Positions 1-64,000 of a stretch of 64,000 nt of DNA are shown here, piece after piece; the first letter of the stretch is position 1; each line of letters begins with the position of its first letter. The notes beneath the pieces were generated by a model. It did no database searches. It worked only from the letters and a program-made list of their open reading frames with translations, and had not been told where the DNA came from. Both the position numbers and the translations under genes were made by a program. Source of the stretch: Bryobacterales bacterium (GTDB lineage: Bacteria > Acidobacteriota > Terriglobia > Bryobacterales > Bryobacteraceae); NCBI GenBank assembly GCA_003170295.1, contig PNAJ01000059.1, positions 1-64,000 of the forward strand, read 5' to 3'.

Positions 1-841
1 TATTTCTGGGACATGAGACTAGCTTAAGAGACTTAATCTCGCGTTCCAGAGCGTCTGATGGCACCAGGATGTTTCCTGCAACCTGATTGCAGAACACCTC
101 GGTTCGTTGTTCGTCGGTGGTTGATGACCGGTCTTCATGGAGGTCACACAATGGACTTTGCCCAAGTAGGAGGTGAGCCCATTCATGCAGCAGAGTAAAG
201 ACGCGCCCACGCGGAGAGTCTTTGGCGTTGGCGACGATGACAGGTAGCCGCTTCTCGTAGATCGCGAAGCCCCGCATCTCACTTAATTCAACATCACCGG
301 TTTGGAAGACGATAACCCCGATATTCTCCAGAGCTCGGACCCAGTTGTTAAGCGCCTCATAAGTTTGCCGCCAGGAAAACTGTACGTCAAGGGAGACTTT
401 CAGTAACTTTCGCGCTTCTTCGGCGAAAGCCTCAGCCGAATTCCCCCATTTGCGCAAATCCACATCGATTACAGGTAGCTCGATCTTTGCGTCTTCGGCA
501 ACCTCTAGAAGAATCTCCCGCTGAGATCGCGCCAGCCGCACCGCTAGGCTCAAATCTGGGGATTGGGTCGGTTTCGCGGAGCCCGGCAATCGCCGGTAGT
601 CGTGCAACGCATCGAATTTTGTCGGAGGCTCTGCAAGGAAGAAAACGGCCAAGGGTCGCTTGTAGACTTCGGCTGCCTTCCGCAACTGGGGGATCGTAGG
701 GGCACTATCGCCTGACTCCCACTCAATCAGCTTGTCGCTTGAAACGCCAATCTTATGGGCCGCAGTCTCGACTGTGAGGTTCAGCGACTGTCGCGCCCAG
801 ATCAGCAGGGCGGGTTTTATGATCGCGCGTATCGAGGGCAC
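1..841 (-). CDS. XRE-family regulator with ImmA/IrrE-type metallopeptidase domain (3' end outside window)
   Basis: Reading the minus strand from a GTG at 841-839 gives 280 open codons that run off the left edge. The N-terminal part is a helix-turn-helix of XRE type (LTVETAAHKIGVSSDKL, then an acidic-aromatic turn IEWESGDSAPT). The C-terminal part carries the zinc-metallopeptidase motif HEWAH (about residues 216-220), followed by a QRTEVFCNQVAGNILVP segment typical of ImmA/IrrE proteins. Proteins of this family bind DNA and cleave or inactivate a partner repressor or antitoxin, often in phage or toxin-antitoxin settings; that role here is inferred. No ATG is found upstream in frame before a stop, so GTG was chosen. 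A partner gene may lie beyond the left edge. Confidence 0.85.
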   Translation of the reverse strand, partial: MPSIRAIIKPALLIWARQSLNLTVETAAHKIGVSSDKLIEWESGDSAPTIPQLRKAAEVYKRPLAVFFLAEPPTKFDALHDYRRLPGSAKPTQSPDLSLAVRLARSQREILLEVAEDAKIELPVIDVDLRKWGNSAEAFAEEARKLLKVSLDVQFSWRQTYEALNNWVRALENIGVIVFQTGDVELSEMRGFAIYEKRLPVIVANAKDSPRGRVFTLLHEWAHLLLGQSPLCDLHEDRSSTTDEQRTEVFCNQVAGNILVPSDALEREIKSLKLVSCPRN

Positions 842-938
842 AAACGTTTCATCCCGAGTCCCTATTATAGTCGCGCATCAGTTTAGTCCAGACGCCGTAC
901 TCTCAGAGAGAGCAGCTATTGGGCGCTATGCCGCATCG

Positions 939-1244
939 TTATGAACGTCGACGTGCCAGATCATGATGGAGTCGAGCGAGCGTCACGTATTTGCCCCGCT
1001 TCATCTCGTGTTCGGCCTTCTTCACGAGCGCGGCTGCTGGGGGCGCAAGCACGTCATCTGGATCAACCCAGGGATCAACCAGCGTTTTCCGTTTGATGAC
1101 GACGGAATCTCCGCGTTGCGCGATCGCCACCAAGTCACCAGCGCGCATTTTGAGGTTGTCGAGAATTTCGCGCGGGACCACCACCTGACGCCGCTGCCCC
1201 ACGCGCCCGATGCGCTCTTCTGTCGTGGCTATTTTCCCTGCCAT
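939..1244 (-). CDS. AbrB/MazE/SpoVT-type DNA-binding protein
   Basis: About 101 residues starting MAGKIATTEERIGRVG. The segment QRRQVVVPREILDNLKMRAGD is the swapped-hairpin AbrB fold (the V-V-P-R-E turn and L-x-x-G-D are diagnostic), followed by VAIAQRGDSVVIKRK. Such proteins are usually antitoxins or small transcription regulators. The start at 1244 was chosen because the fold begins right after it; upstream codons overlap the inverted end of the neighbouring transposase element. A GAGAGG stretch lies directly in front of the ATG, closer than usual. No toxin is adjacent on this side; the next gene in the same direction, 97 bp on, is the XRE/ImmA protein, with which it could form a unit. Confidence 0.75.
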   Translation of the reverse strand: MAGKIATTEERIGRVGQRRQVVVPREILDNLKMRAGDLVAIAQRGDSVVIKRKTLVDPWVDPDDVLAPPAAALVKKAEHEMKRGKYVTLARLHHDLARRRS

Positions 1245-1291
1245 CCTCTCAAGCTTAACTGACTGTTGGACGCCGTCAAGGGCGGTCGCAT

Positions 1292-1323
1292 TCCACTTCT
1301 TCGGGGACAGTCCGCTATGGTCC
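1292..1323 (+). repeat. Left inverted end of RAYT element
   Basis: Contains TCGGGGACAGTCCGCTATGG. Its counterpart lies inverted at 2061-2091. It overlaps the last codons and stop of the transposase gene. Confidence 0.7.
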
Positions 1324-2022
1324 GAAGTGCCGGATTGCCCTTCGACCATCACGCTGCGGCTTGGCGAGCGCGAACTCCTTGATGCGGGGCAACTGCCGGT
1401 CGAGTTGCGCCTCTAACTGGTCAATAAAGCCTTCGCTACCAACAGGTCGTCCGGTGAACGTCGCCCGCTGAAGCGCTCGGACGGTGGAAAGATCCTCGGG
1501 TGCGACCAGAAGCGAGTGCCAGTTTTCGGCGGCTCCGTGGTCCTGCCAGAAGCTCATATCCAGGATTCCTCTGGGGTCATGACCCGTGAGGTGAACGTTG
1601 GCGCTCGACCACGGATATTGCTCCACGCTTTCTGCGAGGCCGGCGTGCACGGGGTTCCGCTCCACATAACGAAGGGCGGCCGCCAGGTGAGCCGAATCGA
1701 GGGCGCAGGAATAGAAGCGATTTTGCCAGAGGTGGCCGGTGCGGCCGCGCCGCGCATTGAGATAAGTGGCGTAGCGGCCATGGGCTCGGCGGAGCGCAAC
1801 TCCAAGCGAATCAGGCTCATCCGGGATCGCGACCAGATGAACATGATTCGGCATCAGGCAATAAGCGAGGATGCGGAGGTTCGCCTGGCGGGCCGAGGTG
1901 CGGAGCCAATCGAGATAGACCTCGCGATCGGCGTGAGTGAAGAAGACAGGCTGGCGGTCGGTTCCGCGCTGGGTAATGTGATGGGCAAAACCGACGGCGA
2001 TGGCTCGGGCAAATCGTGGCAT
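1315..2022 (-). CDS. REP-associated tyrosine transposase (IS200-like, Y1 fold)
   Basis: 235 residues beginning MPRFARAIAVGFAHHITQRG. The central MPNHVHLVAIP is the HUH metal-binding motif of Y1 transposases, and the arrangement FFTHADREVYLDWL, LAYCLMPNHVH, GRTGHLWQNRFYSCALD and YVERNPVHAGL is the standard RAYT pattern, with the catalytic tyrosine expected in the YVERNP region or the helix before it. These enzymes cut and rejoin single-stranded DNA at REP hairpins. Length fits the family, so the gene looks intact. It sits alone between an AbrB-like gene and a LiaF-like operon, enclosed by inverted sequence copies. Confidence 0.92.
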   Translation of the reverse strand: MPRFARAIAVGFAHHITQRGTDRQPVFFTHADREVYLDWLRTSARQANLRILAYCLMPNHVHLVAIPDEPDSLGVALRRAHGRYATYLNARRGRTGHLWQNRFYSCALDSAHLAAALRYVERNPVHAGLAESVEQYPWSSANVHLTGHDPRGILDMSFWQDHGAAENWHSLLVAPEDLSTVRALQRATFTGRPVGSEGFIDQLEAQLDRQLPRIKEFALAKPQRDGRRAIRHFGP

Positions 2023-2060
2023 TTGAGGAGATAGTGGATGGTCGGGGAATTATTCTCTTC

Positions 2061-2091
2061 GTACCATAGCCGACTGTCCCCGAAGTGGGAT
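2061..2091 (-). repeat. Right inverted end of RAYT element
   Basis: Contains CCATAGCCGACTGTCCCCGA, the inverted partner of 1292-1323. It lies 39 bp upstream of the transposase start codon, so it may also carry the promoter of that gene. Confidence 0.7.
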
Positions 2092-2197
2092 GGGGGTGCG
2101 CGCGATGCCACTCGCCGATGTGGCGATGGCGTTCGCCGAATCGACCGTTCTCCTGCGCCTTCAGCCTGTTACGATCACATTGGAAGGATTTTCGCTA

Positions 2198-3007
2198 ATG
2201 GACCCTCTCATTCGGGCACGGTGGAGTCGGGACCGCTACCGCGGCCACGGAGGCTTGATCGGCGGCGTCATCCTGGCGGGTATTGGCGTACTGCTGCTGC
2301 TACAGAATCTCGGCATCCCTTATTTCGACGACCTGGAGCGCTACTGGCCCGTGATCCTGATCATCGTCGGCATTGCGCACGCCGCGCGCTCCATGGGAAT
2401 GGGCGGCCGGGTCTGGGGAGGAGCGGTCTTCGCGGCCGGCGTCATTTTTCTGCTCAATAATTTTGGCGTCATTCACGGCGACGTGTGGCGATTCTTTTGG
2501 CCGGGGATTCTCATCTTGATCGGGCTCGGTATGCTGGCGCGGAGTATCGATCGCCACACTTCTGTATACACTCCGGGAGCGAGCGCGGCGGGCGCGAAAA
2601 AGATGGCGGACGATATCAAGGAGCGAATTGTTTCGGACTGGGGTAAATCCCAAACGTCGAGCTCGATTAACCACATGAGCGAGTGGGCCATTTTTGGCGG
2701 GACGCGGCGCCGCATCGATTCGCAGGATTTCCAGGGCGGCGAGGCGTTCGCGATGTTTGGAGGCGTGGAGATCGACCTGCGCAAAGCGGCGTCGACGCGC
2801 GACGAGCTGCTTATCGAAGCGAACGCGATTTTCGGAGGGATCGAGCTGCGCGTTCCGGAAACATGGAGTGTCACAGTACGCGGCGCGGGCATTTTCGGCG
2901 GCTATGAAGATAAGACTATGGACACGCGCGTGACGGCGGACACCAAGCAGCCGCATCTGATCGTCAACGGGTTTGCCGTGTTCGGCGGCGTAACGATTCA
3001 GAACTGA
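2198..3007 (+). CDS. LiaF-like membrane protein (DUF5668 plus cell-wall-stress response domain)
   Basis: 269 residues. The N-terminal half has about four hydrophobic segments in a LiaF-type transmembrane domain (GGLIGGVILAGIGVLLLLQN, YWPVILIIVGIAHA, GAVFAAGVIFLLNNFG, FFWPGILILIGLGML). The C-terminal half is the repeated IFGG/MFGG pattern (WAIFGGTRR, AMFGGVEIDL, AIFGGIELR, GIFGGYE, AVFGGVTI) of the beta-helix domain found in LiaF and related bacterial proteins. LiaF restrains a histidine kinase that answers envelope damage; the same role is inferred here because a LytS-type kinase follows after 1 bp. The start at 2198 is supported by GGAAGGA about ten bases upstream. Confidence 0.88.
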   Translation: MDPLIRARWSRDRYRGHGGLIGGVILAGIGVLLLLQNLGIPYFDDLERYWPVILIIVGIAHAARSMGMGGRVWGGAVFAAGVIFLLNNFGVIHGDVWRFFWPGILILIGLGMLARSIDRHTSVYTPGASAAGAKKMADDIKERIVSDWGKSQTSSSINHMSEWAIFGGTRRRIDSQDFQGGEAFAMFGGVEIDLRKAASTRDELLIEANAIFGGIELRVPETWSVTVRGAGIFGGYEDKTMDTRVTADTKQPHLIVNGFAVFGGVTIQN

Positions 3008-3008
3008 A

Positions 3009-4034
3009 ATGCATCCGATTTTTTGCAAAAAAGCGCGATTCGCCGGCTACGTGCTGGTATGGGTCGTGATCGGTGTACTACTAACAGGTCTGCTCCAGAT
3101 CCCGGGAACACTCTCATTGCGCGAGTCCGCGCTGCTCGCCGCGCCGCTGTGTGTGCTGTACGCGTTCTTCTGTTTGACACCGTGGTACATGTGCAGGCAT
3201 CTGCCATTGCGCACGACCAATCCCCTGAAGTTGATCGTGCAGCATCTGGGTGCGGCTTTGCTCGCGTGTGGAATCTGGGTGAAGCTGGCCTATTTCATCG
3301 CGCGGCAGGGAATGCATGCCAACGCGCGGTTTCAGGCGGAATTGCCGCATCTGGTGGCGGTGGGATTATTGCTGTACACGGTCTCCGTCGCGATTCACTA
3401 TATGCAACTGGCGCAGCAGGCTTCGCGCGATGCGGAGTTGCTGGCTCGCGATGCCGAACTACGCGCGCTGAAGGCGCAGATCAATCCGCATTTTTTGTTT
3501 AACAGTCTGAATTCGATCACGGCGTTGACCACGGTGGATCCGGCGAAGGCGCGCGAGATGTGCATTCGCCTGTCGGACTTTTTGCGAAACACGCTGGGTC
3601 TGGGCGAGCGCGAGACGATTTCATGGCGCGAAGAATTGGCGCTTTCGCGCACTTATCTGGACGTCGAGCAAGTGCGCTTCGGCTCGCGCCTGCGGGTCGA
3701 GATCGACGTCGATGACGATTGCGCCGACTGCATGGTGCCGCCGCTAGTGCTGCAGCCGTTGATCGAGAACGCAGTGAAGCACGGGATCGCTACTATGGTC
3801 GAGGGCGGATTGATTCGGGTGGAGGGGCATATCGTCGATGGGTCGATGGAGGTGAGTGTCGCGAACGATTTCGATCCCGATTCGCCTTCGCCGCGACGGA
3901 ATGGGCTGGGATTGCGCAACGTCCGCAGCCGCCTCGCGACCCGGTTCGGAGATGCGGCGCGCCTGACCGCGCATGTGGAGAACCATCAGTTTCGCGCCGA
4001 GATGGTGGTCCCTTATAATCGAGCGGAAACATAG
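3009..4034 (+). CDS. LytS/YehU-type sensor histidine kinase
   Basis: 341 residues with about four transmembrane segments in the first 130 residues and little periplasmic sequence, then a short coiled region rich in DAELLARDAELRALKAQ. The phospho-acceptor box INPHFLFNSLN places the histidine at residue 161. An ATP-binding N box lies at LIENAVKHG (about 251-259), followed by GLGLRNVRSRL. This is the His_kinase/HATPase_c pair of the LytS family, which usually signals to LytTR response regulators. The gene starts two bases after the stop of the LiaF-like gene and its own stop directly abuts the next start, so the three genes form one transcription unit. Confidence 0.95.
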   Translation: MHPIFCKKARFAGYVLVWVVIGVLLTGLLQIPGTLSLRESALLAAPLCVLYAFFCLTPWYMCRHLPLRTTNPLKLIVQHLGAALLACGIWVKLAYFIARQGMHANARFQAELPHLVAVGLLLYTVSVAIHYMQLAQQASRDAELLARDAELRALKAQINPHFLFNSLNSITALTTVDPAKAREMCIRLSDFLRNTLGLGERETISWREELALSRTYLDVEQVRFGSRLRVEIDVDDDCADCMVPPLVLQPLIENAVKHGIATMVEGGLIRVEGHIVDGSMEVSVANDFDPDSPSPRRNGLGLRNVRSRLATRFGDAARLTAHVENHQFRAEMVVPYNRAET

Positions 4035-5684
4035 ATGGAATCAGGAGCGTCGCTGGCGCATTACCGGATCGTTTCGCTGCTGGGCAAGGGCGGGATGGGA
4101 GAGGTGTTTCTAGCCGAGGATACGCGGCTTCATCGCAAAGTCGCGCTGAAGGTGCTGTTCCCGGAGGTCGCGCAGGATACCGACAAGCTGGCGCGTTTCG
4201 TGCAGGAGGCGCGGGCGGCGTCGGCGCTGAGCCATCCGAACGCCGCGCACATTTATGAGATCGGAGAAGCCAACGGGCGGCACTTTCTGGCGATGGAGTA
4301 CATCGAAGGCGCGACGCTCGAAACCCGCCTCTCAGGCGACCCGTTGCCCTTCGCGGAGATCGTCTCGATTGCAAGTCAGGTAGCCGATGCGCTCGACGCG
4401 GCGCACACGCGCGGGATTGTGCATCGCGATATTAAGCCCGCGAACCTGATGATCGACGCGAGGGGTCATGTCAAGGTGCTCGATTTCGGGCTCGCGAAGA
4501 TACTTCCGGTCGCGGGCACGGAGATTCCGGCATTTAATCAACTGACGAGTCAGCTCGCGACGCAGTTTCTCACGAGTGGCGGCGTGGTGCTGGGCACGGT
4601 TTCCTACATGAGCCCGGAACAGGCGCTCGGTCGTGACATCGATTACCGCACGGATTTGTTCAGCCTGGGCGTGGTGCTGTATCAAATGGCGAGCGGCAAA
4701 CTTCCGTTCGCGGGTGCATCGGCGCAGGAGACCCTGGCGAGGATTCTGCAATCGCCTCCGGATGCGTTGGGGCGGCTCAACTACGAATTGCCGGAGGAGT
4801 TCGAGCGCATCGTGCGGAAGTGCCTCGAAAAGGATCGCGACCGCCGGTTTCAATCGGCGCGCGAGCTGTTGGTGGACCTACGCAATCTGGAGCGAGCGCC
4901 AGCGGGAGAGAAAACGCGTTCCGGTGCGATTCGCGCGGTGATTGTCGACGACGAAGAACTCGCGCGGCACCTGCTGCGCGAGTATTTGAATCAGGCGGGC
5001 GGCGTGGAAGTGATTGCCGAATGCGCGAATGGATTCGAAGCGGTCAAGGTGATCGCGGAGCGCAAACCGGATCTTGTTTTTCTCGACATCCAGATGCCTA
5101 AGCTCGATGGATTTGAGGTGTTGGAACTGATCGATCCCTCGATCGCGGTGATTTACGTCACCGCTTACGATCAATACGCGATGCGGGCGTTCGATGCACA
5201 CGCGGTGGATTATTTGCTGAAGCCCTTCAGTGCGGATCGTTTTAAGAAAGCGCTGGAGCGCGCGCGGCAGCGCTTGGGCGAGCCAACTCCAGCGACGCCG
5301 CGAGTCTCGGCAACGGAGTTGTCCGCGGCGGCGCGTGCACCGGAGCAGAAACTGGAGCGAATCGTCGTCAAGGACGGCGCGAAGGTGCACATCATTCCCA
5401 TCGAAAAGCTCGATTACGTGGAAGCACAGGACGACTACGTGGCCCTGCGCAGCGAGAAGAAGAACTATCTCAAGCAGCAGACGATTTCAAGTGTCGAGAC
5501 GCAGCTCGATCCCAAGAAATTCGTGCGCATACATAGATCCTATATTGTTAATTTGGAGCGCATCGCGAGAATCGAACCGTATACCAAAGATAGCCGCGTG
5601 GCAGTGCTTTTAGACGGGACGCAATTGCCGGTGAGTCGCTCCGGGCACGCGCGATTGAAGGAACTGCTGGGCGAGGTTGGCTAG
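4035..5684 (+). CDS. Ser/Thr protein kinase - receiver - LytTR DNA-binding fusion protein
   Basis: 549 residues joining three domains. Residues 10-285 are a Hanks-type kinase with a glycine loop (GKGGMGEV, 17-24), catalytic lysine 39 in [12 protein letters not shown] with Asp132, DFG with Asp150 and an SPE motif at 193-195, so it appears active. Residues 299-415 are a response-regulator receiver with acidic pocket Asp305/Asp306, phospho-acceptor Asp351 in FLDIQMP, Thr376 and Lys396. Residues 440-545 are a LytTR DNA-binding domain ([25 protein letters not shown]). No membrane segment is seen. The protein should be a transcription factor whose receiver is phosphorylated by the LytS-type kinase encoded just upstream; what the fused kinase adds is unknown. 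Reading frame continuity through all joints argues against a merged artefact. Confidence 0.95.
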
Positions 5685-5688
5685 CCAG

Positions 5689-5788
5689 TGGCGCGAGCTT
5701 CAGCTCGCAGCGTCGGCTTCAGCCGGCGGGCACGGTTCCCAGATAGAACGGCGGCTCAAGCCACCGCTGCGAGCTGAAGCTCGCGCCA
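5689..5788. repeat. Palindromic intergenic repeat, family B copy 1
   Basis: Outer arms 5689-5712 and 5765-5788 are perfect 24-bp inverted repeats, each holding GCGAGCTTCAGCTCGC or its complement. Inside lies CGGCTTCAGCCGGCGGG. The unit fills almost the whole gap between two convergent genes and could act as a bidirectional terminator. A closely related unit lies at 25878-25967. Confidence 0.85.
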
Positions 5789-5790
5789 CA

Positions 5791-8466
5791 TCAACCAAAC
5801 AACCGATCGAACAATTCGCGCGTCCGCTGCCGAACGTCACCGAGCGCATCGAGCGGCACCGGGCTCCATCGCTTCACCAACACCCCGAGCGCTGCCTGTT
5901 GCGCGCCGGCCGGCAACTTCCCCTCCGCGTGTCCTGATCGCACGCGCACCCCGTGATCGAGCGCGCGATAAAAGGTCGCGGCATCACGCAGAAAATCCGC
6001 CTCCGCTCGATCCAGATAGTGCATGCTTTCGAGCACCTCAATCCGCTCAGGCGTATTCAGCGACCGGAAAAAGACGCCCGCCGTCTTGAGTCGCAAGTAC
6101 ATCAGCAGAAAATCGATGTCGTAATAACCGCCTCGCCCCGCCTTTAAAGGATGCGTCGCGCCTTGCTCTTTTTCGAGGCGCTGGCGCATCTGCTTCAAAT
6201 CGGTGCGCGAGCGTCCGCTCTGTCCGTAGCGAACCCAATCGATGGCTTGCAGATGATGGAGAAATAGATCCGCGCTCAGCGGCTCGCCCGCCACCGCGCG
6301 CGATTTCATGTACGTGATGCCTTCCCACGCCTCCGCGGTGCGCGTGAAATAATCCTTCACCGCGCTTTCGGTTTGCACCAGCGGCCCGTCGCCGCCATTT
6401 GGACGCAGGCGCGTGTCGACCGCGAACAGCACGCCGTCGCCCGTGTAGGCCGTCACCAGGTCGATCAGCCGACCCGCGACGCGCGTCCAATTCTCCATTC
6501 TGCGCGACTCGGAATCGCACAGCACGAACACCAGATCGGCATCGGAGGCGAGATCGAACTCGCGCATCCCCAGCCGGCCGAGCGCGATCACCCACAGCTT
6601 TTTTTCGGGTGGCGACTCGCCCCACACGTCGGCCACAGCGATTTCGTAAGCGCGCGCAATCACGGTGTCGGCGAGCGCGGAGGTGCGCTCCAGTGTTTCG
6701 AAAATCGGTTGCGATTCGCAGATGCTCGCGGTCTGGATGCGCAGCATTTCGCGGCGATACCAGCGGCGTAGTTCGCGCGCGTCTTTAGGATGATCCTCGG
6801 CGTGATCCTCCTCTGGCGGCGCATCGCCCAAAACGTCGAGCAGCTCCGGCGTGCGGATCAGTTCTTCCCCGAAATAAGGACTATGCTCGAACAGATCGAG
6901 CGTCCGCGAAGTCAGCGCTCCGTCTTCGTTCAGCCGCTGCAACCTCGGCTCATCGGCCGACAATTTTTCCAGAAAATGTCCGAACGCGCGATAACCGTGC
7001 TGCAATTCGGCCTCGGCCAGCGATCGCGAAAGAGTGGGCGCGGTCTGCTCCAGCGCGCGCACGACGTTGCTCGACTGCGGCCCCGAGCTGGAGCGCGCAT
7101 GCACCACCCGCTCATAAATTTCGATCACCTGCGCGAAGTGCATTTGGATCTCGGCGCGCAGCCACTCGGCCGGGCCTCCTCCGCCGGGCATGCGGCGGGC
7201 GATCCGTTCCAGCGCCTCGGGATCGGCGGGCAGCGCGTGCGTCTGCCGGTCGTCCGCGAATTGTAAACGATGTTCCAGATGGCGCAGGAACTGATATGCG
7301 GAGGTCAGGCCGCCATGCTCCGCGTCGGACAAAAAACCCTTGTCCTGAAGACGCGCGATCGCGAGCAGTGTGCCGCCGTGCCGCACCCACGGGTCCGCGC
7401 CGCCGTACAGGCGTTGCAGGCACTGCACCATGAACTCGATATCGCGAATGCCGCCGCGGTCCAGTTTGATGTCGAGCTCACGCGTTCCGCGCGATCTCTT
7501 TTTTCGCGAGAGTTTCTCGTTGATGCGCTCTCGCGTGACGCTCATCGCCTCGATGGCCGAAAAGTCGAGCGTGGTCGAATAGATTTTCGGCTCGACAAAA
7601 TCGAGGAGAGCCGCACCCGTCGCGCGATCGCCCGCCGCCACCCGAGCTTTGATCATCATCTGCAATTCCCAATCGCGCGCCCGCGATTCGTAATACTGGC
7701 GCGCGCCATCGAGCGAGATGCAGACCTCGCCCAGGCTTCCCTCGGGCCGGAGACGTAGATCCACGCGATAGCACATGCCCTCCGGCGTGTACGCCGAGAG
7801 CAGCGCCGTCAGCTCGTTCGCCGCGCGTTTGAAAAACTCCTTATTCGTGAGACTCAAGGCGCCGTCGGTCGCTCCATTGGCGGAATAAAGAAACATCAGG
7901 TCGATGTCGGAGCTGTAATTCAATTCCTCGCCGCCAAGCTTTCCCAGCGCGATCACCGCGAAATCGGAACGAGGATCGCCATAACGCGCGACCAGGTCCC
8001 GATGGATGCGGTCGTACGCCGTCTCCAGAATAGCGTCGGCGAGCGCGGACAACTCGGCCGTCACATCGGACAGCGTTCCAAATCCAAGCACGTCGCGAAT
8101 GACAATACGCAAAATCTGCTGGCGCCGGAATCGCGCGAATGGCAGAGGATCGGGAGCGGCGTTCGGATCGATCTGCCATTCCAGACGAGCGCGAAACTCA
8201 TCGGTGGTTCGTACGCGATGCAGGTCGCCGTCGTGGAGCAGTTGCTCCAAAGACTCGGGTGTGTCTAAAATCTCCTGCGTGAGAAAATTACTGTGCGAAA
8301 ACACGGCAATCAGGTATTGCAGCGCCGCGGCGGAATGCGCGATGCGCTGAAACGCGGCAGGCTGCCGCTGCTCGAAGCTCGCCAAAGCCGCGCGCGCACC
8401 CACGGGATCGGGCGAGTGTGCCGCGAGCAATTCAATGCGGTTCAGGACCGCGGGAGGAAGAGACAC
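5791..8466 (-). CDS. glnE: Bifunctional glutamine synthetase adenylyltransferase/adenylyl-removing enzyme
   Basis: 891 residues, slightly shorter than the roughly 950 of enterobacterial GlnE. Two nucleotidyltransferase copies are visible: GKLGGEELNYSSDIDLMFLY at about 175-194 and GRLGMREFDLASDADLVFVL at about 630-649, each with the paired aspartates of the active site. Conserved RLRPEGSLG and RLRPNGGDGPLV follow each. The enzyme attaches or removes AMP on a tyrosine of GlnA to tune glutamine synthetase; glnA lies 1.8 kb away on the same strand. The start is GTG at 8466. The product is cytoplasmic. Its stop lies 3 bp from the inner edge of a large palindrome. Confidence 0.96.
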   Translation of the reverse strand: MSLPPAVLNRIELLAAHSPDPVGARAALASFEQRQPAAFQRIAHSAAALQYLIAVFSHSNFLTQEILDTPESLEQLLHDGDLHRVRTTDEFRARLEWQIDPNAAPDPLPFARFRRQQILRIVIRDVLGFGTLSDVTAELSALADAILETAYDRIHRDLVARYGDPRSDFAVIALGKLGGEELNYSSDIDLMFLYSANGATDGALSLTNKEFFKRAANELTALLSAYTPEGMCYRVDLRLRPEGSLGEVCISLDGARQYYESRARDWELQMMIKARVAAGDRATGAALLDFVEPKIYSTTLDFSAIEAMSVTRERINEKLSRKKRSRGTRELDIKLDRGGIRDIEFMVQCLQRLYGGADPWVRHGGTLLAIARLQDKGFLSDAEHGGLTSAYQFLRHLEHRLQFADDRQTHALPADPEALERIARRMPGGGGPAEWLRAEIQMHFAQVIEIYERVVHARSSSGPQSSNVVRALEQTAPTLSRSLAEAELQHGYRAFGHFLEKLSADEPRLQRLNEDGALTSRTLDLFEHSPYFGEELIRTPELLDVLGDAPPEEDHAEDHPKDARELRRWYRREMLRIQTASICESQPIFETLERTSALADTVIARAYEIAVADVWGESPPEKKLWVIALGRLGMREFDLASDADLVFVLCDSESRRMENWTRVAGRLIDLVTAYTGDGVLFAVDTRLRPNGGDGPLVQTESAVKDYFTRTAEAWEGITYMKSRAVAGEPLSADLFLHHLQAIDWVRYGQSGRSRTDLKQMRQRLEKEQGATHPLKAGRGGYYDIDFLLMYLRLKTAGVFFRSLNTPERIEVLESMHYLDRAEADFLRDAATFYRALDHGVRVRSGHAEGKLPAGAQQAALGVLVKRWSPVPLDALGDVRQRTRELFDRLFG

Positions 8467-8501
8467 TGTGCACTTTTAGAGTAATCTGGAAGACATCCAA
8501 A

Positions 8502-9041
8502 ATGACGCTCGATCAAAAAATCCAGGTCTGGATGGTGATTGGGACATGGTTTGCCGGTCTCGGGACCTGCGCTGCGGTGATCGTCGCGCTTTATCTTTCT
8601 AGACGGATCGAGAAGGTTCGTCTGAAGGTTTACGCTGGGCTGAGGGTTATTCTTGGTGATGGAACCCCCCGCCAAACACACCTCAGCATAGGCGTTACAA
8701 ATCTGGGTGAGCGGCCCGTTACCATCAATACCGTCGGCTGGGCCATTAGGTAAGGGTAAACGGCGAACGTTCGGCATCCAGCTCGTATCAGGTCCTTACA
8801 CGAATCAGTATCCAATCGAGCTTGCTCACGGGAAAAGTGCGAACTTCACGATCTCGTTCTTTGTGACACCGGACTGGCCGAAGCAGTTCGCCACTGAGTT
8901 CGTCGAAGACTTGTCGGATAGACATCTCAAACGCTAATGGTGCAAGTTCACACCTCAGTTGGCCAGACGTTGGAGGTTCACCCAGAGAAGGATCTGCTGG
9001 ACGCAGTGAAGAGGGCCGGTTTGAACGCGCGGGTCGGATAG
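8502..9041 (+). pseudogene. Frameshifted gene for a small single-TM protein of unknown function
   Basis: Three open segments in succession read as one protein. Segment one (8502-8753) begins MTLDQKIQVWMVIGTWFAG, has a membrane helix and ends at TVGWAIR. Segment two, in the next frame, carries GKGKRRTFGIQLVSGPY and runs to a stop at 8935-8937. Segment three returns to the first frame with MVQVHTSVGQTLEVHPEKDL and stops at 9039-9041. The joined product would be about 175 residues: N-terminal anchor plus a beta-rich cytoplasmic domain, a pattern I know from uncharacterised proteins. Two compensating shifts could be genuine decay or sequencing errors. Function unknown. Confidence 0.65.
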
Positions 9042-9074
9042 GGCTCTTCTTGTATCGAAATGTGTAGGGTCCTG

Positions 9075-9473
9075 CTAAGCGCTCAAGAGTTTTTCACCCA
9101 ACGCGCGTCGCACGCCGTCCGGATCGCGAGCGATCACAGTCAAATACGCGCGGGCCGGTTGGTCCGGTTCACAGCGCCCCTGCTCCCAATCCCGCAAAGT
9201 GCCCAGCGGGATGTGATATCTGGCAGAGAATTCTTCCTGTGTAAGGTCGAGCGCCCGGCGAAGCGTTTTTGTACGCGGCACACGTCTGGCCGAGCGGCGT
9301 CGCTCAGGCGTCATCGGACGCGCGTCAGGGTCGGCCTCCGCCGCTGCTACAATCTCGGCTTCGGTCATTTGTCGCACTGGGGTAGCCGGAAACGGGCGTT
9401 CCCTGCCGTCCTTTAACACTTCGACAACTGTGCCGTCAGAACGAATTTTCGCGGTGATAATCTTCTCGCTCAT
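9075..9473 (-). CDS. XRE-type antitoxin partner of BrnT
   Basis: 132 residues. The C-terminal half is a helix-turn-helix, LRRALDLTQEEFSARYHIPLGTLRDWEQG, followed by AYLTVIARDPDGVRRAL, as in HigA-like and HTH-type antitoxins. The N-terminal part is charged and lacks a recognised fold. It overlaps the upstream BrnT-like toxin gene by 38 bp, which marks the two as a toxin-antitoxin pair. The classical BrnT partner is BrnA, which has a ribbon-helix-helix; an XRE partner is a known variant but less usual. Confidence 0.88.
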   Translation of the reverse strand: MSEKIITAKIRSDGTVVEVLKDGRERPFPATPVRQMTEAEIVAAAEADPDARPMTPERRRSARRVPRTKTLRRALDLTQEEFSARYHIPLGTLRDWEQGRCEPDQPARAYLTVIARDPDGVRRALGEKLLSA

Positions 9474-9723
9474 ATTTTTCCGCCCGTCTGGCTGAGATGA
9501 TCCGAATGCGACCCTCCCGCTCGGTGTAGGTCACGTGGAGCAGTATGTCACCGCACATGCCAATCAGATTGATACGTTCTTCACCATAATTCTCGCGGTC
9601 GTCGATCCGTTCGACAGAAAACGCGTCACGAAAAACCAGGACTGCTTCATGGAACGCGACGCCGTGATTGCGAAGGTTCGCCGATTCCTTTTCAGCATCC
9701 CATTCAAATAGCTCGCCACTCAT
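9436..9723 (-). CDS. BrnT-family ribonuclease toxin
   Basis: 95 residues starting MSGELFEWDAEKESANLRNHGVAF, the standard BrnT opening (F-E-W-D, K..N..KHGV). The motifs EAVLVFRD, ERINLIG, LLHVTYTEREGRIRIISARRAEKYEREDY also fit. BrnT folds like RelE-type RNases and stops translation; this is family knowledge. The gene comes first in its pair and the downstream antitoxin overlaps it. A 15-bp palindrome lies 4 bp upstream of the start codon and probably serves as the operator. Confidence 0.9.
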   Translation of the reverse strand: MSGELFEWDAEKESANLRNHGVAFHEAVLVFRDAFSVERIDDRENYGEERINLIGMCGDILLHVTYTEREGRIRIISARRAEKYEREDYHRENSF

Positions 9724-9727
9724 AGTA

Positions 9728-9742
9728 TACGGGCCGCCCGTA
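9728..9742. promoter_or_regulatory. Palindromic operator candidate of the BrnT/XRE module
   Basis: TACGGGCCGCCCGTA is a perfect palindrome around a central C. It lies immediately in front of the toxin start (minus strand) and just past the stop of the MOSC gene, where an autoregulatory site is expected. Confidence 0.55.
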
Positions 9743-9753
9743 GTAATATCAAG

Positions 9754-10251
9754 CTACACCATTTGATCGAGCAGCGAAATCGGATCGCCTGGACCGATGA
9801 TGCCGGGTTGAACTACGCTTGCGTAAAATCCACCCATCGCCCAGCGCGGTGACGAGGTGTCGCCGTCCCTCACCTGCGCATCGTAGACCGCCCTCTGGAT
9901 ACCAGGTCCGTAAACGCTGAGTTGGTCGCACGGGATACGGAGTCTCGTGAACTCGACGATCGCTTGTCCGACCCGCCAGCGCTGGCCGGAGCGCCATTCG
10001 GCGCGGTCGATGCCAACGGTGGTGATATTTTCGCCGAGCGCGCCGGGATATAAAGGATAGCCGAGGGCGGTCAGTTCGGCGATTGCTTCAGAAGAAATCA
10101 GCAGGACCGCTTGCTTCGGTCCGCCGTGAAATTCGGGATAGGCGTGCTCGTCTCCGGCGATGCCGAGGGGTCCAAGGTCACCCTCCGGTATCGCACGCTT
10201 CGGCACGCCCCCGCGCGAAATACTGACTTGTAAAACGGAACCGCTAAGCAT
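9754..10251 (-). CDS. MOSC domain-containing protein
   Basis: 165 residues. The pattern GDEHAYPEFHGGPKQAVLLISSEAI, YPGALGENITTVGID, GQRWRVGQAIVEFTRLRIPCDQL is that of MOSC proteins of the YiiM group, with the conserved cysteine in RIPCDQL and the GENITT strand. MOSC domains handle molybdenum-cofactor sulfur or reduce N-hydroxylated compounds; the exact substrate here cannot be told. It is a single-domain, cytoplasmic protein on the same strand as glnA, 41 bp downstream of it. Confidence 0.9.
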   Translation of the reverse strand: MLSGSVLQVSISRGGVPKRAIPEGDLGPLGIAGDEHAYPEFHGGPKQAVLLISSEAIAELTALGYPLYPGALGENITTVGIDRAEWRSGQRWRVGQAIVEFTRLRIPCDQLSVYGPGIQRAVYDAQVRDGDTSSPRWAMGGFYASVVQPGIIGPGDPISLLDQMV

Positions 10252-10292
10252 TTTGAAGAGCCAGGGAGCCGTGACCGTAGGGAGCGGTGTTC

Positions 10293-11720
10293 CTAAATGT
10301 CGTAATACAACGCAAACTCGTACGGATGCGGGCGCAAACGGATCGCGTCCGCTTCGCTCTTCCGCTTGTAGCCGATGAAGGTTTCGAGCAGCTCTTCACT
10401 GAACACGTCGCCCTTCAGCAGGAACGCGTGATCGTCTTCGAGGCAACTGAGAGCCTCTTCGAGCGACGAAGGCATCGACGGAACGGCCTTCATTTCTTCC
10501 GGCGTCAGATCGTAGATGTCTTTGTCGAGCGACTCGCCCGGATCGGTTTTATTGAGCACGCCATCGAGACCGGCCATCATCATCGCCGCGAATGCCAGGT
10601 ACGGATTCGCCGACGGATCCGGCGGACGGAATTCGACGCGCTTGGCTTTCGGTGACGCCGAGTACATCGGGATGCGGACCGCGGCCGAACGATTCCGTCG
10701 CGAATAGGCCAAGTTCACCGGTGCTTCGTAGCCTGGAACCAGCCGCTTATAGCTGTTCGTCGTCGGCGCGATGATCGCCGAGAGAGCGCGCGCGTGCTTC
10801 AGCAATCCGCCGATGTACCACAGAGCCATCTGGCTCAATCCTGCGTACATGTCGCCCGCGAATAAAGGCGTTTTTCCATTCCATAAGCTTTGGTGCGTAT
10901 GCATGCCGCTGCCGTTATCGCCGAACAGAGGCTTCGGCATGAAGGTCACGCTCTTGCCGTACTGATACGCCACGTTGCGGATGACGTATTTGTACATCAT
11001 CATGTTGTCGGCCGACTTGAGCAGCGTATCGAAGCGCTGATCGATCTCGCACTGGCCGGCCGTGGCGACTTCGTGATGATGGCACTCGATGTCGAGCCCG
11101 ACTTTAATCATCGTTTCGACCATCTCGGCGCGCAGATCCTGATAATGATCGGTCGGCGGCACCGGGAAGTAGCCTTCCTTGAAGCGCGGACGATAGCCGA
11201 GGTTGTTGTTCTCGCGGCCCGAATTCCAGCGGCCCTCTTCGGCGTCGATGAAGTAGTAGCCGGAGTGCGCGTTCTGATCGAAGCGGACGTTATCGAAAAT
11301 GAAGAACTCGGCTTCGGCGCCGAAATACGCGGTGTCGGCAAGGCCGGAGTTCTTGAGATAAAGCTCGGCTTTCTGCGCGATCCAGCGCGGGTCGCGATCA
11401 TAATGTTGCCGCGTGATCGGATCGATTACGTCGCAGACCATGACCAGCGTTCTGGTTTCGTAGAAAGGATCGATCATGGCCGTCGCGGGGTCGGGAATCA
11501 ACAACATGTCGCTTTCGTTGATAGCTGCCCAGCCGCGGATGCTGGAGCCGTCGATACCGAAGCCTTCTTCGAAAGTATCTTCCTTCAACTGGCTGATCGG
11601 ATAGGAGATGTGCTGCTGCAATCCCGGCAGGTCGGTAAAGCGTAAATCCAACTGCTTGACGTCATGCTTCTTGGCATACTCCAAGACGTCTTTCGGTGTT
11701 CGTCCGGCTGTGCTCATCAC
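10293..11720 (-). CDS. glnA: Glutamine synthetase type I
   Basis: 475 residues, the usual length for type I GlnA. Signature [12 protein letters not shown] near residue 53, ATP-binding [17 protein letters not shown] near 263, and [10 protein letters not shown]. Tyr403 in [10 protein letters not shown] corresponds to the adenylylation site, consistent with glnE at 5791-8466. The enzyme makes glutamine from glutamate, ammonia and ATP as a dodecamer in the cytoplasm. The start is GTG-ATG (11720 or 11717); I cannot separate the two. Transcription diverges from xseA across about 150 bp, where NtrC- or sigma54-like boxes were not recognised. Confidence 0.97.
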
Positions 11721-11870
11721 TACATAATACTCGACTGCCCGGTGGTGTGCAGGATAAATAGTTTGGATGGGATCTATAAGCGCAAAAGTGCAAAATTATG
11801 CTCATTTAAGCCCTCGGCAAGGGCGTTCTTGAGTGATTCATGGTCGTTTAAGGGTTACCTTAGTAGTGTT

Positions 11871-13208
11871 TTGGAGCAACTCGACATCAATTGGGGACTC
11901 GCGCCTGCCTTCTACTCCGTCAGTGAGCTGACCGGGGCGATCCGAGGGCTGCTGACGGATCATTTTTCCGACATTTGGGTGGCCGGCGAGATCTCCGGCA
12001 CTCGCGTTCCTGCCAGCGGGCATTACTACTTCACGCTGAAGGACGAAGCGGCGCAATTGAAGGCGGTCTGTTATAAGATGACCGCGCGCTATCTCAAGTT
12101 CAAGCCGCAGGACGGCATCGCAGTGCTGGCGCGAGGGCGCATCGACATGTACGATGCGCGGGGCGAAGTGCAATTTGTGGTCGAGGCGATTGAGCCGCAG
12201 GGGCACGGCGCGCTGCAACTCGCTTTCGAGCAGCTGAAGAAGAAGCTGGCGGCCGAGGGGCTTTTTGATAGCGCGCGGAAACGGCCGCTTCCGTCATTGC
12301 CTGCGCGGATCGGCATTGTGACGTCGATCTCCGGAGCGGTGATTCGCGACATTCTGCAAATTCTTGAACGGAGATTCCCAGGTCGTCATATTCGAATTTA
12401 TCCGGCGCAGGTGCAGGGGGAAGGCTCGATTGAGCAGGTGGTGGCGGGGCTCGAATATTTCAGCCGGTCGGGATGGGCGGAGGTGGTGATTGTCGCGCGC
12501 GGCGGCGGATCGCTCGAAGACTTATGGACGTTTAACGAAGAACGGGTAGCCCGCGCGATTGCTGCTTCGAAGGTGCCGGTGATCTCCGCGATCGGGCACG
12601 AGACGGATTTCACGATTGCCGATTTTGTGGCGGACCTGAGGGCTCCGACCCCTTCGGCGGCGGCGGAGCTGGTGATCCGCACGCGGCAGAGCCTGTTCGA
12701 TGTTCTCGATTCGAGCACCATCAAGCTGACGCAGAGCGCGCGACTCCACATCGCGATGAGGGCGCGCGCGTTGCACCGGATTGCCGTTGACCAGGTGACG
12801 CTTCACCGGGCCATTGGACGGCGGATGCAGCGCATCGATGAGCTGGAGTATCGCGCGCGGGATCTGGTTCGCGCGAATCTCGAGCGGCGCAAGAGGGCGG
12901 TCGAACGGATCCGATCGCGACTGGGGCAACTGGACGTGCGATTGAAGTTCGCGGCGGCCAGCAGAAGGATCGAATCGTCGGATGCGAACATGCGGCAGTC
13001 GATGCAATTGCGGTTGAGTGAAGCGCGCGGGAAATTGAATTCGCTCGATGCGCATCTGGCTCAATTGAGTCCCTTGAAAATTCTCGACCGAGGCTACGCG
13101 ATCGTGGAGAAAGATGGCAGGATCGTCAAGGTTCCCGAAGACGCGCCCGTTGATTCGGAAGTAGATATTCGAATCGCCCAGGGGCGCCTCCGAGGCCGGA
13201 TTTTGTAA
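11871..13208 (+). CDS. xseA: Exodeoxyribonuclease VII large subunit
   Basis: About 445 residues. N-terminal OB-fold with YSVSELTGAIRGLLTDHF and VAGEISGTRVPASGHYYFTLKD, catalytic core IGIVTSISGAVIRDIL, ARGGGSLEDLWTFNEE and SAIGHETDFTIADFVADLRAPTPSAAAEL, then long coiled helices and a C-terminal ILDRGYAIV. The enzyme degrades single-stranded DNA together with XseB, whose gene is not in the window. The start is uncertain: a TTG at 11871 places the first conserved residues at the normal distance; earlier TTG or ATG codons in frame would add residues with no family match. Confidence 0.92.
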   Translation: MEQLDINWGLAPAFYSVSELTGAIRGLLTDHFSDIWVAGEISGTRVPASGHYYFTLKDEAAQLKAVCYKMTARYLKFKPQDGIAVLARGRIDMYDARGEVQFVVEAIEPQGHGALQLAFEQLKKKLAAEGLFDSARKRPLPSLPARIGIVTSISGAVIRDILQILERRFPGRHIRIYPAQVQGEGSIEQVVAGLEYFSRSGWAEVVIVARGGGSLEDLWTFNEERVARAIAASKVPVISAIGHETDFTIADFVADLRAPTPSAAAELVIRTRQSLFDVLDSSTIKLTQSARLHIAMRARALHRIAVDQVTLHRAIGRRMQRIDELEYRARDLVRANLERRKRAVERIRSRLGQLDVRLKFAAASRRIESSDANMRQSMQLRLSEARGKLNSLDAHLAQLSPLKILDRGYAIVEKDGRIVKVPEDAPVDSEVDIRIAQGRLRGRIL

Positions 13209-13281
13209 GGGTTTTTGCGGTCCGGCTACACCTAAAACCCACGATCAGGACTACCTTTTAACACTGTTAAGACAAATTGCC

Positions 13282-13310
13282 TTGACATCCACAGCGCACG
13301 AGCATAGAAT
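13282..13310 (+). promoter_or_regulatory. Sigma70-type promoter for the first TonB-dependent receptor
   Basis: TTGACA at 13282-13287 and TAGAAT at 13305-13310 with a 17-bp spacer, lying about 94 bp upstream of the ATG at 13404. Six of six and five of six consensus bases make this the strongest promoter seen in the window. Confidence 0.7.
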
Positions 13311-13403
13311 TTACCCAATATAAAATCGCGCCGCCTTTTTAGCTGAGGTGTGACCGGTGCGTGCTGGGGTCCGAATTTCGCGCGGTATGTAAGGGAGGCA
13401 ATT

Positions 13404-16400
13404 ATGAGCCTGAAGGTTTGCGTCAAATCCTTGATTTTATCAACGGCGTTGTTTGTTGTCGCAGGACTGCTGTTTGTTGGGACTTCGCCGGCGGCGATGG
13501 GACAATCATCGACGGGAACACTGACCGGCACAGTGGCGGATCCGCAGGGTGCGGTGATTCCCGGCGCGTCCGTCAAGGTGGTGGACCCCACTACCAATAG
13601 CGTTCGCGAGGCATCCACGAACGAGGTTGGCCGGTTCACGATCAACAGTATTCCCCCCGGCGACTACGTCATCACGGTTACCAAGGAAGGCTTCACCGCG
13701 GCGAGGCTGTCGGGCCAGCACGTGGAGGTCGGCGAAACCCTGACGCTGAATGTTCCCCTGGCGGTAGGCGCGGCCACAACTACTGTGGAAGTGCAGGCCG
13801 CGGCGGGCGCCGAACTTCAGACATTGAACGCGACCATCGGAACGACGATGAGAAACGACACGCTGAACCTGCTGCCGAACCTGAGCCGCGACGTGACGAC
13901 TCTGGCGAGCCTCCAGGTGGGCGTTTCGCTGGCCGGCAACGTGGCCGGCGCTGCGGTCGACCAGAATAAGATGCAGCTCGACGGCGGCAACAACACCGAC
14001 GATATGGCCGGTGGCGGTAACAGCTATGTCCCTGGCGGCGGTGTCATCAGCACAGCCGCCTCAGGCGGCACGCCGTCGGGCGTGATGCCGACTCCCGTGG
14101 AGAGCATTGAGGAGTTCAAGGTCGGCACGATGGGACAGACGGCCGACTTCGGCACCGCTGCCGGCAGCCAGATTCAGATGGTGACCAAGCGCGGAACCAA
14201 CCAATACCACGGCGCAGCCTATGAGAACTACTTTGCCAACAACGTGGGTGCTGCAAATTTGTGGTTAAACAATCACACACCCTCCGGGTTCTTCGGGACG
14301 CCCGACACGCCGCTGCCGAAATCCCATCGCAACCGCTACGGCGGCGCATTCGGCGGAACCCTTTTGCCCAAGTTCTGGGGCGGGAAGACGTATTTCTTCG
14401 CCAATTACGAGGCCAATCGGTTCCCCATCAATACGACATTGGAAAGAGGGAGCCCCACCTCGCTCTACCGGCAGGGGGTCATTATTCTGCCCAACTCTGC
14501 GGGTGTCAATACTCCGTATAACATCAACCCTTACGCAGTGACGGACCCGAAAACCGGAATCACGTACCCGGCCTGTGGGGCGACCTCGTCTTGCGATCCT
14601 CGCGGCCTGGGGATCAACCCGACGGTTCAGGCGCTCTGGAACAAAATGCCGCTTCCTAACGACCCTTCGTTCACGTCAGGGAGGCCTGGAGATGGCTACG
14701 GGAACTCGGGCGGCTTTCTCGCGCCCATATCTCTCCCGCAAAACTCTGACTTCATCGTCGGCCGCATCGATCATGACTTCGGGGAGAAGAACAGGTTGAT
14801 GGTCAGCTACCGCGATTACGACTTCCACCTTTTGGTGAACAGTCAGACGGACATGAGCGGTATTCTGGCGGGGTCTCCTGGGTCATACACGTCCACCGCT
14901 CCGCGTGCGATAAAGCCGAGCTATTGGGTTGCTGGGCTGACAACCATCATCTCCCCAAACATGACCAATGATTTCCACATCAGCTATCTGCGCAATTTCT
15001 GGCAGTGGTTTACCGCCGCCGGGCCGCCGCAGTTGCCCGGACTGGGCGGCGCGCTGAATATCGGCGGCGAGTCCTCCAACGCCCTGATTCCGTACAACAT
15101 CGACTCACAGGACGTGCGCCAGCGCTTCTGGGATGGGAAGGACCTCTTCCTGTCGGATCAGTTGAGCCATCTCCACGGGAATCACGTATTCCAGTACGGC
15201 GGCACTTATCAGCGAAACCACGATCTGCATGCGCGTAACGACAACGGCGTGACCATCGATACGTCGATTACCTACGAGATTGGGCAGAGTGGAACCGGCA
15301 TCCCCACGGCCATTCCAAGTTCAGCGTTTACCTTGCCGCCTGGCGTATCTTCGAGCGCGCTGACCAACTACGAGAATCTGCTTGCGCAGGCCACCGGCAT
15401 GATCTCGACGACCCAGTTGATGTATACGCGCAGCGGAAACGCCCTGAACTTGAATCCTCCATTCCAGTTCGCCCAGGACGATAGCATTATTCCCACCTAT
15501 GGCGCATATTGGACGGACACCTGGCATATCAAGCCGCATTTGACGTTGAGCTACGGTGTGAGCTGGGATCTCGCCCTGCCGCCGTATGAACTCAACGGCA
15601 AACAGGTGGAGATGGTGGATCAAGCCGGCAATGCAATCGGCATCAAGGCCTTCATGACGAACCGGATGAATGCCGCCCTGCAGGGACAGGCTTACCAGCC
15701 GCAAATCGGCTTCGCGCTCATCGGGAATGCGAACGGCGGTCAGGACAAGTATCCCTACCGGCCGTTCTACGGCGGATTCAGCCCGCACGTGTCGTTGGCC
15801 TGGAATCCCAACTTCAACGACGGGATCATGAAGACGATATTCGGGAGCAACAACACTGTAATTCGCGGCGGCTATGGCCGCATTTACGGCCGGTTGAACG
15901 GAGTCGACCTGATGTTGGTTCCGCTGCTGGGCCCGGGCCTGCTCCAGGGAGTGCAGTGCGTCGCTCCGCTGAGCAACGGGACGTGCGCCGGGACCAATGG
16001 CGCAACGCCTTTGAACGCGTTCCGCATCGGCGTCGACGGCAACAGTCCACCGGTGCCTTCGGCAACCGCGACCCTTCCCCAGCCGTTTTTCCCGGGCATC
16101 GTGCAGAATGGAACTCTGAATCCGGGCACGGCGGACGGATCGCAGCTGGATCCGAATCTGAGGCCTAACCACTCCGATGAGGTCACTTTTAGCATTCAGA
16201 GGTCGTTCGGCACGAAGTTCATGCTGGAGGTTGGTTACATAGGCCGCAAGATCAGCAATGAGTTCCAGGAAATCAGTATCGATCCGGTGCCCTGGATGAT
16301 GACGACTGGCGGACAGAGCTTCGCCCAGGCGTACGCGAATGTTTACACCCAATACTGCGGGTTGCAAGGCGCGACAGCCGCCGGAGTTACGTGCAACAAG

Positions 16401-17504
16401 AACAGCGGGGCGGTGACGAATCAACCGTTCTTTGAGGCGGCGTTGGGCGGAGCAAACTCAGCCTATTGCGCCGCAGCCGGCAGTTGCACCAAGGCCGTGA
16501 TCGCCGCTGAGGCCGGAAACTTCCAGACCACGTCGGTCAATACGCTGTGGATCAATCTGAATAAGGCTTCGAGTTGGCAGTTGGGCCGGACCATGGCCGA
16601 ACTGCCTGTCGGCCCGGGATTGAATCAACAGCTTACTGGCGCGTTCGACTTCATCAGCTCCTATGGGCATGGGAGCTATAACGCTGCGTTTGCCATCTTC
16701 CGCACCACGAACTGGCACGGCTTGACGACACAGTCCAACTTTACCTGGGGCCGCGCTCTGGGAACGGGAAGTGTGACGCAGGCGAGCAGTTCCATCAGCG
16801 TACCGAATCCGTACGACTTCAATAATTTCGGTACCTACGGTCCACAACCCTTCGACGTCAAATTCACCTACAGCCTCCTGATGGTTTACCAGGAGCCTTG
16901 GTTCAAGAGTCAGAAGGGCCTTCTTGGACGCGTCCTGGGCGGCTGGACCCTCTCTCCGCTGTTCACGGCGCGCTCCGGTCTGCCACTCCGTGTCACGAAC
17001 CTTGGAGGCAGCGCTCAGAGCTTTGGCGAGGTCTATTCGGGCCAATCGGCGAACTATGAAAATGCGGTGCCCGCAGCGCCATACACCGGCGGATCTTCGG
17101 CGGCCGGCTTCTATAACCAGACTGCACCAGCCGGTACCAGTGTCGCGTCGTCCGGGAATCCGGCCAAGGGTGGTTCGGGGATCAACTTGTTTAACAATCC
17201 GGCGGCGGTTGCTGCCGAATTCCGGCCGCTGGTTCTGGGTGTCGACACCAACACAACCTTCCCGCTTCGGGGCTTCCCTTACTGGAATCTGGACGCGACG
17301 CTCTCCAAGGACATCCGGGTACGGGAGGGGATTGGATTGACGATCCTCATTCAGTCGGTAAACGTGCTGAACCACTTCGTGCCGGGAGACCCGAGCGCGA
17401 GTCTTGCATCGCCAGCCTCGTTCGGCGTGGTGACGGGTCAGGCCACTTCCGGCAACGGCGTCGCGGCGCGCTGGATGGAGTTCGGCCTCAAGCTGCGCTT
17501 CTAA
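13404..17504 (+). CDS. Oar-like TonB-dependent receptor with carboxypeptidase-regulatory-like N-terminus
   Basis: 1366 residues. A signal peptide (SLILSTALFVVAGLLFVG, cleaved near AAMGQ) is followed by a beta-sandwich of carboxypeptidase-regulatory type (GTLTGTVADPQGAVIPGASV ... GDYVITVTKEGF), then a plug-like region (DGGNNTDDMAGGG, VESIEEFKVGT) and a long outer-membrane barrel ending in WMEFGLKLRF with a terminal phenylalanine. Proteins of this kind are very abundant in Acidobacteriota and are thought to import glycans or other large nutrients across the outer membrane; the ligand cannot be inferred. AGGGAGG stands nine bases before the chosen ATG. It has its own promoter and terminator, so it is probably monocistronic. 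Confidence 0.92.
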   Translation: MSLKVCVKSLILSTALFVVAGLLFVGTSPAAMGQSSTGTLTGTVADPQGAVIPGASVKVVDPTTNSVREASTNEVGRFTINSIPPGDYVITVTKEGFTAARLSGQHVEVGETLTLNVPLAVGAATTTVEVQAAAGAELQTLNATIGTTMRNDTLNLLPNLSRDVTTLASLQVGVSLAGNVAGAAVDQNKMQLDGGNNTDDMAGGGNSYVPGGGVISTAASGGTPSGVMPTPVESIEEFKVGTMGQTADFGTAAGSQIQMVTKRGTNQYHGAAYENYFANNVGAANLWLNNHTPSGFFGTPDTPLPKSHRNRYGGAFGGTLLPKFWGGKTYFFANYEANRFPINTTLERGSPTSLYRQGVIILPNSAGVNTPYNINPYAVTDPKTGITYPACGATSSCDPRGLGINPTVQALWNKMPLPNDPSFTSGRPGDGYGNSGGFLAPISLPQNSDFIVGRIDHDFGEKNRLMVSYRDYDFHLLVNSQTDMSGILAGSPGSYTSTAPRAIKPSYWVAGLTTIISPNMTNDFHISYLRNFWQWFTAAGPPQLPGLGGALNIGGESSNALIPYNIDSQDVRQRFWDGKDLFLSDQLSHLHGNHVFQYGGTYQRNHDLHARNDNGVTIDTSITYEIGQSGTGIPTAIPSSAFTLPPGVSSSALTNYENLLAQATGMISTTQLMYTRSGNALNLNPPFQFAQDDSIIPTYGAYWTDTWHIKPHLTLSYGVSWDLALPPYELNGKQVEMVDQAGNAIGIKAFMTNRMNAALQGQAYQPQIGFALIGNANGGQDKYPYRPFYGGFSPHVSLAWNPNFNDGIMKTIFGSNNTVIRGGYGRIYGRLNGVDLMLVPLLGPGLLQGVQCVAPLSNGTCAGTNGATPLNAFRIGVDGNSPPVPSATATLPQPFFPGIVQNGTLNPGTADGSQLDPNLRPNHSDEVTFSIQRSFGTKFMLEVGYIGRKISNEFQEISIDPVPWMMTTGGQSFAQAYANVYTQYCGLQGATAAGVTCNKNSGAVTNQPFFEAALGGANSAYCAAAGSCTKAVIAAEAGNFQTTSVNTLWINLNKASSWQLGRTMAELPVGPGLNQQLTGAFDFISSYGHGSYNAAFAIFRTTNWHGLTTQSNFTWGRALGTGSVTQASSSISVPNPYDFNNFGTYGPQPFDVKFTYSLLMVYQEPWFKSQKGLLGRVLGGWTLSPLFTARSGLPLRVTNLGGSAQSFGEVYSGQSANYENAVPAAPYTGGSSAAGFYNQTAPAGTSVASSGNPAKGGSGINLFNNPAAVAAEFRPLVLGVDTNTTFPLRGFPYWNLDATLSKDIRVREGIGLTILIQSVNVLNHFVPGDPSASLASPASFGVVTGQATSGNGVAARWMEFGLKLRF

Positions 17505-17518
17505 CTTAATCGCCAAAC

Positions 17519-17566
17519 AGGCGGGAGCGCGCGTAGTCCGAAACACTACGCGCCTCCGCCGTTTTT
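17519..17566 (+). terminator. Rho-independent terminator after the first receptor gene
   Basis: GCGCGTAGT pairs with ACTACGCGC, extended by GGCGGGAG against CTCCGCC, and is followed by GTTTTT. It begins 15 bp after the stop codon. Confidence 0.8.
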
Positions 17567-17888
17567 GCGATTGCCTTCAGCCGGTGGATCTCTTGGGAGG
17601 GAGTAAGCAGTCCCCATTGTTCGCGCGTGGTGCAAAGATGGTATTTTTATCACCATCGGTGAGCGGTAGGCTCATTTGTGACTCCCTGACGGTCGCGGTT
17701 CAAGGCGGTGACACGAGTGTACGCACGTTGACAACGGTTCTGCGGATGTAATATCGTTCAAGAACTGGGTCTTTAAGAAGCATTGACCGATCCCGGTCCC
17801 TGTCGTCATACGGGCGTCACGATCCCCGTGTTACTCTGCTTCAGTTGGCCTCCCCCGCTCGGAAATTTTTGTCACGGAGATTTAGGTC
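17567..17888 (+). promoter_or_regulatory. Intergenic region with possible promoter of the second receptor
   Basis: No gene is seen. TTGACA at 17728-17733 is followed by TAATAT at 17749-17754, but the 15-bp spacer is short, so this promoter is tentative. Just before it (17703-17725) lies GGCGGTGACACGAGTGTACGC split over a short stretch resembling one end of the family C repeat found at 39539 and 55936. A GGAG box stands about ten bases before the receptor start at 17889. Confidence 0.4.
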
Positions 17889-20800
17889 ATGAAGTTTAGG
17901 GTCCCTTTCATTCTTTCGATGATCGCGTTGTCGTCGGTCTCGGCGTTCGCACAGACGGCGGGCGCTGGAACGATCACTGGCACATTGACGGATCAAAGCG
18001 GCGCGGCCGTGCCGGGTGCGACGGTGGTGGTTCGCAATACCGACACAGGCATCGACCGCGCGACCACCTCGAACGATGCGGGCATTTACATCGCAACATT
18101 CCTGCAGCCGGGCCGCTACCAGGTTTCCGTCTCAAAAGCCGGATTTGCAAAACTGCTCCGGAAGGACCTGACGGTGCAAGTCGGGCAGACGGTTTCGATT
18201 GACTTCTCGATGCCGATTCAGACTACGCAGGAGCAGGTCACGGTCACGGCGCAGGAGTCTCTCATCGACCCGGAGAAAACGGAAGCATCGCAAGTGGTGA
18301 GCCAGACGCTGATCGAGAATCTGCCGATCATCGGACGGCGCTGGGACAACTTTGTGCTGCTGACGCCCGGTGTGACGACCGATGGAGGGCTGGTGTCGTA
18401 TCGCGGGATATCGGGTCTGTACAACAACAACTCGGTGGATGGCGCGAACAACAATCAGGCGTTCTTTTCGGAGGCGCGCGGGCGCTCGACGGTGCCGTAC
18501 ACTTATAGTCTCGATTCGCTGGGGGAGTTTCAGGTCAGCGCGAGCAATTACAGCTCGGAGTTCGGACAAGCCGCGGGCGGGGTGGTCAATGCGGTCACCA
18601 AATCGGGTACCAACGCTTATCATGGCGACCTGTTTTACTACCTGCGGTATCCAACGCTCAATGCGCTCGACTCGTACAACAAATCGCAGGGGATCTATAC
18701 CCAATCGATCCATCAGTTCCAGCAATTCGGTGGCAGCGGAGGCGGACCGATCATCAAGGACAAGCTGTTCTTCTTCCTGACGTACGATGGGTCGCGCAAA
18801 GTATTTCCTATTGTCTACACATCCAGTTCCGCAGGGGCGCTTCCGCTTGCGTGCCCTGCGGCGGTGGGCGCATCGCTTTGCAGCGCCGCCAACGGTTACG
18901 TGAAATCGCTCATCGGCGGCTATCCGCGCACAGGCATCAACGATCTGGCGTTCGGCAAGCTGGATTATCAGTTCAACGCCTCCAACCACATCAGCAGCAG
19001 CTTCGATTTCGTCGATTTTCACGCGCCCAACGCCTACAATACGAGCGCGAGCGTCGCCAATAATTCCGTGACCGCGAACGGCCCTGCCGTTACGCACGAG
19101 CGATATTTCGTCACCAACTGGGATTCGACGCTGAAGCCGACGCTGGTCAACAATTTTCGTTTCCAGTGGGGTGTGGACAACGAAATCATCGGTGCCAACG
19201 GCGCCGGTCCCAACGTCAGCATCGCCAGCGTGACCGCTTATGGTTTGCCAAATGCGTTACCTCGTCCTGCGTTTCCCGATGAGCATCGTCTGCAGTTCGC
19301 CGATACCGTTTCCTGGTCGAAGGGCAAACATCAAATCAAGGCTGGCGTGGACGTAAATGCGATTCACGAGCTGCTGATTAACCTATTCCAGGGCGGCGGC
19401 GTTTATAGCTACAGCGGTTCCGCGGCGGCAGCGTTTTCCAACTGGGCGTTGGATGTGACCGGTACCAATCAGGGCGACGGCCTGACTGGGAGGCACTACA
19501 GTGGGTTCACGCAGGTGACCGATCCCATCACCGGTGTCGGCAAAGACGATTTCTACAATAACGATTTCGCCGCATTCATCGAGGATAGCTGGAAGGCGCG
19601 GCCTAACCTGACTATCAATCTGGGCTTGCGTTACGATTTACAGAATGTCCCGCAACCCAACAAGCCCAATACGCTGACGCCGCTGACGACGCTCTACACC
19701 ACGACCCTGAATATCGACAAGAACAACTTCGGTCCTCGCATCGGCGTTGCCTGGGCGCCCACGAAGACGACGGCCGTTCGAGCTGGATACGGCATCTTCT
19801 ACGGCAAGACGTCGAACAGCACGTTCTATGCCCTCCGCGTTGAAAACGGAGTGTATCAGCAGACGTTCGTTTGCGTTCCTACAAGCTGCCCTTCGCTGAC
19901 CTTCCCGAACCTGATCTTTACGCCGCCTGGAGCGACTCCGCAGGCTCCGTTCGCGGGCGCTCTCACGCCGCACGTGACCACATTCACGCCGCCTGCCGGT
20001 ACTCAGCTCGCGCACGGATTGGTTCCGGATTTCGTGAATCCTCTGGTGCACGAAGGGGAACTCACGATCGAGCAGCAACTGCGCGGCAACATGAGCGTCT
20101 CGCTGGGGTACCTGTTCGCCCGCGGCCTGCACCTCCCAGTCTTCATCGATGCGAATATCGCACCTTCGACGACCACGCATACTTACGATATTCTTAGCGC
20201 CCCCTCCGCGGGCACCGTGGCTCAAACCATTGCGGTGCCCTTTTACACGACGCGCTTGAACCCGGCCACTGGCGTCATCCTTAATGGCTATAGCATCGCG
20301 AACTCCTGGTACAACGGTCTGGTCGCTACCCTGCGCCACCCGATGAGCCACGGATTCGAGGCGCTGATCAACTATACCTGGAGCAAGTCGATTGACGATG
20401 GCGCGGTTTCCGGCGCCAACGGAACCTTCTTCGGCACCGACCCGCCGCTCGATCCTTACAATCAGAAACAGGAGAATTCCCTCTCCGATCTGAATCAGAA
20501 GCAGCGCTTCGTGGGAAGTCTCGTCTACAATCCGCACTTCAAGGCTTCCGGCGTTGCCAATCAAATCGCGAATGGCTGGTTCCTGTCGACCATCATCACG
20601 GCTTCGACCGGCCAACCGGTGTTCGCGACCATCAGCGGATTCCCCAGCGGAGGCGTCGACTCCGGCGTGACTGGCGGCGAAATCACGAATACGGGAGGAA
20701 CCACCGGCGGACGTCCTCCGCAGGTTGGCCGTAACGTCTTCACCCAGCCCGGCCTTACCAACGTCGACTTCCGCATCATGCGGCAATTCACGTTCCGCGA

Positions 20801-21047
20801 GCGGTTCCATCTGCAGGCTCTGGGTGAGGCGTTCAATATCTTTAACCACACGAACATCAGTTCCGTGAACGGGACGGCGTTCAACTACGCAGCCGCCGGC
20901 TCGGCCACTTGTCCCACCGCGCTCGCGGCCGGCGCCACTGGATGCATTATCCCCAACGCTGCGTTCCTGGCTCCCTTCGGGTCGACCTCCACCAACGGCC
21001 TCTACGGCGCTCGCCAGTTGCAGATGTCGCTAAAGCTTACGTTCTGA
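17889..21047 (+). CDS. Oar-like TonB-dependent receptor, second copy type
   Basis: 1052 residues with signal peptide MKFRVPFILSMIALSSVSAFA, a carboxypeptidase-regulatory-like domain (GTITGTLTDQSGAAVPGATV ... GRYQVSVSKAGF), a plug region (RRWDNFVLLTPGVTTDGG, SLGEFQVSASNYSSEFGQAAGGVVNAVTKSGTN split over residues 215-245) and a barrel ending QMSLKLTF. It is about 300 residues shorter than its neighbour at 13404 and differs widely in the barrel, so the two are not a recent duplication. Likely an outer-membrane uptake channel driven by TonB; ligand unknown. No enzyme or SusD-like partner is adjacent to hint at substrate. Confidence 0.92.
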   Translation: MKFRVPFILSMIALSSVSAFAQTAGAGTITGTLTDQSGAAVPGATVVVRNTDTGIDRATTSNDAGIYIATFLQPGRYQVSVSKAGFAKLLRKDLTVQVGQTVSIDFSMPIQTTQEQVTVTAQESLIDPEKTEASQVVSQTLIENLPIIGRRWDNFVLLTPGVTTDGGLVSYRGISGLYNNNSVDGANNNQAFFSEARGRSTVPYTYSLDSLGEFQVSASNYSSEFGQAAGGVVNAVTKSGTNAYHGDLFYYLRYPTLNALDSYNKSQGIYTQSIHQFQQFGGSGGGPIIKDKLFFFLTYDGSRKVFPIVYTSSSAGALPLACPAAVGASLCSAANGYVKSLIGGYPRTGINDLAFGKLDYQFNASNHISSSFDFVDFHAPNAYNTSASVANNSVTANGPAVTHERYFVTNWDSTLKPTLVNNFRFQWGVDNEIIGANGAGPNVSIASVTAYGLPNALPRPAFPDEHRLQFADTVSWSKGKHQIKAGVDVNAIHELLINLFQGGGVYSYSGSAAAAFSNWALDVTGTNQGDGLTGRHYSGFTQVTDPITGVGKDDFYNNDFAAFIEDSWKARPNLTINLGLRYDLQNVPQPNKPNTLTPLTTLYTTTLNIDKNNFGPRIGVAWAPTKTTAVRAGYGIFYGKTSNSTFYALRVENGVYQQTFVCVPTSCPSLTFPNLIFTPPGATPQAPFAGALTPHVTTFTPPAGTQLAHGLVPDFVNPLVHEGELTIEQQLRGNMSVSLGYLFARGLHLPVFIDANIAPSTTTHTYDILSAPSAGTVAQTIAVPFYTTRLNPATGVILNGYSIANSWYNGLVATLRHPMSHGFEALINYTWSKSIDDGAVSGANGTFFGTDPPLDPYNQKQENSLSDLNQKQRFVGSLVYNPHFKASGVANQIANGWFLSTIITASTGQPVFATISGFPSGGVDSGVTGGEITNTGGTTGGRPPQVGRNVFTQPGLTNVDFRIMRQFTFRERFHLQALGEAFNIFNHTNISSVNGTAFNYAAAGSATCPTALAAGATGCIIPNAAFLAPFGSTSTNGLYGARQLQMSLKLTF

Positions 21048-21062
21048 TTGATTTAGACAGCC

Positions 21063-21093
21063 GCCGGTATGGTAGTATGGTGCCGGTATGGTA
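21063..21093 (+). promoter_or_regulatory. Direct repeats over the vapB start, operator candidate
   Basis: GCCGGTATGGTA occurs at 21063-21074 and again at 21082-21093, and GTATGGT occurs three times (21067, 21075, 21086). The last copy includes the antitoxin start codon. Short direct repeats at this place fit binding of a ribbon-helix-helix antitoxin. Confidence 0.45.
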
Positions 21094-21369
21094 AAGGTCA
21101 CTTTTACGCTCGATGAAAAAACCGTGGCCAAGCTCGACGAGGCGTCCCGGCAGCTCGTTAAACCGAAAAGCGAAGTAGTACGGGAAGCGGTGCAGGATTA
21201 TCACGCCCGTATGGGCCGCTTAAGTGAACAGGAGCGGCAAAGGATCCTGCGCGTTCTGGATGAACTGGCGCCTTTGGTTCCTAATCGCACACGCGCTGAT
21301 GTGAATCGCGAACTCCGGGCAATTCGACTCGCACGGCGGGCGGGCGGGCGACGCACCCGTGTCGAGTAA
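21088..21369 (+). CDS. Ribbon-helix-helix antitoxin (VapB-like, CopG fold)
   Basis: 93 residues. The first 45 are a ribbon-helix-helix: VKVTFTLDEKTVAKLDEASRQL then KPKSEVVREAVQDYHAR. The rest is basic and would wrap the toxin. It stands 6 bp upstream of a PIN-domain gene, making a VapBC-type pair. The start codon lies inside a run of direct repeats that could be its own operator. Confidence 0.88.
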   Translation: MVKVTFTLDEKTVAKLDEASRQLVKPKSEVVREAVQDYHARMGRLSEQERQRILRVLDELAPLVPNRTRADVNRELRAIRLARRAGGRRTRVE

Positions 21370-21375
21370 TGGCCA

Positions 21376-21750
21376 TTGATCTTTCTCGATACATCAGTCC
21401 TGGTTGAGAGTCTTACCGGTAGCCAGCCGTTGCTGGATTCTTTCCGGGCTATGATCAGGCGGAACGAACGATTGGTTCTCTCATCGGTTGTGCTCTATGA
21501 GTGGCTGCGTGGACCGCGTTTCCCCGAGGAACTCGATCTTCAGAGGGGCGCATTTTCGACGGAGTCCATCGTCACATTCACTGCGGAAGACGCTACTATT
21601 ACCGGACATCTCTATCGATCGGTGCGTCGTGCGCGCGGCCGCGAAATCGACCTCATGATCGCCGCGTGCGCGATCCGCCACGATGCGGAGTTGTGGACGC
21701 TGAACGTCCCGGATTTCAAAGATATTCCCGGCTTGCGGCTGCTACGCTAA
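21376..21750 (+). CDS. PIN-domain ribonuclease toxin (VapC-like)
   Basis: 124 residues starting at a TTG codon, MIFLDTSVLVESLTG. PIN-domain acidic residues are seen at Asp5 (LDTSV), in the YEWLRGP helix, in REIDLMIAACA and in TLNVPDFKDI. VapC toxins cleave tRNA or rRNA. An ATG at 21369 is in another frame and would not give this protein, so TTG is the start. The 3' end overlaps the last 9 bp of the convergent RNase E/G gene. Confidence 0.88.
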   Translation: MIFLDTSVLVESLTGSQPLLDSFRAMIRRNERLVLSSVVLYEWLRGPRFPEELDLQRGAFSTESIVTFTAEDATITGHLYRSVRRARGREIDLMIAACAIRHDAELWTLNVPDFKDIPGLRLLR

Positions 21751-24438
21751 ATCGAACTTTTCGTGATGCAGCAGCGGATCGCTCTTCACTAGCACCGGTC
21801 TCCGCAGAATCTCTTCCAACTCTTCCAGGAATTTATTCTGCTGCGACTTCAGTACCTTCGCGACATCGGGATGAACCCGCAGCATCACATCTTTACTGTC
21901 GACGCTGCGCGCCATCTTTCGCGCCTCGGTGAGAATCTCGCTCACCACTGTCTGCACGCTCTTGATGTAGCCGGCGCCTTCGCAATGCGGGCACGGCGAA
22001 CAGAGCGTCCGCTCCAGCGATTGCTTGACGCGCTTGCGGGTAATGGCGACCAGACCGAAATCGTTAAACTGAAGGATTTTGTAGGGAGCCCGATCGGCGC
22101 GCATCGCTTCTTCCAGCGCCTGCATCACCTTTTGGCGATTCTTCCGCTCGTCCATATCGATGAAGTCGATCACGATGATACCGCCCAGGTCGCGCAGCCT
22201 CATCTGGCGGACGATTTCCTTGATCGCCTCGGTGTTCGTCTTAACGATGGTGTCTTCCAGGCGATTCGACTTGCCGACGTACTTGCCGGTGTTGACGTCA
22301 ATCGCCACCAGCGCCTCGGTCTGATTGATCACGATGTAGCCGCCGGATTTTAACCACACTTTGGGGCGCAGTGCCTTCTCCAACTCCGCCGTCACACCGA
22401 AGGCGTCGAAAATGGGAGCGTCGCGCGTATACAGTTTCACTTTCGGAACCAGCGCGGGCTGGAAGCGCTCCACGAATCGCAGCACGCTTTCGTAGTGTTC
22501 TTCGTTGTCGATCCAGATCGCTTTAAAGCTGTCGGCCAACTGGTCGCGCAGGATTCGCTGCACGATATCGAGATCGTGATGCAGCATCATCGGCGCGGGA
22601 CGCTTGTCGGCCCGGGTGCGGATGTCCTGCCACAGGTTATAGAGGAACTGCATATCGCCCGCGATATCCTCTTCACTGCGCCCTTCCGCTGCCGTGCGCG
22701 TGATAAAGCCGCCCACCGGACCAGGACGTTTGGCTTGCAGGATGCGCTTCAACCGCAGCCGCTCTTCATCGCTGCCGATTTTCCTCGACACGCCCATGTG
22801 TTCCAGAGTCGGCATGTACACCACATAACGCCCTGGCAGCGCGATGTGCGAGGTAATGCGCGCGCCCTTTTGGCCCAGCGGCTCCTTGGCGATCTGGACA
22901 ATGATCTCCTGCCCTTCCTTGAGCAGATCGCTGATCGAAGGCTGCCCCTGCGTGGGTCTTGAAACCACTTGCTGCTGCGGACGGCTGTTCTCCGGCCGGC
23001 TGTTCTCCAGCCTGCTGGCCTCAGGACGAACGGGCTCTGGAGCGCTCTGCTCGGGGCGATTCTGTTCCGGCCGCGGCGCATCTTGACCGAGTCCTTGCCC
23101 GGGACCACCAGGACCAGCCGGTCCTCCGCGCCGGCGCCGGTTGCGGCGCGATGCGCGATGCGGATAGCGGCCACTCCGCTCCCGGACTGACGCCGTGCCG
23201 CTCTCGGGCCCGGAGGCCGATTCACCGGTCTTCTCCTCGCCAGACGCCTCTTCGCTACTCTCCTCGCCCTGATCCAGGATCGCGTCGATTCCTTCAATGT
23301 CGCCGAGAATCATCGCCTGAATGTCGCGATCCTCTTCATCGTCAAGCATCGGTGCGATGGCCGGTCCGCCCTCATTGTCTTCGGCTGCTTCCTGTGCTTC
23401 TTCCTCCGTCGTAGAGATCTCGTGCTCGTTCGTCGAATGCGCTGCGATGTACTCTACAGGCAGTGGCGGCGGAGCAACCTCGGCCACAGGCTCTGGAATC
23501 TCCGGTGCCTCGGGCAAAGCTACTTCATGCACGGGAGCATCCGGCAGAGCGTTCTCGGCGGGATAGTGAATGGGTTCGTCGAATTCTTCTTCCAGTTCGA
23601 CTGCTTCCGTTGCGATCGGGATAGAAGCTTGGGCGGCCGGCGGGGCTTCCCGATACTTCTTGAGCGATTCACCTGGCAGAATCAGCGGTGTGAGCTCTTG
23701 CGCCGTCTGTTGAGGTGTGGTCTCTTCGGGCTCCGCCTCTATTTCGCGCTCGATACGACCCGACGGCGGACGCACCACGGATGGAGGACCGTACGGCCTT
23801 TGCTCTCCGCCCGCGGGGGCGTACTTCGCGTCGGGAAAACCGCGACCGTCATTTCTGCCGCGGCGCGAGCGGCGTCCACGACGGTCACCGCGATCGTTGG
23901 ATCGCGATTCCGGCGGCGCTATGGCTCCCGCCGATGAAGGCGACGATGAAGGCGAGGAAGATACGGCAGCGGCTTCGGAGGCTGCGGCATCGCCCGATTC
24001 CACGACGGACGGCGTGGACGCCGAAGGTTGCACTGCCGGAGGAGGACCCTGCGGAGGGCGTCTTTCTCTATCGCGAGCGTCTCTATCGCGAGCGTCTCTA
24101 TCGCGAGCGTCTCTATCTCGGCCGTCTCGCTCGCGCGGCTCGCGGTCGCGGGATTCCCGAGGCTCCCGCACCGGGCGCTCATCGCCCGTCACCTTGTCGA
24201 AGTCTTCGTGTTCTTCGAGGAAATCGGACACGTAAAGAAACGTGTCGCGCTCCAGGCCCACGTCCACGAACGCCGACTGCATCCCAGGCAGAACACGCGT
24301 AACGCGCCCCTTATGGATGCTGCCGGCGAGCGAATATTCATTGGCGCGCTGGAAATAAACTTCGCACAGCTGATCGTCTTCGATCAGCGCCACCTTGGTC
24401 TCGTGCCGATTGGCCGAGATCACCAATTCCTTGCTCAT
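21742..24438 (-). CDS. rng: Ribonuclease E/G with large disordered insertion in the S1 domain
   Basis: 898 residues, almost twice a normal RNase G. Residues 1-80 hold the RNase H-like start and the first half of the S1 domain (GSIHKGRVTRVLPGMQSAFVDVG). Residues 81 to about 500 are low-complexity: RDRDA repeats, then proline, glutamate and arginine-rich stretches. The family resumes at ISDLLKEGQEIIVQIAKEPL, followed by GGFITRTAAEG, the metal-binding AIDVNTG (Asp714) and VIDFIDMD, and a zinc-link CPHC near 816-819. The enzyme matures rRNA and starts mRNA decay. AGGAGGCC precedes the ATG at 24438. It follows rodA in the cell-shape cluster, as rng follows mreBCD in many proteobacteria. Confidence 0.92.
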   Translation of the reverse strand: MSKELVISANRHETKVALIEDDQLCEVYFQRANEYSLAGSIHKGRVTRVLPGMQSAFVDVGLERDTFLYVSDFLEEHEDFDKVTGDERPVREPRESRDREPRERDGRDRDARDRDARDRDARDRERRPPQGPPPAVQPSASTPSVVESGDAAASEAAAVSSSPSSSPSSAGAIAPPESRSNDRGDRRGRRSRRGRNDGRGFPDAKYAPAGGEQRPYGPPSVVRPPSGRIEREIEAEPEETTPQQTAQELTPLILPGESLKKYREAPPAAQASIPIATEAVELEEEFDEPIHYPAENALPDAPVHEVALPEAPEIPEPVAEVAPPPLPVEYIAAHSTNEHEISTTEEEAQEAAEDNEGGPAIAPMLDDEEDRDIQAMILGDIEGIDAILDQGEESSEEASGEEKTGESASGPESGTASVRERSGRYPHRASRRNRRRRGGPAGPGGPGQGLGQDAPRPEQNRPEQSAPEPVRPEASRLENSRPENSRPQQQVVSRPTQGQPSISDLLKEGQEIIVQIAKEPLGQKGARITSHIALPGRYVVYMPTLEHMGVSRKIGSDEERLRLKRILQAKRPGPVGGFITRTAAEGRSEEDIAGDMQFLYNLWQDIRTRADKRPAPMMLHHDLDIVQRILRDQLADSFKAIWIDNEEHYESVLRFVERFQPALVPKVKLYTRDAPIFDAFGVTAELEKALRPKVWLKSGGYIVINQTEALVAIDVNTGKYVGKSNRLEDTIVKTNTEAIKEIVRQMRLRDLGGIIVIDFIDMDERKNRQKVMQALEEAMRADRAPYKILQFNDFGLVAITRKRVKQSLERTLCSPCPHCEGAGYIKSVQTVVSEILTEARKMARSVDSKDVMLRVHPDVAKVLKSQQNKFLEELEEILRRPVLVKSDPLLHHEKFDLA
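24065..24124 (+). repeat. 15-bp tandem repeat inside the RNase E/G gene
   Basis: TCTCTATCGCGAGCG stands three times in tandem (24065-24109), with a fourth diverged copy to 24124. It encodes the RDRDA/RDARD charged repeat of the insertion on the minus strand. Such a run can change copy number by slippage without breaking frame. Confidence 0.8.
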
Positions 24439-24535
24439 ACAGGCCTCCTGCCTCGCGGTATTCCGCTTGGGCGATTGAGGACCTAAGCGCCTATCAGAGG
24501 CCGGACACGAGCGAAAGCGGTTCGGATCGGAAGGG

Positions 24536-24664
24536 CCGGTCAAACGACCGGAGTGGAGCCGTCCCTCATACACCCCGGCGATGAGAACATCGCCTGACCA
24601 GCAGCGGAGACCATTTCCCGGGAGGGCCAAATGGACGGGCGCCGCGGCGACCCGTCGCTCCCGG
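24536..24664 (-). promoter_or_regulatory. Hairpin-rich leader of the RNase E/G gene
   Basis: Three stem-loops lie between rodA and the RNase start. The first (24618-24664) pairs CCGGGAG with CTCCCGG outside and GACGGG with CCCGTC inside. The second (24577-24594) pairs GGCGATG with CATCGCC over a four-base loop. The third (24536-24551) pairs CCGGTC with GACCGG, also over four bases. The leader is about 230 nt. In E. coli the rne leader forms hairpins by which RNase E limits its own mRNA; the same is possible here. The first hairpin could instead end the rodA transcript, though no T-run follows. Confidence 0.5.
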
Positions 24665-24740
24665 AAAACAGCTCCAAAAAACTTGTTGTAACCGAAATCC
24701 GCTTCACGTACCCGCGCCGGCTTATTTGCGCCAGGCCCGG

Positions 24741-25832
24741 TTAACTCACAAACCGCCGGAGCCGAACGTTATTCACCAGCCCCAGCATTACAAATACCGA
24801 CATCGTAATGGATCCACCCGCACTCATCAGCGGCAACGGAATTCCCGTGAGGGGCATATCGCCCGCCACCATTCCCACGTTGACCAGCAAGTGGCATAAT
24901 AGCAGCGCCGCCACCCCCATACAAATATACATCCCGGCGCGGTCAGGCGCCGTTTGCGCGTTTTGCACGATCTGCATCAACAACAAAAAATAGAGCCCCA
25001 GCGCGACCACCACGCCCACAAATCCGTGTTCTTCCGCGAACCCCGAAAAGATCAGATCGTTGTGCGCCGCCGGGAGAAACCGCAGTTGTGTCTGCGTGCC
25101 TTTCGTCAGGCCCGCTCCCCAAATTCCTCCGTGACCAATCGCGATCTTGGATTGGATCACCTGATACCCCGCGCCCCGCGGGTCCAACGAGGGATCGCGA
25201 AACGTCAGAAACCGCGCCCGCTGATAATCTTTGATAAAATACCAGCCCACCGGCATTGCCAGCGCACAAACCAGCGCGATTGCTGCAATATACTGCCATC
25301 GTAAACCAGCCAGCAGGATCCCGGCCGCCAGAACCGACACGCATGTAACCGCCGTGCCAAGGTCCGGCTGGTAGTACACCAACGCTACCGGGACCGCGAC
25401 CAACCCTCCCAGTTTCAATAAGTCCCGAGGACTCACCTCGTCGCTCTTCAGCTCCGAGAGATACCTCGCCACCATCAATATTATCACCAATTTGACGAAT
25501 TCCGAGATCTGAAAACTCATCCCGAACACGTGAATCCAGCGGCGCGCATGGAATACCACGTTTCCCACCGCCACCGTAGCGATCAATCCGATCACCGACA
25601 GAGTGTACAGAATCGGCACCTGCCCCAGCAGCGTATGGTAGTCGACCGAGGTCGTGAGCCACATCAGCCCTAGCCCCACAAGAATGTATATGATCTGTTT
25701 CCACCAGGCGTTGCGCCACGGCGTGTCGCCATGCGTGGCCGAATAAATCTGCAACACTCCGAGCGTAGAGATGATGAGACTGATGATCAGAAGAGGCCAG
25801 TCGAGGTCGCGAAAACTGCGGTAGCGGGCCAA
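24741..25832 (-). CDS. rodA: Rod-shape peptidoglycan glycosyltransferase RodA (SEDS family)
   Basis: 363 residues with about ten membrane helices. SEDS signatures: RRWIHVFGMSFQISEFVKL, YYQPDLGTAVTCV (with the catalytic-type aspartate), GAGYQVIQSKIAIGHGGIWGAGL split across residues 225-250, LPAAHNDLIFSGFAEEHGFVG and GIPLPLMSAGGS. RodA polymerises lipid II for side-wall growth together with PBP2. Its partner mrdA lies just upstream on the same strand, with only a 90-bp palindromic repeat between them. Confidence 0.96.
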   Translation of the reverse strand: MARYRSFRDLDWPLLIISLIISTLGVLQIYSATHGDTPWRNAWWKQIIYILVGLGLMWLTTSVDYHTLLGQVPILYTLSVIGLIATVAVGNVVFHARRWIHVFGMSFQISEFVKLVIILMVARYLSELKSDEVSPRDLLKLGGLVAVPVALVYYQPDLGTAVTCVSVLAAGILLAGLRWQYIAAIALVCALAMPVGWYFIKDYQRARFLTFRDPSLDPRGAGYQVIQSKIAIGHGGIWGAGLTKGTQTQLRFLPAAHNDLIFSGFAEEHGFVGVVVALGLYFLLLMQIVQNAQTAPDRAGMYICMGVAALLLCHLLVNVGMVAGDMPLTGIPLPLMSAGGSITMSVFVMLGLVNNVRLRRFVS

Positions 25833-25877
25833 TGTGTCCTTATTCTACCAGGAGGCTGAAGGGAAGCTGATTTAGGG

Positions 25878-25967
25878 TGGCGCGAGCTTTAGCTTGCAGC
25901 GTCGGGCTTCAGCCGGCGTGTCGGGACATCGGCTAAAGCCGAGTGCTGCAAGCTGAAGCTCGCGCCA
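25878..25967. repeat. Palindromic intergenic repeat, family B copy 2
   Basis: Arms 25878-25900 and 25945-25967 match as inverted repeats at 22 of 23 positions and carry GGCGCGAGCTTTAGCTTGCA and its near complement. The arms and the inner GGGCTTCAGCCGGCG clearly match the unit at 5689-5788. It sits inside the mrdA-rodA operon. Confidence 0.85.
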
Positions 25968-25984
25968 GCAAGCGGACTTGAGTT

Positions 25985-27862
25985 CTAGCGCGACGGTTCC
26001 GCGAACAGCGACAATTGCGCCGGCCCGGGTCGCGCGAGGCGAGCTTTTTTATCGAAGTACGCCTTGATGACGTCGCGGACAATGGGCGCGGAGAGGGCGC
26101 CTTTCCCGCTTCCCTCCCACAGCGCGACAATTATGATTTCCGGGTTCTCCCGCGGCGCGAATCCCACGAACCATCCGTTATCCCGCATCGCCAGTCCGAG
26201 AGCTTTATTCGATTTCGCAAGATCGTTCGAGATCCGCTGCGCTGTTCCCGTCTTTCCGCAGATTTCCAGGCCGGGGATGGCCGCCGATGCACCCGTGCCA
26301 CCCTCATTCACCACGCCACACATGCCGGAAACGATCGTCGCCACGTTCTCCGGATGAAGATCGGCGCGCCGCGGCGGATCGATGTGCGCGTTCTTCACCA
26401 GGTGTGGTTTGTACCAAACACCTCCCGAAACCAGGCCACCCACCGCGGAGGCGAGCTGGATTGGCGTCACCGTCACCGCACCTTGACCGATGGCAACCGA
26501 TATCGTTTCGCCCGCGTACCACTTCTCCCGCTTCACGTGCAGTTTCCAGCGCTGGGAAGGCATCAGCCCGTCTTTCTCATTCGGCAGATCGATGCCTGTC
26601 TTCTTGCCGATGCCTGCAAGCTCCGCGTACTCCGCGATATGATCGATCCCGATTCGATTCCCGACGGTGAAAAAGAAGGTATCGCAGGAATGGACGATCG
26701 CGCGATGCAGATCGACCGTTCCATGCACTTCGTCGCATTTGAAATAGTGGCCGTAAAACGTCGCGCCGCCTGGGCAATTTACGGTCGTCGACGGCTCCAG
26801 CAGACCGGTCTCGAGACCCGCAATGGTCACAATCGTTTTGAATGTCGAGCCAGGAGCGAACTGCGCTTGAATCGCACGGTTCATCAGCGGACTCTCAGGA
26901 TTGTTGATCAACTCATTCCAGTCCGCCGCGCGAATGCGGCCGGTGAATAAGTTGGGATCGAACGCCGGGTGGCTCACCATCGCCAGTACCTCGCCATTTC
27001 GCGGATCGAGCGCGACGACCGCGCCGCGCCGGCCCTCCATCGCCAGTTCCGCGACCGACTGCAAGTCCAGGTCGAGCGTCAATTGCAAGTTGTTTCCCGG
27101 CGTGAAGTCTTTGTTCTCGATGGGACGGCCATGTTCGCGGCCCATGCTGTCGACCACCACGCGGCGCTGGCCGTTTACTCCCGTCAGCAGATCGTTATAC
27201 TGACGCTCCAGTCCTTCTTTGCCGACGATCTCGCCCTGCGAATACTTCGCGAATTCGGCAGAATTCAGCTCCACCTCCGAAACTTCGCCGACGTAGCCGA
27301 TGACGTGCGCAGCCAAGCCTCCGTGCGGATAGAGACGGCTCTGTTTGTCGATCAACTCCATTTCAGGAAACGTATCGGGGTCGGCATGAGATTCGACGAA
27401 GGCGAGTTCGGCGGGCGTCAGATCCTGCTTGATGACCAGGGGAACGTATTTCGCCACGCGGCGCGATTCCGCTCGGGCCACCAGGGCGCGGATCTCCTCC
27501 GCCTTGATGTTCTGCAGTCCTTCGGCGATCGCGGCAATATGTTCCGGCTTCAGAGTTTCGCGCGAAAGAGTGAGCGCGAACGCGGAGTGATTGTCGACGA
27601 TCACGCGTCCATCCCGATCGAGAATTTTCCCCCGCGGGGCCAGCAGCGGAACGGTCTTGATCCGGTTGCGCTCGGCGAGTTCTTTATTGAAGTCGCCGTC
27701 GCGGATTTGCAGAACCCAGAAGCCGCCGATCAGAAAGACAAAAATGACCACAGCCAGATATTGAAAAACAGCGATGCGTCCCAGCGCGAAGCGAGTGTCG
27801 TCGCGAAACAGGCGGCTCGGCGGAGAATGCTTCGATTGGTTTTCAGGATCTATGGGGGGCAT
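25985..27862 (-). CDS. mrdA: Penicillin-binding protein 2, peptidoglycan transpeptidase
   Basis: 625 residues with one N-terminal membrane anchor (AVFQYLAVVIFVFLIGGFWVL). A pedestal domain carries GKILDRDGRVIVDNHSAF. The transpeptidase domain shows the active-site serine in APGSTFKTIV, the second motif HSCDTFFF (SxN position occupied by SCD, as in other PBP2s) and CGKTGTAQ. PBP2 cross-links new peptidoglycan in the elongasome with RodA, MreC and MreD. The gene starts 5 bp after mreD ends. Confidence 0.96.
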   Translation of the reverse strand: MPPIDPENQSKHSPPSRLFRDDTRFALGRIAVFQYLAVVIFVFLIGGFWVLQIRDGDFNKELAERNRIKTVPLLAPRGKILDRDGRVIVDNHSAFALTLSRETLKPEHIAAIAEGLQNIKAEEIRALVARAESRRVAKYVPLVIKQDLTPAELAFVESHADPDTFPEMELIDKQSRLYPHGGLAAHVIGYVGEVSEVELNSAEFAKYSQGEIVGKEGLERQYNDLLTGVNGQRRVVVDSMGREHGRPIENKDFTPGNNLQLTLDLDLQSVAELAMEGRRGAVVALDPRNGEVLAMVSHPAFDPNLFTGRIRAADWNELINNPESPLMNRAIQAQFAPGSTFKTIVTIAGLETGLLEPSTTVNCPGGATFYGHYFKCDEVHGTVDLHRAIVHSCDTFFFTVGNRIGIDHIAEYAELAGIGKKTGIDLPNEKDGLMPSQRWKLHVKREKWYAGETISVAIGQGAVTVTPIQLASAVGGLVSGGVWYKPHLVKNAHIDPPRRADLHPENVATIVSGMCGVVNEGGTGASAAIPGLEICGKTGTAQRISNDLAKSNKALGLAMRDNGWFVGFAPRENPEIIIVALWEGSGKGALSAPIVRDVIKAYFDKKARLARPGPAQLSLFAEPSR

Positions 27863-27867
27863 CGGAC

Positions 27868-28398
27868 CTAACCCGTAATCTTCAGTCTATCTAAGAGCTG
27901 ATAGAGAAACACCGCGACAATCGCATTGAGAATCGCCACCACCAGGACTTGTGGCACTTCGAACTGAGCTGCCTGCCCCAGCAGGGCCCGCGTCAGCACC
28001 CAGATCAGAAGCGCATGGAAAAAGAAAAAAAAGAACCCCAGCACCAACCGCAGCAGCGGATTGCCCACATCCACGCGCAGGCTCATGGAAGCGGCAAAGT
28101 AGCCTACCAGCGTTTTCACGATACCGAACATCCCCAACAGTTGATGCGAAAGCGAATCCTGCGCCAATCCCATCGCTGCGCCGAACAACAGGCCCGCGAT
28201 CGGAGATCGCCACATCAGCGAAAAATACACCGTCACCAGCAGCGGCAGCTCCAGATATTGCAGGTAAGGGACGAAACGCGAAACGTATACCCGGAATAAA
28301 ATCGCGAGCAACGAAATCCCGGCGATCACCGCGATGTTGAACAACGAAGTGCGCTCTTTGCGCAACGGCTCGCGATAGTTCTCGGTAAATCCGGTCAT
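27868..28398 (-). CDS. mreD: Rod-shape-determining membrane protein MreD
   Basis: 176 residues with about five membrane helices (NIAVIAGISLLAILFRVYV, LPLLVTVYFSLM, SPIAGLLFGAAMGLAQD, GFFFFFFHALLIWVL, VLVVAILNAIVAVFLYQLLD). The segment GLLFGAAMGLAQDSLSHQLLG is the family hallmark. MreD joins MreC and the PBP2-RodA pair in the inner membrane. Its ATG overlaps the mreC stop as ATGA, which suggests translational coupling. A much longer frame continues upstream over mreC but has no family match. Confidence 0.93.
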   Translation of the reverse strand: MTGFTENYREPLRKERTSLFNIAVIAGISLLAILFRVYVSRFVPYLQYLELPLLVTVYFSLMWRSPIAGLLFGAAMGLAQDSLSHQLLGMFGIVKTLVGYFAASMSLRVDVGNPLLRLVLGFFFFFFHALLIWVLTRALLGQAAQFEVPQVLVVAILNAIVAVFLYQLLDRLKITG

Positions 28399-29459
28399 GG
28401 CTTCGGTTCGGGCTTCACTTCCGTCTTTAGCGGAGCATTGTAATTCGGCGCGCCGTTGCCGCGTTCTCCGTACATATGTTTCTGCTGCTCGCCGAGCTTG
28501 CGGTATTGCTCCTTGATCCGGTCGGCGTCGGTCGCAATCGGACCCGTCTGCAACGGCTGCACCACGGGCGCGCCGGGATCGGGCGGCGGAGGCGCGAGTA
28601 AATGAACCGCCTGGTTGGTGACGGGCGCATCGGGAATCGACGCATGGACGCCTTCGACGATGATCAGCACTTCTTCCAGGCCATTCTTGAATCCGCTGAG
28701 AGAAACGTAAATCTCTTTCTCCGTTTTTCCCTGATGCACCGTGGTCACCTCGCCGACAGGCAAGCCCTTCGGGAAAATACGATCGTCGCCGGACGTGAAG
28801 AACCACTCGCCTGGATCGATCTTTTGCTCGTTTTGCACGTGTTCGATTCTGCCCGTGCCTTCGTAGTCCAGTCCTTTGAATGTTCCGTGCACGCGATTGT
28901 TCTGGGAGATAACACCCGCGGCGAAGGTTCCATCGGTCACCAGCATCACCTGGGCCGCCGCGAAAAAAACCTTCGTCACTTTCCCGGCGATGCCATCCGG
29001 CGTGATCACCGCCATTCCGGGTTCTATTCCGCTGCTGCTCCCTCGATCGATGAACACGACCTTCGCGCCAGCGCCGGTGGTGTTCCCGATGATATGCGCC
29101 GCGACCGTCTTCGAGGGCGAATGTTTTTGAAAAATAGCGAGCGATTGCGCGCGGTCCGCGGTCGAAAGTTCGGCTCGCAGATACTGATTGTCCATCTTGA
29201 CGCGGTCGAGCTCGGTCTTCATGCGCTTGTTCTCCTCGCGCACGTCTAACAATACGAAGTAATCGCTGAAAAAGTGCGAAACGCCGCTGCGCCCCGTCTC
29301 GATCACGCGCGCCAGCGGCGTCACCGCGCCCACCGCCCACACTCGGATCAGCCGGACATCGCCGTTGGTCTTCACCTGATAGGCAAGCAACACCAACTGC
29401 GCGAGGATCGCCGCCACAAGCACCGAAAGGTTGCGGTAACGATTGAGAAAAAACTCCAT
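28395..29459 (-). CDS. mreC: Rod-shape-determining protein MreC
   Basis: 354 residues: one N-terminal membrane segment (LSVLVAAILAQLVLLAYQV), a coiled coil (LDVREENKRMKTELDRVKMDNQ, split over residues 72-95), then the beta-barrel domain with ARIIGN-like AAHIIGNTTGAGAKVVFIDRG and SGIEPGMAVITPDGIAGKV. A proline-rich tail follows. MreC sits in the periplasm and activates PBP2. The ATG at 29459 is preferred over a TTG two codons earlier. The mreB stop lies 6 bp upstream. Confidence 0.95.
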   Translation of the reverse strand: MEFFLNRYRNLSVLVAAILAQLVLLAYQVKTNGDVRLIRVWAVGAVTPLARVIETGRSGVSHFFSDYFVLLDVREENKRMKTELDRVKMDNQYLRAELSTADRAQSLAIFQKHSPSKTVAAHIIGNTTGAGAKVVFIDRGSSSGIEPGMAVITPDGIAGKVTKVFFAAAQVMLVTDGTFAAGVISQNNRVHGTFKGLDYEGTGRIEHVQNEQKIDPGEWFFTSGDDRIFPKGLPVGEVTTVHQGKTEKEIYVSLSGFKNGLEEVLIIVEGVHASIPDAPVTNQAVHLLAPPPPDPGAPVVQPLQTGPIATDADRIKEQYRKLGEQQKHMYGERGNGAPNYNAPLKTEVKPEPKP

Positions 29460-29465
29460 AAACAA

Positions 29466-30491
29466 CTATTCGATGGCGATTCTCCGCAATAGCTTGAACT
29501 CGGTGAGCATTTTTCCGGTTCCCAGCACCACCGACGCCAGAGGATCCTCGGCGATCGATACCGGCAGGCCCGTCTCCTGCCGGATCCGTTTGTCCAGATT
29601 CTTAATCAGCGCTCCTCCGCCGGTCAGCACGATGCCGCGATCGCTGATGTCGGCCGACAGTTCCGGAGGCGTCCGCTCCAGCGCGACGCGAATGGCGTTC
29701 ATGATCGTCGCGATACATTCCGACAACGCCTCGCGGATCTCGCTATCGTCCACCGTGATCGTCCTCGGCACGCCTTCAATCAGGTTCCGCCCTTTGATCT
29801 CCATGGTGAGCGGCTTATCGAGCACATACGCCGACCCGATCTGGATCTTCACCTTCTCTGCCGTGGTCTCGCCGATCAGCAGGTTGTACTTGCGCTTCAT
29901 ATACTGCATGATCGCCTCGTCCATTTCGTTGCCGGCCACTCGCACGGAGCGCGAATAAACGATGCCGGAAAGCGAAATCACCGCGACATCGGTGGTGCCG
30001 CCGCCGATATCGACCACCATGTTGCCCGATGGCTCCGTAATCGGCAACCCCGCGCCGATTGCCGCCACCATCGCTTGTTCCACCAGATAAACTTCGCTCG
30101 CCTTGGCGTGATAAGCCGAGTCGATCACCGCCCGTTTTTCCACCTGCGTGATCTCGCTGGGCACGCCGATAATGATGCGTGGATGCACCAGCATCTTGCG
30201 GCCGTGCGCTTTCTGAATGAAATAATTCAGCATTTTCTCGGTGACTTTGAAGTCGGCGATCACGCCATCCTTCATCGGCCGGATCGCGACAATATTTCCA
30301 GGGGTCCGCCCGAGCATTTCCTTCGCTTCTCGGCCCACTGCTTCCACTTCACCCGTCGATTTGTTCATGGCGACGATCGACGGCTCGTTCACCACAATGC
30401 CCTTGCCCTTGGCGAATACCAAGGTGTTCGCCGTGCCGAGATCGATGGCGAGGTCGGATGAAAAAAGACTGAACAACGACCGCAGATTCAT
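29466..30491 (-). CDS. mreB: Rod-shape-determining actin homologue MreB
   Basis: 341 residues. Actin-fold motifs: phosphate-1 DLAIDLGTANTLVF, connect-1, phosphate-2 MVVDIGGGTTDVAVISLSG, and the adenosine motif GIVLTGGGALIKNLD. The N-terminal MNLRSLFSLFSS is an amphipathic membrane-binding helix. MreB filaments guide the cell-wall elongation complex. First gene of the mreB-mreC-mreD-mrdA-rodA operon on the minus strand. No strong ribosome-binding site is seen before the ATG; it was chosen for the conserved N-terminus. Confidence 0.97.
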   Translation of the reverse strand: MNLRSLFSLFSSDLAIDLGTANTLVFAKGKGIVVNEPSIVAMNKSTGEVEAVGREAKEMLGRTPGNIVAIRPMKDGVIADFKVTEKMLNYFIQKAHGRKMLVHPRIIIGVPSEITQVEKRAVIDSAYHAKASEVYLVEQAMVAAIGAGLPITEPSGNMVVDIGGGTTDVAVISLSGIVYSRSVRVAGNEMDEAIMQYMKRKYNLLIGETTAEKVKIQIGSAYVLDKPLTMEIKGRNLIEGVPRTITVDDSEIREALSECIATIMNAIRVALERTPPELSADISDRGIVLTGGGALIKNLDKRIRQETGLPVSIAEDPLASVVLGTGKMLTEFKLLRRIAIE

Positions 30492-30614
30492 ATGAAATTG
30501 TTCTACTTTTGTAGCGACGGAGGTGGGCCGTAATCGCCCAACTTGAACAGTAGCACAGCCGCAACGTGGCGGCAAGATTTTGTTTTATTTTCAGTAGACT
30601 ACACTAATCTTGTG

Positions 30615-31736
30615 ATGTGTCGTTCAGTAACGAGACGCGCCCTTCTGGCGCTGCCTCTTGCCGCCGCGTTTGGTAACCAAGGTTGCACCAGCCGCCGCGC
30701 CGGGTTCCGAGGCTATGCGTTTATCGCCAATGAAGAAGGGCATGCGGTTGCCGCGGTGGATTTGGAGGCGCTCGCCGTGGCCCGCCACATTCCTCTCGAT
30801 AGCGCGCCTGTCGACGTGCTGGCACTTCAAACCAGGCCTTTTGTTTATGCACTGACCCCCGAAAATGGCTCGATTCAGGAGATTCAGGCCGACCGCTTGA
30901 GCTTCGCCCGTAAGCTCGCCGTCGGGTCGCAGGCCATCTCGATGCACCTATCGCCGGACCAGCGTGCCATGTATGTGCTGACCAGCGAGCCAAAAGCGCT
31001 GGTGCGCGTCGCGCTCGATCGGCTTGCCGTCGATTGGAAACTGCCTCTGTCCGAAGATCCGCATGATTTCGCGATCTCTCCCGATGGGAAAATGGCGGCC
31101 GTGAGCGCGGGCCTGTCCGTGCGCCTGGTCGATCTCGGCGGGCGGCGAATCGGGAATCCATTGGGACAGCCCGCCGATACCGGCGCCGTGCGATTCCTCT
31201 CCGACAGCCGAACCATGGTCGCGGCCAATCGGGGCGAGCGCCTGTTATCGATCTACGATGTCGCGACTTCCCGTTTGATCGTGCACCTCCCCATTGCCGT
31301 ACGCCCGGATAGCCTCTGCTTCAGCAACGACGGCGGACAGCTCTACGTCACCGGCGAAGGCCTCCACGGAGTCGTTATTGTCTATCCCTACCGCGGTGAA
31401 GTCGGCCAGACCGTTGTCGCCGGTCACGCCCCCGGCGCAATGGCCGTATCCAGCGATTACTTATTCGTCGCGAGCCCGCAATCGGGCGACGTCAGCATTC
31501 TCAGCATCGGCACGCAGAAGGTAATCGGAGTCCTGCACGTCGGCAGCGACCCCGGATTCGTCGCCGTTACGCCTGACGACCAATACGCGTTGGTGCTGAA
31601 CCGCAAATCAGGCGACGTCGCCGTGCTGCGCGTGGATCTGATCGCCCCGAATCGTTATAAAGAGAGAGCGGCGAAACTACTCACCGTGATTCCGGTGGGA
31701 TCGAAGCCGGTAAGCGCGGCGGTCCGCCGCGTCTAG
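30615..31736 (+). CDS. YncE-like beta-propeller protein, exported, possible lipoprotein
   Basis: 373 residues. The N-terminus MCRSVTRRALLALPLAAAFGNQGC has a basic start, a hydrophobic core and a cysteine, so it may be a lipoprotein or a Tat/Sec substrate. The rest is made of about seven repeated blades of YVTN/YncE type: RGYAFIANEEGHAVAAVDLE, LSPDQRAMYVLT, ISPDGKMAAVSAG, FSNDGGQLYVTGEG, VTPDDQYALVLNRKSGDVAV. Such propellers bind partners or substrates in the periplasm; function unknown. It diverges from mreB and its stop overlaps the convergent phosphatidyltransferase by 4 bp. Confidence 0.8.
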   Translation: MCRSVTRRALLALPLAAAFGNQGCTSRRAGFRGYAFIANEEGHAVAAVDLEALAVARHIPLDSAPVDVLALQTRPFVYALTPENGSIQEIQADRLSFARKLAVGSQAISMHLSPDQRAMYVLTSEPKALVRVALDRLAVDWKLPLSEDPHDFAISPDGKMAAVSAGLSVRLVDLGGRRIGNPLGQPADTGAVRFLSDSRTMVAANRGERLLSIYDVATSRLIVHLPIAVRPDSLCFSNDGGQLYVTGEGLHGVVIVYPYRGEVGQTVVAGHAPGAMAVSSDYLFVASPQSGDVSILSIGTQKVIGVLHVGSDPGFVAVTPDDQYALVLNRKSGDVAVLRVDLIAPNRYKERAAKLLTVIPVGSKPVSAAVRRV

Positions 31737-32398
31737 GGCTTTTCGACCTTATCGTCGGCTTTATCCCGACTTCGACTCTTCCCCGCGCGTAACTGAGCAT
31801 CTTCCAAACGCTCGGCCTCTTGCCACGTGAAGACCATGCGATGAATCACCGTCAGATTCCCCAGCACTGCGATAATCCACAGCACCGGAGCCATGCGGTC
31901 GAACAGAGCGCCGATAATCACCAGCACCACTCGCTCCGGCCGCTCCATGAACCCGACCTTGCACATCGGAATCGAATTTTCCGCGCGTGCCCGAACGTAG
32001 CTCACCATTACGCAAGCGATCATGGCGACCGCGGTCAATACTACGTAGGAGAATCTTCCAATGGACCCGTACCAGACCAGCAGCCCGATCAGCAGACCCA
32101 AGTCTGAATAGCGATCGAGCACGGAGTCGAAGAACCCTCCGAAGCGCGTTACGCGATTGGTCTCGCGCGCCACCCGCCCGTCCACCATGTCGAACAATCC
32201 GGCGCCGATAATCACCGCGCCTGCCCATCGGAATTGACCCACCGCGAGCAGCCATGCCGCGCCCACGTTGATCAGCAGTCCCAGAAACGTCAGCACGTTG
32301 GGATGGATCTTCGAAAGCGCGAGCCCGCGCACAATCATCAGGATGACTTTGTTGCACCCCAGCCCGATGGCACGCGTAAACGTTAGCTTCTGATCCAA
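31733..32398 (-). CDS. CDP-alcohol phosphatidyltransferase
   Basis: 221 residues with about six membrane helices. The catalytic motif is complete: DMVDGRVARETNRVTRFGGF followed by FDSVLDRYSD, matching D-x2-D-G-x2-A-R-x8-G-x3-D-x3-D. The enzyme moves a phosphatidyl group from CDP-diacylglycerol to an alcohol. The C-terminal half (ENSIPMCKVGFMERPERVVLVI) resembles phosphatidylinositol-phosphate synthases more than typical PgsA, but the acceptor alcohol cannot be settled by eye. The stop of greA upstream is 4 bp before its start, so the two genes are co-transcribed. Confidence 0.9.
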   Translation of the reverse strand: MDQKLTFTRAIGLGCNKVILMIVRGLALSKIHPNVLTFLGLLINVGAAWLLAVGQFRWAGAVIIGAGLFDMVDGRVARETNRVTRFGGFFDSVLDRYSDLGLLIGLLVWYGSIGRFSYVVLTAVAMIACVMVSYVRARAENSIPMCKVGFMERPERVVLVIIGALFDRMAPVLWIIAVLGNLTVIHRMVFTWQEAERLEDAQLRAGKSRSRDKADDKVEKP

Positions 32399-32401
32399 GC
32401 G

Positions 32402-32890
32402 TTATTCCTTTACTAGCCCGCCCTTAGCCAAATCGTGAATCGTCTTCAATTCCACGATCTCCATCTCGCGCACTCCACCCGGAATCTGGATGTGAACCGT
32501 ATCCCCCACCCGCTTGCCCAGCAGACTACGCCCGATCGGCGAGCTGGTGGAGATCAGACCCTTCGCCGCATCCACTTCCTCGCTGGTCACGAGCGTGTAC
32601 TTTACTTTTTTATCCTTGTCGACGTCCAGCACCACGACCTCTGAGCAGATACCCACGCGATCGCGCGGCAGCTTCGTGATATCGATCATGGAAATTTCGC
32701 GCAGCCGCCCGTTTAACTGGTTGAGGCGGGCGTTGACCATCCCTTGCCGCTCTTTCGCCGCGTGATACTCGGCGTTCTCTTTTAAGTCACCGTGCGCGCG
32801 CGCCTTCAGGATCTCCCGGGGAAGTTCGATGCGGAACTCTATTTCCAGTGCCGCAATTTCATCCTGGAGCTTCTTGATCAATTCTTGCAT
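32402..32890 (-). CDS. greA: Transcription elongation factor GreA
   Basis: 162 residues. N-terminal coiled coil MQELIKKLQDEIAALEIEF and ARAHGDLKENAEYHAAKERQ, with the acidic tip residues in GDLKENAEYH that reach the RNA-polymerase active site. The C-terminal FKBP-like domain shows ISTSSPIGRSLLGKRVGD and VEIVEL. GreA rescues backtracked polymerase by stimulating transcript cleavage. An ATG further upstream would add residues without a family match. Confidence 0.95.
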   Translation of the reverse strand: MQELIKKLQDEIAALEIEFRIELPREILKARAHGDLKENAEYHAAKERQGMVNARLNQLNGRLREISMIDITKLPRDRVGICSEVVVLDVDKDKKVKYTLVTSEEVDAAKGLISTSSPIGRSLLGKRVGDTVHIQIPGGVREMEIVELKTIHDLAKGGLVKE

Positions 32891-32933
32891 CGCTACATTT
32901 GCGATTATAGCGCGCCTGGGATCGGCCCGAACG

Positions 32934-33620
32934 TCATTTACCAAACAGTTTGTGCCGCATGTCGGGCCAAAATTCTTTGAGAATGTTGAACCCCGCGTCG
33001 CTCCCCACGTTGAGGGCGAACTTCTCGAGCACCTCGTCGGCGTTCCGGCTGGACGGTGGATAGTAAGCGGTCGAAATACCCGCCGCCACTCCGTTGCCTA
33101 CGATTTCTGAGAAGTTAAATTGCCGCGCCCCGGAATCCGCCCGCGTCACAATCGTTCTGCTTGCCGAGTATCCGACGCGTTTCCAGAATCCCGAGGTAGG
33201 CCCCATCCGAAAGTATCGCGGATCCTGACGCAGCAGCACCGGGAACGCCGCCTCCGTCAGATAATTCCCAATCGCCTGATCGGCGAACGCCCCACCATAC
33301 CTTTTGGCATATCCCTTCGCGCCCTGGCCGAATTCCGGATATTGATTTGCCATCTGAGAGGCGCCGGCATAAATCCCACTAATTGCAAATGAGAATGGAT
33401 CGAAGACATCCTCAGTGGCAAGCCAGAATTTCCTTTTTGCGCTGATCGGCAGGATTACGCCGGAGGCGTTTCTCACCGTGTCGTAATCGGGAACGATGCC
33501 CAAAATGTGCGTCTCTTCTCTTGATTCCGGACGCTTTACCGCTTCCGTCTCATCGATTTGCGCCCAGGCGCACTCCGCGCAGGCTATTAGCAACAGCAAT
33601 AGTACTCGCGCGCCCCTCAT
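32934..33620 (-). CDS. Conserved secreted protein of unknown function
   Basis: About 228 residues with a signal peptide (ARVLLLLLIACAECAWA). The mature part is rich in aromatic residues and glycine: HILGIVPDYDTVRNASGVILP, PFSFAISGIYAGASQMANQYPEFGQG, YGGAFADQAIGNYLTEAAFPVLLRQDPRYFRMG, SASRTIVTRADSGARQFNFSE. I recognise the pattern from uncharacterised acidobacterial envelope proteins but know no function. Two ATG codons 15 bp apart compete as starts; 33620 gives a cleaner signal peptide. The gene lies upstream of greA, 43 bp away. Confidence 0.65.
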   Translation of the reverse strand: MRGARVLLLLLIACAECAWAQIDETEAVKRPESREETHILGIVPDYDTVRNASGVILPISAKRKFWLATEDVFDPFSFAISGIYAGASQMANQYPEFGQGAKGYAKRYGGAFADQAIGNYLTEAAFPVLLRQDPRYFRMGPTSGFWKRVGYSASRTIVTRADSGARQFNFSEIVGNGVAAGISTAYYPPSSRNADEVLEKFALNVGSDAGFNILKEFWPDMRHKLFGK

Positions 33621-33676
33621 ACTAGACACGAACACGACTGATGATAAGACGACTCGGAATCGGAATCGCGTACAGA

Positions 33677-34801
33677 TTATTTCGACAGTTCCCGGCGCAT
33701 ATTATCGAGCGATTCCTGCATCGATGTAGTGCCCGCCCAAGAATGCGTTTCTCCATCTGAGCTGTGTTGCGAAACCTCCGCGAACAGAGGCACCAACTCT
33801 GGATCCCGCCAGCCCCGCCTTGCCTCTTCGATCATGATCTCGATGGCGTGTTGATGGGAAAACGCTGGCTTGTACGGTCTCGCGGTGATCAGCGCATCAT
33901 AGATATCGGCCACCTGCAAGATTCGGGCGAGCAAAGGAATCTCCTCGCCACCCAACCCATCGGGATAACCCGACCCGTCCCATCGCTCATGGTGGCTGCG
34001 GATGATTGGAAGCACGGGAGCCAATGTTTTCATCGGCTTACAAATTTCCTCGCCACGAATCGTGTGGAGCCGCATCGTCTGCCACTCTTCGTCGGTCAGC
34101 AGCCCTCGTTTGAACAGAATCCCGTCCGGAATCCCGATCTTGCCGATGTCATGCAGATAACTGCCTCGGTATAGCGCTAACTGCTCCTGACGTGGCAAAC
34201 CCAGCGCTTGACCCAGCGCTAAGCTATACGTCGTCAACCGCTGGCAGTGCATTCCCGTGTATTTGTCGCGATGCTCCACCGATTGCGCCAGCGCGAACAG
34301 GATCGTCTCGGCCTCTTCGAGCGAATCGACCAGCGCCTTATTGCGCAGCATCGCCCGAATCCGCGTCCTCGCCACCGCCGGCTGCAGCGGTTTAATCAGG
34401 AATTCGTCCGCCCCGGATTCAATTCCCGCCACCTCATTCTCCGTACCCTGCACGCTGGTGGTCATTAATATTGGGATGAGCTGCGTCCGGCGATCGCTTT
34501 TCAGCAAATGGCAGAACTCCGGGCCGCTCATCTCCGGCATGACCAGATCCACCACCACCAGATCCACTTTTTCGCGTTCCAGAATCCCGATCGCCGTGGA
34601 AGGCCGCGCCGCTTCCAGAATCCGGTACGCCGCGGTCTTCAGCATCGCCTTTAAAAGCCGCCGATTCAGCTCGATATCGTCGACAATCAGGATCGTGGGG
34701 GCTTGCTCCGCCTCTTCCAGCACGCTATCCCAGCGCGGCAGATGCATCTCCGGGTGCAGCACGATCGGATCCCTCGCGCTTTTTTTCACCAGTATCGACA
34801 A
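33677..34801 (-). CDS. Response regulator with HD-GYP domain, c-di-GMP phosphodiesterase
   Basis: 374 residues. Residues 35-150 are a receiver domain with acidic pocket Asp41/Asp42 and phospho-acceptor Asp85 (VVVDLVMPEMSG). Residues 165-345 are an HD-GYP domain with HD at 217-218 (YLHDIGKIGIPD), HHERWDGSGYP at 270-280 and ADIYDALITARPYK. All metal-binding and GYP residues are present, so it should hydrolyse cyclic di-GMP. No histidine kinase gene is adjacent. The first 30 residues are a lead segment without a recognised fold. Confidence 0.94.
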   Translation of the reverse strand: MSILVKKSARDPIVLHPEMHLPRWDSVLEEAEQAPTILIVDDIELNRRLLKAMLKTAAYRILEAARPSTAIGILEREKVDLVVVDLVMPEMSGPEFCHLLKSDRRTQLIPILMTTSVQGTENEVAGIESGADEFLIKPLQPAVARTRIRAMLRNKALVDSLEEAETILFALAQSVEHRDKYTGMHCQRLTTYSLALGQALGLPRQEQLALYRGSYLHDIGKIGIPDGILFKRGLLTDEEWQTMRLHTIRGEEICKPMKTLAPVLPIIRSHHERWDGSGYPDGLGGEEIPLLARILQVADIYDALITARPYKPAFSHQHAIEIMIEEARRGWRDPELVPLFAEVSQHSSDGETHSWAGTTSMQESLDNMRRELSK

Positions 34802-34876
34802 ATGGGCTTCCTGTTCAGGTATCTATCGGATCAACCTTAGAAAACGTTTAGCCGCGAACCAGGAAACAGTACTAAG

Positions 34877-35440
34877 ATGAAGAACGTTATGCCTCGCCTC
34901 ACGCCGGAAGAGCGTGCGTTCCTGACCACCCACCTCACCCAGACCCGGGACCTGGTCCTGAGCGAAATCGCGAACCTGCGCCCTGACCAATGGACCTTCC
35001 GCCCCGATAACGAAACCTGGTCGATCGCCGAGTGCGCGGACCACATTCCCACCGTCGAGCAGCGGGTCTTTCTGCTCGTCTCAAGGCACATGCAGAAAGC
35101 TCCGCCGAATCCGGAACGCGCGGCCGAAGTCCAGAAAAAGACGCCGTGGATTTTGCAAGCCGTCCCCTCCCGCCATGAGCGTGTCAAGGTTCCGCCCGGA
35201 ATCGAAAACACCAGCCATTCGGCCACCCCCCAGGAGTTCGCCCATTCCTTCGAGGACCGCCGGGCCAAGGTACAGAAATACGTCGCCGAAACCGAGGATC
35301 CGATGCACGATCGCGTCTCCGCGCACATGATCTTCAAGGACCTCGATGGCTGCCAGTGGCTGCTCATGATCTCCCTCCATAGCGAGCGCCACGCCGCGCA
35401 AATGGCGGAAGTAAAGGCGCACCCGTCGTATCCCAAATAG
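34877..35440 (+). CDS. DinB-fold (DfsB/DinB_2) family protein
   Basis: 187 residues. Helical-bundle pattern of the DinB superfamily: LTPEERAFLTTHLTQTRDLVLSEI, WSIAECADHIPTVEQRV and LLMISLHSERHAAQMAEV, where the histidines of ADH, LH and RH form the usual three-histidine metal site. Members include thiol transferases and damage-induced proteins; the activity here is unknown. It is transcribed divergently from the HD-GYP gene. A shift of the start to a later ATG (MPRLTPEE) is possible. Confidence 0.85.
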   Translation: MKNVMPRLTPEERAFLTTHLTQTRDLVLSEIANLRPDQWTFRPDNETWSIAECADHIPTVEQRVFLLVSRHMQKAPPNPERAAEVQKKTPWILQAVPSRHERVKVPPGIENTSHSATPQEFAHSFEDRRAKVQKYVAETEDPMHDRVSAHMIFKDLDGCQWLLMISLHSERHAAQMAEVKAHPSYPK

Positions 35441-35531
35441 CGGCAATCACTGACATGACGCACCAATTTGTGCGGCTGGTTCGGGCGTGACAGGCCGGTG
35501 TTCAGATTGTGAATCGGTTGGTGCTGTATTC

Positions 35532-35568
35532 GCAGATTAAGCGCGCTTGATTTTAGCGCTTGATCTGC
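35532..35568. promoter_or_regulatory. Inverted repeat upstream of the winged-helix gene
   Basis: GCAGATTAAGCGC (35532-35544) and GCGCTTGATCTGC (35556-35568) pair at 12 of 13 positions across an 11-base loop. TAATAT follows at 35569-35574, 6 bp before the GTG start, so the repeat overlaps the likely promoter and could be an operator. It may also mark the edge of an inserted segment. Confidence 0.5.
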
Positions 35569-35580
35569 TAATATAGCATC

Positions 35581-35994
35581 GTGGCATCAAATAACCGCGA
35601 AGCGATCATTGAACTTGGTGGTAGGATTTCGTCTCTCAGGGCGGAGCAACAACGCATCAAGCAGGAATTGCGGACGGCGGAGAACGAACTTGATCGGTTG
35701 TTAAACCACGATGTGCCAATTTCTGCTCCAGCGCCTAACTCGCTGGCAGCACAGCGTTTTTCTGAGCGAGATGCAGAGCGAAGTTTGAATCAGTATATTA
35801 TCGACGCGCTGTCTGCGATGCATCCCGAGGACGTGGACGCCGAAGAATTGCTGGCGCACCTCCCTGAGGGTGCAAATATCACCTCTGTGCGGTCGGCCCT
35901 AGCACGATTGGCGGATCAAAAGCGTATCCAAAGAACTTCGCGTGGCCGCTATGGGTCGCTTGATGATGCTTTAACGCAGTTGGCTGCATCTTAA
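35581..35994 (+). CDS. Small coiled-coil / winged-helix-like protein of unknown function
   Basis: 137 residues from a GTG start. Residues 10-42 form a coiled coil (RISSLRAEQQRIKQELRTAE). Residues 65-127 look like a winged helix (SLNQYIIDALSAMHPEDVDAEELLAHL split over 68-95, then SVRSALARLADQKRIQRTSRGRYG), ending with a wing-like RGRYG. It may bind DNA. Local sequence is richer in A and T than the flanking genes. It stands 60 bp upstream of the RhuM gene in the same direction and may regulate or accompany it. Confidence 0.7.
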   Translation: MASNNREAIIELGGRISSLRAEQQRIKQELRTAENELDRLLNHDVPISAPAPNSLAAQRFSERDAERSLNQYIIDALSAMHPEDVDAEELLAHLPEGANITSVRSALARLADQKRIQRTSRGRYGSLDDALTQLAAS

Positions 35995-36053
35995 GCGGAC
36001 CTCGCCATTCAATAAATGTATTTAGTATGCTATCGTAACTACATATAAACGCT

Positions 36054-37085
36054 ATGGAAGAACGTCTACGTTCCGAAATTCTGATCTATCAAAGTCCAGA
36101 TAACCAGACGCGGATCGATGTGCGCTTGGAGGACGAAACTGTTTGGTTGACGCAAGGCCAGATGGAAGATCTATTCCAAACAACCAAGCAAAATATCGGC
36201 TGGCACATCAAGAACATCTTTCAAGAACGTGAACTAGTGGAAATGTCAGTTGTAAAGGAATCCTTTACAACTGCTAGAGACGGCAAGCCATATCGAACCA
36301 AACTATACAATCTAGACGTCATTATTTCCGTTGGATACCGCGTGAAGTCGAATCGTGGAACGCAATTCAGGATTTGGGCGACACAGCGCTTAAAAGAATA
36401 CATCGTGAAGGGGTTCACGCTGGACGATGAACGGTTGAAAGATGGCGGGACCAGAAATGATTACTTTGATGAACTGATCGAGCGAGTTCGCGAGATTCGG
36501 ACCTCCGAACGAAACTTTTACCGCAAGATCACGGACATCTACAGCACGAGTTACGATTACGATGTGGATGCGCTTATTACGAAGCGTTTCTTCGCAACCG
36601 TCCAAAACAAGTTTCACTGGGCGATTCATGGGCACACTGCTGCGGAATTGATCGCTGAACGCGCTGATGCGAGTAAGCCTCAGATGGGGTTGACGAGCTG
36701 GCGCGGGGAGCGTCCCAGGAAAGCCGACGTCACAGTTGCAAAGAACTATCTCACTAAAGACGAACTCAAGATGCTCAACCTGATTGTGGATCAGTACCTC
36801 TCGTTTGCTGAATTTCAGGCCAATCAGCGAAAGCCTCTTTACATGCGCGATTGGGTTAAGAAGCTAGACGGCTTCATACGATTGAATGAGCGTGACATCC
36901 TTACTCATGCAGGCCGCATCTCCGCGCAACTGGCCGAGGAGATTGCCGAACGGGAATTTGAAAAATACAGGCAACAGCAGAAGCAGATCGGTAGGGTGGA
37001 CAGCGTCACTGCCTTGGAGGCCTCGGTAAAATCGGCGAGGAAGAGAATTGGAAAGAAGCCATCGGATCCTAAACGTAGCAACTAG
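36054..37085 (+). CDS. rhuM: RhuM family protein
   Basis: 343 residues, normal RhuM length. Conserved parts: VRLEDETVWLTQGQMEDLFQ and TTKQNIGWHIKNIF (helix-turn-helix-like), LYNLDVIISVGYRVKSNRGT followed by QFRIWATQRLKEYIVKGF, DYDVDALITKRFFATVQNKF, and LNLIVDQYLSFAEFQA. RhuM was named on Salmonella pathogenicity island 3; its biochemical role is not established, and relatives are common in mobile islands and defence neighbourhoods. Codon and base use look more A/T-rich than the surrounding housekeeping genes, consistent with transfer. Confidence 0.92.
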   Translation: MEERLRSEILIYQSPDNQTRIDVRLEDETVWLTQGQMEDLFQTTKQNIGWHIKNIFQERELVEMSVVKESFTTARDGKPYRTKLYNLDVIISVGYRVKSNRGTQFRIWATQRLKEYIVKGFTLDDERLKDGGTRNDYFDELIERVREIRTSERNFYRKITDIYSTSYDYDVDALITKRFFATVQNKFHWAIHGHTAAELIAERADASKPQMGLTSWRGERPRKADVTVAKNYLTKDELKMLNLIVDQYLSFAEFQANQRKPLYMRDWVKKLDGFIRLNERDILTHAGRISAQLAEEIAEREFEKYRQQQKQIGRVDSVTALEASVKSARKRIGKKPSDPKRSN

Positions 37086-37153
37086 GTTTGGCGCCGCCCC
37101 ACATCAGATGGGCGATCGGGAAATACGGCTGCGCCCTCCACGTTGCAGGCTGA

Positions 37154-37399
37154 TCAACTCTTGGCGACAAGCTCAATCAGATCTGCCTCCACAGCCGCCG
37201 CGGCCGGATTGGGAACCGGCAGGGGTTTGCCTTCTTCCATGAGGAGCGCCGCAAGATCCTCCATTGCACTCGCGATCATCAGCCGCGCGTCTGGCAAGTC
37301 GAATCCCTGGGTAACCGCCCCTGGAAAATCGAGCGCCTCTGCAACAACCATACCAGCCGCCGTCTTAGGAAGATAGAAAGCCACATGGTAGCGAAGCAT
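37154..37399 (-). CDS. HicB-family antitoxin, apparently without HicA
   Basis: 81 residues: YHVAFYLPKTAAGMVVAEALDFPGAVTQGFDLPDARLMIASAMEDLAALLMEEGK, written here in outline, is the HicB partial RNase-H fold with the F-P-G and DA-x-x-M-I motifs (residues 24-45). HicB normally neutralises the RNA-binding toxin HicA encoded beside it. The 68 bp between its stop and the rhuM stop cannot hold a full hicA, and nothing HicA-like precedes it. It is either orphan or the remains of a pair. Confidence 0.82.
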   Translation of the reverse strand: MLRYHVAFYLPKTAAGMVVAEALDFPGAVTQGFDLPDARLMIASAMEDLAALLMEEGKPLPVPNPAAAAVEADLIELVAKS

Positions 37400-37438
37400 A
37401 CGATCATCATACGCCGAACAGAACGTGCCACAATGATC

Positions 37439-37474
37439 GGTAGTGCGGTAAATCTACATATTTAGCGCACTACC
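37439..37474. promoter_or_regulatory. Inverted repeat between hicB and brnT
   Basis: GGTAGTGCGGTAAAT (37439-37453) and ATTTAGCGCACTACC (37460-37474) pair at 14 of 15 positions over a 6-base loop. It stands between divergent antitoxin and toxin genes, a natural place for an operator. Confidence 0.5.
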
Positions 37475-37525
37475 ATTTTCCCAGCCGCCGGGACACCATC
37501 CTGGCTTATCCTTAAAAAAGGCGCC

Positions 37526-37816
37526 ATGCCGCTGGCCTTCGAATGGAATCCACGCAAAGCCGAACTCAATCGCAAGAAGCACTACTTCACCTTTGCCGAG
37601 GCTGTTTCGGTATTCGGCGATCCGCTAGCACGGATCTTTGCCGACGAGTCTCACTCCGCCACCGAAGAACGCGAGATTATGATCAGCCATTCCCAGTCAG
37701 GGAAGCTGGTGCTGATCTGCTTCATCCAGGTGGCGAAGGATCGAATTCGGATCATCAGCGCCCGACACGCCACCAGGAGAGAACAGCGCGATTATGAAGA
37801 AAACCTCAAGCCCTAA
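37526..37816 (+). CDS. brnT: BrnT-family ribonuclease toxin, second copy
   Basis: 96 residues: FEWNPRKAELNRKKHYFTF, EAVSVFGDPLARIFADESHS, EEREIMISHSQSGKLVLICF and DRIRIISARHATRREQRDYEE, the complete BrnT pattern. Toxin first, antitoxin second, with a 23-bp overlap, as in known brnTA operons. It is only distantly similar to the BrnT protein encoded at 9436-9723, so the two modules arrived separately or diverged long ago. Confidence 0.92.
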   Translation: MPLAFEWNPRKAELNRKKHYFTFAEAVSVFGDPLARIFADESHSATEEREIMISHSQSGKLVLICFIQVAKDRIRIISARHATRREQRDYEENLKP

Positions 37817-38036
37817 AACCCGGGCCAAACCCGCCGCCGGCCTTCAACCCGAATACCGCTTCGACTACGCCAAAGCCAAGCCGAACCGATTCGCGGACGC
37901 GACCCAGCCCGGCGCCGTGGCTGTGCTACTCGACCCCGATGTTGCGCGGGTCTTCAAGAGTGCGGATTCAGTCAATGCCGTACTGCGCGCCTTGGTGACG
38001 ACGATGCCGCGTCGTCCCCGACCCGTGCAACAATGA
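37794..38036 (+). CDS. BrnA-like antitoxin
   Basis: 80 residues. N-terminal basic stretch, then EYRFDYAKAKPNRFA and a C-terminal segment VAVLLDPDVARVFKSADSVNAVLRALV that matches the ribbon-helix-helix-like end of BrnA-type and related antitoxins (D-x-D-V-A-x-x-F, S-V-N-x-x-L-R-x-L). It overlaps brnT by 23 bp and its stop overlaps the next start as ATGA, linking the peptidase gene to this transcript. Confidence 0.85.
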   Translation: MKKTSSPKTRAKPAAGLQPEYRFDYAKAKPNRFADATQPGAVAVLLDPDVARVFKSADSVNAVLRALVTTMPRRPRPVQQ

Positions 38037-39418
38037 ACCTCATGCTCCGAGCATCTCTCCTCCTCTGCGCTGCCCTCCTCAGCGCACAGACCACTCCCCC
38101 CGAACAAGACCGCCAGCTCGCCCGCTCCATCTATAAGGAGTTCGTCGAAATCCAGTCCGGATTCTCCACCGGCGCCACCACTCCCGTCGCCGAAGCCGCC
38201 GCCCGCCGACTCAAGACCGCGGGCTTTCCCGACTCCGACATTTTTATCGGCGGAGCCATCCCTAAAAAAGCGAACGTAGTCGTCCGCTATCATGGCACCG
38301 GCGCCCGCAAGCCAATCCTTCTCTTAGCCCACACAGACGTAGTCGAGGCCAAGCGCGAGGATTGGACCATGGACCCCTTCCAGTTCATCGAACGCGATGG
38401 CTTTTTCTACGGACGCGGCACCGGTGACGACAAAGCGCAAGCCGCCGTCTGGATCGCGAACCTGATCCGCTATAAGCGCGAAGGGTTCCGGCCCGATCGC
38501 GATATCATCGTCGCCCTCACCGCCGATGAAGAAGGCGGTGGACCCTACAACGGTGTCGACTGGCTGCTCAAGAATCACCGCGAGCTTATCGACGCCGAGT
38601 TCTGTCTCAACGAAGGCGGCTGGGGTGAAGAGGCGGGCGGCAAGAAGATTTCCAACGATATCCAGGTCAGCGAAAAATACGTCATCGATTTCCGCTTCGA
38701 GGTCCGCAATAAAGGAGGCCACAGCTCCATGCCGGTCCCCGACAACGCGATCTATCATCTGGCCGCCGCCCTGGACCGCCTGGGGAAATTCGGTTTCCCT
38801 CTCAAGACCAACGAAGTCACCGCAGCCTACTTCAAGCAAATGGCGACGCTGAACAAGGAACCTCTTAAAACCGATCTGGCCAAAGCCGCGGCAGGCAATG
38901 AGGAGTCCATGCGCCGCGTAGCGCAAGTCTCGGCCGCCTGGAATGCGACTCTTCGCACCACGTGCGTCGCGACGCAGCTCGAAGGAGGCCACGCCCGCAA
39001 CGCTCTCCCCCAACTAGCCGCCGCCGGCGTAAACTGCCGAGTCCTGCCCGAGGAGTCCGTCGACTACGTCAAGACCACTTTAGAAAAAGTAGTCGCCGAC
39101 GACCAGGTCAAAATCATCATCACCGGCGACGTCCCCAAAGGACCGGCCTCCCCTATGCGTTCCGATATCATGAAAGCAGTCGGCCGGCTGACGGATACGA
39201 TTTGGCCCGGCGTGCCGTCCATTCCCATCATGGTGATGGGCGCGACAGACGGAAGGTCCTTACGCTCTGCAGGCATCCCCACCTACGGGATCCAAGGCTT
39301 TTTCATGGACCGCGACGACATCCGCTTCCACGGCCGCGACGAACGCATGGGCGTCCAGTCGTTCTACGAAGGCCAACAGTTTTTATACGAGCTGGTAAAA
39401 AGCCTCTCGGCACAATAA
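38033..39418 (+). CDS. M20-family metallopeptidase, exported
   Basis: 461 residues with signal peptide (MLRASLLLCAALLSAQ). Zinc ligands of the M20 family are visible: LLLAHTDVVEA, GRGTGDDKAQAA, ALTADEEGGGPYNG with the catalytic glutamate, EGGWGEEAGG and FHGRDERMGV. The dimerisation domain lies around GGHSSMPVPDNAIYHLAAAL. Members remove amino acids from peptides or hydrolyse acyl amino acids; the substrate is unknown. Its start overlaps the antitoxin stop by ATGA, an odd partner for an exported enzyme and possibly only a result of insertion. Confidence 0.92.
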   Translation: MNLMLRASLLLCAALLSAQTTPPEQDRQLARSIYKEFVEIQSGFSTGATTPVAEAAARRLKTAGFPDSDIFIGGAIPKKANVVVRYHGTGARKPILLLAHTDVVEAKREDWTMDPFQFIERDGFFYGRGTGDDKAQAAVWIANLIRYKREGFRPDRDIIVALTADEEGGGPYNGVDWLLKNHRELIDAEFCLNEGGWGEEAGGKKISNDIQVSEKYVIDFRFEVRNKGGHSSMPVPDNAIYHLAAALDRLGKFGFPLKTNEVTAAYFKQMATLNKEPLKTDLAKAAAGNEESMRRVAQVSAAWNATLRTTCVATQLEGGHARNALPQLAAAGVNCRVLPEESVDYVKTTLEKVVADDQVKIIITGDVPKGPASPMRSDIMKAVGRLTDTIWPGVPSIPIMVMGATDGRSLRSAGIPTYGIQGFFMDRDDIRFHGRDERMGVQSFYEGQQFLYELVKSLSAQ

Positions 39419-39538
39419 TCTAAATGGCGGCGGTGCAGCTAAAAGTAGGAGCGGTCATCAACGTCACACGCCTTATGGCACCCGGAGAAGGCCGGTTATC
39501 CCCTGTCTGAGGGGGTTGTGTGGAGGCACGGGGCGGCG

Positions 39539-39582
39539 ACACGAGTGTCGACGCGGCACGCACGAGTGCGCGCGCCACAAGC
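39539..39582 (+). repeat. 44-bp dispersed repeat, family C copy 1
   Basis: Begins ACACGAGTGTCGACGCGGCA and continues with a second CACGAGTG core. Each core can form a tiny hairpin with a GA loop. An identical 44-bp copy lies inverted at 55936-55979. Confidence 0.9.
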
Positions 39583-39630
39583 GCAGAACGATAGCCGCCG
39601 ATCATCGCGAACGATTGCCAATCTTTCGAT

Positions 39631-39880
39631 TTATCGGTCAGACCGACGCAATGCGTGGAACCGTGCACGGCAGCCCGTGCAGCGGTAAGACCGAACCCGA
39701 GAGGAACTTGCCGGCAATGTCCCGAAACCCGAACGGAGGGGAAGAGCGCACTTTAATCGCTCCACAATGAAAACACTGCGGAATCTGTCGGCCTCGGTAA
39801 ACCGCCGCGATCAGGAAATAGATAGCAGTGAAGGTTATTGAAATGGCAAAGGGCTTAAAGAAATAATGAATCTGATTCAT
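39631..39880 (-). pseudogene. Frameshifted small membrane zinc-ribbon protein
   Basis: From an ATG at 39880 the minus strand reads MNQIHYFFKPFAISITFTAI with one membrane helix, then CFHCGAIKVRSSPPFGFRDIA. Near 39675-39680 the frame must shift by one base, after which YRCTGCRARFHALRRSDR runs to a stop at 39631-39633. The two CxxC pairs then make a full zinc ribbon, as in small membrane proteins with C-x2-C-G...R-C-x2-C-x2-R-F that are common in this phylum. Without the shift the second pair is lost. This is either a decayed gene or a one-base sequence error. Confidence 0.55.
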
Positions 39881-40117
39881 CGACCACTCGTTTCTGAGAA
39901 CGCCGTGCGGATATGCACGAGTCCTTCCAAACTCGCGGGCGCATGGCAAAACCACCGATCGGCAGAGTGTTACGCTTACGAGTTCGTGTGGGCGGTCTGA
40001 CGGCACTCAAAGATCCAGATACGATCGTGAAAAAACTACCGTGGCAAACGTGCAAAACGCGCCAAGAAGCGTAGGAATCGGCACGGACAGCATGTGCTGC
40101 TATAATTGGAGACTCGC

Positions 40118-40564
40118 ATGCCTGTCATGGATATCCAGCAGATCTGGGACATCCTTCCTCACCGATACCCGATGCTGCTGGTGGATCGCATCGAGGAGCT
40201 AGAGGAAGACCGAGTTGTCGGGATCAAGAACGTCACCGTGAACGAACCGTTTTTTACCGGTCATTTTCCGGACATTCCAGTGATGCCCGGCGTGCTGATC
40301 ATCGAAGCGATGGCGCAGGTGGCGGGGATTCTGGTGCTGAGTTCGATTCCGGATCGCAAGAACAAGCTGGTGCTGCTGGCCGCCGTGAATGAGGCGAAAT
40401 TCCGCCGGCCGGTGGTACCGGGCGATCAGCTTCGCATCGAAATGAAAGTCATCCGGCGGAAAGCGACCATCGCCAAAATGAACGGCGTCGCTACTGTCAA
40501 CGGACTTATCGTCGCCGAGGCGGAGATGATGTGCAAGCTGGCCGATCGCACCGATCGAGTCTGA
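40118..40564 (+). CDS. fabZ: 3-hydroxyacyl-[acyl-carrier-protein] dehydratase FabZ
   Basis: 148 residues, normal FabZ length. MDIQQIWDILPHRYPMLLVD opens the hot-dog fold; His49 in TGHFPDIPVMPGVLIIEAMAQ and Glu63 are the catalytic pair. It dehydrates 3-hydroxyacyl-ACP in fatty-acid synthesis and supplies acyl chains. It is first in the fabZ-lpxA-lpxI row, the common link between fatty-acid and lipid A synthesis. The start at 40118 follows GGAGA with good spacing. Confidence 0.97.
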   Translation: MPVMDIQQIWDILPHRYPMLLVDRIEELEEDRVVGIKNVTVNEPFFTGHFPDIPVMPGVLIIEAMAQVAGILVLSSIPDRKNKLVLLAAVNEAKFRRPVVPGDQLRIEMKVIRRKATIAKMNGVATVNGLIVAEAEMMCKLADRTDRV

Positions 40565-40574
40565 GTTTCGCGCA

Positions 40575-41351
40575 ATGCCTATTCATTCGACCGCGATTGT
40601 CGATCCAAGCGCACGCGTGGCGGAGTCGGCCGAGATCGGGCCGTATTGCGTTATCGGCGCGGACGTCGAAATCGGAGCGCGAACAAAACTGACCGGACAC
40701 GTTTTTATGGAAGGACCCCTGACGGTCGGCGAGGAGAACGTTTTCTTTCCTTACTGCAGCGTGGGAGCGGCTCCGCAGGACTTGAAGTATCGCGGCGAGC
40801 GCAGTCGAACGCGAATCGGCGATCGCAACAAGATTCGCGAGTTCGTAACGATTCATCGCGGTACCGAGGGCGGCGGGATGCTGACGCAAGTGGGTGACGA
40901 CAATCTGCTGATGGCTTACGTTCATGTGGCGCACGATGTCCACATTGGGGATCGAACGGTGCTGGCGAACGCGACGACGCTCGGCGGGCATGTCACGGTG
41001 GGCGATTGGGCGATCATCGGCGCGTCGACGGGAGTGCACCAGTTTTGCCGCGTCGGGCGGCATGCGATTATCGGCGGCTATAGCGTGATCACGCGCGATG
41101 TGCTGCCGTTCTCAAACACGGTGACCAATCGCGAGGCGAAGGTGTTTGGCGAAAATGCCACGGGGCTGAAGCGGCGCGACTTTTCGGCCGAGTCGATCGA
41201 CGCGCTGCACAAAGCGTTTCGGCTATTGACGCGCGGCGGACTGAACACCACACAAGCGGTACAGCGAATCGCGGCCGAGGTCGCGGCGTCGCGCGAGGTG
41301 GAAGAATTGCTCGAATTTATCCGCACGTCCGAGCGCGGCTTCATCAAATAA
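40575..41351 (+). CDS. lpxA: UDP-N-acetylglucosamine acyltransferase LpxA
   Basis: 258 residues forming a left-handed beta helix of hexapeptide repeats (VDPSARVAESAEIGPYCVIG). The catalytic site reads GDDNLLMAYVHVAHDVHIGD with His120 as the base, and GVHQFCRVGRHAIIGG follows. The C-terminal helical part is LNTTQAVQRIAAEV. It adds the first 3-hydroxyacyl chain to UDP-GlcNAc in lipid A synthesis. It starts 10 bp after fabZ and ends one base before lpxI. Confidence 0.96.
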   Translation: MPIHSTAIVDPSARVAESAEIGPYCVIGADVEIGARTKLTGHVFMEGPLTVGEENVFFPYCSVGAAPQDLKYRGERSRTRIGDRNKIREFVTIHRGTEGGGMLTQVGDDNLLMAYVHVAHDVHIGDRTVLANATTLGGHVTVGDWAIIGASTGVHQFCRVGRHAIIGGYSVITRDVLPFSNTVTNREAKVFGENATGLKRRDFSAESIDALHKAFRLLTRGGLNTTQAVQRIAAEVAASREVEELLEFIRTSERGFIK

Positions 41352-41352
41352 C

Positions 41353-42165
41353 ATGCGCTACGGGCTGATTGCCGGCAATGGACGATTTCCCGCGCTCGCA
41401 TTGGAAGCGGCGCGCAAGGCGGGGCTCGAAGTGGTCGCGATCGGGATCAAAGAGGAAGCGTCGCCAGAGATTGAAGCGCTGGCGTTCCAGTGCTATTGGA
41501 TCTCGCTGGGCGCGCTGGGGAAGCTGATCGAGATCTGCCACAAAGAGCGCATCACGCAATTGATGATGTGCGGGCAGGTGAAGCACGCGAAGATTTTCTC
41601 GTCCATCGTGCCGGACTGGCGGTTGGCGAAGCTGCTGCTCTCGATCGAAACGAAGAACACCGAAGGCCTGATTGGCGCGATCGCGCGCGTGTTGAACGAT
41701 GAAGGCGTGGAGCTGGTGGATTCGACGCTGCTGCTGAAGGATCTTCTCGCGACCGAGGGGACGCTGACGCGGCGCAGGCTGACCGCAGAGGAAACGCGCG
41801 ACATCGAATACGGACGCCGCATTGCGAGCACGCTGGCCGGGATCGACGTGGGGCAAAGCGTCGCGATTTCGGACCGTGCGTGCGTGGCGGTGGAGGCGAT
41901 GGAAGGAACCGATGCGATGCTGCGGCGGGCGGCGTTGCTGGTCGACGGAAAACCGTTGCGATTGGTGAAGGCGTCGCGATTGCGGAAGCACATGCTGTTC
42001 GACGTGCCGGTGGCGGGTCCGCAGACGATCGATATTATGATAGAAACTGGAACCACGGCTCTCGCAATCGACGCGACGCGTACGCTGCTGATCGACCGGG
42101 ATGAAATTCTGGCGCGCGCGGACGCGGCGGGGATCGCGATTGCGAGTTATTTGCCGGAGGATTAA
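41353..42165 (+). CDS. lpxI: UDP-2,3-diacylglucosamine pyrophosphatase LpxI
   Basis: 270 residues. YGLIAGNGRFPALALEAARK at the N-terminus, then MMCGQVKHAKIF and the C-terminal domain with EGTDAMLRRAALL, VKASRLRKHMLFDVPVAGPQT (split near residue 225) and DRDEILARADAAGIAI, all typical of LpxI (formerly DUF1009). It hydrolyses UDP-2,3-diacylglucosamine to lipid X and replaces LpxH in many bacteria. It directly follows lpxA with one base between. Confidence 0.95.
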   Translation: MRYGLIAGNGRFPALALEAARKAGLEVVAIGIKEEASPEIEALAFQCYWISLGALGKLIEICHKERITQLMMCGQVKHAKIFSSIVPDWRLAKLLLSIETKNTEGLIGAIARVLNDEGVELVDSTLLLKDLLATEGTLTRRRLTAEETRDIEYGRRIASTLAGIDVGQSVAISDRACVAVEAMEGTDAMLRRAALLVDGKPLRLVKASRLRKHMLFDVPVAGPQTIDIMIETGTTALAIDATRTLLIDRDEILARADAAGIAIASYLPED

Positions 42166-42168
42166 TTT

Positions 42169-42681
42169 ATGGCTCACTTGAAATCACTTCGCAAACATCT
42201 GCTGTATCTCTTGACGAAGGGCGGAGCGCACGCGACGTTCGAAGATGCGGTGAAGAACGTCCCCGTGGCGGCTCGCGGTAAAGTACCGGAGGGCGCGGCG
42301 CATTCGCTATGGGAATTGCTGGAGCACAAGCGGATCGGGCAGTGGGACATTCTGAAATTCAGTACCGACGCGAAACATGTGTCGCCGAAATGGCCGAAGG
42401 GCTATTGGCCGAAGACTCCCGCGCCTCCGAACGCGAAGGCGTGGGATAAATGCGTCAAGGAGTTTTTGGCGGACCGGGGTGCGTTGTGCAAACTGGTCGA
42501 GAAGAAATCGACCGATCTGTTTGCTGAAATCCCTCACGGCAAGGGGCAGACGATTCTGCGCGAAGCGCTGCTGGTCGCGGATCACAATGCGTATACGGTG
42601 GGAGAAATCGTTCTGACGCGTCGGCTGCTGGGAGTCTGGAAGGCGAAAAAGAACCCGGCCGAAGACGAGGCTGAAAGTTAA
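42169..42681 (+). CDS. DinB-fold family protein
   Basis: 170 residues. HLLYLLTKGGAHATFEDAVKN, AHSLWELLEHKRIGQWDIL and LLVADHNAYTVGEIVLTRRL give the DinB/YfiT four-helix pattern with histidines near residues 45, 52 and 138. The substrate is unknown. It begins 3 bp after lpxI, so it is co-transcribed with the lipid A genes, but no known step of that pathway needs it. Just before its stop the DNA reads GAGGCTGAAAGTTAAAGCTCGC, slightly like half of repeat family B. Confidence 0.82.
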   Translation: MAHLKSLRKHLLYLLTKGGAHATFEDAVKNVPVAARGKVPEGAAHSLWELLEHKRIGQWDILKFSTDAKHVSPKWPKGYWPKTPAPPNAKAWDKCVKEFLADRGALCKLVEKKSTDLFAEIPHGKGQTILREALLVADHNAYTVGEIVLTRRLLGVWKAKKNPAEDEAES

Positions 42682-42708
42682 AGCTCGCACCAGCCTGACG
42701 GCACGAAG

Positions 42709-44025
42709 CTATTCCAGAATTTTCTTTTTCTTGATCCAGCCGATCACCATGTCGCGCTGCAATGCGGCGATTTTCGGGAAGGCGAGACCGCTTACGCCGA
42801 ACTGGTCCTTCGAGGCTTGGTTCGAGGCGGTGAAATCTGTGGTGGCGAGCGTGTACTCGCGATCGGAATCGATGGATTGGCCTTCGCGCACCTTCGGAGG
42901 AAGCTGGCTGCCCTTGAATTTCCCAATAACGACGGCGTTGTCGAAGGGCAGGATATTCCAGATGGCCCGCGCGAGCACGGGACCGGCAGGAATCACATCG
43001 CGGATGTTGCCCAGGTTCACCCAGGCGAAGTCGCTGCCGGTTTCCTCGGCCATGGCACGCTGAATCAGCATCTGCAGATCCTTCTTCTCGAAGCGACGCT
43101 TGGCCTCACCAATCTGCACATCGACGATCTTCGAAACTTTCGCTTCCCAGTGCGCGACCTGATGCGCGACTCGCGGGTCGGGTACGATTTTCCTGGCGTC
43201 GATGGGAATGATCTTCCATTCCGCGGACTTCAACCTGTGAGCCGTCATGTCGACTTGCAAATCGAGACGGCCCAGTTCGACTCCGTAAGCAGTGACGAGG
43301 GCGCCAACGCGGCCGTCGAAGTCATGCAGATGCGCGTAAGCCTTGTGAGTATGGCCGACGATGACGACGGAGACGGCTGGAACCTGCTGGAGGATGGCGT
43401 CGGCCTCCTCATCATGGATGTGACCCAGGACCACGATGAGATCGGATTTGTCGAGAACCTCAGCGGCGTATTTCCGCACAGTTTCGACGACCGGGAGCAA
43501 GTGCCAGGGTCCGACCTTGTCGGGTGTAGCGAGATTTCCCACCAAGTCACCAAGCAACACGCCGATTACCGCAACACGAATGCCGCCGGCCGATTTAATC
43601 ACATAGGGACGGCCTGCGAGGAGCGCGCCGCTGCCGTCCACGACGTTCGCTGAGACGGTAGGAAATTTCGCGGCCTTGATGAAATTTTGAATGCGGAGCC
43701 AACCGTAGTCGAATTCATGATTGCCAAGTGTGGAGACGTCGACGCCGAGCCGGTTCGCTATCCGATAAATCGGGAGGCCTCGATAGAGCGTCGAAACGGG
43801 TGTGCCTTGCACGAGGTCGCCCGCGTTGAGATAGAGGCTCGCGCTGCTGCGGGCGCGCTCCTCGCGAACGGCTGTTGCGAGATATGCGAATCCCCCCCTG
43901 CCCTGATCATCGGAGAGAAGATGGGCGTGCAGATCGTTGGAGTGAAGAATGGTAAGAGGCCGGACGTCCTGCGCCCGGACCGAGAATGCCAAGACAAGGA
44001 GCGCGAGGAGACGGCGGAGGATCAT
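42709..44025 (-). CDS. 5'-nucleotidase/UshA-like metallophosphatase, exported
   Basis: 438 residues with signal peptide (ILRRLLALLVLAFSVRA). The calcineurin-like phosphatase domain shows ILHSNDLHAHLL, NAGDLVQGTPVS, LGNHEFDYG, VLGHIHDEEAD and IVGHTHKAYAH. The C-terminal 5'-nucleotidase domain carries ETGSDFAWVNLGNIRDVIPAG (split) and ILPFDNAVV. It probably releases phosphate from nucleotides in the periplasm. It is the last gene in the row dnaE-accA-small protein-nucleotidase, with one base after the preceding stop. Confidence 0.93.
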   Translation of the reverse strand: MILRRLLALLVLAFSVRAQDVRPLTILHSNDLHAHLLSDDQGRGGFAYLATAVREERARSSASLYLNAGDLVQGTPVSTLYRGLPIYRIANRLGVDVSTLGNHEFDYGWLRIQNFIKAAKFPTVSANVVDGSGALLAGRPYVIKSAGGIRVAVIGVLLGDLVGNLATPDKVGPWHLLPVVETVRKYAAEVLDKSDLIVVLGHIHDEEADAILQQVPAVSVVIVGHTHKAYAHLHDFDGRVGALVTAYGVELGRLDLQVDMTAHRLKSAEWKIIPIDARKIVPDPRVAHQVAHWEAKVSKIVDVQIGEAKRRFEKKDLQMLIQRAMAEETGSDFAWVNLGNIRDVIPAGPVLARAIWNILPFDNAVVIGKFKGSQLPPKVREGQSIDSDREYTLATTDFTASNQASKDQFGVSGLAFPKIAALQRDMVIGWIKKKKILE

Positions 44026-44026
44026 G

Positions 44027-44293
44027 CTACTTCAGCCAAGTCACTTTTTTTGGCTCGGTGCGATCGCACGCCATGGAATCAGTCACGCCGGAGGAGATGG
44101 TGGCGCAGGCATTCGCTATCGCGGTGCGCAGCGTTTCCTCTCTCTTTGAACCGGACACGGTGCGGCAGGACGTCATCCCGTTAAATTCCATGCACACTTC
44201 TACCCTATGAGTGCCGAGCGTCATGGTGGAATAGACAAGCGCTCCCACGATCACGAACAGAAATACGATTCCGATGAGCGCGGCTTTTTTCAC
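44027..44293 (-). CDS. Small membrane-anchored protein of unknown function
   Basis: 88 residues: one membrane helix ([20 protein letters not shown]) and a short outer domain with three cysteines ([23 protein letters not shown]) plus one near the end (SMACDR). The cysteines suggest disulfides in the periplasm. Its start overlaps the accA stop by 4 bp and its stop abuts the nucleotidase gene, so it is a real member of the operon. I do not recognise the family. Confidence 0.75.
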
Positions 44294-45126
44294 AACATTG
44301 GTTCCGTGAAGAACGATCCCATGCGGCGGAATTTTTCGTAACGGTCGTCGATGAGCTCCTGCCCGGACATTCCGGACAGTTCAGATAGTCCGATGCGCAA
44401 CATCATACGCAGCGCGTCGGCGGCATTATCGGGATCGGTGTGCGCGCCTTCGCCCGGTTCCGGCACGATGCCGTCGATGAGGCCGAGGCCCAGCAGATCG
44501 GGCGCCGTCAACTTCAACGCGGCCGCGGCCAGCGCCGCTTTTCCCGAATCGCGATAGATGATGGCGGCGCAGCTTTCCGGAGAAATCACGCTGTAGACGG
44601 CGTTCTCCATCATATAAATACGATTGCCGACGCCGAGCGCCAGCGCGCCTCCACTGCCGCCTTCGCCGATCACAACGACGATCACGGGGACGCCGAGGCG
44701 CGACATTTCACGGAGATTTTGCGCGATGGCTTCGGCTTGTCCGCGCTCCTCGGCATCGATGCCGGGATAGGCGCCGGGAGTATCGAGCAACGTGATAATC
44801 GGCCGCGAAAACTTAGCCGCCATTTCCATGAGCCGCAAGGCCTTGCGATAGCCTTCGGGCTTGGGCATCCCGAAATTTCGAAACAGCTTCTGCTTGGTGT
44901 CGCGGCCTTTCTGCTGGCCGACGATCAACACCGGCCTTTCTTCAAACCAAGCCATGCCCGCAACGATCGAATGATCGTCGCCATACGCGCGGTCGCCGTG
45001 AAGCTCCTGAAAATTCGTAAAAATTCGTTGGATGTAATCGAGCGAGTGCGGACGCTTGGGATTGCGCGCAAGCTGCACGCGTTCCCAGCTCGGATTGGTC
45101 GGTAGGGGAGACTGCGGGTCGGCCAT
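44290..45126 (-). CDS. accA: Acetyl-CoA carboxylase carboxyltransferase subunit alpha
   Basis: 278 residues; E. coli AccA has 319, so the N-terminal helix is shorter. [93 protein letters not shown] and [15 protein letters not shown] are all family signatures. With AccD it transfers carboxyl from biotin to acetyl-CoA, giving malonyl-CoA. It lies 26 bp downstream of dnaE, an arrangement also known from E. coli. Confidence 0.97.
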
Positions 45127-45152
45127 GATTAGAAGCTACAGTTCAGAATACC

Positions 45153-48632
<3,480 letters not shown>

Positions 48633-48670
48633 CTTAAAAAGCGGGGGAGAAACCTTATTATACGGAATCG

Positions 48671-50287
48671 TCAGCGGCGCGGCGGGAAATAATAGAGCAG
48701 CACGCTCTTTCCCACGCGCTGCTGCTCCGGCACCAGTTCCGGCCAAGGCTTGATCTCGGGGTGGCCGCCCATCCCCAGCCGGAGCTTCAGCATGGTCAGG
48801 CTGACCGCGTTCCATCCTGGCGATGGTTGCAGCGGGTCCAGCGGCTTGATGGGCGGAAAGCCATGCACAGCTTCCAGGTGCGCGACGATGAACGGATCAA
48901 AAGCCACTTCGGTTGCGCCCACTTCGCGGAGGCGCGCGCCCAGGCGCTTCATGTCCTGGCCCCAGTCGAGATCGGAATCGACGATAATGTTTTCCGGATG
49001 GTCGCCGGCGATCTCGTTGAAGTAGGCGAGATAGTCCGGGTGGCTGAATGCCGAGGACGCCATCATCCACAGCAGCAGCGCCGCAAGAATCCAGCGGGCC
49101 TTGCCGCCCAAGGTCCAGAGCCATCGCGCCCCGACACCCGCGATCACGGAGAATGCAAGATACACCGGCAGCACATGCCGGATGCCGATGTTGATCCGGC
49201 TGAACGCGCCAACCGCGAGAATGCCGATCGCGAACGCGGACGGAATCCAGTAAGCTCCGCGCAATTCCCGGCGCCGCTTCCAGCAGAACACCGCGCCCAC
49301 TCCAATCAGTGCCAGCAGCGCCAGCGGCGTCTTCACGGCCAGCGCCACTTCGTAGTAACACCACCAGCCCGTTTCGTTGGTGTCGCCCAACAGGTAGCTG
49401 GGATTTCCGGAAGCATTGTGATTTCGCACTTCTTGGATTCCCGCCCACAGCCGCGGCGCGGGAACCTTGTCGAAGGCGAAACGATAGCCCGCCCAGATGA
49501 TCAGGCAGGCGATCGCGGCAGCGAAGGCCAGCGGCACTACGCGCGTCCTCGCGAGCTCCAGCAGATGCGCCGGCCGGGGTCGCTCAAAAGCCAGGTAGCC
49601 CGCCAGCGCACACGCTGCCGCAGCGGGAAAAAATACCAGCACGGAAAACTTCGAGAGAACGGCCGCGGCGAGAGCCACGCCGAACAACGCGCTTCGTCCC
49701 CACGACGGACTCTCCAGCCAGGAGAGCATCGTTACAAACGCAGCGCCAAACGTCGCCATAAGAGCCATGTCTGTGGTTGCCAAGCCGCCGTGTGCGAGCG
49801 CGGGCGGCAGGAAGGTGAAACAAAGAGTCGCGAAAATCGCGGTCAATTCGCCGAAGCTGCGGCGCGCCCACCAGTACACCACCCAGCACGCCAGCCAGTA
49901 GAACGGCAAAATCCCGAGACGCGCCAGAGCGAGCACCCGATCGTAGTGATCGCCCGTGTACAGGATCGCAGCGCCCTCGTTGTACATCACCGGACGATCC
50001 CAGGAATGGGCTTTGGCCAAGTAATGTGGAAACACCGCCGTCATCACGCGCGCCAAAGGCGGGTGCTGCGCTTCATAATGATAGGTGCCTTTATCCAGCC
50101 ACTCCATGCCGCAGGCGATATGCGCGGGTTCATCGATGGTGTGGTTGAAAACCGTGTACGTGGTGACGATCCGGGCGCTCGCCAATGCTACCAATACCAG
50201 GAAAATCATTAGCGAGTGCCGACTGAGGAAGGTTTCCACGCGCTCCGGCAAGATGCTCGGTGCCTGCGCCACCCGCTTTTTTGGCAT
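48671..50287 (-). CDS. Family 39-type (ArnT/PMT-like) membrane glycosyltransferase
   Basis: 538 residues with about eleven membrane helices. The N-terminal periplasmic loop carries the GT-C motif as NHTIDEPAHIACGMEWLDKG, and HPPLARVM follows as in other family 39 members. Further signatures: LLGDTNETGWWCYYEVALAVKT (split), RINIGIRHVLPVYL and DSDLDWGQDMKRL. GT-C enzymes move sugars from polyprenyl phosphates to lipids or proteins on the outer face of the inner membrane. The acceptor is unknown. The ATG at 50287 follows a TTG in frame. Confidence 0.85.
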   Translation of the reverse strand: MPKKRVAQAPSILPERVETFLSRHSLMIFLVLVALASARIVTTYTVFNHTIDEPAHIACGMEWLDKGTYHYEAQHPPLARVMTAVFPHYLAKAHSWDRPVMYNEGAAILYTGDHYDRVLALARLGILPFYWLACWVVYWWARRSFGELTAIFATLCFTFLPPALAHGGLATTDMALMATFGAAFVTMLSWLESPSWGRSALFGVALAAAVLSKFSVLVFFPAAAACALAGYLAFERPRPAHLLELARTRVVPLAFAAAIACLIIWAGYRFAFDKVPAPRLWAGIQEVRNHNASGNPSYLLGDTNETGWWCYYEVALAVKTPLALLALIGVGAVFCWKRRRELRGAYWIPSAFAIGILAVGAFSRINIGIRHVLPVYLAFSVIAGVGARWLWTLGGKARWILAALLLWMMASSAFSHPDYLAYFNEIAGDHPENIIVDSDLDWGQDMKRLGARLREVGATEVAFDPFIVAHLEAVHGFPPIKPLDPLQPSPGWNAVSLTMLKLRLGMGGHPEIKPWPELVPEQQRVGKSVLLYYFPPRR

Positions 50288-50387
50288 GAACAATTATCTT
50301 AGTAAAAGGCGCTCGAGCTCCGCTCCCTGTGGTCACGGCTCGGTAAGGGTAGCCTCGATACTGGGCCGCGGCCACGGGGAGCGATAG

Positions 50388-50407
50388 ACTTAGTCTATAG
50401 ACTAAGT
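50388..50407. promoter_or_regulatory. Perfect 20-bp palindrome, operator of the Phd/VapC pair
   Basis: ACTTAGTCTATAGACTAAGT reads the same on both strands and lies 12 bp before the antitoxin ATG. TATAGA inside it could be the -10 box, so repressor binding would block the promoter. Confidence 0.65.
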
Positions 50408-50419
50408 TAATCTAAAACC

Positions 50420-50659
50420 ATGGCCGCCACAGTCAATATCCATGAAGCAAAAACTCATTTCTCGAAGCTTCTCGCAAGAGTAAGCGCAGGCGAGGAGATC
50501 GTCATCGCGCGTGCGGGCAAGCCTGTGGCGCGGCTCGCTCCGATTGGACCCGGGACGTCGAGAAAACGAGTTCCCGGAATCGATAAGGGCAAAATCTGGA
50601 TGGCGAAGGATTTCAGCTCCATGTCCAAGCGAGAACTCGACGACTGGTACCGGTCGTGA
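50420..50659 (+). CDS. Phd/YefM-family antitoxin
   Basis: 79 residues. TVNIHEAKTHFSKLLARVSAGEEIVIARAGKPVARLAPI, given by its landmarks NIHEAKTHFSKLL and GEEIVIARAGKPVA, is the Phd fold that binds DNA; the tail WMAKDFSSMSKRELDDWY is the toxin-binding part. It stands 12 bp after a perfect palindrome, and its stop overlaps the toxin start. Confidence 0.93.
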   Translation: MAATVNIHEAKTHFSKLLARVSAGEEIVIARAGKPVARLAPIGPGTSRKRVPGIDKGKIWMAKDFSSMSKRELDDWYRS

Positions 50660-51042
50660 GGGTGTTGCTCGACACCCACGTTTTCCTTTGGTGGAACGAA
50701 GGCAGCCCGAAGCTGTCCAAGCGAGCTCTCCGAATTTTGGCGGATCCCGCGAATTCCCTCATCCTGAGTGTCGCGAGCGCGTGGGAGATCGCGATCAAGA
50801 CGCAGGCCGGGAAACTACGGATTCCCGAGGACGCAGCCACGTATGTGCCGACACGCGCCGCGCATTATGGCATGGAGATTCTCCCGATTCATCTGGCGCA
50901 CGCGCTTCGATTGGAGACCCTGCCGCTGCATCATCGCGATCCCTTCGATCGCATATTGATCGTCCAGAGCCAGATCGAGAAGCTGCCAATCCTGACGGCC
51001 GATCCCGCGATTCGCGCCTATAGCGTAGACGCGATCTGGTGA
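50656..51042 (+). CDS. PIN-domain toxin (VapC-like)
   Basis: 128 residues from a GTG start overlapping the antitoxin stop as GTGA. RVLLDTHVFLWWNEGSPKLS, ILSVASAWEIAIKTQAGKL, HHRDPFDRILIVQSQIEKLP and TADPAIRAY hold the four acidic PIN residues of the PemK-independent, Phd-linked VapC group (DTH, E of WEIAIK, D of RDPFDR, D of TADPAI). It is an RNase toxin by family. The 3' end overlaps the convergent GT87 gene by 25 bp. Confidence 0.93.
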   Translation: MRVLLDTHVFLWWNEGSPKLSKRALRILADPANSLILSVASAWEIAIKTQAGKLRIPEDAATYVPTRAAHYGMEILPIHLAHALRLETLPLHHRDPFDRILIVQSQIEKLPILTADPAIRAYSVDAIW

Positions 51043-52169
51043 CGACCGACGTCCGCGGTTCCAATGAGTTTCGCGGACAGCGGAGGCATCGCGCACAGCG
51101 CCAGCAACGCAACATCGAGGATGGGAATGAGCATCGACCACGAAGAAACGCTCCACGCGACGAAGTATGTGATCGGGATCAGCAACAGCGCTCCTGCGAT
51201 CTTCGCTTCCCGCGAGCCCGCGTCGAGAGCGATCAGCGCGAGGGGAGCCAGCAGCAGGCAATCGTATGCTCCGGCATGCGGCAGCAGAGGCAACATGACC
51301 AACGGCGCGGCGGCGATCAGAAACTCGACGTCCTTGCGCGCGACGTAAAGATAGAGGATCAGCAGCACGATTCCAATCGCGGCGATGGTTAGATTTCGCG
51401 CGACGGGCGCGCCGTGGATAAAATAATAAAATGACGGCGTGACGATGACCCTCGGAGTGGTCGCGGGATCGCTGATCGCCGCGAGGAACCGTCGGGGCCA
51501 GTCAGGTCCGTTCACCAGAAAACTAGTTGTCATTAAAAAGGTCGCGCCGCCGAACAAGCCGGCCGCGAGTCTCCAGCGGCGCGCGAGCAGCACGGCGGGA
51601 AACAACGGCAGGAACAAATGAAATTTCGCCAACGTGAGCGATAGCACAAGTCCGGCGATCAGCGGCTTTCCGCGATGAAGCAGCGCGAGCGAAACGGCCA
51701 TGCATGCCAGCAGCAGCGGGACATCCTGACCCATCCGCAGATTCATCAGCGCGGGCAGCGAGTAGCACAGGATCGTGGCGCGAATCGCGAGCGACGGCCG
51801 CGGCCACAGGATGACGAACGTTACCAATCCGCCAATCAGCAAAGCCTGCCAGATAAATTGCGCGGGGATGTAGGGCAGTCGCGCGAGAGGCCACAGGGCG
51901 GCGGCGAACCACGGCATGCGGATGAAATACGTGCCCTCGCCCATCACTTGAGCGGCGCGCAATTGTTCCGCCATCGCTTGCTGAGGATCGTACAAGTCGG
52001 GAGTGAAGGCCAGGCGTCCGCCCGCGTAGAAGCTGAGAAAATCGGTGTGGCCCAGAGCGACGTCGCGCCAGTACGGCCTCGAAATCACGGCCAGCAGGAC
52101 CAGTCCGCCGCACGCGAGCGCGATGAGCGCGAACAAATCGAGTCGCGGATTTTTTGAGGCGAGCCGCAC
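51018..52169 (-). CDS. GT87-type (DUF2029) membrane glycosyltransferase
   Basis: 383 residues from a GTG start, about ten membrane helices. The first loop GHTDFLSFYAGGRLAFTPDLYD with the aspartate of TDF is typical of GT87 mannosyltransferase-like proteins, as are MPWFAAALWPLARLPY and LRMGQDVPLLLACMAVSLAL. Members use polyprenyl-phosphate sugars for envelope glycans. Function beyond that is unknown. Its 3' end crosses the end of the PIN toxin gene. Confidence 0.82.
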   Translation of the reverse strand: MRLASKNPRLDLFALIALACGGLVLLAVISRPYWRDVALGHTDFLSFYAGGRLAFTPDLYDPQQAMAEQLRAAQVMGEGTYFIRMPWFAAALWPLARLPYIPAQFIWQALLIGGLVTFVILWPRPSLAIRATILCYSLPALMNLRMGQDVPLLLACMAVSLALLHRGKPLIAGLVLSLTLAKFHLFLPLFPAVLLARRWRLAAGLFGGATFLMTTSFLVNGPDWPRRFLAAISDPATTPRVIVTPSFYYFIHGAPVARNLTIAAIGIVLLILYLYVARKDVEFLIAAAPLVMLPLLPHAGAYDCLLLAPLALIALDAGSREAKIAGALLLIPITYFVAWSVSSWSMLIPILDVALLALCAMPPLSAKLIGTADVGRHQIASTL

Positions 52170-52189
52170 TACCTTATAATAGAGCGCGA

Positions 52190-52840
52190 TCAGTAGACCT
52201 CGACCACGATCATTTCGAGTTTGTTCGGACCCAGGTTCGTGGTAGCGTGCGTCACCGGCCCGCTCCAGGAAACATCGCCGGCGGCGAGATGCAGCGAGCT
52301 GCTCGATCCGTCCGCCAGTTTCACAGTCGCGTTGAGGCCGGTGAGGAATACACCCACGCGACCCGTCCCAACGTGTTCGTGCATCGTCTCGGTCCCGCCC
52401 GCTTCGCGCAAACTTCGAAACACGCGCACCTGAGAATTCTCAAATAGCAGGACATTGTGCGATGGATCGATCGCCAGCGGATCCAGTTCGCGCTTCCGCA
52501 CCGGCGCCTTCGCTGGCGCAGGCTTTTTCAACTCCACTTCGATAATCCGCAGCGGCTTCGCGCCCACATTTTCGCTAGTGTGAAGCTCGCCCGCCGCGCT
52601 CCACGCCACCTGCCCCGCCTTCCAATGTTGTTCATCGATATGCCCGTCCTGATAGCGGACCGTCAGGTCGCCGTCGCTGAGATAAATCATCACGCGGTTC
52701 ACCTCATGGCGATGCAGCGCGCTGGGATTATGCGGCTGATCGACGACGTTTAACACGCGCACGGAATCGTTATCGATCTTCACGCGATCGTCCGCGGCGA
52801 AGGCGAGAAGCAACCCGAACAGAAATGGCATCATGAACAT
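52190..52840 (-). CDS. Exported double-cupin protein
   Basis: About 216 residues with signal peptide (FMMPFLFGLLLAFA). Two cupin halves: HNPSALHRHEVNRVMIYLSDGDLTVRYQDG (outlined by HRHEVNRVMIYL) with WKAGQVAWSAAGELHTSENVG, and TETMHEHVGTGRVGVFLTG with LAAGDVSWSGPVTHATTNLG. The histidines could bind a metal in each half. The role is unknown; such proteins may bind small molecules. It diverges from the phosphoesterase gene with only a few bases between starts. The start among three close ATG codons is uncertain. Confidence 0.8.
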   Translation of the reverse strand: MFMMPFLFGLLLAFAADDRVKIDNDSVRVLNVVDQPHNPSALHRHEVNRVMIYLSDGDLTVRYQDGHIDEQHWKAGQVAWSAAGELHTSENVGAKPLRIIEVELKKPAPAKAPVRKRELDPLAIDPSHNVLLFENSQVRVFRSLREAGGTETMHEHVGTGRVGVFLTGLNATVKLADGSSSSLHLAAGDVSWSGPVTHATTNLGPNKLEMIVVEVY

Positions 52841-52852
52841 ACAGCATACCCG

Positions 52853-53647
52853 ATGATTCATATCCAAATGATTCAAGCGCTACTGCTGGCACTCCTCGCC
52901 GCCGACCTTCACTTCGTCATCCTCGGCGACCGCACCGGCGAGACGCAGCCTGGAATTTACGAGCAAGTGTGGAAGGAGACCGCCGCCGAAAATCCCGCTT
53001 TCGTTGTTAGCGTGGGCGACACCATCCAAGGCCTCGATGACAAAACCGCCGACCGCGAATGGCGCGAAGTACAGCGAATCCTCCCACCGCGCATCAAGCT
53101 TTATTTAACACCCGGCAATCACGACATCTGGTCGGATCTATCGGAAAGTCTCTTCCGCAAGTATTCCGGGCACGCGCCCCACTACAGCTTCGATTACGAT
53201 CAAGCGCACTTCACCATTCTCGATAACAGCCGCGACGACCAGTTTTCCGCCGCCGAACTCGCCTGGCTCGAGTCGGATTTGCGCGAGCATGAAAAGCAGC
53301 CCGTGAAATTCGTGTTCTCCCACCGCCCGTCGTGGCTAATCGAGATCCTGCTGAAAAACCCGCAATCCGCCATTCATCAAATAGCGAAAAAATACCGAGT
53401 CCAATACGTCATCTCCGGCCACGTCCATCAGATGATCCACTCCAATTTCGAAGGCATCACATACCTCTCGATGCCCAGCGCCGGCGGCCACTTGCGAGGA
53501 ACTATGAAATACGAAGACGGCTGGTTCTTCGCCCACACCCTGGTCGACGTCTCCGGCACGGAGGTCCGCTTCCAAATAAAGGAACTAAAAAACCGCGTCA
53601 CCACCCCGAGCAACTGGGGCGCCTCAGGCCTGCTCCATCACGAATGA
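52853..53647 (+). CDS. Metallophosphoesterase, exported or membrane-associated
   Basis: 264 residues. A short hydrophobic start (IQALLLALLAADL) precedes the calcineurin-like fold: FVILGDRTGE (first metal motif), SVGDTIQGLDD, LTPGNHDIWS, VFSHRPSW and VISGHVHQMIHSNF. All five motifs are present, so it should be active; the substrate is unknown. Its stop overlaps the start of the following MFS gene as ATGA. It diverges from the double-cupin gene. Confidence 0.9.
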   Translation: MIHIQMIQALLLALLAADLHFVILGDRTGETQPGIYEQVWKETAAENPAFVVSVGDTIQGLDDKTADREWREVQRILPPRIKLYLTPGNHDIWSDLSESLFRKYSGHAPHYSFDYDQAHFTILDNSRDDQFSAAELAWLESDLREHEKQPVKFVFSHRPSWLIEILLKNPQSAIHQIAKKYRVQYVISGHVHQMIHSNFEGITYLSMPSAGGHLRGTMKYEDGWFFAHTLVDVSGTEVRFQIKELKNRVTTPSNWGASGLLHHE

Positions 53648-54771
53648 TGATCCTCGCGGCGATCCTTGCGGTCCTCGTGTACGGCATGACTGCGGCGATG
53701 TTAGGCACGATCCTTCCGGATCTCTCGACGCGATTTCAACTCACTCCGAAGCAGAATGGCACCATCGCCTCCGTGCAGGCCATCGGACTGATCGTCGCCT
53801 CCGTCGGCTCCGGTCCGCTCATCGACGCGCAGGGGAAGAAGGTCGGCATGGTCCTCGGACTCGGTGTCATCACGCTAGCTCTATTCCTTCTGCCCAGGTC
53901 GACCGGCTTCGGCAGCGTCATGCTCTACATATTCCTGCTGGGACTCGGAGGCGGCATCGTCGTCACCGCCGCCAACGCCCTCGCGAGCGGCGTCAATGAA
54001 TCCAATCGCGCGTCGACGCTCAACCTGCTGAATTTGTTCTTCGGCCTCGGCGGCTTGGCGACGCCGTTCATCTCCGCGAATCTGATGAAACGGAATTCCG
54101 TCCGTCTGTGCTACACCGTCGCAACTTTGACAGCCATCGCGCTCGCGGTAAACATTGCGACCGCAATGCCCGGACCAACGGCCGCGCGCAGATTCGTCCT
54201 TTCCGATGCTGGATCCGTTCTCGGGAAGCCCGCCCTGTTCCTTCTCGCTCTATTCCTGTTCCTCTACGTCGCCTGCGAAGTCGGCATCTGGAACTGGCTG
54301 GTGCAGCACCTTATCGCGCAAGGCATCCCGCAATCGCGAGCCCTGAATATCCTCTCGCTCGGCTTCGCGCTCGGCATGCTCCTCGGCCGCATCGTGATTT
54401 CGCAGGTTCTGAAGACCGTCCCCGCGGAAACCGTGACGCTGGCCGCCGCGATTCTCATGTCGATCACCACGTTCTGGATGCTCCATACAAAAACCGCCGG
54501 AACCGCGGGAGTAGCCGTCTTCCTCGCCGGAGTCGCGATGGCCCCGGTCTTTCCCACCGTGCTGGCAATGATTGCCGACCGCTTCCACACCATGACCGCC
54601 ACCGCGCAAGGCATCGCGATCGGCTCCGGCTGGATCGGTGTCGCCATCAGCTCCCGCATCATAGGCTCGATTGCCGGCGGCGATCCGAAGCGGCTCAAGA
54701 AAGCCTTGCTCATCATTCCGGGCGCATCGATAGCAATGGTGGTCGTGAATCTAGCCCTGCGAGCTTTGTAG
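53644..54771 (+). CDS. MFS transporter
   Basis: 375 residues with about eleven or twelve helices: LAAILAVLVYGMTAAMLGTILPDLSTRF opens, GPLIDAQGKKVGMVLGLGVI carries the loop motif between helices 2 and 3 (G-x3-D-x2-G-K-K), and FLAGVAMAPVFPTVLAMIADRF resembles the FucP/sugar-porter branch. The cargo cannot be told. ATG-ATG at 53644/53647 overlaps the stop of the phosphoesterase gene, suggesting coupling. Confidence 0.9.
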   Translation: MMILAAILAVLVYGMTAAMLGTILPDLSTRFQLTPKQNGTIASVQAIGLIVASVGSGPLIDAQGKKVGMVLGLGVITLALFLLPRSTGFGSVMLYIFLLGLGGGIVVTAANALASGVNESNRASTLNLLNLFFGLGGLATPFISANLMKRNSVRLCYTVATLTAIALAVNIATAMPGPTAARRFVLSDAGSVLGKPALFLLALFLFLYVACEVGIWNWLVQHLIAQGIPQSRALNILSLGFALGMLLGRIVISQVLKTVPAETVTLAAAILMSITTFWMLHTKTAGTAGVAVFLAGVAMAPVFPTVLAMIADRFHTMTATAQGIAIGSGWIGVAISSRIIGSIAGGDPKRLKKALLIIPGASIAMVVVNLALRAL

Positions 54772-54780
54772 AATACGCAC

Positions 54781-55929
54781 ATGGGCCCGATCCTTCTGGC
54801 TACTTTTCTCGCAATCGATCCGACACTCGCCCGCTCTTACCTAGCCGAGCTTCACGCCGCCTGCGAACCCGCCCGCGCTTTCTGGCGTCACGATCTCTGC
54901 GGACCCGTCGTCCTAGCCGACCCAACCAACCGGGCCTACATTACCTCCGATAGCGAAGGCACTCTCCCCGCGAACATCGGCTTGGCCAACACCGCCCTTG
55001 ACTGGAACGGCAGCAAGTGGACCATGATCCTCTGGCCTCTGCCCACCGACCGCAACCAGCGCCTCGCCCTCATGCTCCACGAAAGTTTTCATCGCATTCA
55101 GGATTCCCTCGGCCTCCCCATGAGCAACCCCGACAATCCTCATCTCGATACCTTAGACGGCCGCTATTATCTTCAGCTCGAATACCGCGCCCTCTCCGCC
55201 GCCCTCCAATCCGAAGGAGTCGCGCAGCGCCAAGCCGCCGCCGATGCCGTAGCTTTCCGCCGCCAGCGCCGCGCCCTTTTCCCCAACGCCGCCGCCGCCG
55301 AACGTACTCTAGAAATGAATGAAGGACTCGCCGAATACACCGGCGTAGCATTGAGCGGAGCGCCCCGCCGCTTAGCTCTCCTTGATCTCGAAACCGGTGC
55401 CTCGAAGCCGAGCTTCGTCCGCTCCTTCGCCTACGCCACCGGCCCCGCCTACGGCCTCTTACTAGACGCGTATAACAAGGACTGGCGCACAACCCTCAAG
55501 TCCACCGACGATCTATCCGACCTCTTGCATCTGGAGATCCCGTCAAATCCTTCGGTCGATCCCTACAACGGCAATACCCTCCGCGCGCAAGAAGTCGATC
55601 GCGACCAATTCCGACAACGCCGTATCGCGTCGCTCCGCAAACTCCTGGTGGACGGTCCCGTTCTAGTTCTTCCCCTTCAGCAAATGAGTATGGAGTTCAA
55701 CCCCAACAACCTGGTGCCGGTCGACGGCCTGGGCACCGTCTACCCCACCATCACCATCCGCGACCTCTGGGGCTCCATCCAAGTCACCGAAAACGCGCTC
55801 CTCTCGCAGGACTTCAAAAAGTTAACAGTCTCCGCCAGCGGCGGATGGAAATTAGACCTGAAACCCGGCTGGAAAATAATAGAAGGCAAGCGCCAAGGCG
55901 ACCAAACGATTGCTTCCTCACCGCAGTGA
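54781..55929 (+). CDS. Putative zinc metallopeptidase of unknown family
   Basis: 382 residues. A short hydrophobic N-terminus (GPILLATFLAI) may export it. HESFH at residues 100-104 (preceded by RLALML) is an HExxH zinc site, and EMNEGLAEYTG about 77 residues later could give the third ligand (Glu181 or Glu185), as in gluzincins. The C-terminal third (about 300-375) looks like a beta domain (VYPTITIRDLWGSIQVTE, KKLTVSASGGWKLDLKPGW). I know similar uncharacterised proteins but no function. It starts 9 bp after the MFS gene and is followed by a terminator-like repeat. Confidence 0.7.
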   Translation: MGPILLATFLAIDPTLARSYLAELHAACEPARAFWRHDLCGPVVLADPTNRAYITSDSEGTLPANIGLANTALDWNGSKWTMILWPLPTDRNQRLALMLHESFHRIQDSLGLPMSNPDNPHLDTLDGRYYLQLEYRALSAALQSEGVAQRQAAADAVAFRRQRRALFPNAAAAERTLEMNEGLAEYTGVALSGAPRRLALLDLETGASKPSFVRSFAYATGPAYGLLLDAYNKDWRTTLKSTDDLSDLLHLEIPSNPSVDPYNGNTLRAQEVDRDQFRQRRIASLRKLLVDGPVLVLPLQQMSMEFNPNNLVPVDGLGTVYPTITIRDLWGSIQVTENALLSQDFKKLTVSASGGWKLDLKPGWKIIEGKRQGDQTIASSPQ

Positions 55930-55935
55930 GCCGCA

Positions 55936-55979
55936 GCTTGTGGCGCGCGCACTCGTGCGTGCCGCGTCGACACTCGTGT
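55936..55979 (-). repeat. 44-bp dispersed repeat, family C copy 2
   Basis: Identical over 44 bp to the reverse complement of 39539-39582. It starts 6 bp after the stop of the metallopeptidase-like gene. Sequence outside the 44 bp does not match. Confidence 0.9.
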
Positions 55980-56018
55980 TTTGGATGCGCCTCGCCGCAC
56001 CGATAGCGATGAAAACCT

Positions 56019-56059
56019 GTGGGGCAGGATGGCATCCTGCGGCCGATTGGCAATCGGCC
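56019..56059 (-). repeat. Double-hairpin repeat, family D copy 1
   Basis: GTGGGGCAGGATGGCATCCT starts the unit, whose first hairpin pairs CAGGA with TCCTG; the second is GGCCGATTGGCAATCGGCC. It agrees at 38 of 41 positions with the reverse complement of 61040-61080. Confidence 0.85.
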
Positions 56060-56065
56060 CTTTTT
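56041..56065 (+). terminator. Intrinsic terminator formed by the family D repeat
   Basis: The stem GGCCGATTG/CAATCGGCC is followed by CTTTTT. It should end the phosphoesterase-MFS-metallopeptidase transcript. Confidence 0.6.
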
Positions 56066-56179
56066 GGCTGTTTTCGAGAGTGTCGCCGCCCGGGACCATC
56101 GCGATCTCCGCTCGCCCGAAAGCGCCCTCATCCTCCTCACCGCCGCACTGGCAATCGCCGTCGAATTCACGACCTAAAT

Positions 56180-56228
56180 GTGGGGCCGCCAATTTTGGCG
56201 GCAGCCGCCCTTTCAGGCGGCGTCAGGC
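56180..56228 (+). repeat. Double-hairpin repeat related to family D
   Basis: Starts GTGGGGC as family D does, then CCGCCAATTTTGGCGG and GCCGCCCTTTCAGGCGGC form two hairpins. The layout is the same while the stem bases differ. Confidence 0.7.
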
Positions 56229-56269
56229 CGGAAGGAACTCGCTCCCGCCCGAAAGTTATCATTGAGGGC

Positions 56270-58432
56270 ATGCGATTCGTCCTGATCCTCATCACCGCGA
56301 CACTAACAATCGCCGGCGAATTCTCGACCTCGCTCGGTGATACTTACCCCCGCACCATCTCAGCCATCGCAACGGATTCCGCAGGCAATACCTACGTAGT
56401 AGGAAGCAGGCAGCTCGGCGGCGGTCCTTATGGGCTTCTTATCGGCGGTGTTTCTTTTAGCGGCATCACCGGCCTTCCCTCCATACTCTCCTACGGAGGC
56501 TCCGACGTCTTCGTCACCAAGCTCGACCCCAACGGCAGAGTCCTCTTCACCGACACCTTCGCAGGCAAAGGCATCGACACCGGCTCCGCCATCGCCCTCG
56601 ACCCCTCAGGAAACATCTACATCGCAGGCACGACAACCTCGAACGATTTCCCGTTGAGTAAGGCTCTGCAGACCCAGCCGAGCACCTCCGGCACCGGATT
56701 CATCATCAAGCTAACCAACGACGGCACGACCATCCTGTACTCCACATACTTCGGAGGTCTCGCTGGCATGACGAGCATCAGCGCCATGACTACAGACCCC
56801 GCCGGGAATCTCTATCTCACTGGCTACACTTCCGCGAGCGACTTTCCACACACCACAGGCATGCCTTCCGCAAAAGTCAATCTGATTTATACTGCGCCCG
56901 ATAACCCGGCCATCTCCGCTGCCTTCGTCACCGCACTTGATTCATCAGGCAAGATCCTCTTCTCCGGCACCGTTGGAGGGACGTCAGCAGGCTGCAACGG
57001 CGTCGAATTTTGCCGGGACGCATATGTCTTCACCACTGGAGTCGCCATCGCGCTCGATGCATCGCGAAACGTCTACTTCGGCGGCAACACCGACGCGACC
57101 GATTTCCCCACAACTTCCGGAGCCTTCCTGAAAAAGGGACTTGGAGCATTCGCCGGGAAAATCGCCGCCAGTGGCTCTGGCCTCCTGTATCTCACCTTCC
57201 TTGGCACCGGCACGCAGTTCTCCCCCCTCGTAACCGGGACGAACGTTCTTTCCTCCCTCACGGTAGATAGCTCTGGCAACGCTTACCTCGCGGGCAGCAC
57301 AGGCGACCCGTCCTTCCCCGCTACCGCCGGCACCTATCAACCAAAGTACGCCGGAGCCCCGCTTGACCCCTTCGGCAACCCTACCAGCACCGACGGATTC
57401 GTGGCCAAACTGAAGCCCGATGGGACGGGCCTCGTCTGGGCGACCTTTCTCGGCTCCGGGACTGACGCCGTGAACTCCGTCGCCGTGGATGCTGCGGGAA
57501 ATGTCTGGGCCAGCGGCACCACCGCCTCCCCGTCGTTCCCCAATAAGCAGGGATGGTCCCAAGGCGGTGATTTTCTAGTCGAGTTCAATCCCCCCGGCTC
57601 CGCTCTGTCCTATTCCGCGCTCTACTCCACCGGCACCGTCGCACAGTCCGTCGCCCTCGATCCCTCCGGCCTCGTGCACTTAGCGGGCGCTAACGGTTTC
57701 GTCTCCGCCATCAATCCAAGTTCTGCGCCCACGATGAGAATTTTCAATTTCCAAAACGCCTTCGGAGGCGACGGAACCGCCCGCATCTCGCCCGCCGAAG
57801 TCATCTCCATCTACGGCCCGAACATCGGCCCCGCGACAGCCGCACCGGCGACACCCACCAACGGCTTCTATCCAACAACCTTCAGCGGCGTGCAAGTCCA
57901 AATCAACGGCGCGAACATTCCCTTGCTCTATGTTTCCGCCAACCAGATCAACGCCGTAGTCCCGATGGGCATCGCACCAAACGCCTCCGCAATAGTCCGC
58001 GTGATCAATGGAACAACGGTAAGTCCCGATTATCCAGTCTGGATCGTCACCTCCGCGCCGCAAGCGTTTCCAGCGGTCCTAAATCAGGACGGCACCATCA
58101 ATTCCAAAACCAATCCCGCAAAAGGCGGCTCGACGTTCGTGTTCTATGCCACCGGCTGGCCGTCGAATTTGGCCGCCTTCGCCGACGGCCAGATCGTAAC
58201 TTATGCGCAGGACTCATGCGTGATGACCTGTCAAATAAATGCCACCAACGGCACCCTCACCGCGACGGTAACGTACGGGGGCGTAGCGCCGGGCATCGTC
58301 GCCGGAGTGACTCAATTCAACGTCCAACTCGGCATGATTGACCGGTTCTTCTTCCCCGCTGGACCTAAGCAGATCATTTTCCTGCTGACCGGCCCTGCCT
58401 CCATCACGCAAACAGTCTGGGTCGCCCCTTGA
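56270..58432 (+). CDS. SBBP-type beta-propeller protein with Solibacter-type C-terminal domain (TIGR03437)
   Basis: 720 residues, signal peptide MRFVLILITATLTIAG. Residues 30-465 hold repeated units of SBBP type: TDSAGNTYVVGSRQ, LDPSGNIYIAGTTTSNDFPLS, TDPAGNLYLTGYTSASDFPHT, LDASRNVYFGGNTDATDFPTT, VDSSGNAYLAGSTGDPSFPAT, VDAAGNVWASGTTASPSFPN. The last 220 residues (from NAFGGDGTARISPAEVISIYG through QINAVVPMGIAPNASAIVRV) are the TIGR03437 domain, known mainly from Solibacter. It is probably secreted or on the cell surface; ligand unknown. GAGGG precedes the ATG. Its stop overlaps the antiporter start. Confidence 0.93.
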   Translation: MRFVLILITATLTIAGEFSTSLGDTYPRTISAIATDSAGNTYVVGSRQLGGGPYGLLIGGVSFSGITGLPSILSYGGSDVFVTKLDPNGRVLFTDTFAGKGIDTGSAIALDPSGNIYIAGTTTSNDFPLSKALQTQPSTSGTGFIIKLTNDGTTILYSTYFGGLAGMTSISAMTTDPAGNLYLTGYTSASDFPHTTGMPSAKVNLIYTAPDNPAISAAFVTALDSSGKILFSGTVGGTSAGCNGVEFCRDAYVFTTGVAIALDASRNVYFGGNTDATDFPTTSGAFLKKGLGAFAGKIAASGSGLLYLTFLGTGTQFSPLVTGTNVLSSLTVDSSGNAYLAGSTGDPSFPATAGTYQPKYAGAPLDPFGNPTSTDGFVAKLKPDGTGLVWATFLGSGTDAVNSVAVDAAGNVWASGTTASPSFPNKQGWSQGGDFLVEFNPPGSALSYSALYSTGTVAQSVALDPSGLVHLAGANGFVSAINPSSAPTMRIFNFQNAFGGDGTARISPAEVISIYGPNIGPATAAPATPTNGFYPTTFSGVQVQINGANIPLLYVSANQINAVVPMGIAPNASAIVRVINGTTVSPDYPVWIVTSAPQAFPAVLNQDGTINSKTNPAKGGSTFVFYATGWPSNLAAFADGQIVTYAQDSCVMTCQINATNGTLTATVTYGGVAPGIVAGVTQFNVQLGMIDRFFFPAGPKQIIFLLTGPASITQTVWVAP

Positions 58433-59598
58433 CCCTTGTCCTCCTGCTGCTCCAAATCGCCGTGATCCTCGCAGTCTGCCGTCTCCTGCACGAACTATGC
58501 GAGCGCATCGGCCAGCCCCCCGTCATCGGGGAAATCATTGCCGGACTCCTTCTCGGCCCCTCGCTCTTCGGCTGGCTCGCTCCAGATTTATTCGCTCGCT
58601 TATTCCCACCCGCCAGCCTTCCCGCATTGAACGCGCTCAGCCAGATCGGACTCGTCCTGTTCATGTTCCTCGTCGGCCTGCATCTCGATTTGCCCGAAGT
58701 GTGGGCTCTGCGCCGCGTCGCGGGCCTCGCCGGATTGCTCAGCATCGCCGTCCCATTCGCCGCTGGATTGGCGCTCGCCCGGCCTTTGCACGAATTCGCT
58801 CCGTCGTCTCCCATGCTGCCGTTTTCGCTCTTCTGCGCGGTTGCCATGAGCATCACCGCATTCCCCGTGCTCGCGCGCATTCTGGCGGATCACAAATTGA
58901 GCGCCACCCGCCTCGGCCACGTCGCCATCGCCTGTGCCGCGTTTAACGATGTGGTCGCGTGGACCCTGCTGGCCGGGATCGTCGCCGCCTCGCGGTCGGC
59001 CGAAAGTTCCATGGCCGAGCCAATCGCGATCGTCCTGATTTACTCCGCGGTAATGTGGTTGATCGTGCGCCCTCTGTTGCGCTGGGTTCCGAACGAATTA
59101 GCCAGCATGCTCATCTTCGTGTTCCTGTCGAGCTGGGTCACAGAACTCGCAGGCCTGCACGCCTTGTTCGGAGCATTTTTCGCGGGCGTGATCTGGCCAC
59201 GCGGCAGCGTTAAGTTCGAAGAAGTATCGGCCAAAATCGAGCCCATCGCGATGGCCGTCCTGATTCCCCTGTTTTTCAGTTATACGGGTTTAAGAACGAA
59301 TATCGGTTCGGTGAATTGGGCTTATACGGGGATCATCATTGCAGTCGCGGTCTTCGGCAAAGTGGGCGGCGCGTTCGCGGGCGCGCGTTTGATGGGATTC
59401 GACTCGCGAAACGCGCTCTCGCTCGGATGTCTCCTCAATACGCGAGGCTTGGTCGAGCTCGTAGTCTTGAATGTCGGGCTCGATTTGGGAATTCTGACTC
59501 CGCCGCTGTTTTCGATGATGGTCGTGATGGCTTTGGTGACCACTTTGATGACTTCGCCCGCCTTAAATGCCCTTAAAATGCCAAGACCGACGCGCTAG
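58429..59598 (+). CDS. CPA2-family cation:proton antiporter
   Basis: 389 residues with about twelve helices from a TTG start that overlaps the previous stop. RIGQPPVIGEIIAGLLLGPSLFG, NALSQIGLVLFMFLVGLHLD, AVAMSITAFPVLARIL, ACAAFNDVVAWTLLA (the paired-residue ion site N-D), GAFFAGVIWPRG and CLLNTRGLVELVVLNVGLDLGI are the Na+/H+ exchanger signatures. It lacks the KefB/C nucleotide-binding C-terminus. It exchanges Na+ or K+ for protons across the inner membrane. Confidence 0.93.
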   Translation: MTLVLLLLQIAVILAVCRLLHELCERIGQPPVIGEIIAGLLLGPSLFGWLAPDLFARLFPPASLPALNALSQIGLVLFMFLVGLHLDLPEVWALRRVAGLAGLLSIAVPFAAGLALARPLHEFAPSSPMLPFSLFCAVAMSITAFPVLARILADHKLSATRLGHVAIACAAFNDVVAWTLLAGIVAASRSAESSMAEPIAIVLIYSAVMWLIVRPLLRWVPNELASMLIFVFLSSWVTELAGLHALFGAFFAGVIWPRGSVKFEEVSAKIEPIAMAVLIPLFFSYTGLRTNIGSVNWAYTGIIIAVAVFGKVGGAFAGARLMGFDSRNALSLGCLLNTRGLVELVVLNVGLDLGILTPPLFSMMVVMALVTTLMTSPALNALKMPRPTR

Positions 59599-59604
59599 GA
59601 AGCC

Positions 59605-60663
59605 TTAAATGACCATAATAATGCGTCCTTCGCGATCTATGCGCAACTTGCGCCCACGCCACCAAACGGTGTTTCCGAACAACCCAACCACCCATACCGC
59701 AACGCCAAAAAGATCCCTCACCGGGACCAGGAAAAACAGCCGTAATACGTCGGCGCTGCGCATCTTCACCCAGCCAGCGACGAACGCCATCGTCATTCGA
59801 ATCACTAATATGGCGAGTGCAATTCCCCATCGTCCGCACGCCGCGGCCACCACGGCCCACAACGTTGCGTACGTGACAGGTAATCCCAAATAGCCCCAAA
59901 ATTTCGAGACCCGAATCGTCCGCGCCCAACGAATTTGATGCCTCCATACGTCCAACCATCCACCGCCCAGGTGCGTTTCCACAATTACATCCGATAAAAC
60001 GCATTTTAAGCCGAGCGAGTGCAAGCGATGACCGAGTTGATAATCGTCGGCCAGATAATCGGAAACGCTTGCGAATCCGCCGATTTTTTCAAGATCCGCT
60101 TTTCGAAAGGCCAGCGTCGATCCCATCGCGAATTCGTCGACGCCGACCATGCGTGCAACCAATGTGGACGGCGCGAAATCCGTGGCTACGCCGAGCGCTT
60201 CAAAACGCGCCGCAAAGGTATCTCCTACTGCGCGATAGAGGCACGTTACTAATCCGACTTTGGGATCTGCTAATGGGGCGGTGACGCGCGCAAGATAATC
60301 GGGCTCGACGCAGATGTCGGAATCGTTGACGACGATAATATCGCGGCGGGCGGCTGTTACAAGGTCGATGAGGACCCCAACTTTCGCGTTGGGTGTGATT
60401 GTGGAACAGACGATGAGGCGAGCCTTTGGAAACTCGCGAATGATCGCGACAGCAGGATCGTCGATGCTCGAAACACCGCACAACAACTCGGCTTCGAGCC
60501 TCGAATGGGAAGCCAGCGCCGCACGCAGGTTTCCGCCGGCTCCGCTCACCGGCTTCAAAACGGAAGCATTCTGGCTACTGGCTACTGGCTGCTGGCTTCT
60601 TCTCCACAGGCATGCGAGGATTACGAACAACTGATAGGCGCAGGGGATGAGGAAGAAAATCAC
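59605..60663 (-). CDS. hpnI: Hopanoid glycosyltransferase HpnI (family 2)
   Basis: 352 residues. GT2 of ceramide-glucosyltransferase type: SVLKPVSGAGGNLRAALASH, VVNDSDICVEPDYL (DxD), AMGSTLAFRKADLEKIGGF, YLADDYQLGHRL and HQIRWARTIRVSKFWGYLGL, with C-terminal membrane helices. HpnI adds N-acetylglucosamine to bacteriohopanetetrol. The call rests on the protein pattern and on hpnJ in the same operon. The GTG start overlaps the stop of the EamA-like gene (GTGA). The later-acting deacetylase hpnK is not in the window. Confidence 0.88.
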   Translation of the reverse strand: MIFFLIPCAYQLFVILACLWRRSQQPVASSQNASVLKPVSGAGGNLRAALASHSRLEAELLCGVSSIDDPAVAIIREFPKARLIVCSTITPNAKVGVLIDLVTAARRDIIVVNDSDICVEPDYLARVTAPLADPKVGLVTCLYRAVGDTFAARFEALGVATDFAPSTLVARMVGVDEFAMGSTLAFRKADLEKIGGFASVSDYLADDYQLGHRLHSLGLKCVLSDVIVETHLGGGWLDVWRHQIRWARTIRVSKFWGYLGLPVTYATLWAVVAAACGRWGIALAILVIRMTMAFVAGWVKMRSADVLRLFFLVPVRDLFGVAVWVVGLFGNTVWWRGRKLRIDREGRIIMVI

Positions 60664-61025
60664 TGGGCCAAAAGAACTACACCGCCAAGCACCAGGAGAG
60701 CACCAGCCCAGCGCCGCGCGTCGACTCGCTCTTTTAAGACGAGTTTTGCGAGGATCGTTTCGAGGACGAGGCTCGCCGCGGATACAGGGACGGCGAAGCT
60801 TAGATCGGCGGTTTCGAGCAACGTGATGAAGGCGAAAAAGGAGATCGCCATGAAGAAAATTCCCAGAACTAGGAATTTTTTTCGCGCGAGGGTCGCGAAC
60901 AACTTGGGCAAGCCTCGCGGATGGAAGTTTTGAATTTCACCGTGGCGCTTCATCTCAATAGTTTGGAGCAAGTCGCCGAGCACAGTCGATCCGACAACGG
61001 TTGAGACTAGCAGCCAGGAGTTCAT
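60660..61025 (-). CDS. Half-size EamA/DMT-type membrane protein, second of pair
   Basis: 121 residues, four helices: WLLVSTVVGSTVLGDLLQTIEM, KFLVLGIFFMAISFFAFITLL, ADLSFAVPVSAASLVLETILAKLVL and RRWAGALLVLGGVVLLAQ. The last two make the EamA end (P-x-S...E...R-x-x-G). Half-size EamA proteins work as dimers, as ArnE/ArnF do. It lies between another such protein and hpnI, with its stop coupled to hpnI. Its loop HGEIQNFHPRGLPKLFATL is longer than in the partner. The cargo may be a hopanoid precursor or a sugar lipid, which is inference. Confidence 0.82.
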   Translation of the reverse strand: MNSWLLVSTVVGSTVLGDLLQTIEMKRHGEIQNFHPRGLPKLFATLARKKFLVLGIFFMAISFFAFITLLETADLSFAVPVSAASLVLETILAKLVLKERVDARRWAGALLVLGGVVLLAQ

Positions 61026-61039
61026 GCGCAACTCCCGAT

Positions 61040-61080
61040 GGCCGATTGGCAATCGGCCGCAGGCTGCCAGCCTGCCCCAC
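61040..61080 (+). repeat. Double-hairpin repeat, family D copy 2
   Basis: GGCCGATTGGCAATCGGCC then GCAGGCTGGCAGCCTGC and CCCAC. It lies inverted relative to 56019-56059 and fills the gap between the two EamA-like genes of the hopanoid operon. Confidence 0.85.
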
Positions 61081-61083
61081 GAG

Positions 61084-61464
61084 TCACAGCTCGTCTCCGG
61101 CATGGGTTCCCATACCGACCAGCACGGTTCCGGCGACGATCAGCAGCGTTCCGGCCCAGCGCTGCGGGGTGATGTGTTCATTCAGGAAAAAACGGCCGAT
61201 TAAGGCGCTGGCTACGTAGCCCAGGCTGGTGACCGGCAGCACGTAGCTCAAGTCCGCCCAACTGAGCAGGGCCATGCGCGACAGCAGCCAGAGAATCAAC
61301 AGCGTGATGCCAGCCATGACCCAGGGAGTGAGAATCACTGTGACGTACTCAGCGGGCGTGGTGGTGACCCGGCCGTGCATGCCGCGATCGAGAAAGAAAT
61401 TCCCGAACGCGTTCGACAGGACTACGATGATGGCGAAGACGCGCGTCTTCGATTTCAGGCTCAT
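61084..61464 (-). CDS. Half-size EamA/DMT-type membrane protein, first of pair
   Basis: 126 residues, four helices: VFAIIVVLSNAFGNFFLDRGM, PWVMAGITLLILWLLSRMALL, ADLSYVLPVTSLGYVASALIG and RWAGTLLIVAGTVLVGMG. The motifs A-D-L-S-Y-V-L-P and I-T-P-Q-R-W-A-G-T match the small multidrug-resistance/EamA fold. It begins 6 bp after hpnJ ends. With the gene at 60660-61025 it likely forms a heterodimeric carrier or flippase. Confidence 0.82.
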   Translation of the reverse strand: MSLKSKTRVFAIIVVLSNAFGNFFLDRGMHGRVTTTPAEYVTVILTPWVMAGITLLILWLLSRMALLSWADLSYVLPVTSLGYVASALIGRFFLNEHITPQRWAGTLLIVAGTVLVGMGTHAGDEL

Positions 61465-61470
61465 CCGATT

Positions 61471-62934
61471 CTAAACGCGCTCGGCTGCCGCTAAGCGGCC
61501 GGCTTTTTCCGCGGCCACATATTTTTTACGTTTGGCGCGCAGGCTTAAGTAATCCTTAGCTTCTTTATAAAGACGTTTGCGTTCGTGATTATCGAACAGC
61601 GATTTGCGCACGATGCGCCAGGCGGCTTTCGGACGGAAATAATACTCGCCGTAGAAACGCTCCACCCATTCGACCATTTCGCCTTTTTCCAGAATGCCGG
61701 GATAGATCACGTTGGGCAGCTGATGGCCCTCGGCGTCCGACATCTGGATGCTGACGAGGTTGTTTTTCTTGGCGTAGTCGTAGAATTCAGTACCCGGAAA
61801 CGCGTGGGCGATGGAGACCTGAATGGTTTCGACGTCCAGTTTTTTCGCGAAGTCGATGGTGTTGCGGATGGTGTCGCGCGTTTCGCCCGGCAGGCCGATG
61901 ATGAAATCGCCGTGAACGGTGAGGCCTAGTTTGTGGCAGTTCTCCGTGAAGCGCTTCGCCATATCGATGGTGGCGCCTTTTTTGATATTGCGGAGAATCT
62001 GCTCGTCACCCGACTCATAACCGACAATGAGCAGGCGGGCACCGGCTTCTTTCATCGCCTTGAGGGTTTCGTAGTCGGTGGTGACGCGCGACGTGCAGGA
62101 CCAGGTGAAGTTTAGGTTCTTCAACTCCGCGCAGACTTCGAGAGTGCGAGCCTTACGGTAGTTGAAAGTATCGTCGTCGAAGAAAATTTCCTTGAGGCCG
62201 GGGAAATTTTCGAGAGCGTACTGGCATTCCGCGGCGATATCCTTGGCCGAACGCAGGCGCCAGCGGTGGCCAGAGTGGGTCTGCGGCCAGAGGCAGAAGG
62301 TACACATGGCCGGGCAGCCGCGCGTGGTGTAGAAGGAAATATACGGATTCAGAAGAAACGGGACGTTGTATCGCTTGAAATCGAGATCGCGTTTGTAGAC
62401 TTTCGAAACCCAGGGAAGTTCATCCAGATTCTCGATGACGGGGCCTTCGGGATTGTGAACGTTCTTGCCATCGGCACGATAGCTGACTCCGGGCAGTTCG
62501 CTCAGCGGCGTGCCTTTCGCGTAGGCGACGATCTGGTGGTCGAATTCGCGGCGAACGATGAAATCGATGGCGGGGGATGCGTCGAGGGTCTTATCCGGCT
62601 CGATGGTGACGGGCGGTCCGACGAAGCAAACCTTCATCGCCGGATTGGCATCCTTCATCATGTTGGCGATTCTGACGTCGACATGAAAACCGGGCGAGGA
62701 AGTGAACAGTACGAGAAGTTCGTAGTCCTTCGCCATGGCGACGGTCTGCTCGATCGAAACACCGTGCGCCGGGGCGTCGAGCAGTTTGCTGTTTTCAAGC
62801 ATTCCGGCCGGGTAACACAGCCATACGGGGTACCAATACGATTCGATTTCGCGTGTGGAGGGCCAGCGCGAGCCGGCTCCGCCGTCGAATCCTTCAAAAG
62901 AGGGGGGATTTAAAAATAGCGTCTTCAGGGGCAT
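61471..62934 (-). CDS. hpnJ: Hopanoid-associated radical SAM protein HpnJ
   Basis: 487 residues. Residues 1-160 are a B12-binding-like domain (KTLFLNPPSFEGFDGGAGSR, MAKDYELLVLFTSSPGFHVD), followed by the radical SAM core with the cluster motif TTRGCPAMCTFC (CxxxCxxC) and EIFFDDDTFNYRKAR, GYESGDEQILRNIKKG, HGDFIIGLPGETRDTI. The long N-terminal match and SRWPSTREIESYWYPVWLCY fit HpnJ, which turns the glucosamine head of bacteriohopanetetrol into a cyclitol ether. It stands in a minus-strand operon with hpnI. Confidence 0.9.
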   Translation of the reverse strand: MPLKTLFLNPPSFEGFDGGAGSRWPSTREIESYWYPVWLCYPAGMLENSKLLDAPAHGVSIEQTVAMAKDYELLVLFTSSPGFHVDVRIANMMKDANPAMKVCFVGPPVTIEPDKTLDASPAIDFIVRREFDHQIVAYAKGTPLSELPGVSYRADGKNVHNPEGPVIENLDELPWVSKVYKRDLDFKRYNVPFLLNPYISFYTTRGCPAMCTFCLWPQTHSGHRWRLRSAKDIAAECQYALENFPGLKEIFFDDDTFNYRKARTLEVCAELKNLNFTWSCTSRVTTDYETLKAMKEAGARLLIVGYESGDEQILRNIKKGATIDMAKRFTENCHKLGLTVHGDFIIGLPGETRDTIRNTIDFAKKLDVETIQVSIAHAFPGTEFYDYAKKNNLVSIQMSDAEGHQLPNVIYPGILEKGEMVEWVERFYGEYYFRPKAAWRIVRKSLFDNHERKRLYKEAKDYLSLRAKRKKYVAAEKAGRLAAAERV

Positions 62935-62949
62935 TAAATGCGGATTCTC

Positions 62950-63708
62950 CTAGTGGGCGATGGCAGCGGAGGCCGGTTCTTCTTCGGCATTTTCCTGTTT
63001 GATGAAATTGCTGAAGTCCATATTCAGCTCCGCCCGGCCCACCAGCCGTACGTCCGCGGTGCTTGCCATGTGTTTCGGAATGGCTACGCCATCGTGAATT
63101 TCGTATTCGCGAACAAATTCGACCTTTTTTAGAAACACCGAAGGCGTTTTCACAAACACTCCGGATTCCCGGACGGGCATTCCGGTCTTCGCGTCGAGCC
63201 ACAACTCGCCTTTAAACAAGCCGACGCGTTTCTTTTTCGGCGTGAGCTGGAAGAGTTCGATCCTCTGACCGGCTTGCTCAATCGAACCCTTGTGACGGAA
63301 CTTGTAATTGGCTGCTGTGATGGCGATATCGTCGCTCTTGGTAGCTTCCATTTCGGCCTGGATGAAGCGCGCAATCACTTCCTGCTTAATGGTGTCATCG
63401 CCCTGAAAACCCAGGATCTTATAGCCGATCTTTCCGAGCTTGGAGATGGTGCGGAGCGCGATCAGCTTGCCTTGCTTTTCGAGGCGCGGCAGCTTGGCGT
63501 CAATCGAGACGTCCATCTGCACTCCACGCAGAGCGGCCTGCTGAGTACGAGTGGCGTCCTGGTACTGGGCGATGATGGGGAGATTGGCGTCGTCTGTTGC
63601 CCCAGACGCGGCGGTTGGCATGGCAATACCCGTAACTGCAAAGGGTAAAGCAACCAAAAAAGACGCTCTCAAACCGGTTGACAGACGCAAACAGTTACCC
63701 CTCGGCAT
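62950..63708 (-). CDS. LolA-like periplasmic lipoprotein-sorting-type protein
   Basis: 252 residues with signal peptide (ASFLVALPFAVTGIAMPTAASG). The mature part resembles LolA/outer-membrane lipoprotein-sorting folds, which bind lipids in a half-barrel: QYQDATRTQQAALRGVQMDVSIDA, ELFQLTPKKKRVGLFKGELWLDAKTG (outlined) and VEFVREYEIHDGVAIPKHM. It is first in the operon, 15 bp before hpnJ. A lipid carrier beside hopanoid genes is plausible but unproven. A C-terminal Ala/Glu tail follows the fold. Confidence 0.7.
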   Translation of the reverse strand: MPRGNCLRLSTGLRASFLVALPFAVTGIAMPTAASGATDDANLPIIAQYQDATRTQQAALRGVQMDVSIDAKLPRLEKQGKLIALRTISKLGKIGYKILGFQGDDTIKQEVIARFIQAEMEATKSDDIAITAANYKFRHKGSIEQAGQRIELFQLTPKKKRVGLFKGELWLDAKTGMPVRESGVFVKTPSVFLKKVEFVREYEIHDGVAIPKHMASTADVRLVGRAELNMDFSNFIKQENAEEEPASAAIAH

Positions 63709-63800
63709 GACCGAATTGCCACACTTGTACTGGCCTTAGTGTACCAGATCCTGGGTCCAGAGCGGCCCGAATAGCCAAAGCGCGCAGGACCGCGCACGAG

Positions 63801-63845
63801 GGTCGCGGCTCCATTTGAGGCCGCGTGTTTTTTGGAACCGCGACC
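63801..63845. terminator. Inverted repeat between operon and the right-edge gene
   Basis: GGTCGCGGCTCC and GGAACCGCGACC pair at 11 of 12 positions over a 21-base loop. It lies 26 bp after the stop of the minus-strand gene at the right edge, so it may end that transcript, although no T-run follows on that strand. Confidence 0.35.
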
Positions 63846-63870
63846 TGCGGGAGCGGTCCGCGGAGCGGCT

Positions 63871-64000
63871 TTACGGGTGCGGGAATGGAGTCAAAGCAGA
63901 GGAGGTTCCCTTTGACCACATCATCATGTCCACATTTAGGCGCTCGCCATCTGTCCGTACGGTGATCAGGCCGTCAAGATCGGTGCGCAGGACGGCGGTA
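63871..64000 (-). CDS. 3' end of a gene, possibly ComEC/Rec2 competence protein
   Basis: The minus strand is open from the right edge to a TAA at 63871-63873, giving the last 42 residues of a protein. TAVLRTDLDGLITVRTDGER resembles the C-terminal end of the metallo-beta-lactamase-like domain of ComEC proteins (R-T-D-x-D-G-x-V-T-V-R-T-D-G). The following MMMWSKGTSSALTPFPHP is a tail without a match. With so little sequence the name is tentative. Confidence 0.5.
   Translation of the reverse strand, partial: TAVLRTDLDGLITVRTDGERLNVDMMMWSKGTSSALTPFPHP

Follow-up and report, generated by a model that had tools for sequence, protein, structure and literature searches.

A Hanks-type Ser/Thr kinase, a receiver and a LytTR DNA-binding domain are joined in one protein encoded in the window, which is the 64,000-nt stretch of DNA analyzed here. 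The comparison of related genomes indicates that an N-terminal kinase was acquired twice on the same kind of module, composed of a LiaF-like membrane protein, a histidine kinase (HK) and a LytTR response regulator. The fusion looks like a working junction of two signaling systems, and it can reasonably be inferred from its domains and their conservation that two-code signaling takes place on one DNA-binding protein.

Domain organization of the fused protein

The fused gene has an ATG start and zero internal stops, and both the open reading frame and Pfam agree with the initial annotation, which described a kinase, a complete receiver and a LytTR domain in a single uninterrupted frame (Table 1). 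The E-values of the Pkinase, Response_reg and LytTR matches to the 549-aa protein were 8.5e-48, 2.4e-26 and 3.5e-25, all far beyond the cut-off. The kinase part carries the G-loop, the VAIK lysine, the αC glutamate, the HRD and DFG motifs and the catalytic-loop asparagine of the Hanks-type fold, while the receiver contains the phosphoacceptor aspartate, acidic pocket, threonine and lysine of a LytTR response regulator and is followed by the LytTR domain. The residues named earlier, Lys39, Asp132 (HRD), Asp150 (DFG) and Asp351, are correct in the sequence. Among PDB structures the kinase domain was nearest to PknB, both by sequence and by predicted fold, with Stk1 and StkP also among the best matches; in contrast to these kinases, the receiver and LytTR domains come here after the kinase, and no sensor domain besides the receiver was found among Pfam domains. 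This makes the receiver the obvious input of the fusion. In the structure predicted by AlphaFold the domains were well folded (mean pLDDT 87.9), with low confidence in the activation loop (154-185) and the linker (289-295), and the pTM of 0.57 means that the relative placement of the domains in this model is uncertain.

Table 1. Features of the fused gene, its protein and the surrounding module in the window
Feature	Coordinates	Strand	Details
LiaF-like membrane protein	2090..3007	+	Pfam LiaI-LiaF-like_TM1, LiaF-TM, LiaF-like_C; first gene of the module
LytS-type histidine kinase (PF06580)	3009..4034	+	341 aa; ORF, Pfam; immediately upstream of the fused gene
Ser/Thr kinase-receiver-LytTR response regulator fusion	4035..5684	+	549 aa; ORF, Pfam, orthologues
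Hanks-type (PknB-like) Ser/Thr kinase domain	4062..4865	+	aa 10-277; Pfam, PknB/StkP matches, conservation
Kinase residues			K39, E58, D132, N137, D150; activation-loop T176, T180, T188
Receiver domain	4938..5255	+	aa 302-407; Pfam, conservation; D305, D306, D351, T376, K396
LytTR DNA-binding domain	5382..5669	+	aa 450-545; Pfam
Inverted repeat	5688..5789	.	arms of 41 nt with 90% complementarity; situated between the fused gene and a convergent gene downstream

Conservation of the kinase and the receiver

The alignment used for conservation contained 26 fused rows, 25 from the family of the window and one from the second group described below, with one row cut by a contig end. K39, E58, D132 and N137 did not vary in the 25 rows covering these positions; D150 was kept in 26/26, as were the receiver residues D305, D306, D351, T376 and K396. 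In the activation loop, position 180 was Thr or Ser in all 26 rows, T176 was Thr in 25/26 and T188 was Thr in 26/26. Judged by these conserved catalytic residues, both the kinase of the window and the receiver of the fusion are likely active, as had been proposed from the window alone.

The kinase is under purifying selection, with weaker constraint than the regulator half. Its dN/dS values were from 0.02 to 0.21 in 17/17 close pairs (Nei-Gojobori, chosen pairs), and those of REC and LytTR were 0.01-0.08 where computable and zero in one near-identical pair; many of the pairs are close to saturation at synonymous sites. In the linker that joins kinase and receiver, only 12-13 codons long, the values were 0.26-2.61 where computable. 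One fused protein (G274; L065/L168) is without part of the kinase C-lobe; its kinase may be inactive, and perhaps is decaying on a working regulator.

The LiaF-HK module around the fusion

There is no gap between the HK gene and the fused gene, as the ATG comes directly after the HK stop codon. In an alignment of 60 HKs, H161 of this HK belongs to the residues conserved at 98% or more. The C-terminal domain of the LiaF-like protein is the one which we take to have carried the older name DUF2154. In 21/25 fused loci the HK and the fused gene were co-stranded, together with LiaF, so that an adjacent cognate HK accompanies the response regulator there as it does in the window; the HK and kinase matches were 4 to 216 nt apart in these 21 loci. 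The HK was on the opposite strand in 1/25 loci, and none was found in 3/25 within the stretch examined around each gene, namely in G169 and G170, where the gene is complete, and in G044, where a contig end cuts it.

Among the loci of unfused orthologues, the HK and the response regulator were co-stranded in 33/48, the two matches being -6 to 53 nt apart. LiaF was present in 32 of these 33 loci, and the order LiaF, HK, REC-LytTR was kept in 32/48; the HK was on the opposite strand in 7/48, and no HK was found in the stretch examined in 8/48. The unfused modules thus consist of orthologous LiaF-like, HK and REC-LytTR proteins with the kinase domain absent, whereas in the fused loci the kinase follows the HK and shares the reading frame of the receiver behind it. 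The presence of two separate genes at this place in close relatives had been named as a finding that would speak against the fusion, and the unfused relatives have no kinase gene between the HK and the receiver. At one of the unfused loci examined (L045, G058) a separate, more distant Ser/Thr kinase gene is found beyond the regulator in divergent orientation (the two genes are at 3-773 and 1507-2232), and this kinase is not part of the clade that the fused kinases form.

No neighbor besides LiaF and HK was common to more than 3/25 fused loci in a crude neighbor clustering, which set aside one 7-locus cluster of shadow frames overlapping LiaF or HK genes and, by keeping the longest frames, missed the fused gene itself in 4/25 loci. 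The inverted repeat behind the fused gene is a possible terminator; a pattern taken from its left arm had no second exact match in the draft genome.

Distribution of the fusion

The fusion was found in 25/237 genomes of Bryobacteraceae, the family of the window, of which 24 have it in full length and one (G044) has it cut by a contig end. These genomes span 10 genera, including that of the window. By count of the listed matches, 74 more genomes of the family match by the REC-LytTR part alone, with E 1e-92 or better. A survey of 399 genomes of the class at E 1e-110 or better showed fusions in the family of the window only, while a survey of 396 genomes of the phylum showed, besides the window, a fusion in G601 only; these surveys, like those of the family and of the second class described below, scored few candidates per genome under strict E-value limits, so that fusions with weaker matches or another domain order may have escaped them. 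In a further homologue search 1/80 kept loci was fused (L066, Terriglobia MAG SRVP_25, whose frame is identical to that of G015), and the matches of the other 79 begin at residue 261 or later. Two long frames with receiver matches in other families, G683 (618 aa) and G737 (607 aa), were rejected, because they are ordinary LiaF-HK-RR loci in which the frame crosses the HK out of frame. None of the three other kinases checked in the genome of the window carries a receiver; the same genome (L011, G000:C1) also codes for a kinase fused to an FGE-sulfatase (sulfatase-modifying-factor) domain.

The view that an assembly or frame error merged two genes, or that the fusion is neutral, is hardly credible. 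The genome of the window is a draft of 168 contigs and 83% completeness, which could favor such a merger, but 24 more genomes of the family and the second fusion group have the fused frame as well, and in one relative (G169) it sits on a 6.18-Mb contig. This recurrence refutes the assembly artefact considered in the initial annotation, in which a stop between residues 285 and 300 would have been removed, and the purifying selection on the kinase domain argues against a neutral fusion.

A second, independent fusion

A second Pkinase-REC-LytTR group was found in seven genomes of family f53 (G601, G891, G893, G894, G898, G899 and G900; loci L214-L220 and L222-L228), which belongs to another class of the same phylum (7/14 genomes of the family and 7/193 of the class). 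The domains were assigned by Pfam on one protein (L206), and the alignment spans all seven. In 7/7 genomes the fused gene has a divergent LiaF gene as its neighbor, with an HK match beyond LiaF, and 7/7 rows keep K39, E58, D132, N137 and D150. Some variation was present elsewhere in the kinase, where G17 is replaced by Ser in 3/7 rows and T188 by Ser in 1/7, and T176 is missing. The kinases of this group form a clade (98/93) nearer to solo kinases sampled from their own class, and a single clade of all fused kinases was rejected (AU p 4.8e-47; 31 fused and 26 solo rows). The acquisition of an N-terminal kinase twice on the same kind of module, a point absent from the initial annotation, is the strongest argument for a function of the fused form.

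Probable gain and loss of the kinase within the family

The REC-LytTR tree was built from 87 rows, since of the 88 rows picked L048 was dropped for too few columns; duplicates L170, L204 and L192 were excluded. The tree contained nine changes between fused and unfused labels, at least six of them forced by strong branches, and the grouping of the 25 family fusions in one REC-LytTR clade was rejected (p 0.00016). The 24 full-length family kinases grouped together with supports of 93/96 and 81/96 in two kinase trees, the latter moderate and neither of them starred, and the solo relatives in these trees mostly have TPR or propeller tails. Most simply, these trees suggest one gain of the kinase in the family followed by about seven losses, and at least six. 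With a single family gain assumed and the tree rooted on the single row L205, the best tree gave 7 losses. Collapsing branches below 80 gave 7 to 9, and collapsing those below 95 gave 6 to 22, with a fused ancestor that then spans 86 rows. If the gain was single, the kinase would be dispensable in many lineages, because at least six losses of it left the regulator in place.

Given the supports of the kinase clade, close kinases may have been fused several times in the family instead of being gained once. The kinase domain may also have been transferred or recombined between regulators, though the kinase and REC-LytTR distances agree (Mantel r 0.77, 24 rows; 0/2000 permutations as high). The unfused regulators of G009 and G012 (L029 and L030) are nested on the tree, by starred branches, inside the fused group of G000, G015, G016 and G017, but this nesting is unsafe, as a tree holding the four fused rows together was not rejected (p 0.445).

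Comparison with known systems

The closest kinases found outside the fusion are acidobacterial kinases with TPR or PD40-propeller tails. The kinase domains of the 11 nearest examined solo kinases were 54 to 62% identical to that of the fusion, and in 10 of the solo kinases Pfam showed TPR in seven, PD40 in one, PD40 below the cut-off in one and no further domain in one, with a receiver in 0/10. The LiaF-like membrane protein is shared with the LiaFSR three-component system; the regulator of LiaFSR is of the NarL type, whereas the regulator here is of the LytTR type. HstK, reportedly a cyanobacterial fusion of a Ser/Thr kinase and a histidine kinase, likewise joins a Ser/Thr kinase to a two-component part, but to a histidine kinase and not to a DNA-binding response regulator.

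It had been stated initially that known LytTR regulators are of the receiver-LytTR form only, which is wrong in general, because regulators of this family without a receiver are described in the available parts of a report on LytTR Regulatory Systems (PMC6193735). According to the same parts, these regulators pair with membrane inhibitors, some of the membrane proteins carry DUF2154, and most members of the LytTR family are not two-component regulators (PMC6193735). The module described here resembles these systems in that a LytTR regulator is controlled together with a membrane protein, and differs from them in that they are without a receiver, a histidine kinase and a Ser/Thr kinase. The action of a Ser/Thr kinase in trans on a LytTR response regulator has already been published for StkP and ComE of Streptococcus pneumoniae, where, as in the fusion, a PknB-type kinase meets a REC-LytTR regulator with an HK of its own, and two phosphorylation chemistries meet on one regulator (PMC6010298, available parts). 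In that case, however, the two are separate proteins, as in the other cases of crosstalk between two-component systems and Ser/Thr kinases cited there, while here they form a single polypeptide with no conserved Ser/Thr at the receiver end.

The word "receiver" is absent from a survey, published in 2005, of the architectures of prokaryotic Ser/Thr kinases (PMC1262709), and its available passages on response regulators contain no such fusion. Judged by title or abstract start, none of the papers listed in full-text searches of an open-access library deals with the Pkinase-REC-LytTR architecture. Hence, the parts, the receiver-less LytTR systems and the crosstalk in trans are known, while a kinase welded to a DNA-binding response regulator was not found in these searches. 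Natural controls are at hand, namely close relatives with the same module without the kinase and the second independent fusion, and with these controls both the contribution of a Ser/Thr kinase to a response regulator and the direction of the signal become open to direct tests on the welded form.

Possible roles of the kinase

We propose that the fused protein is a two-output response regulator of the LiaF-HK-LytTR module, with the kinase as a second, receiver-controlled output, a reading to which we give somewhat less than an even chance. The HK would phosphorylate D351, and the phosphorylated receiver would dimerize, as reported for ComE, which would set the LytTR domains on DNA and bring two kinase domains together. 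The paired kinases would activate each other by phosphorylation in the activation loop (T180, possibly T176), and the active kinase would then phosphorylate partner proteins in trans, so that a single two-component signal would drive a Ser/Thr phosphorylation branch as well as transcription. Dimerization activates Hanks kinases such as PknB, and this, together with the dimerization of ComE and with the fact that no sensor domain was found, favors the kinase as an output switched by the receiver. More tentatively, and at clearly less than even confidence, the two groups may represent a class of receiver-driven Ser/Thr kinases, built twice on LiaF-HK-LytTR modules, in which an HK signal turns on, via receiver dimerization, a Hanks kinase sitting at a promoter. 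If this were true, a two-component system would directly command a Ser/Thr phosphorylation branch alongside transcription.

Alternatively, the kinase could be an input that phosphorylates its own regulator half, or that of its dimer partner, on Ser/Thr and so tunes DNA binding, which we regard as rather unlikely. StkP phosphorylates Thr128 of ComE in trans, raising its dimerization and DNA binding, and ComE dimerizes with phosphomimetic changes at either the receiver Asp or Thr128 (PMC6010298, available parts). Ser/Thr positions were compared in 25 fused and 46 unfused rows over about 250 columns, and since the rows are related the p values are too small. Ser/Thr was more common in the fused than in the unfused proteins at T483 (25/25 versus 36/46, p 0.011) and S485 (23/25 versus 27/46, p 0.003) of the LytTR domain and at receiver position 321 (9/25 versus 1/46, p 0.0002), all uncorrected, which makes these three positions weak acceptor candidates. 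After correction, however, T483 and S485 were not significant and position 321, which is unconserved, was borderline (about 0.05), while position 536, which alone passed correction (about 0.04), was poorer in Ser/Thr in the fused proteins (4/25 versus 29/46). Ser/Thr was conserved in at least 80% of fused rows at T376, S473, T483, S485, S486, S502, S520 and S534, none of which is particular to the fusion, and thus REC-LytTR has no Ser/Thr position that combines conservation among the fused proteins with specificity to them. Within residues 400-447, at the end of receiver helix 5, no Ser/Thr reached 80% in the 25 fused rows, which argues against a conserved site like Thr128 of ComE, a protein that is not part of the alignment. 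The earlier suggestion that two phosphorylation codes meet on one protein is hence a fair reading of the domains and their conservation, but its self-phosphorylation part is unsupported by conservation, and the missing fusion-specific acceptor favors substrates in trans.

It is decidedly improbable that the kinase serves the receiver mainly as a scaffold or a nucleotide-binding regulator and that its catalysis matters little. The repeated loss of the kinase suggested by the trees and the C-lobe deletion in L065 would agree with such a role, but the five catalytic residues are kept in every covering row of the 26-row alignment and throughout the second group.

Other features of the window

Upstream of the module the window contains an IS200-like (Y1_Tnp) transposase gene (1315-2022, minus strand). 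A BrnT-type toxin gene and an overlapping helix-turn-helix gene, the latter with a Pfam match just below the curated cut-off, lie at 9075-9723 on the minus strand and are likely a type II toxin-antitoxin pair.
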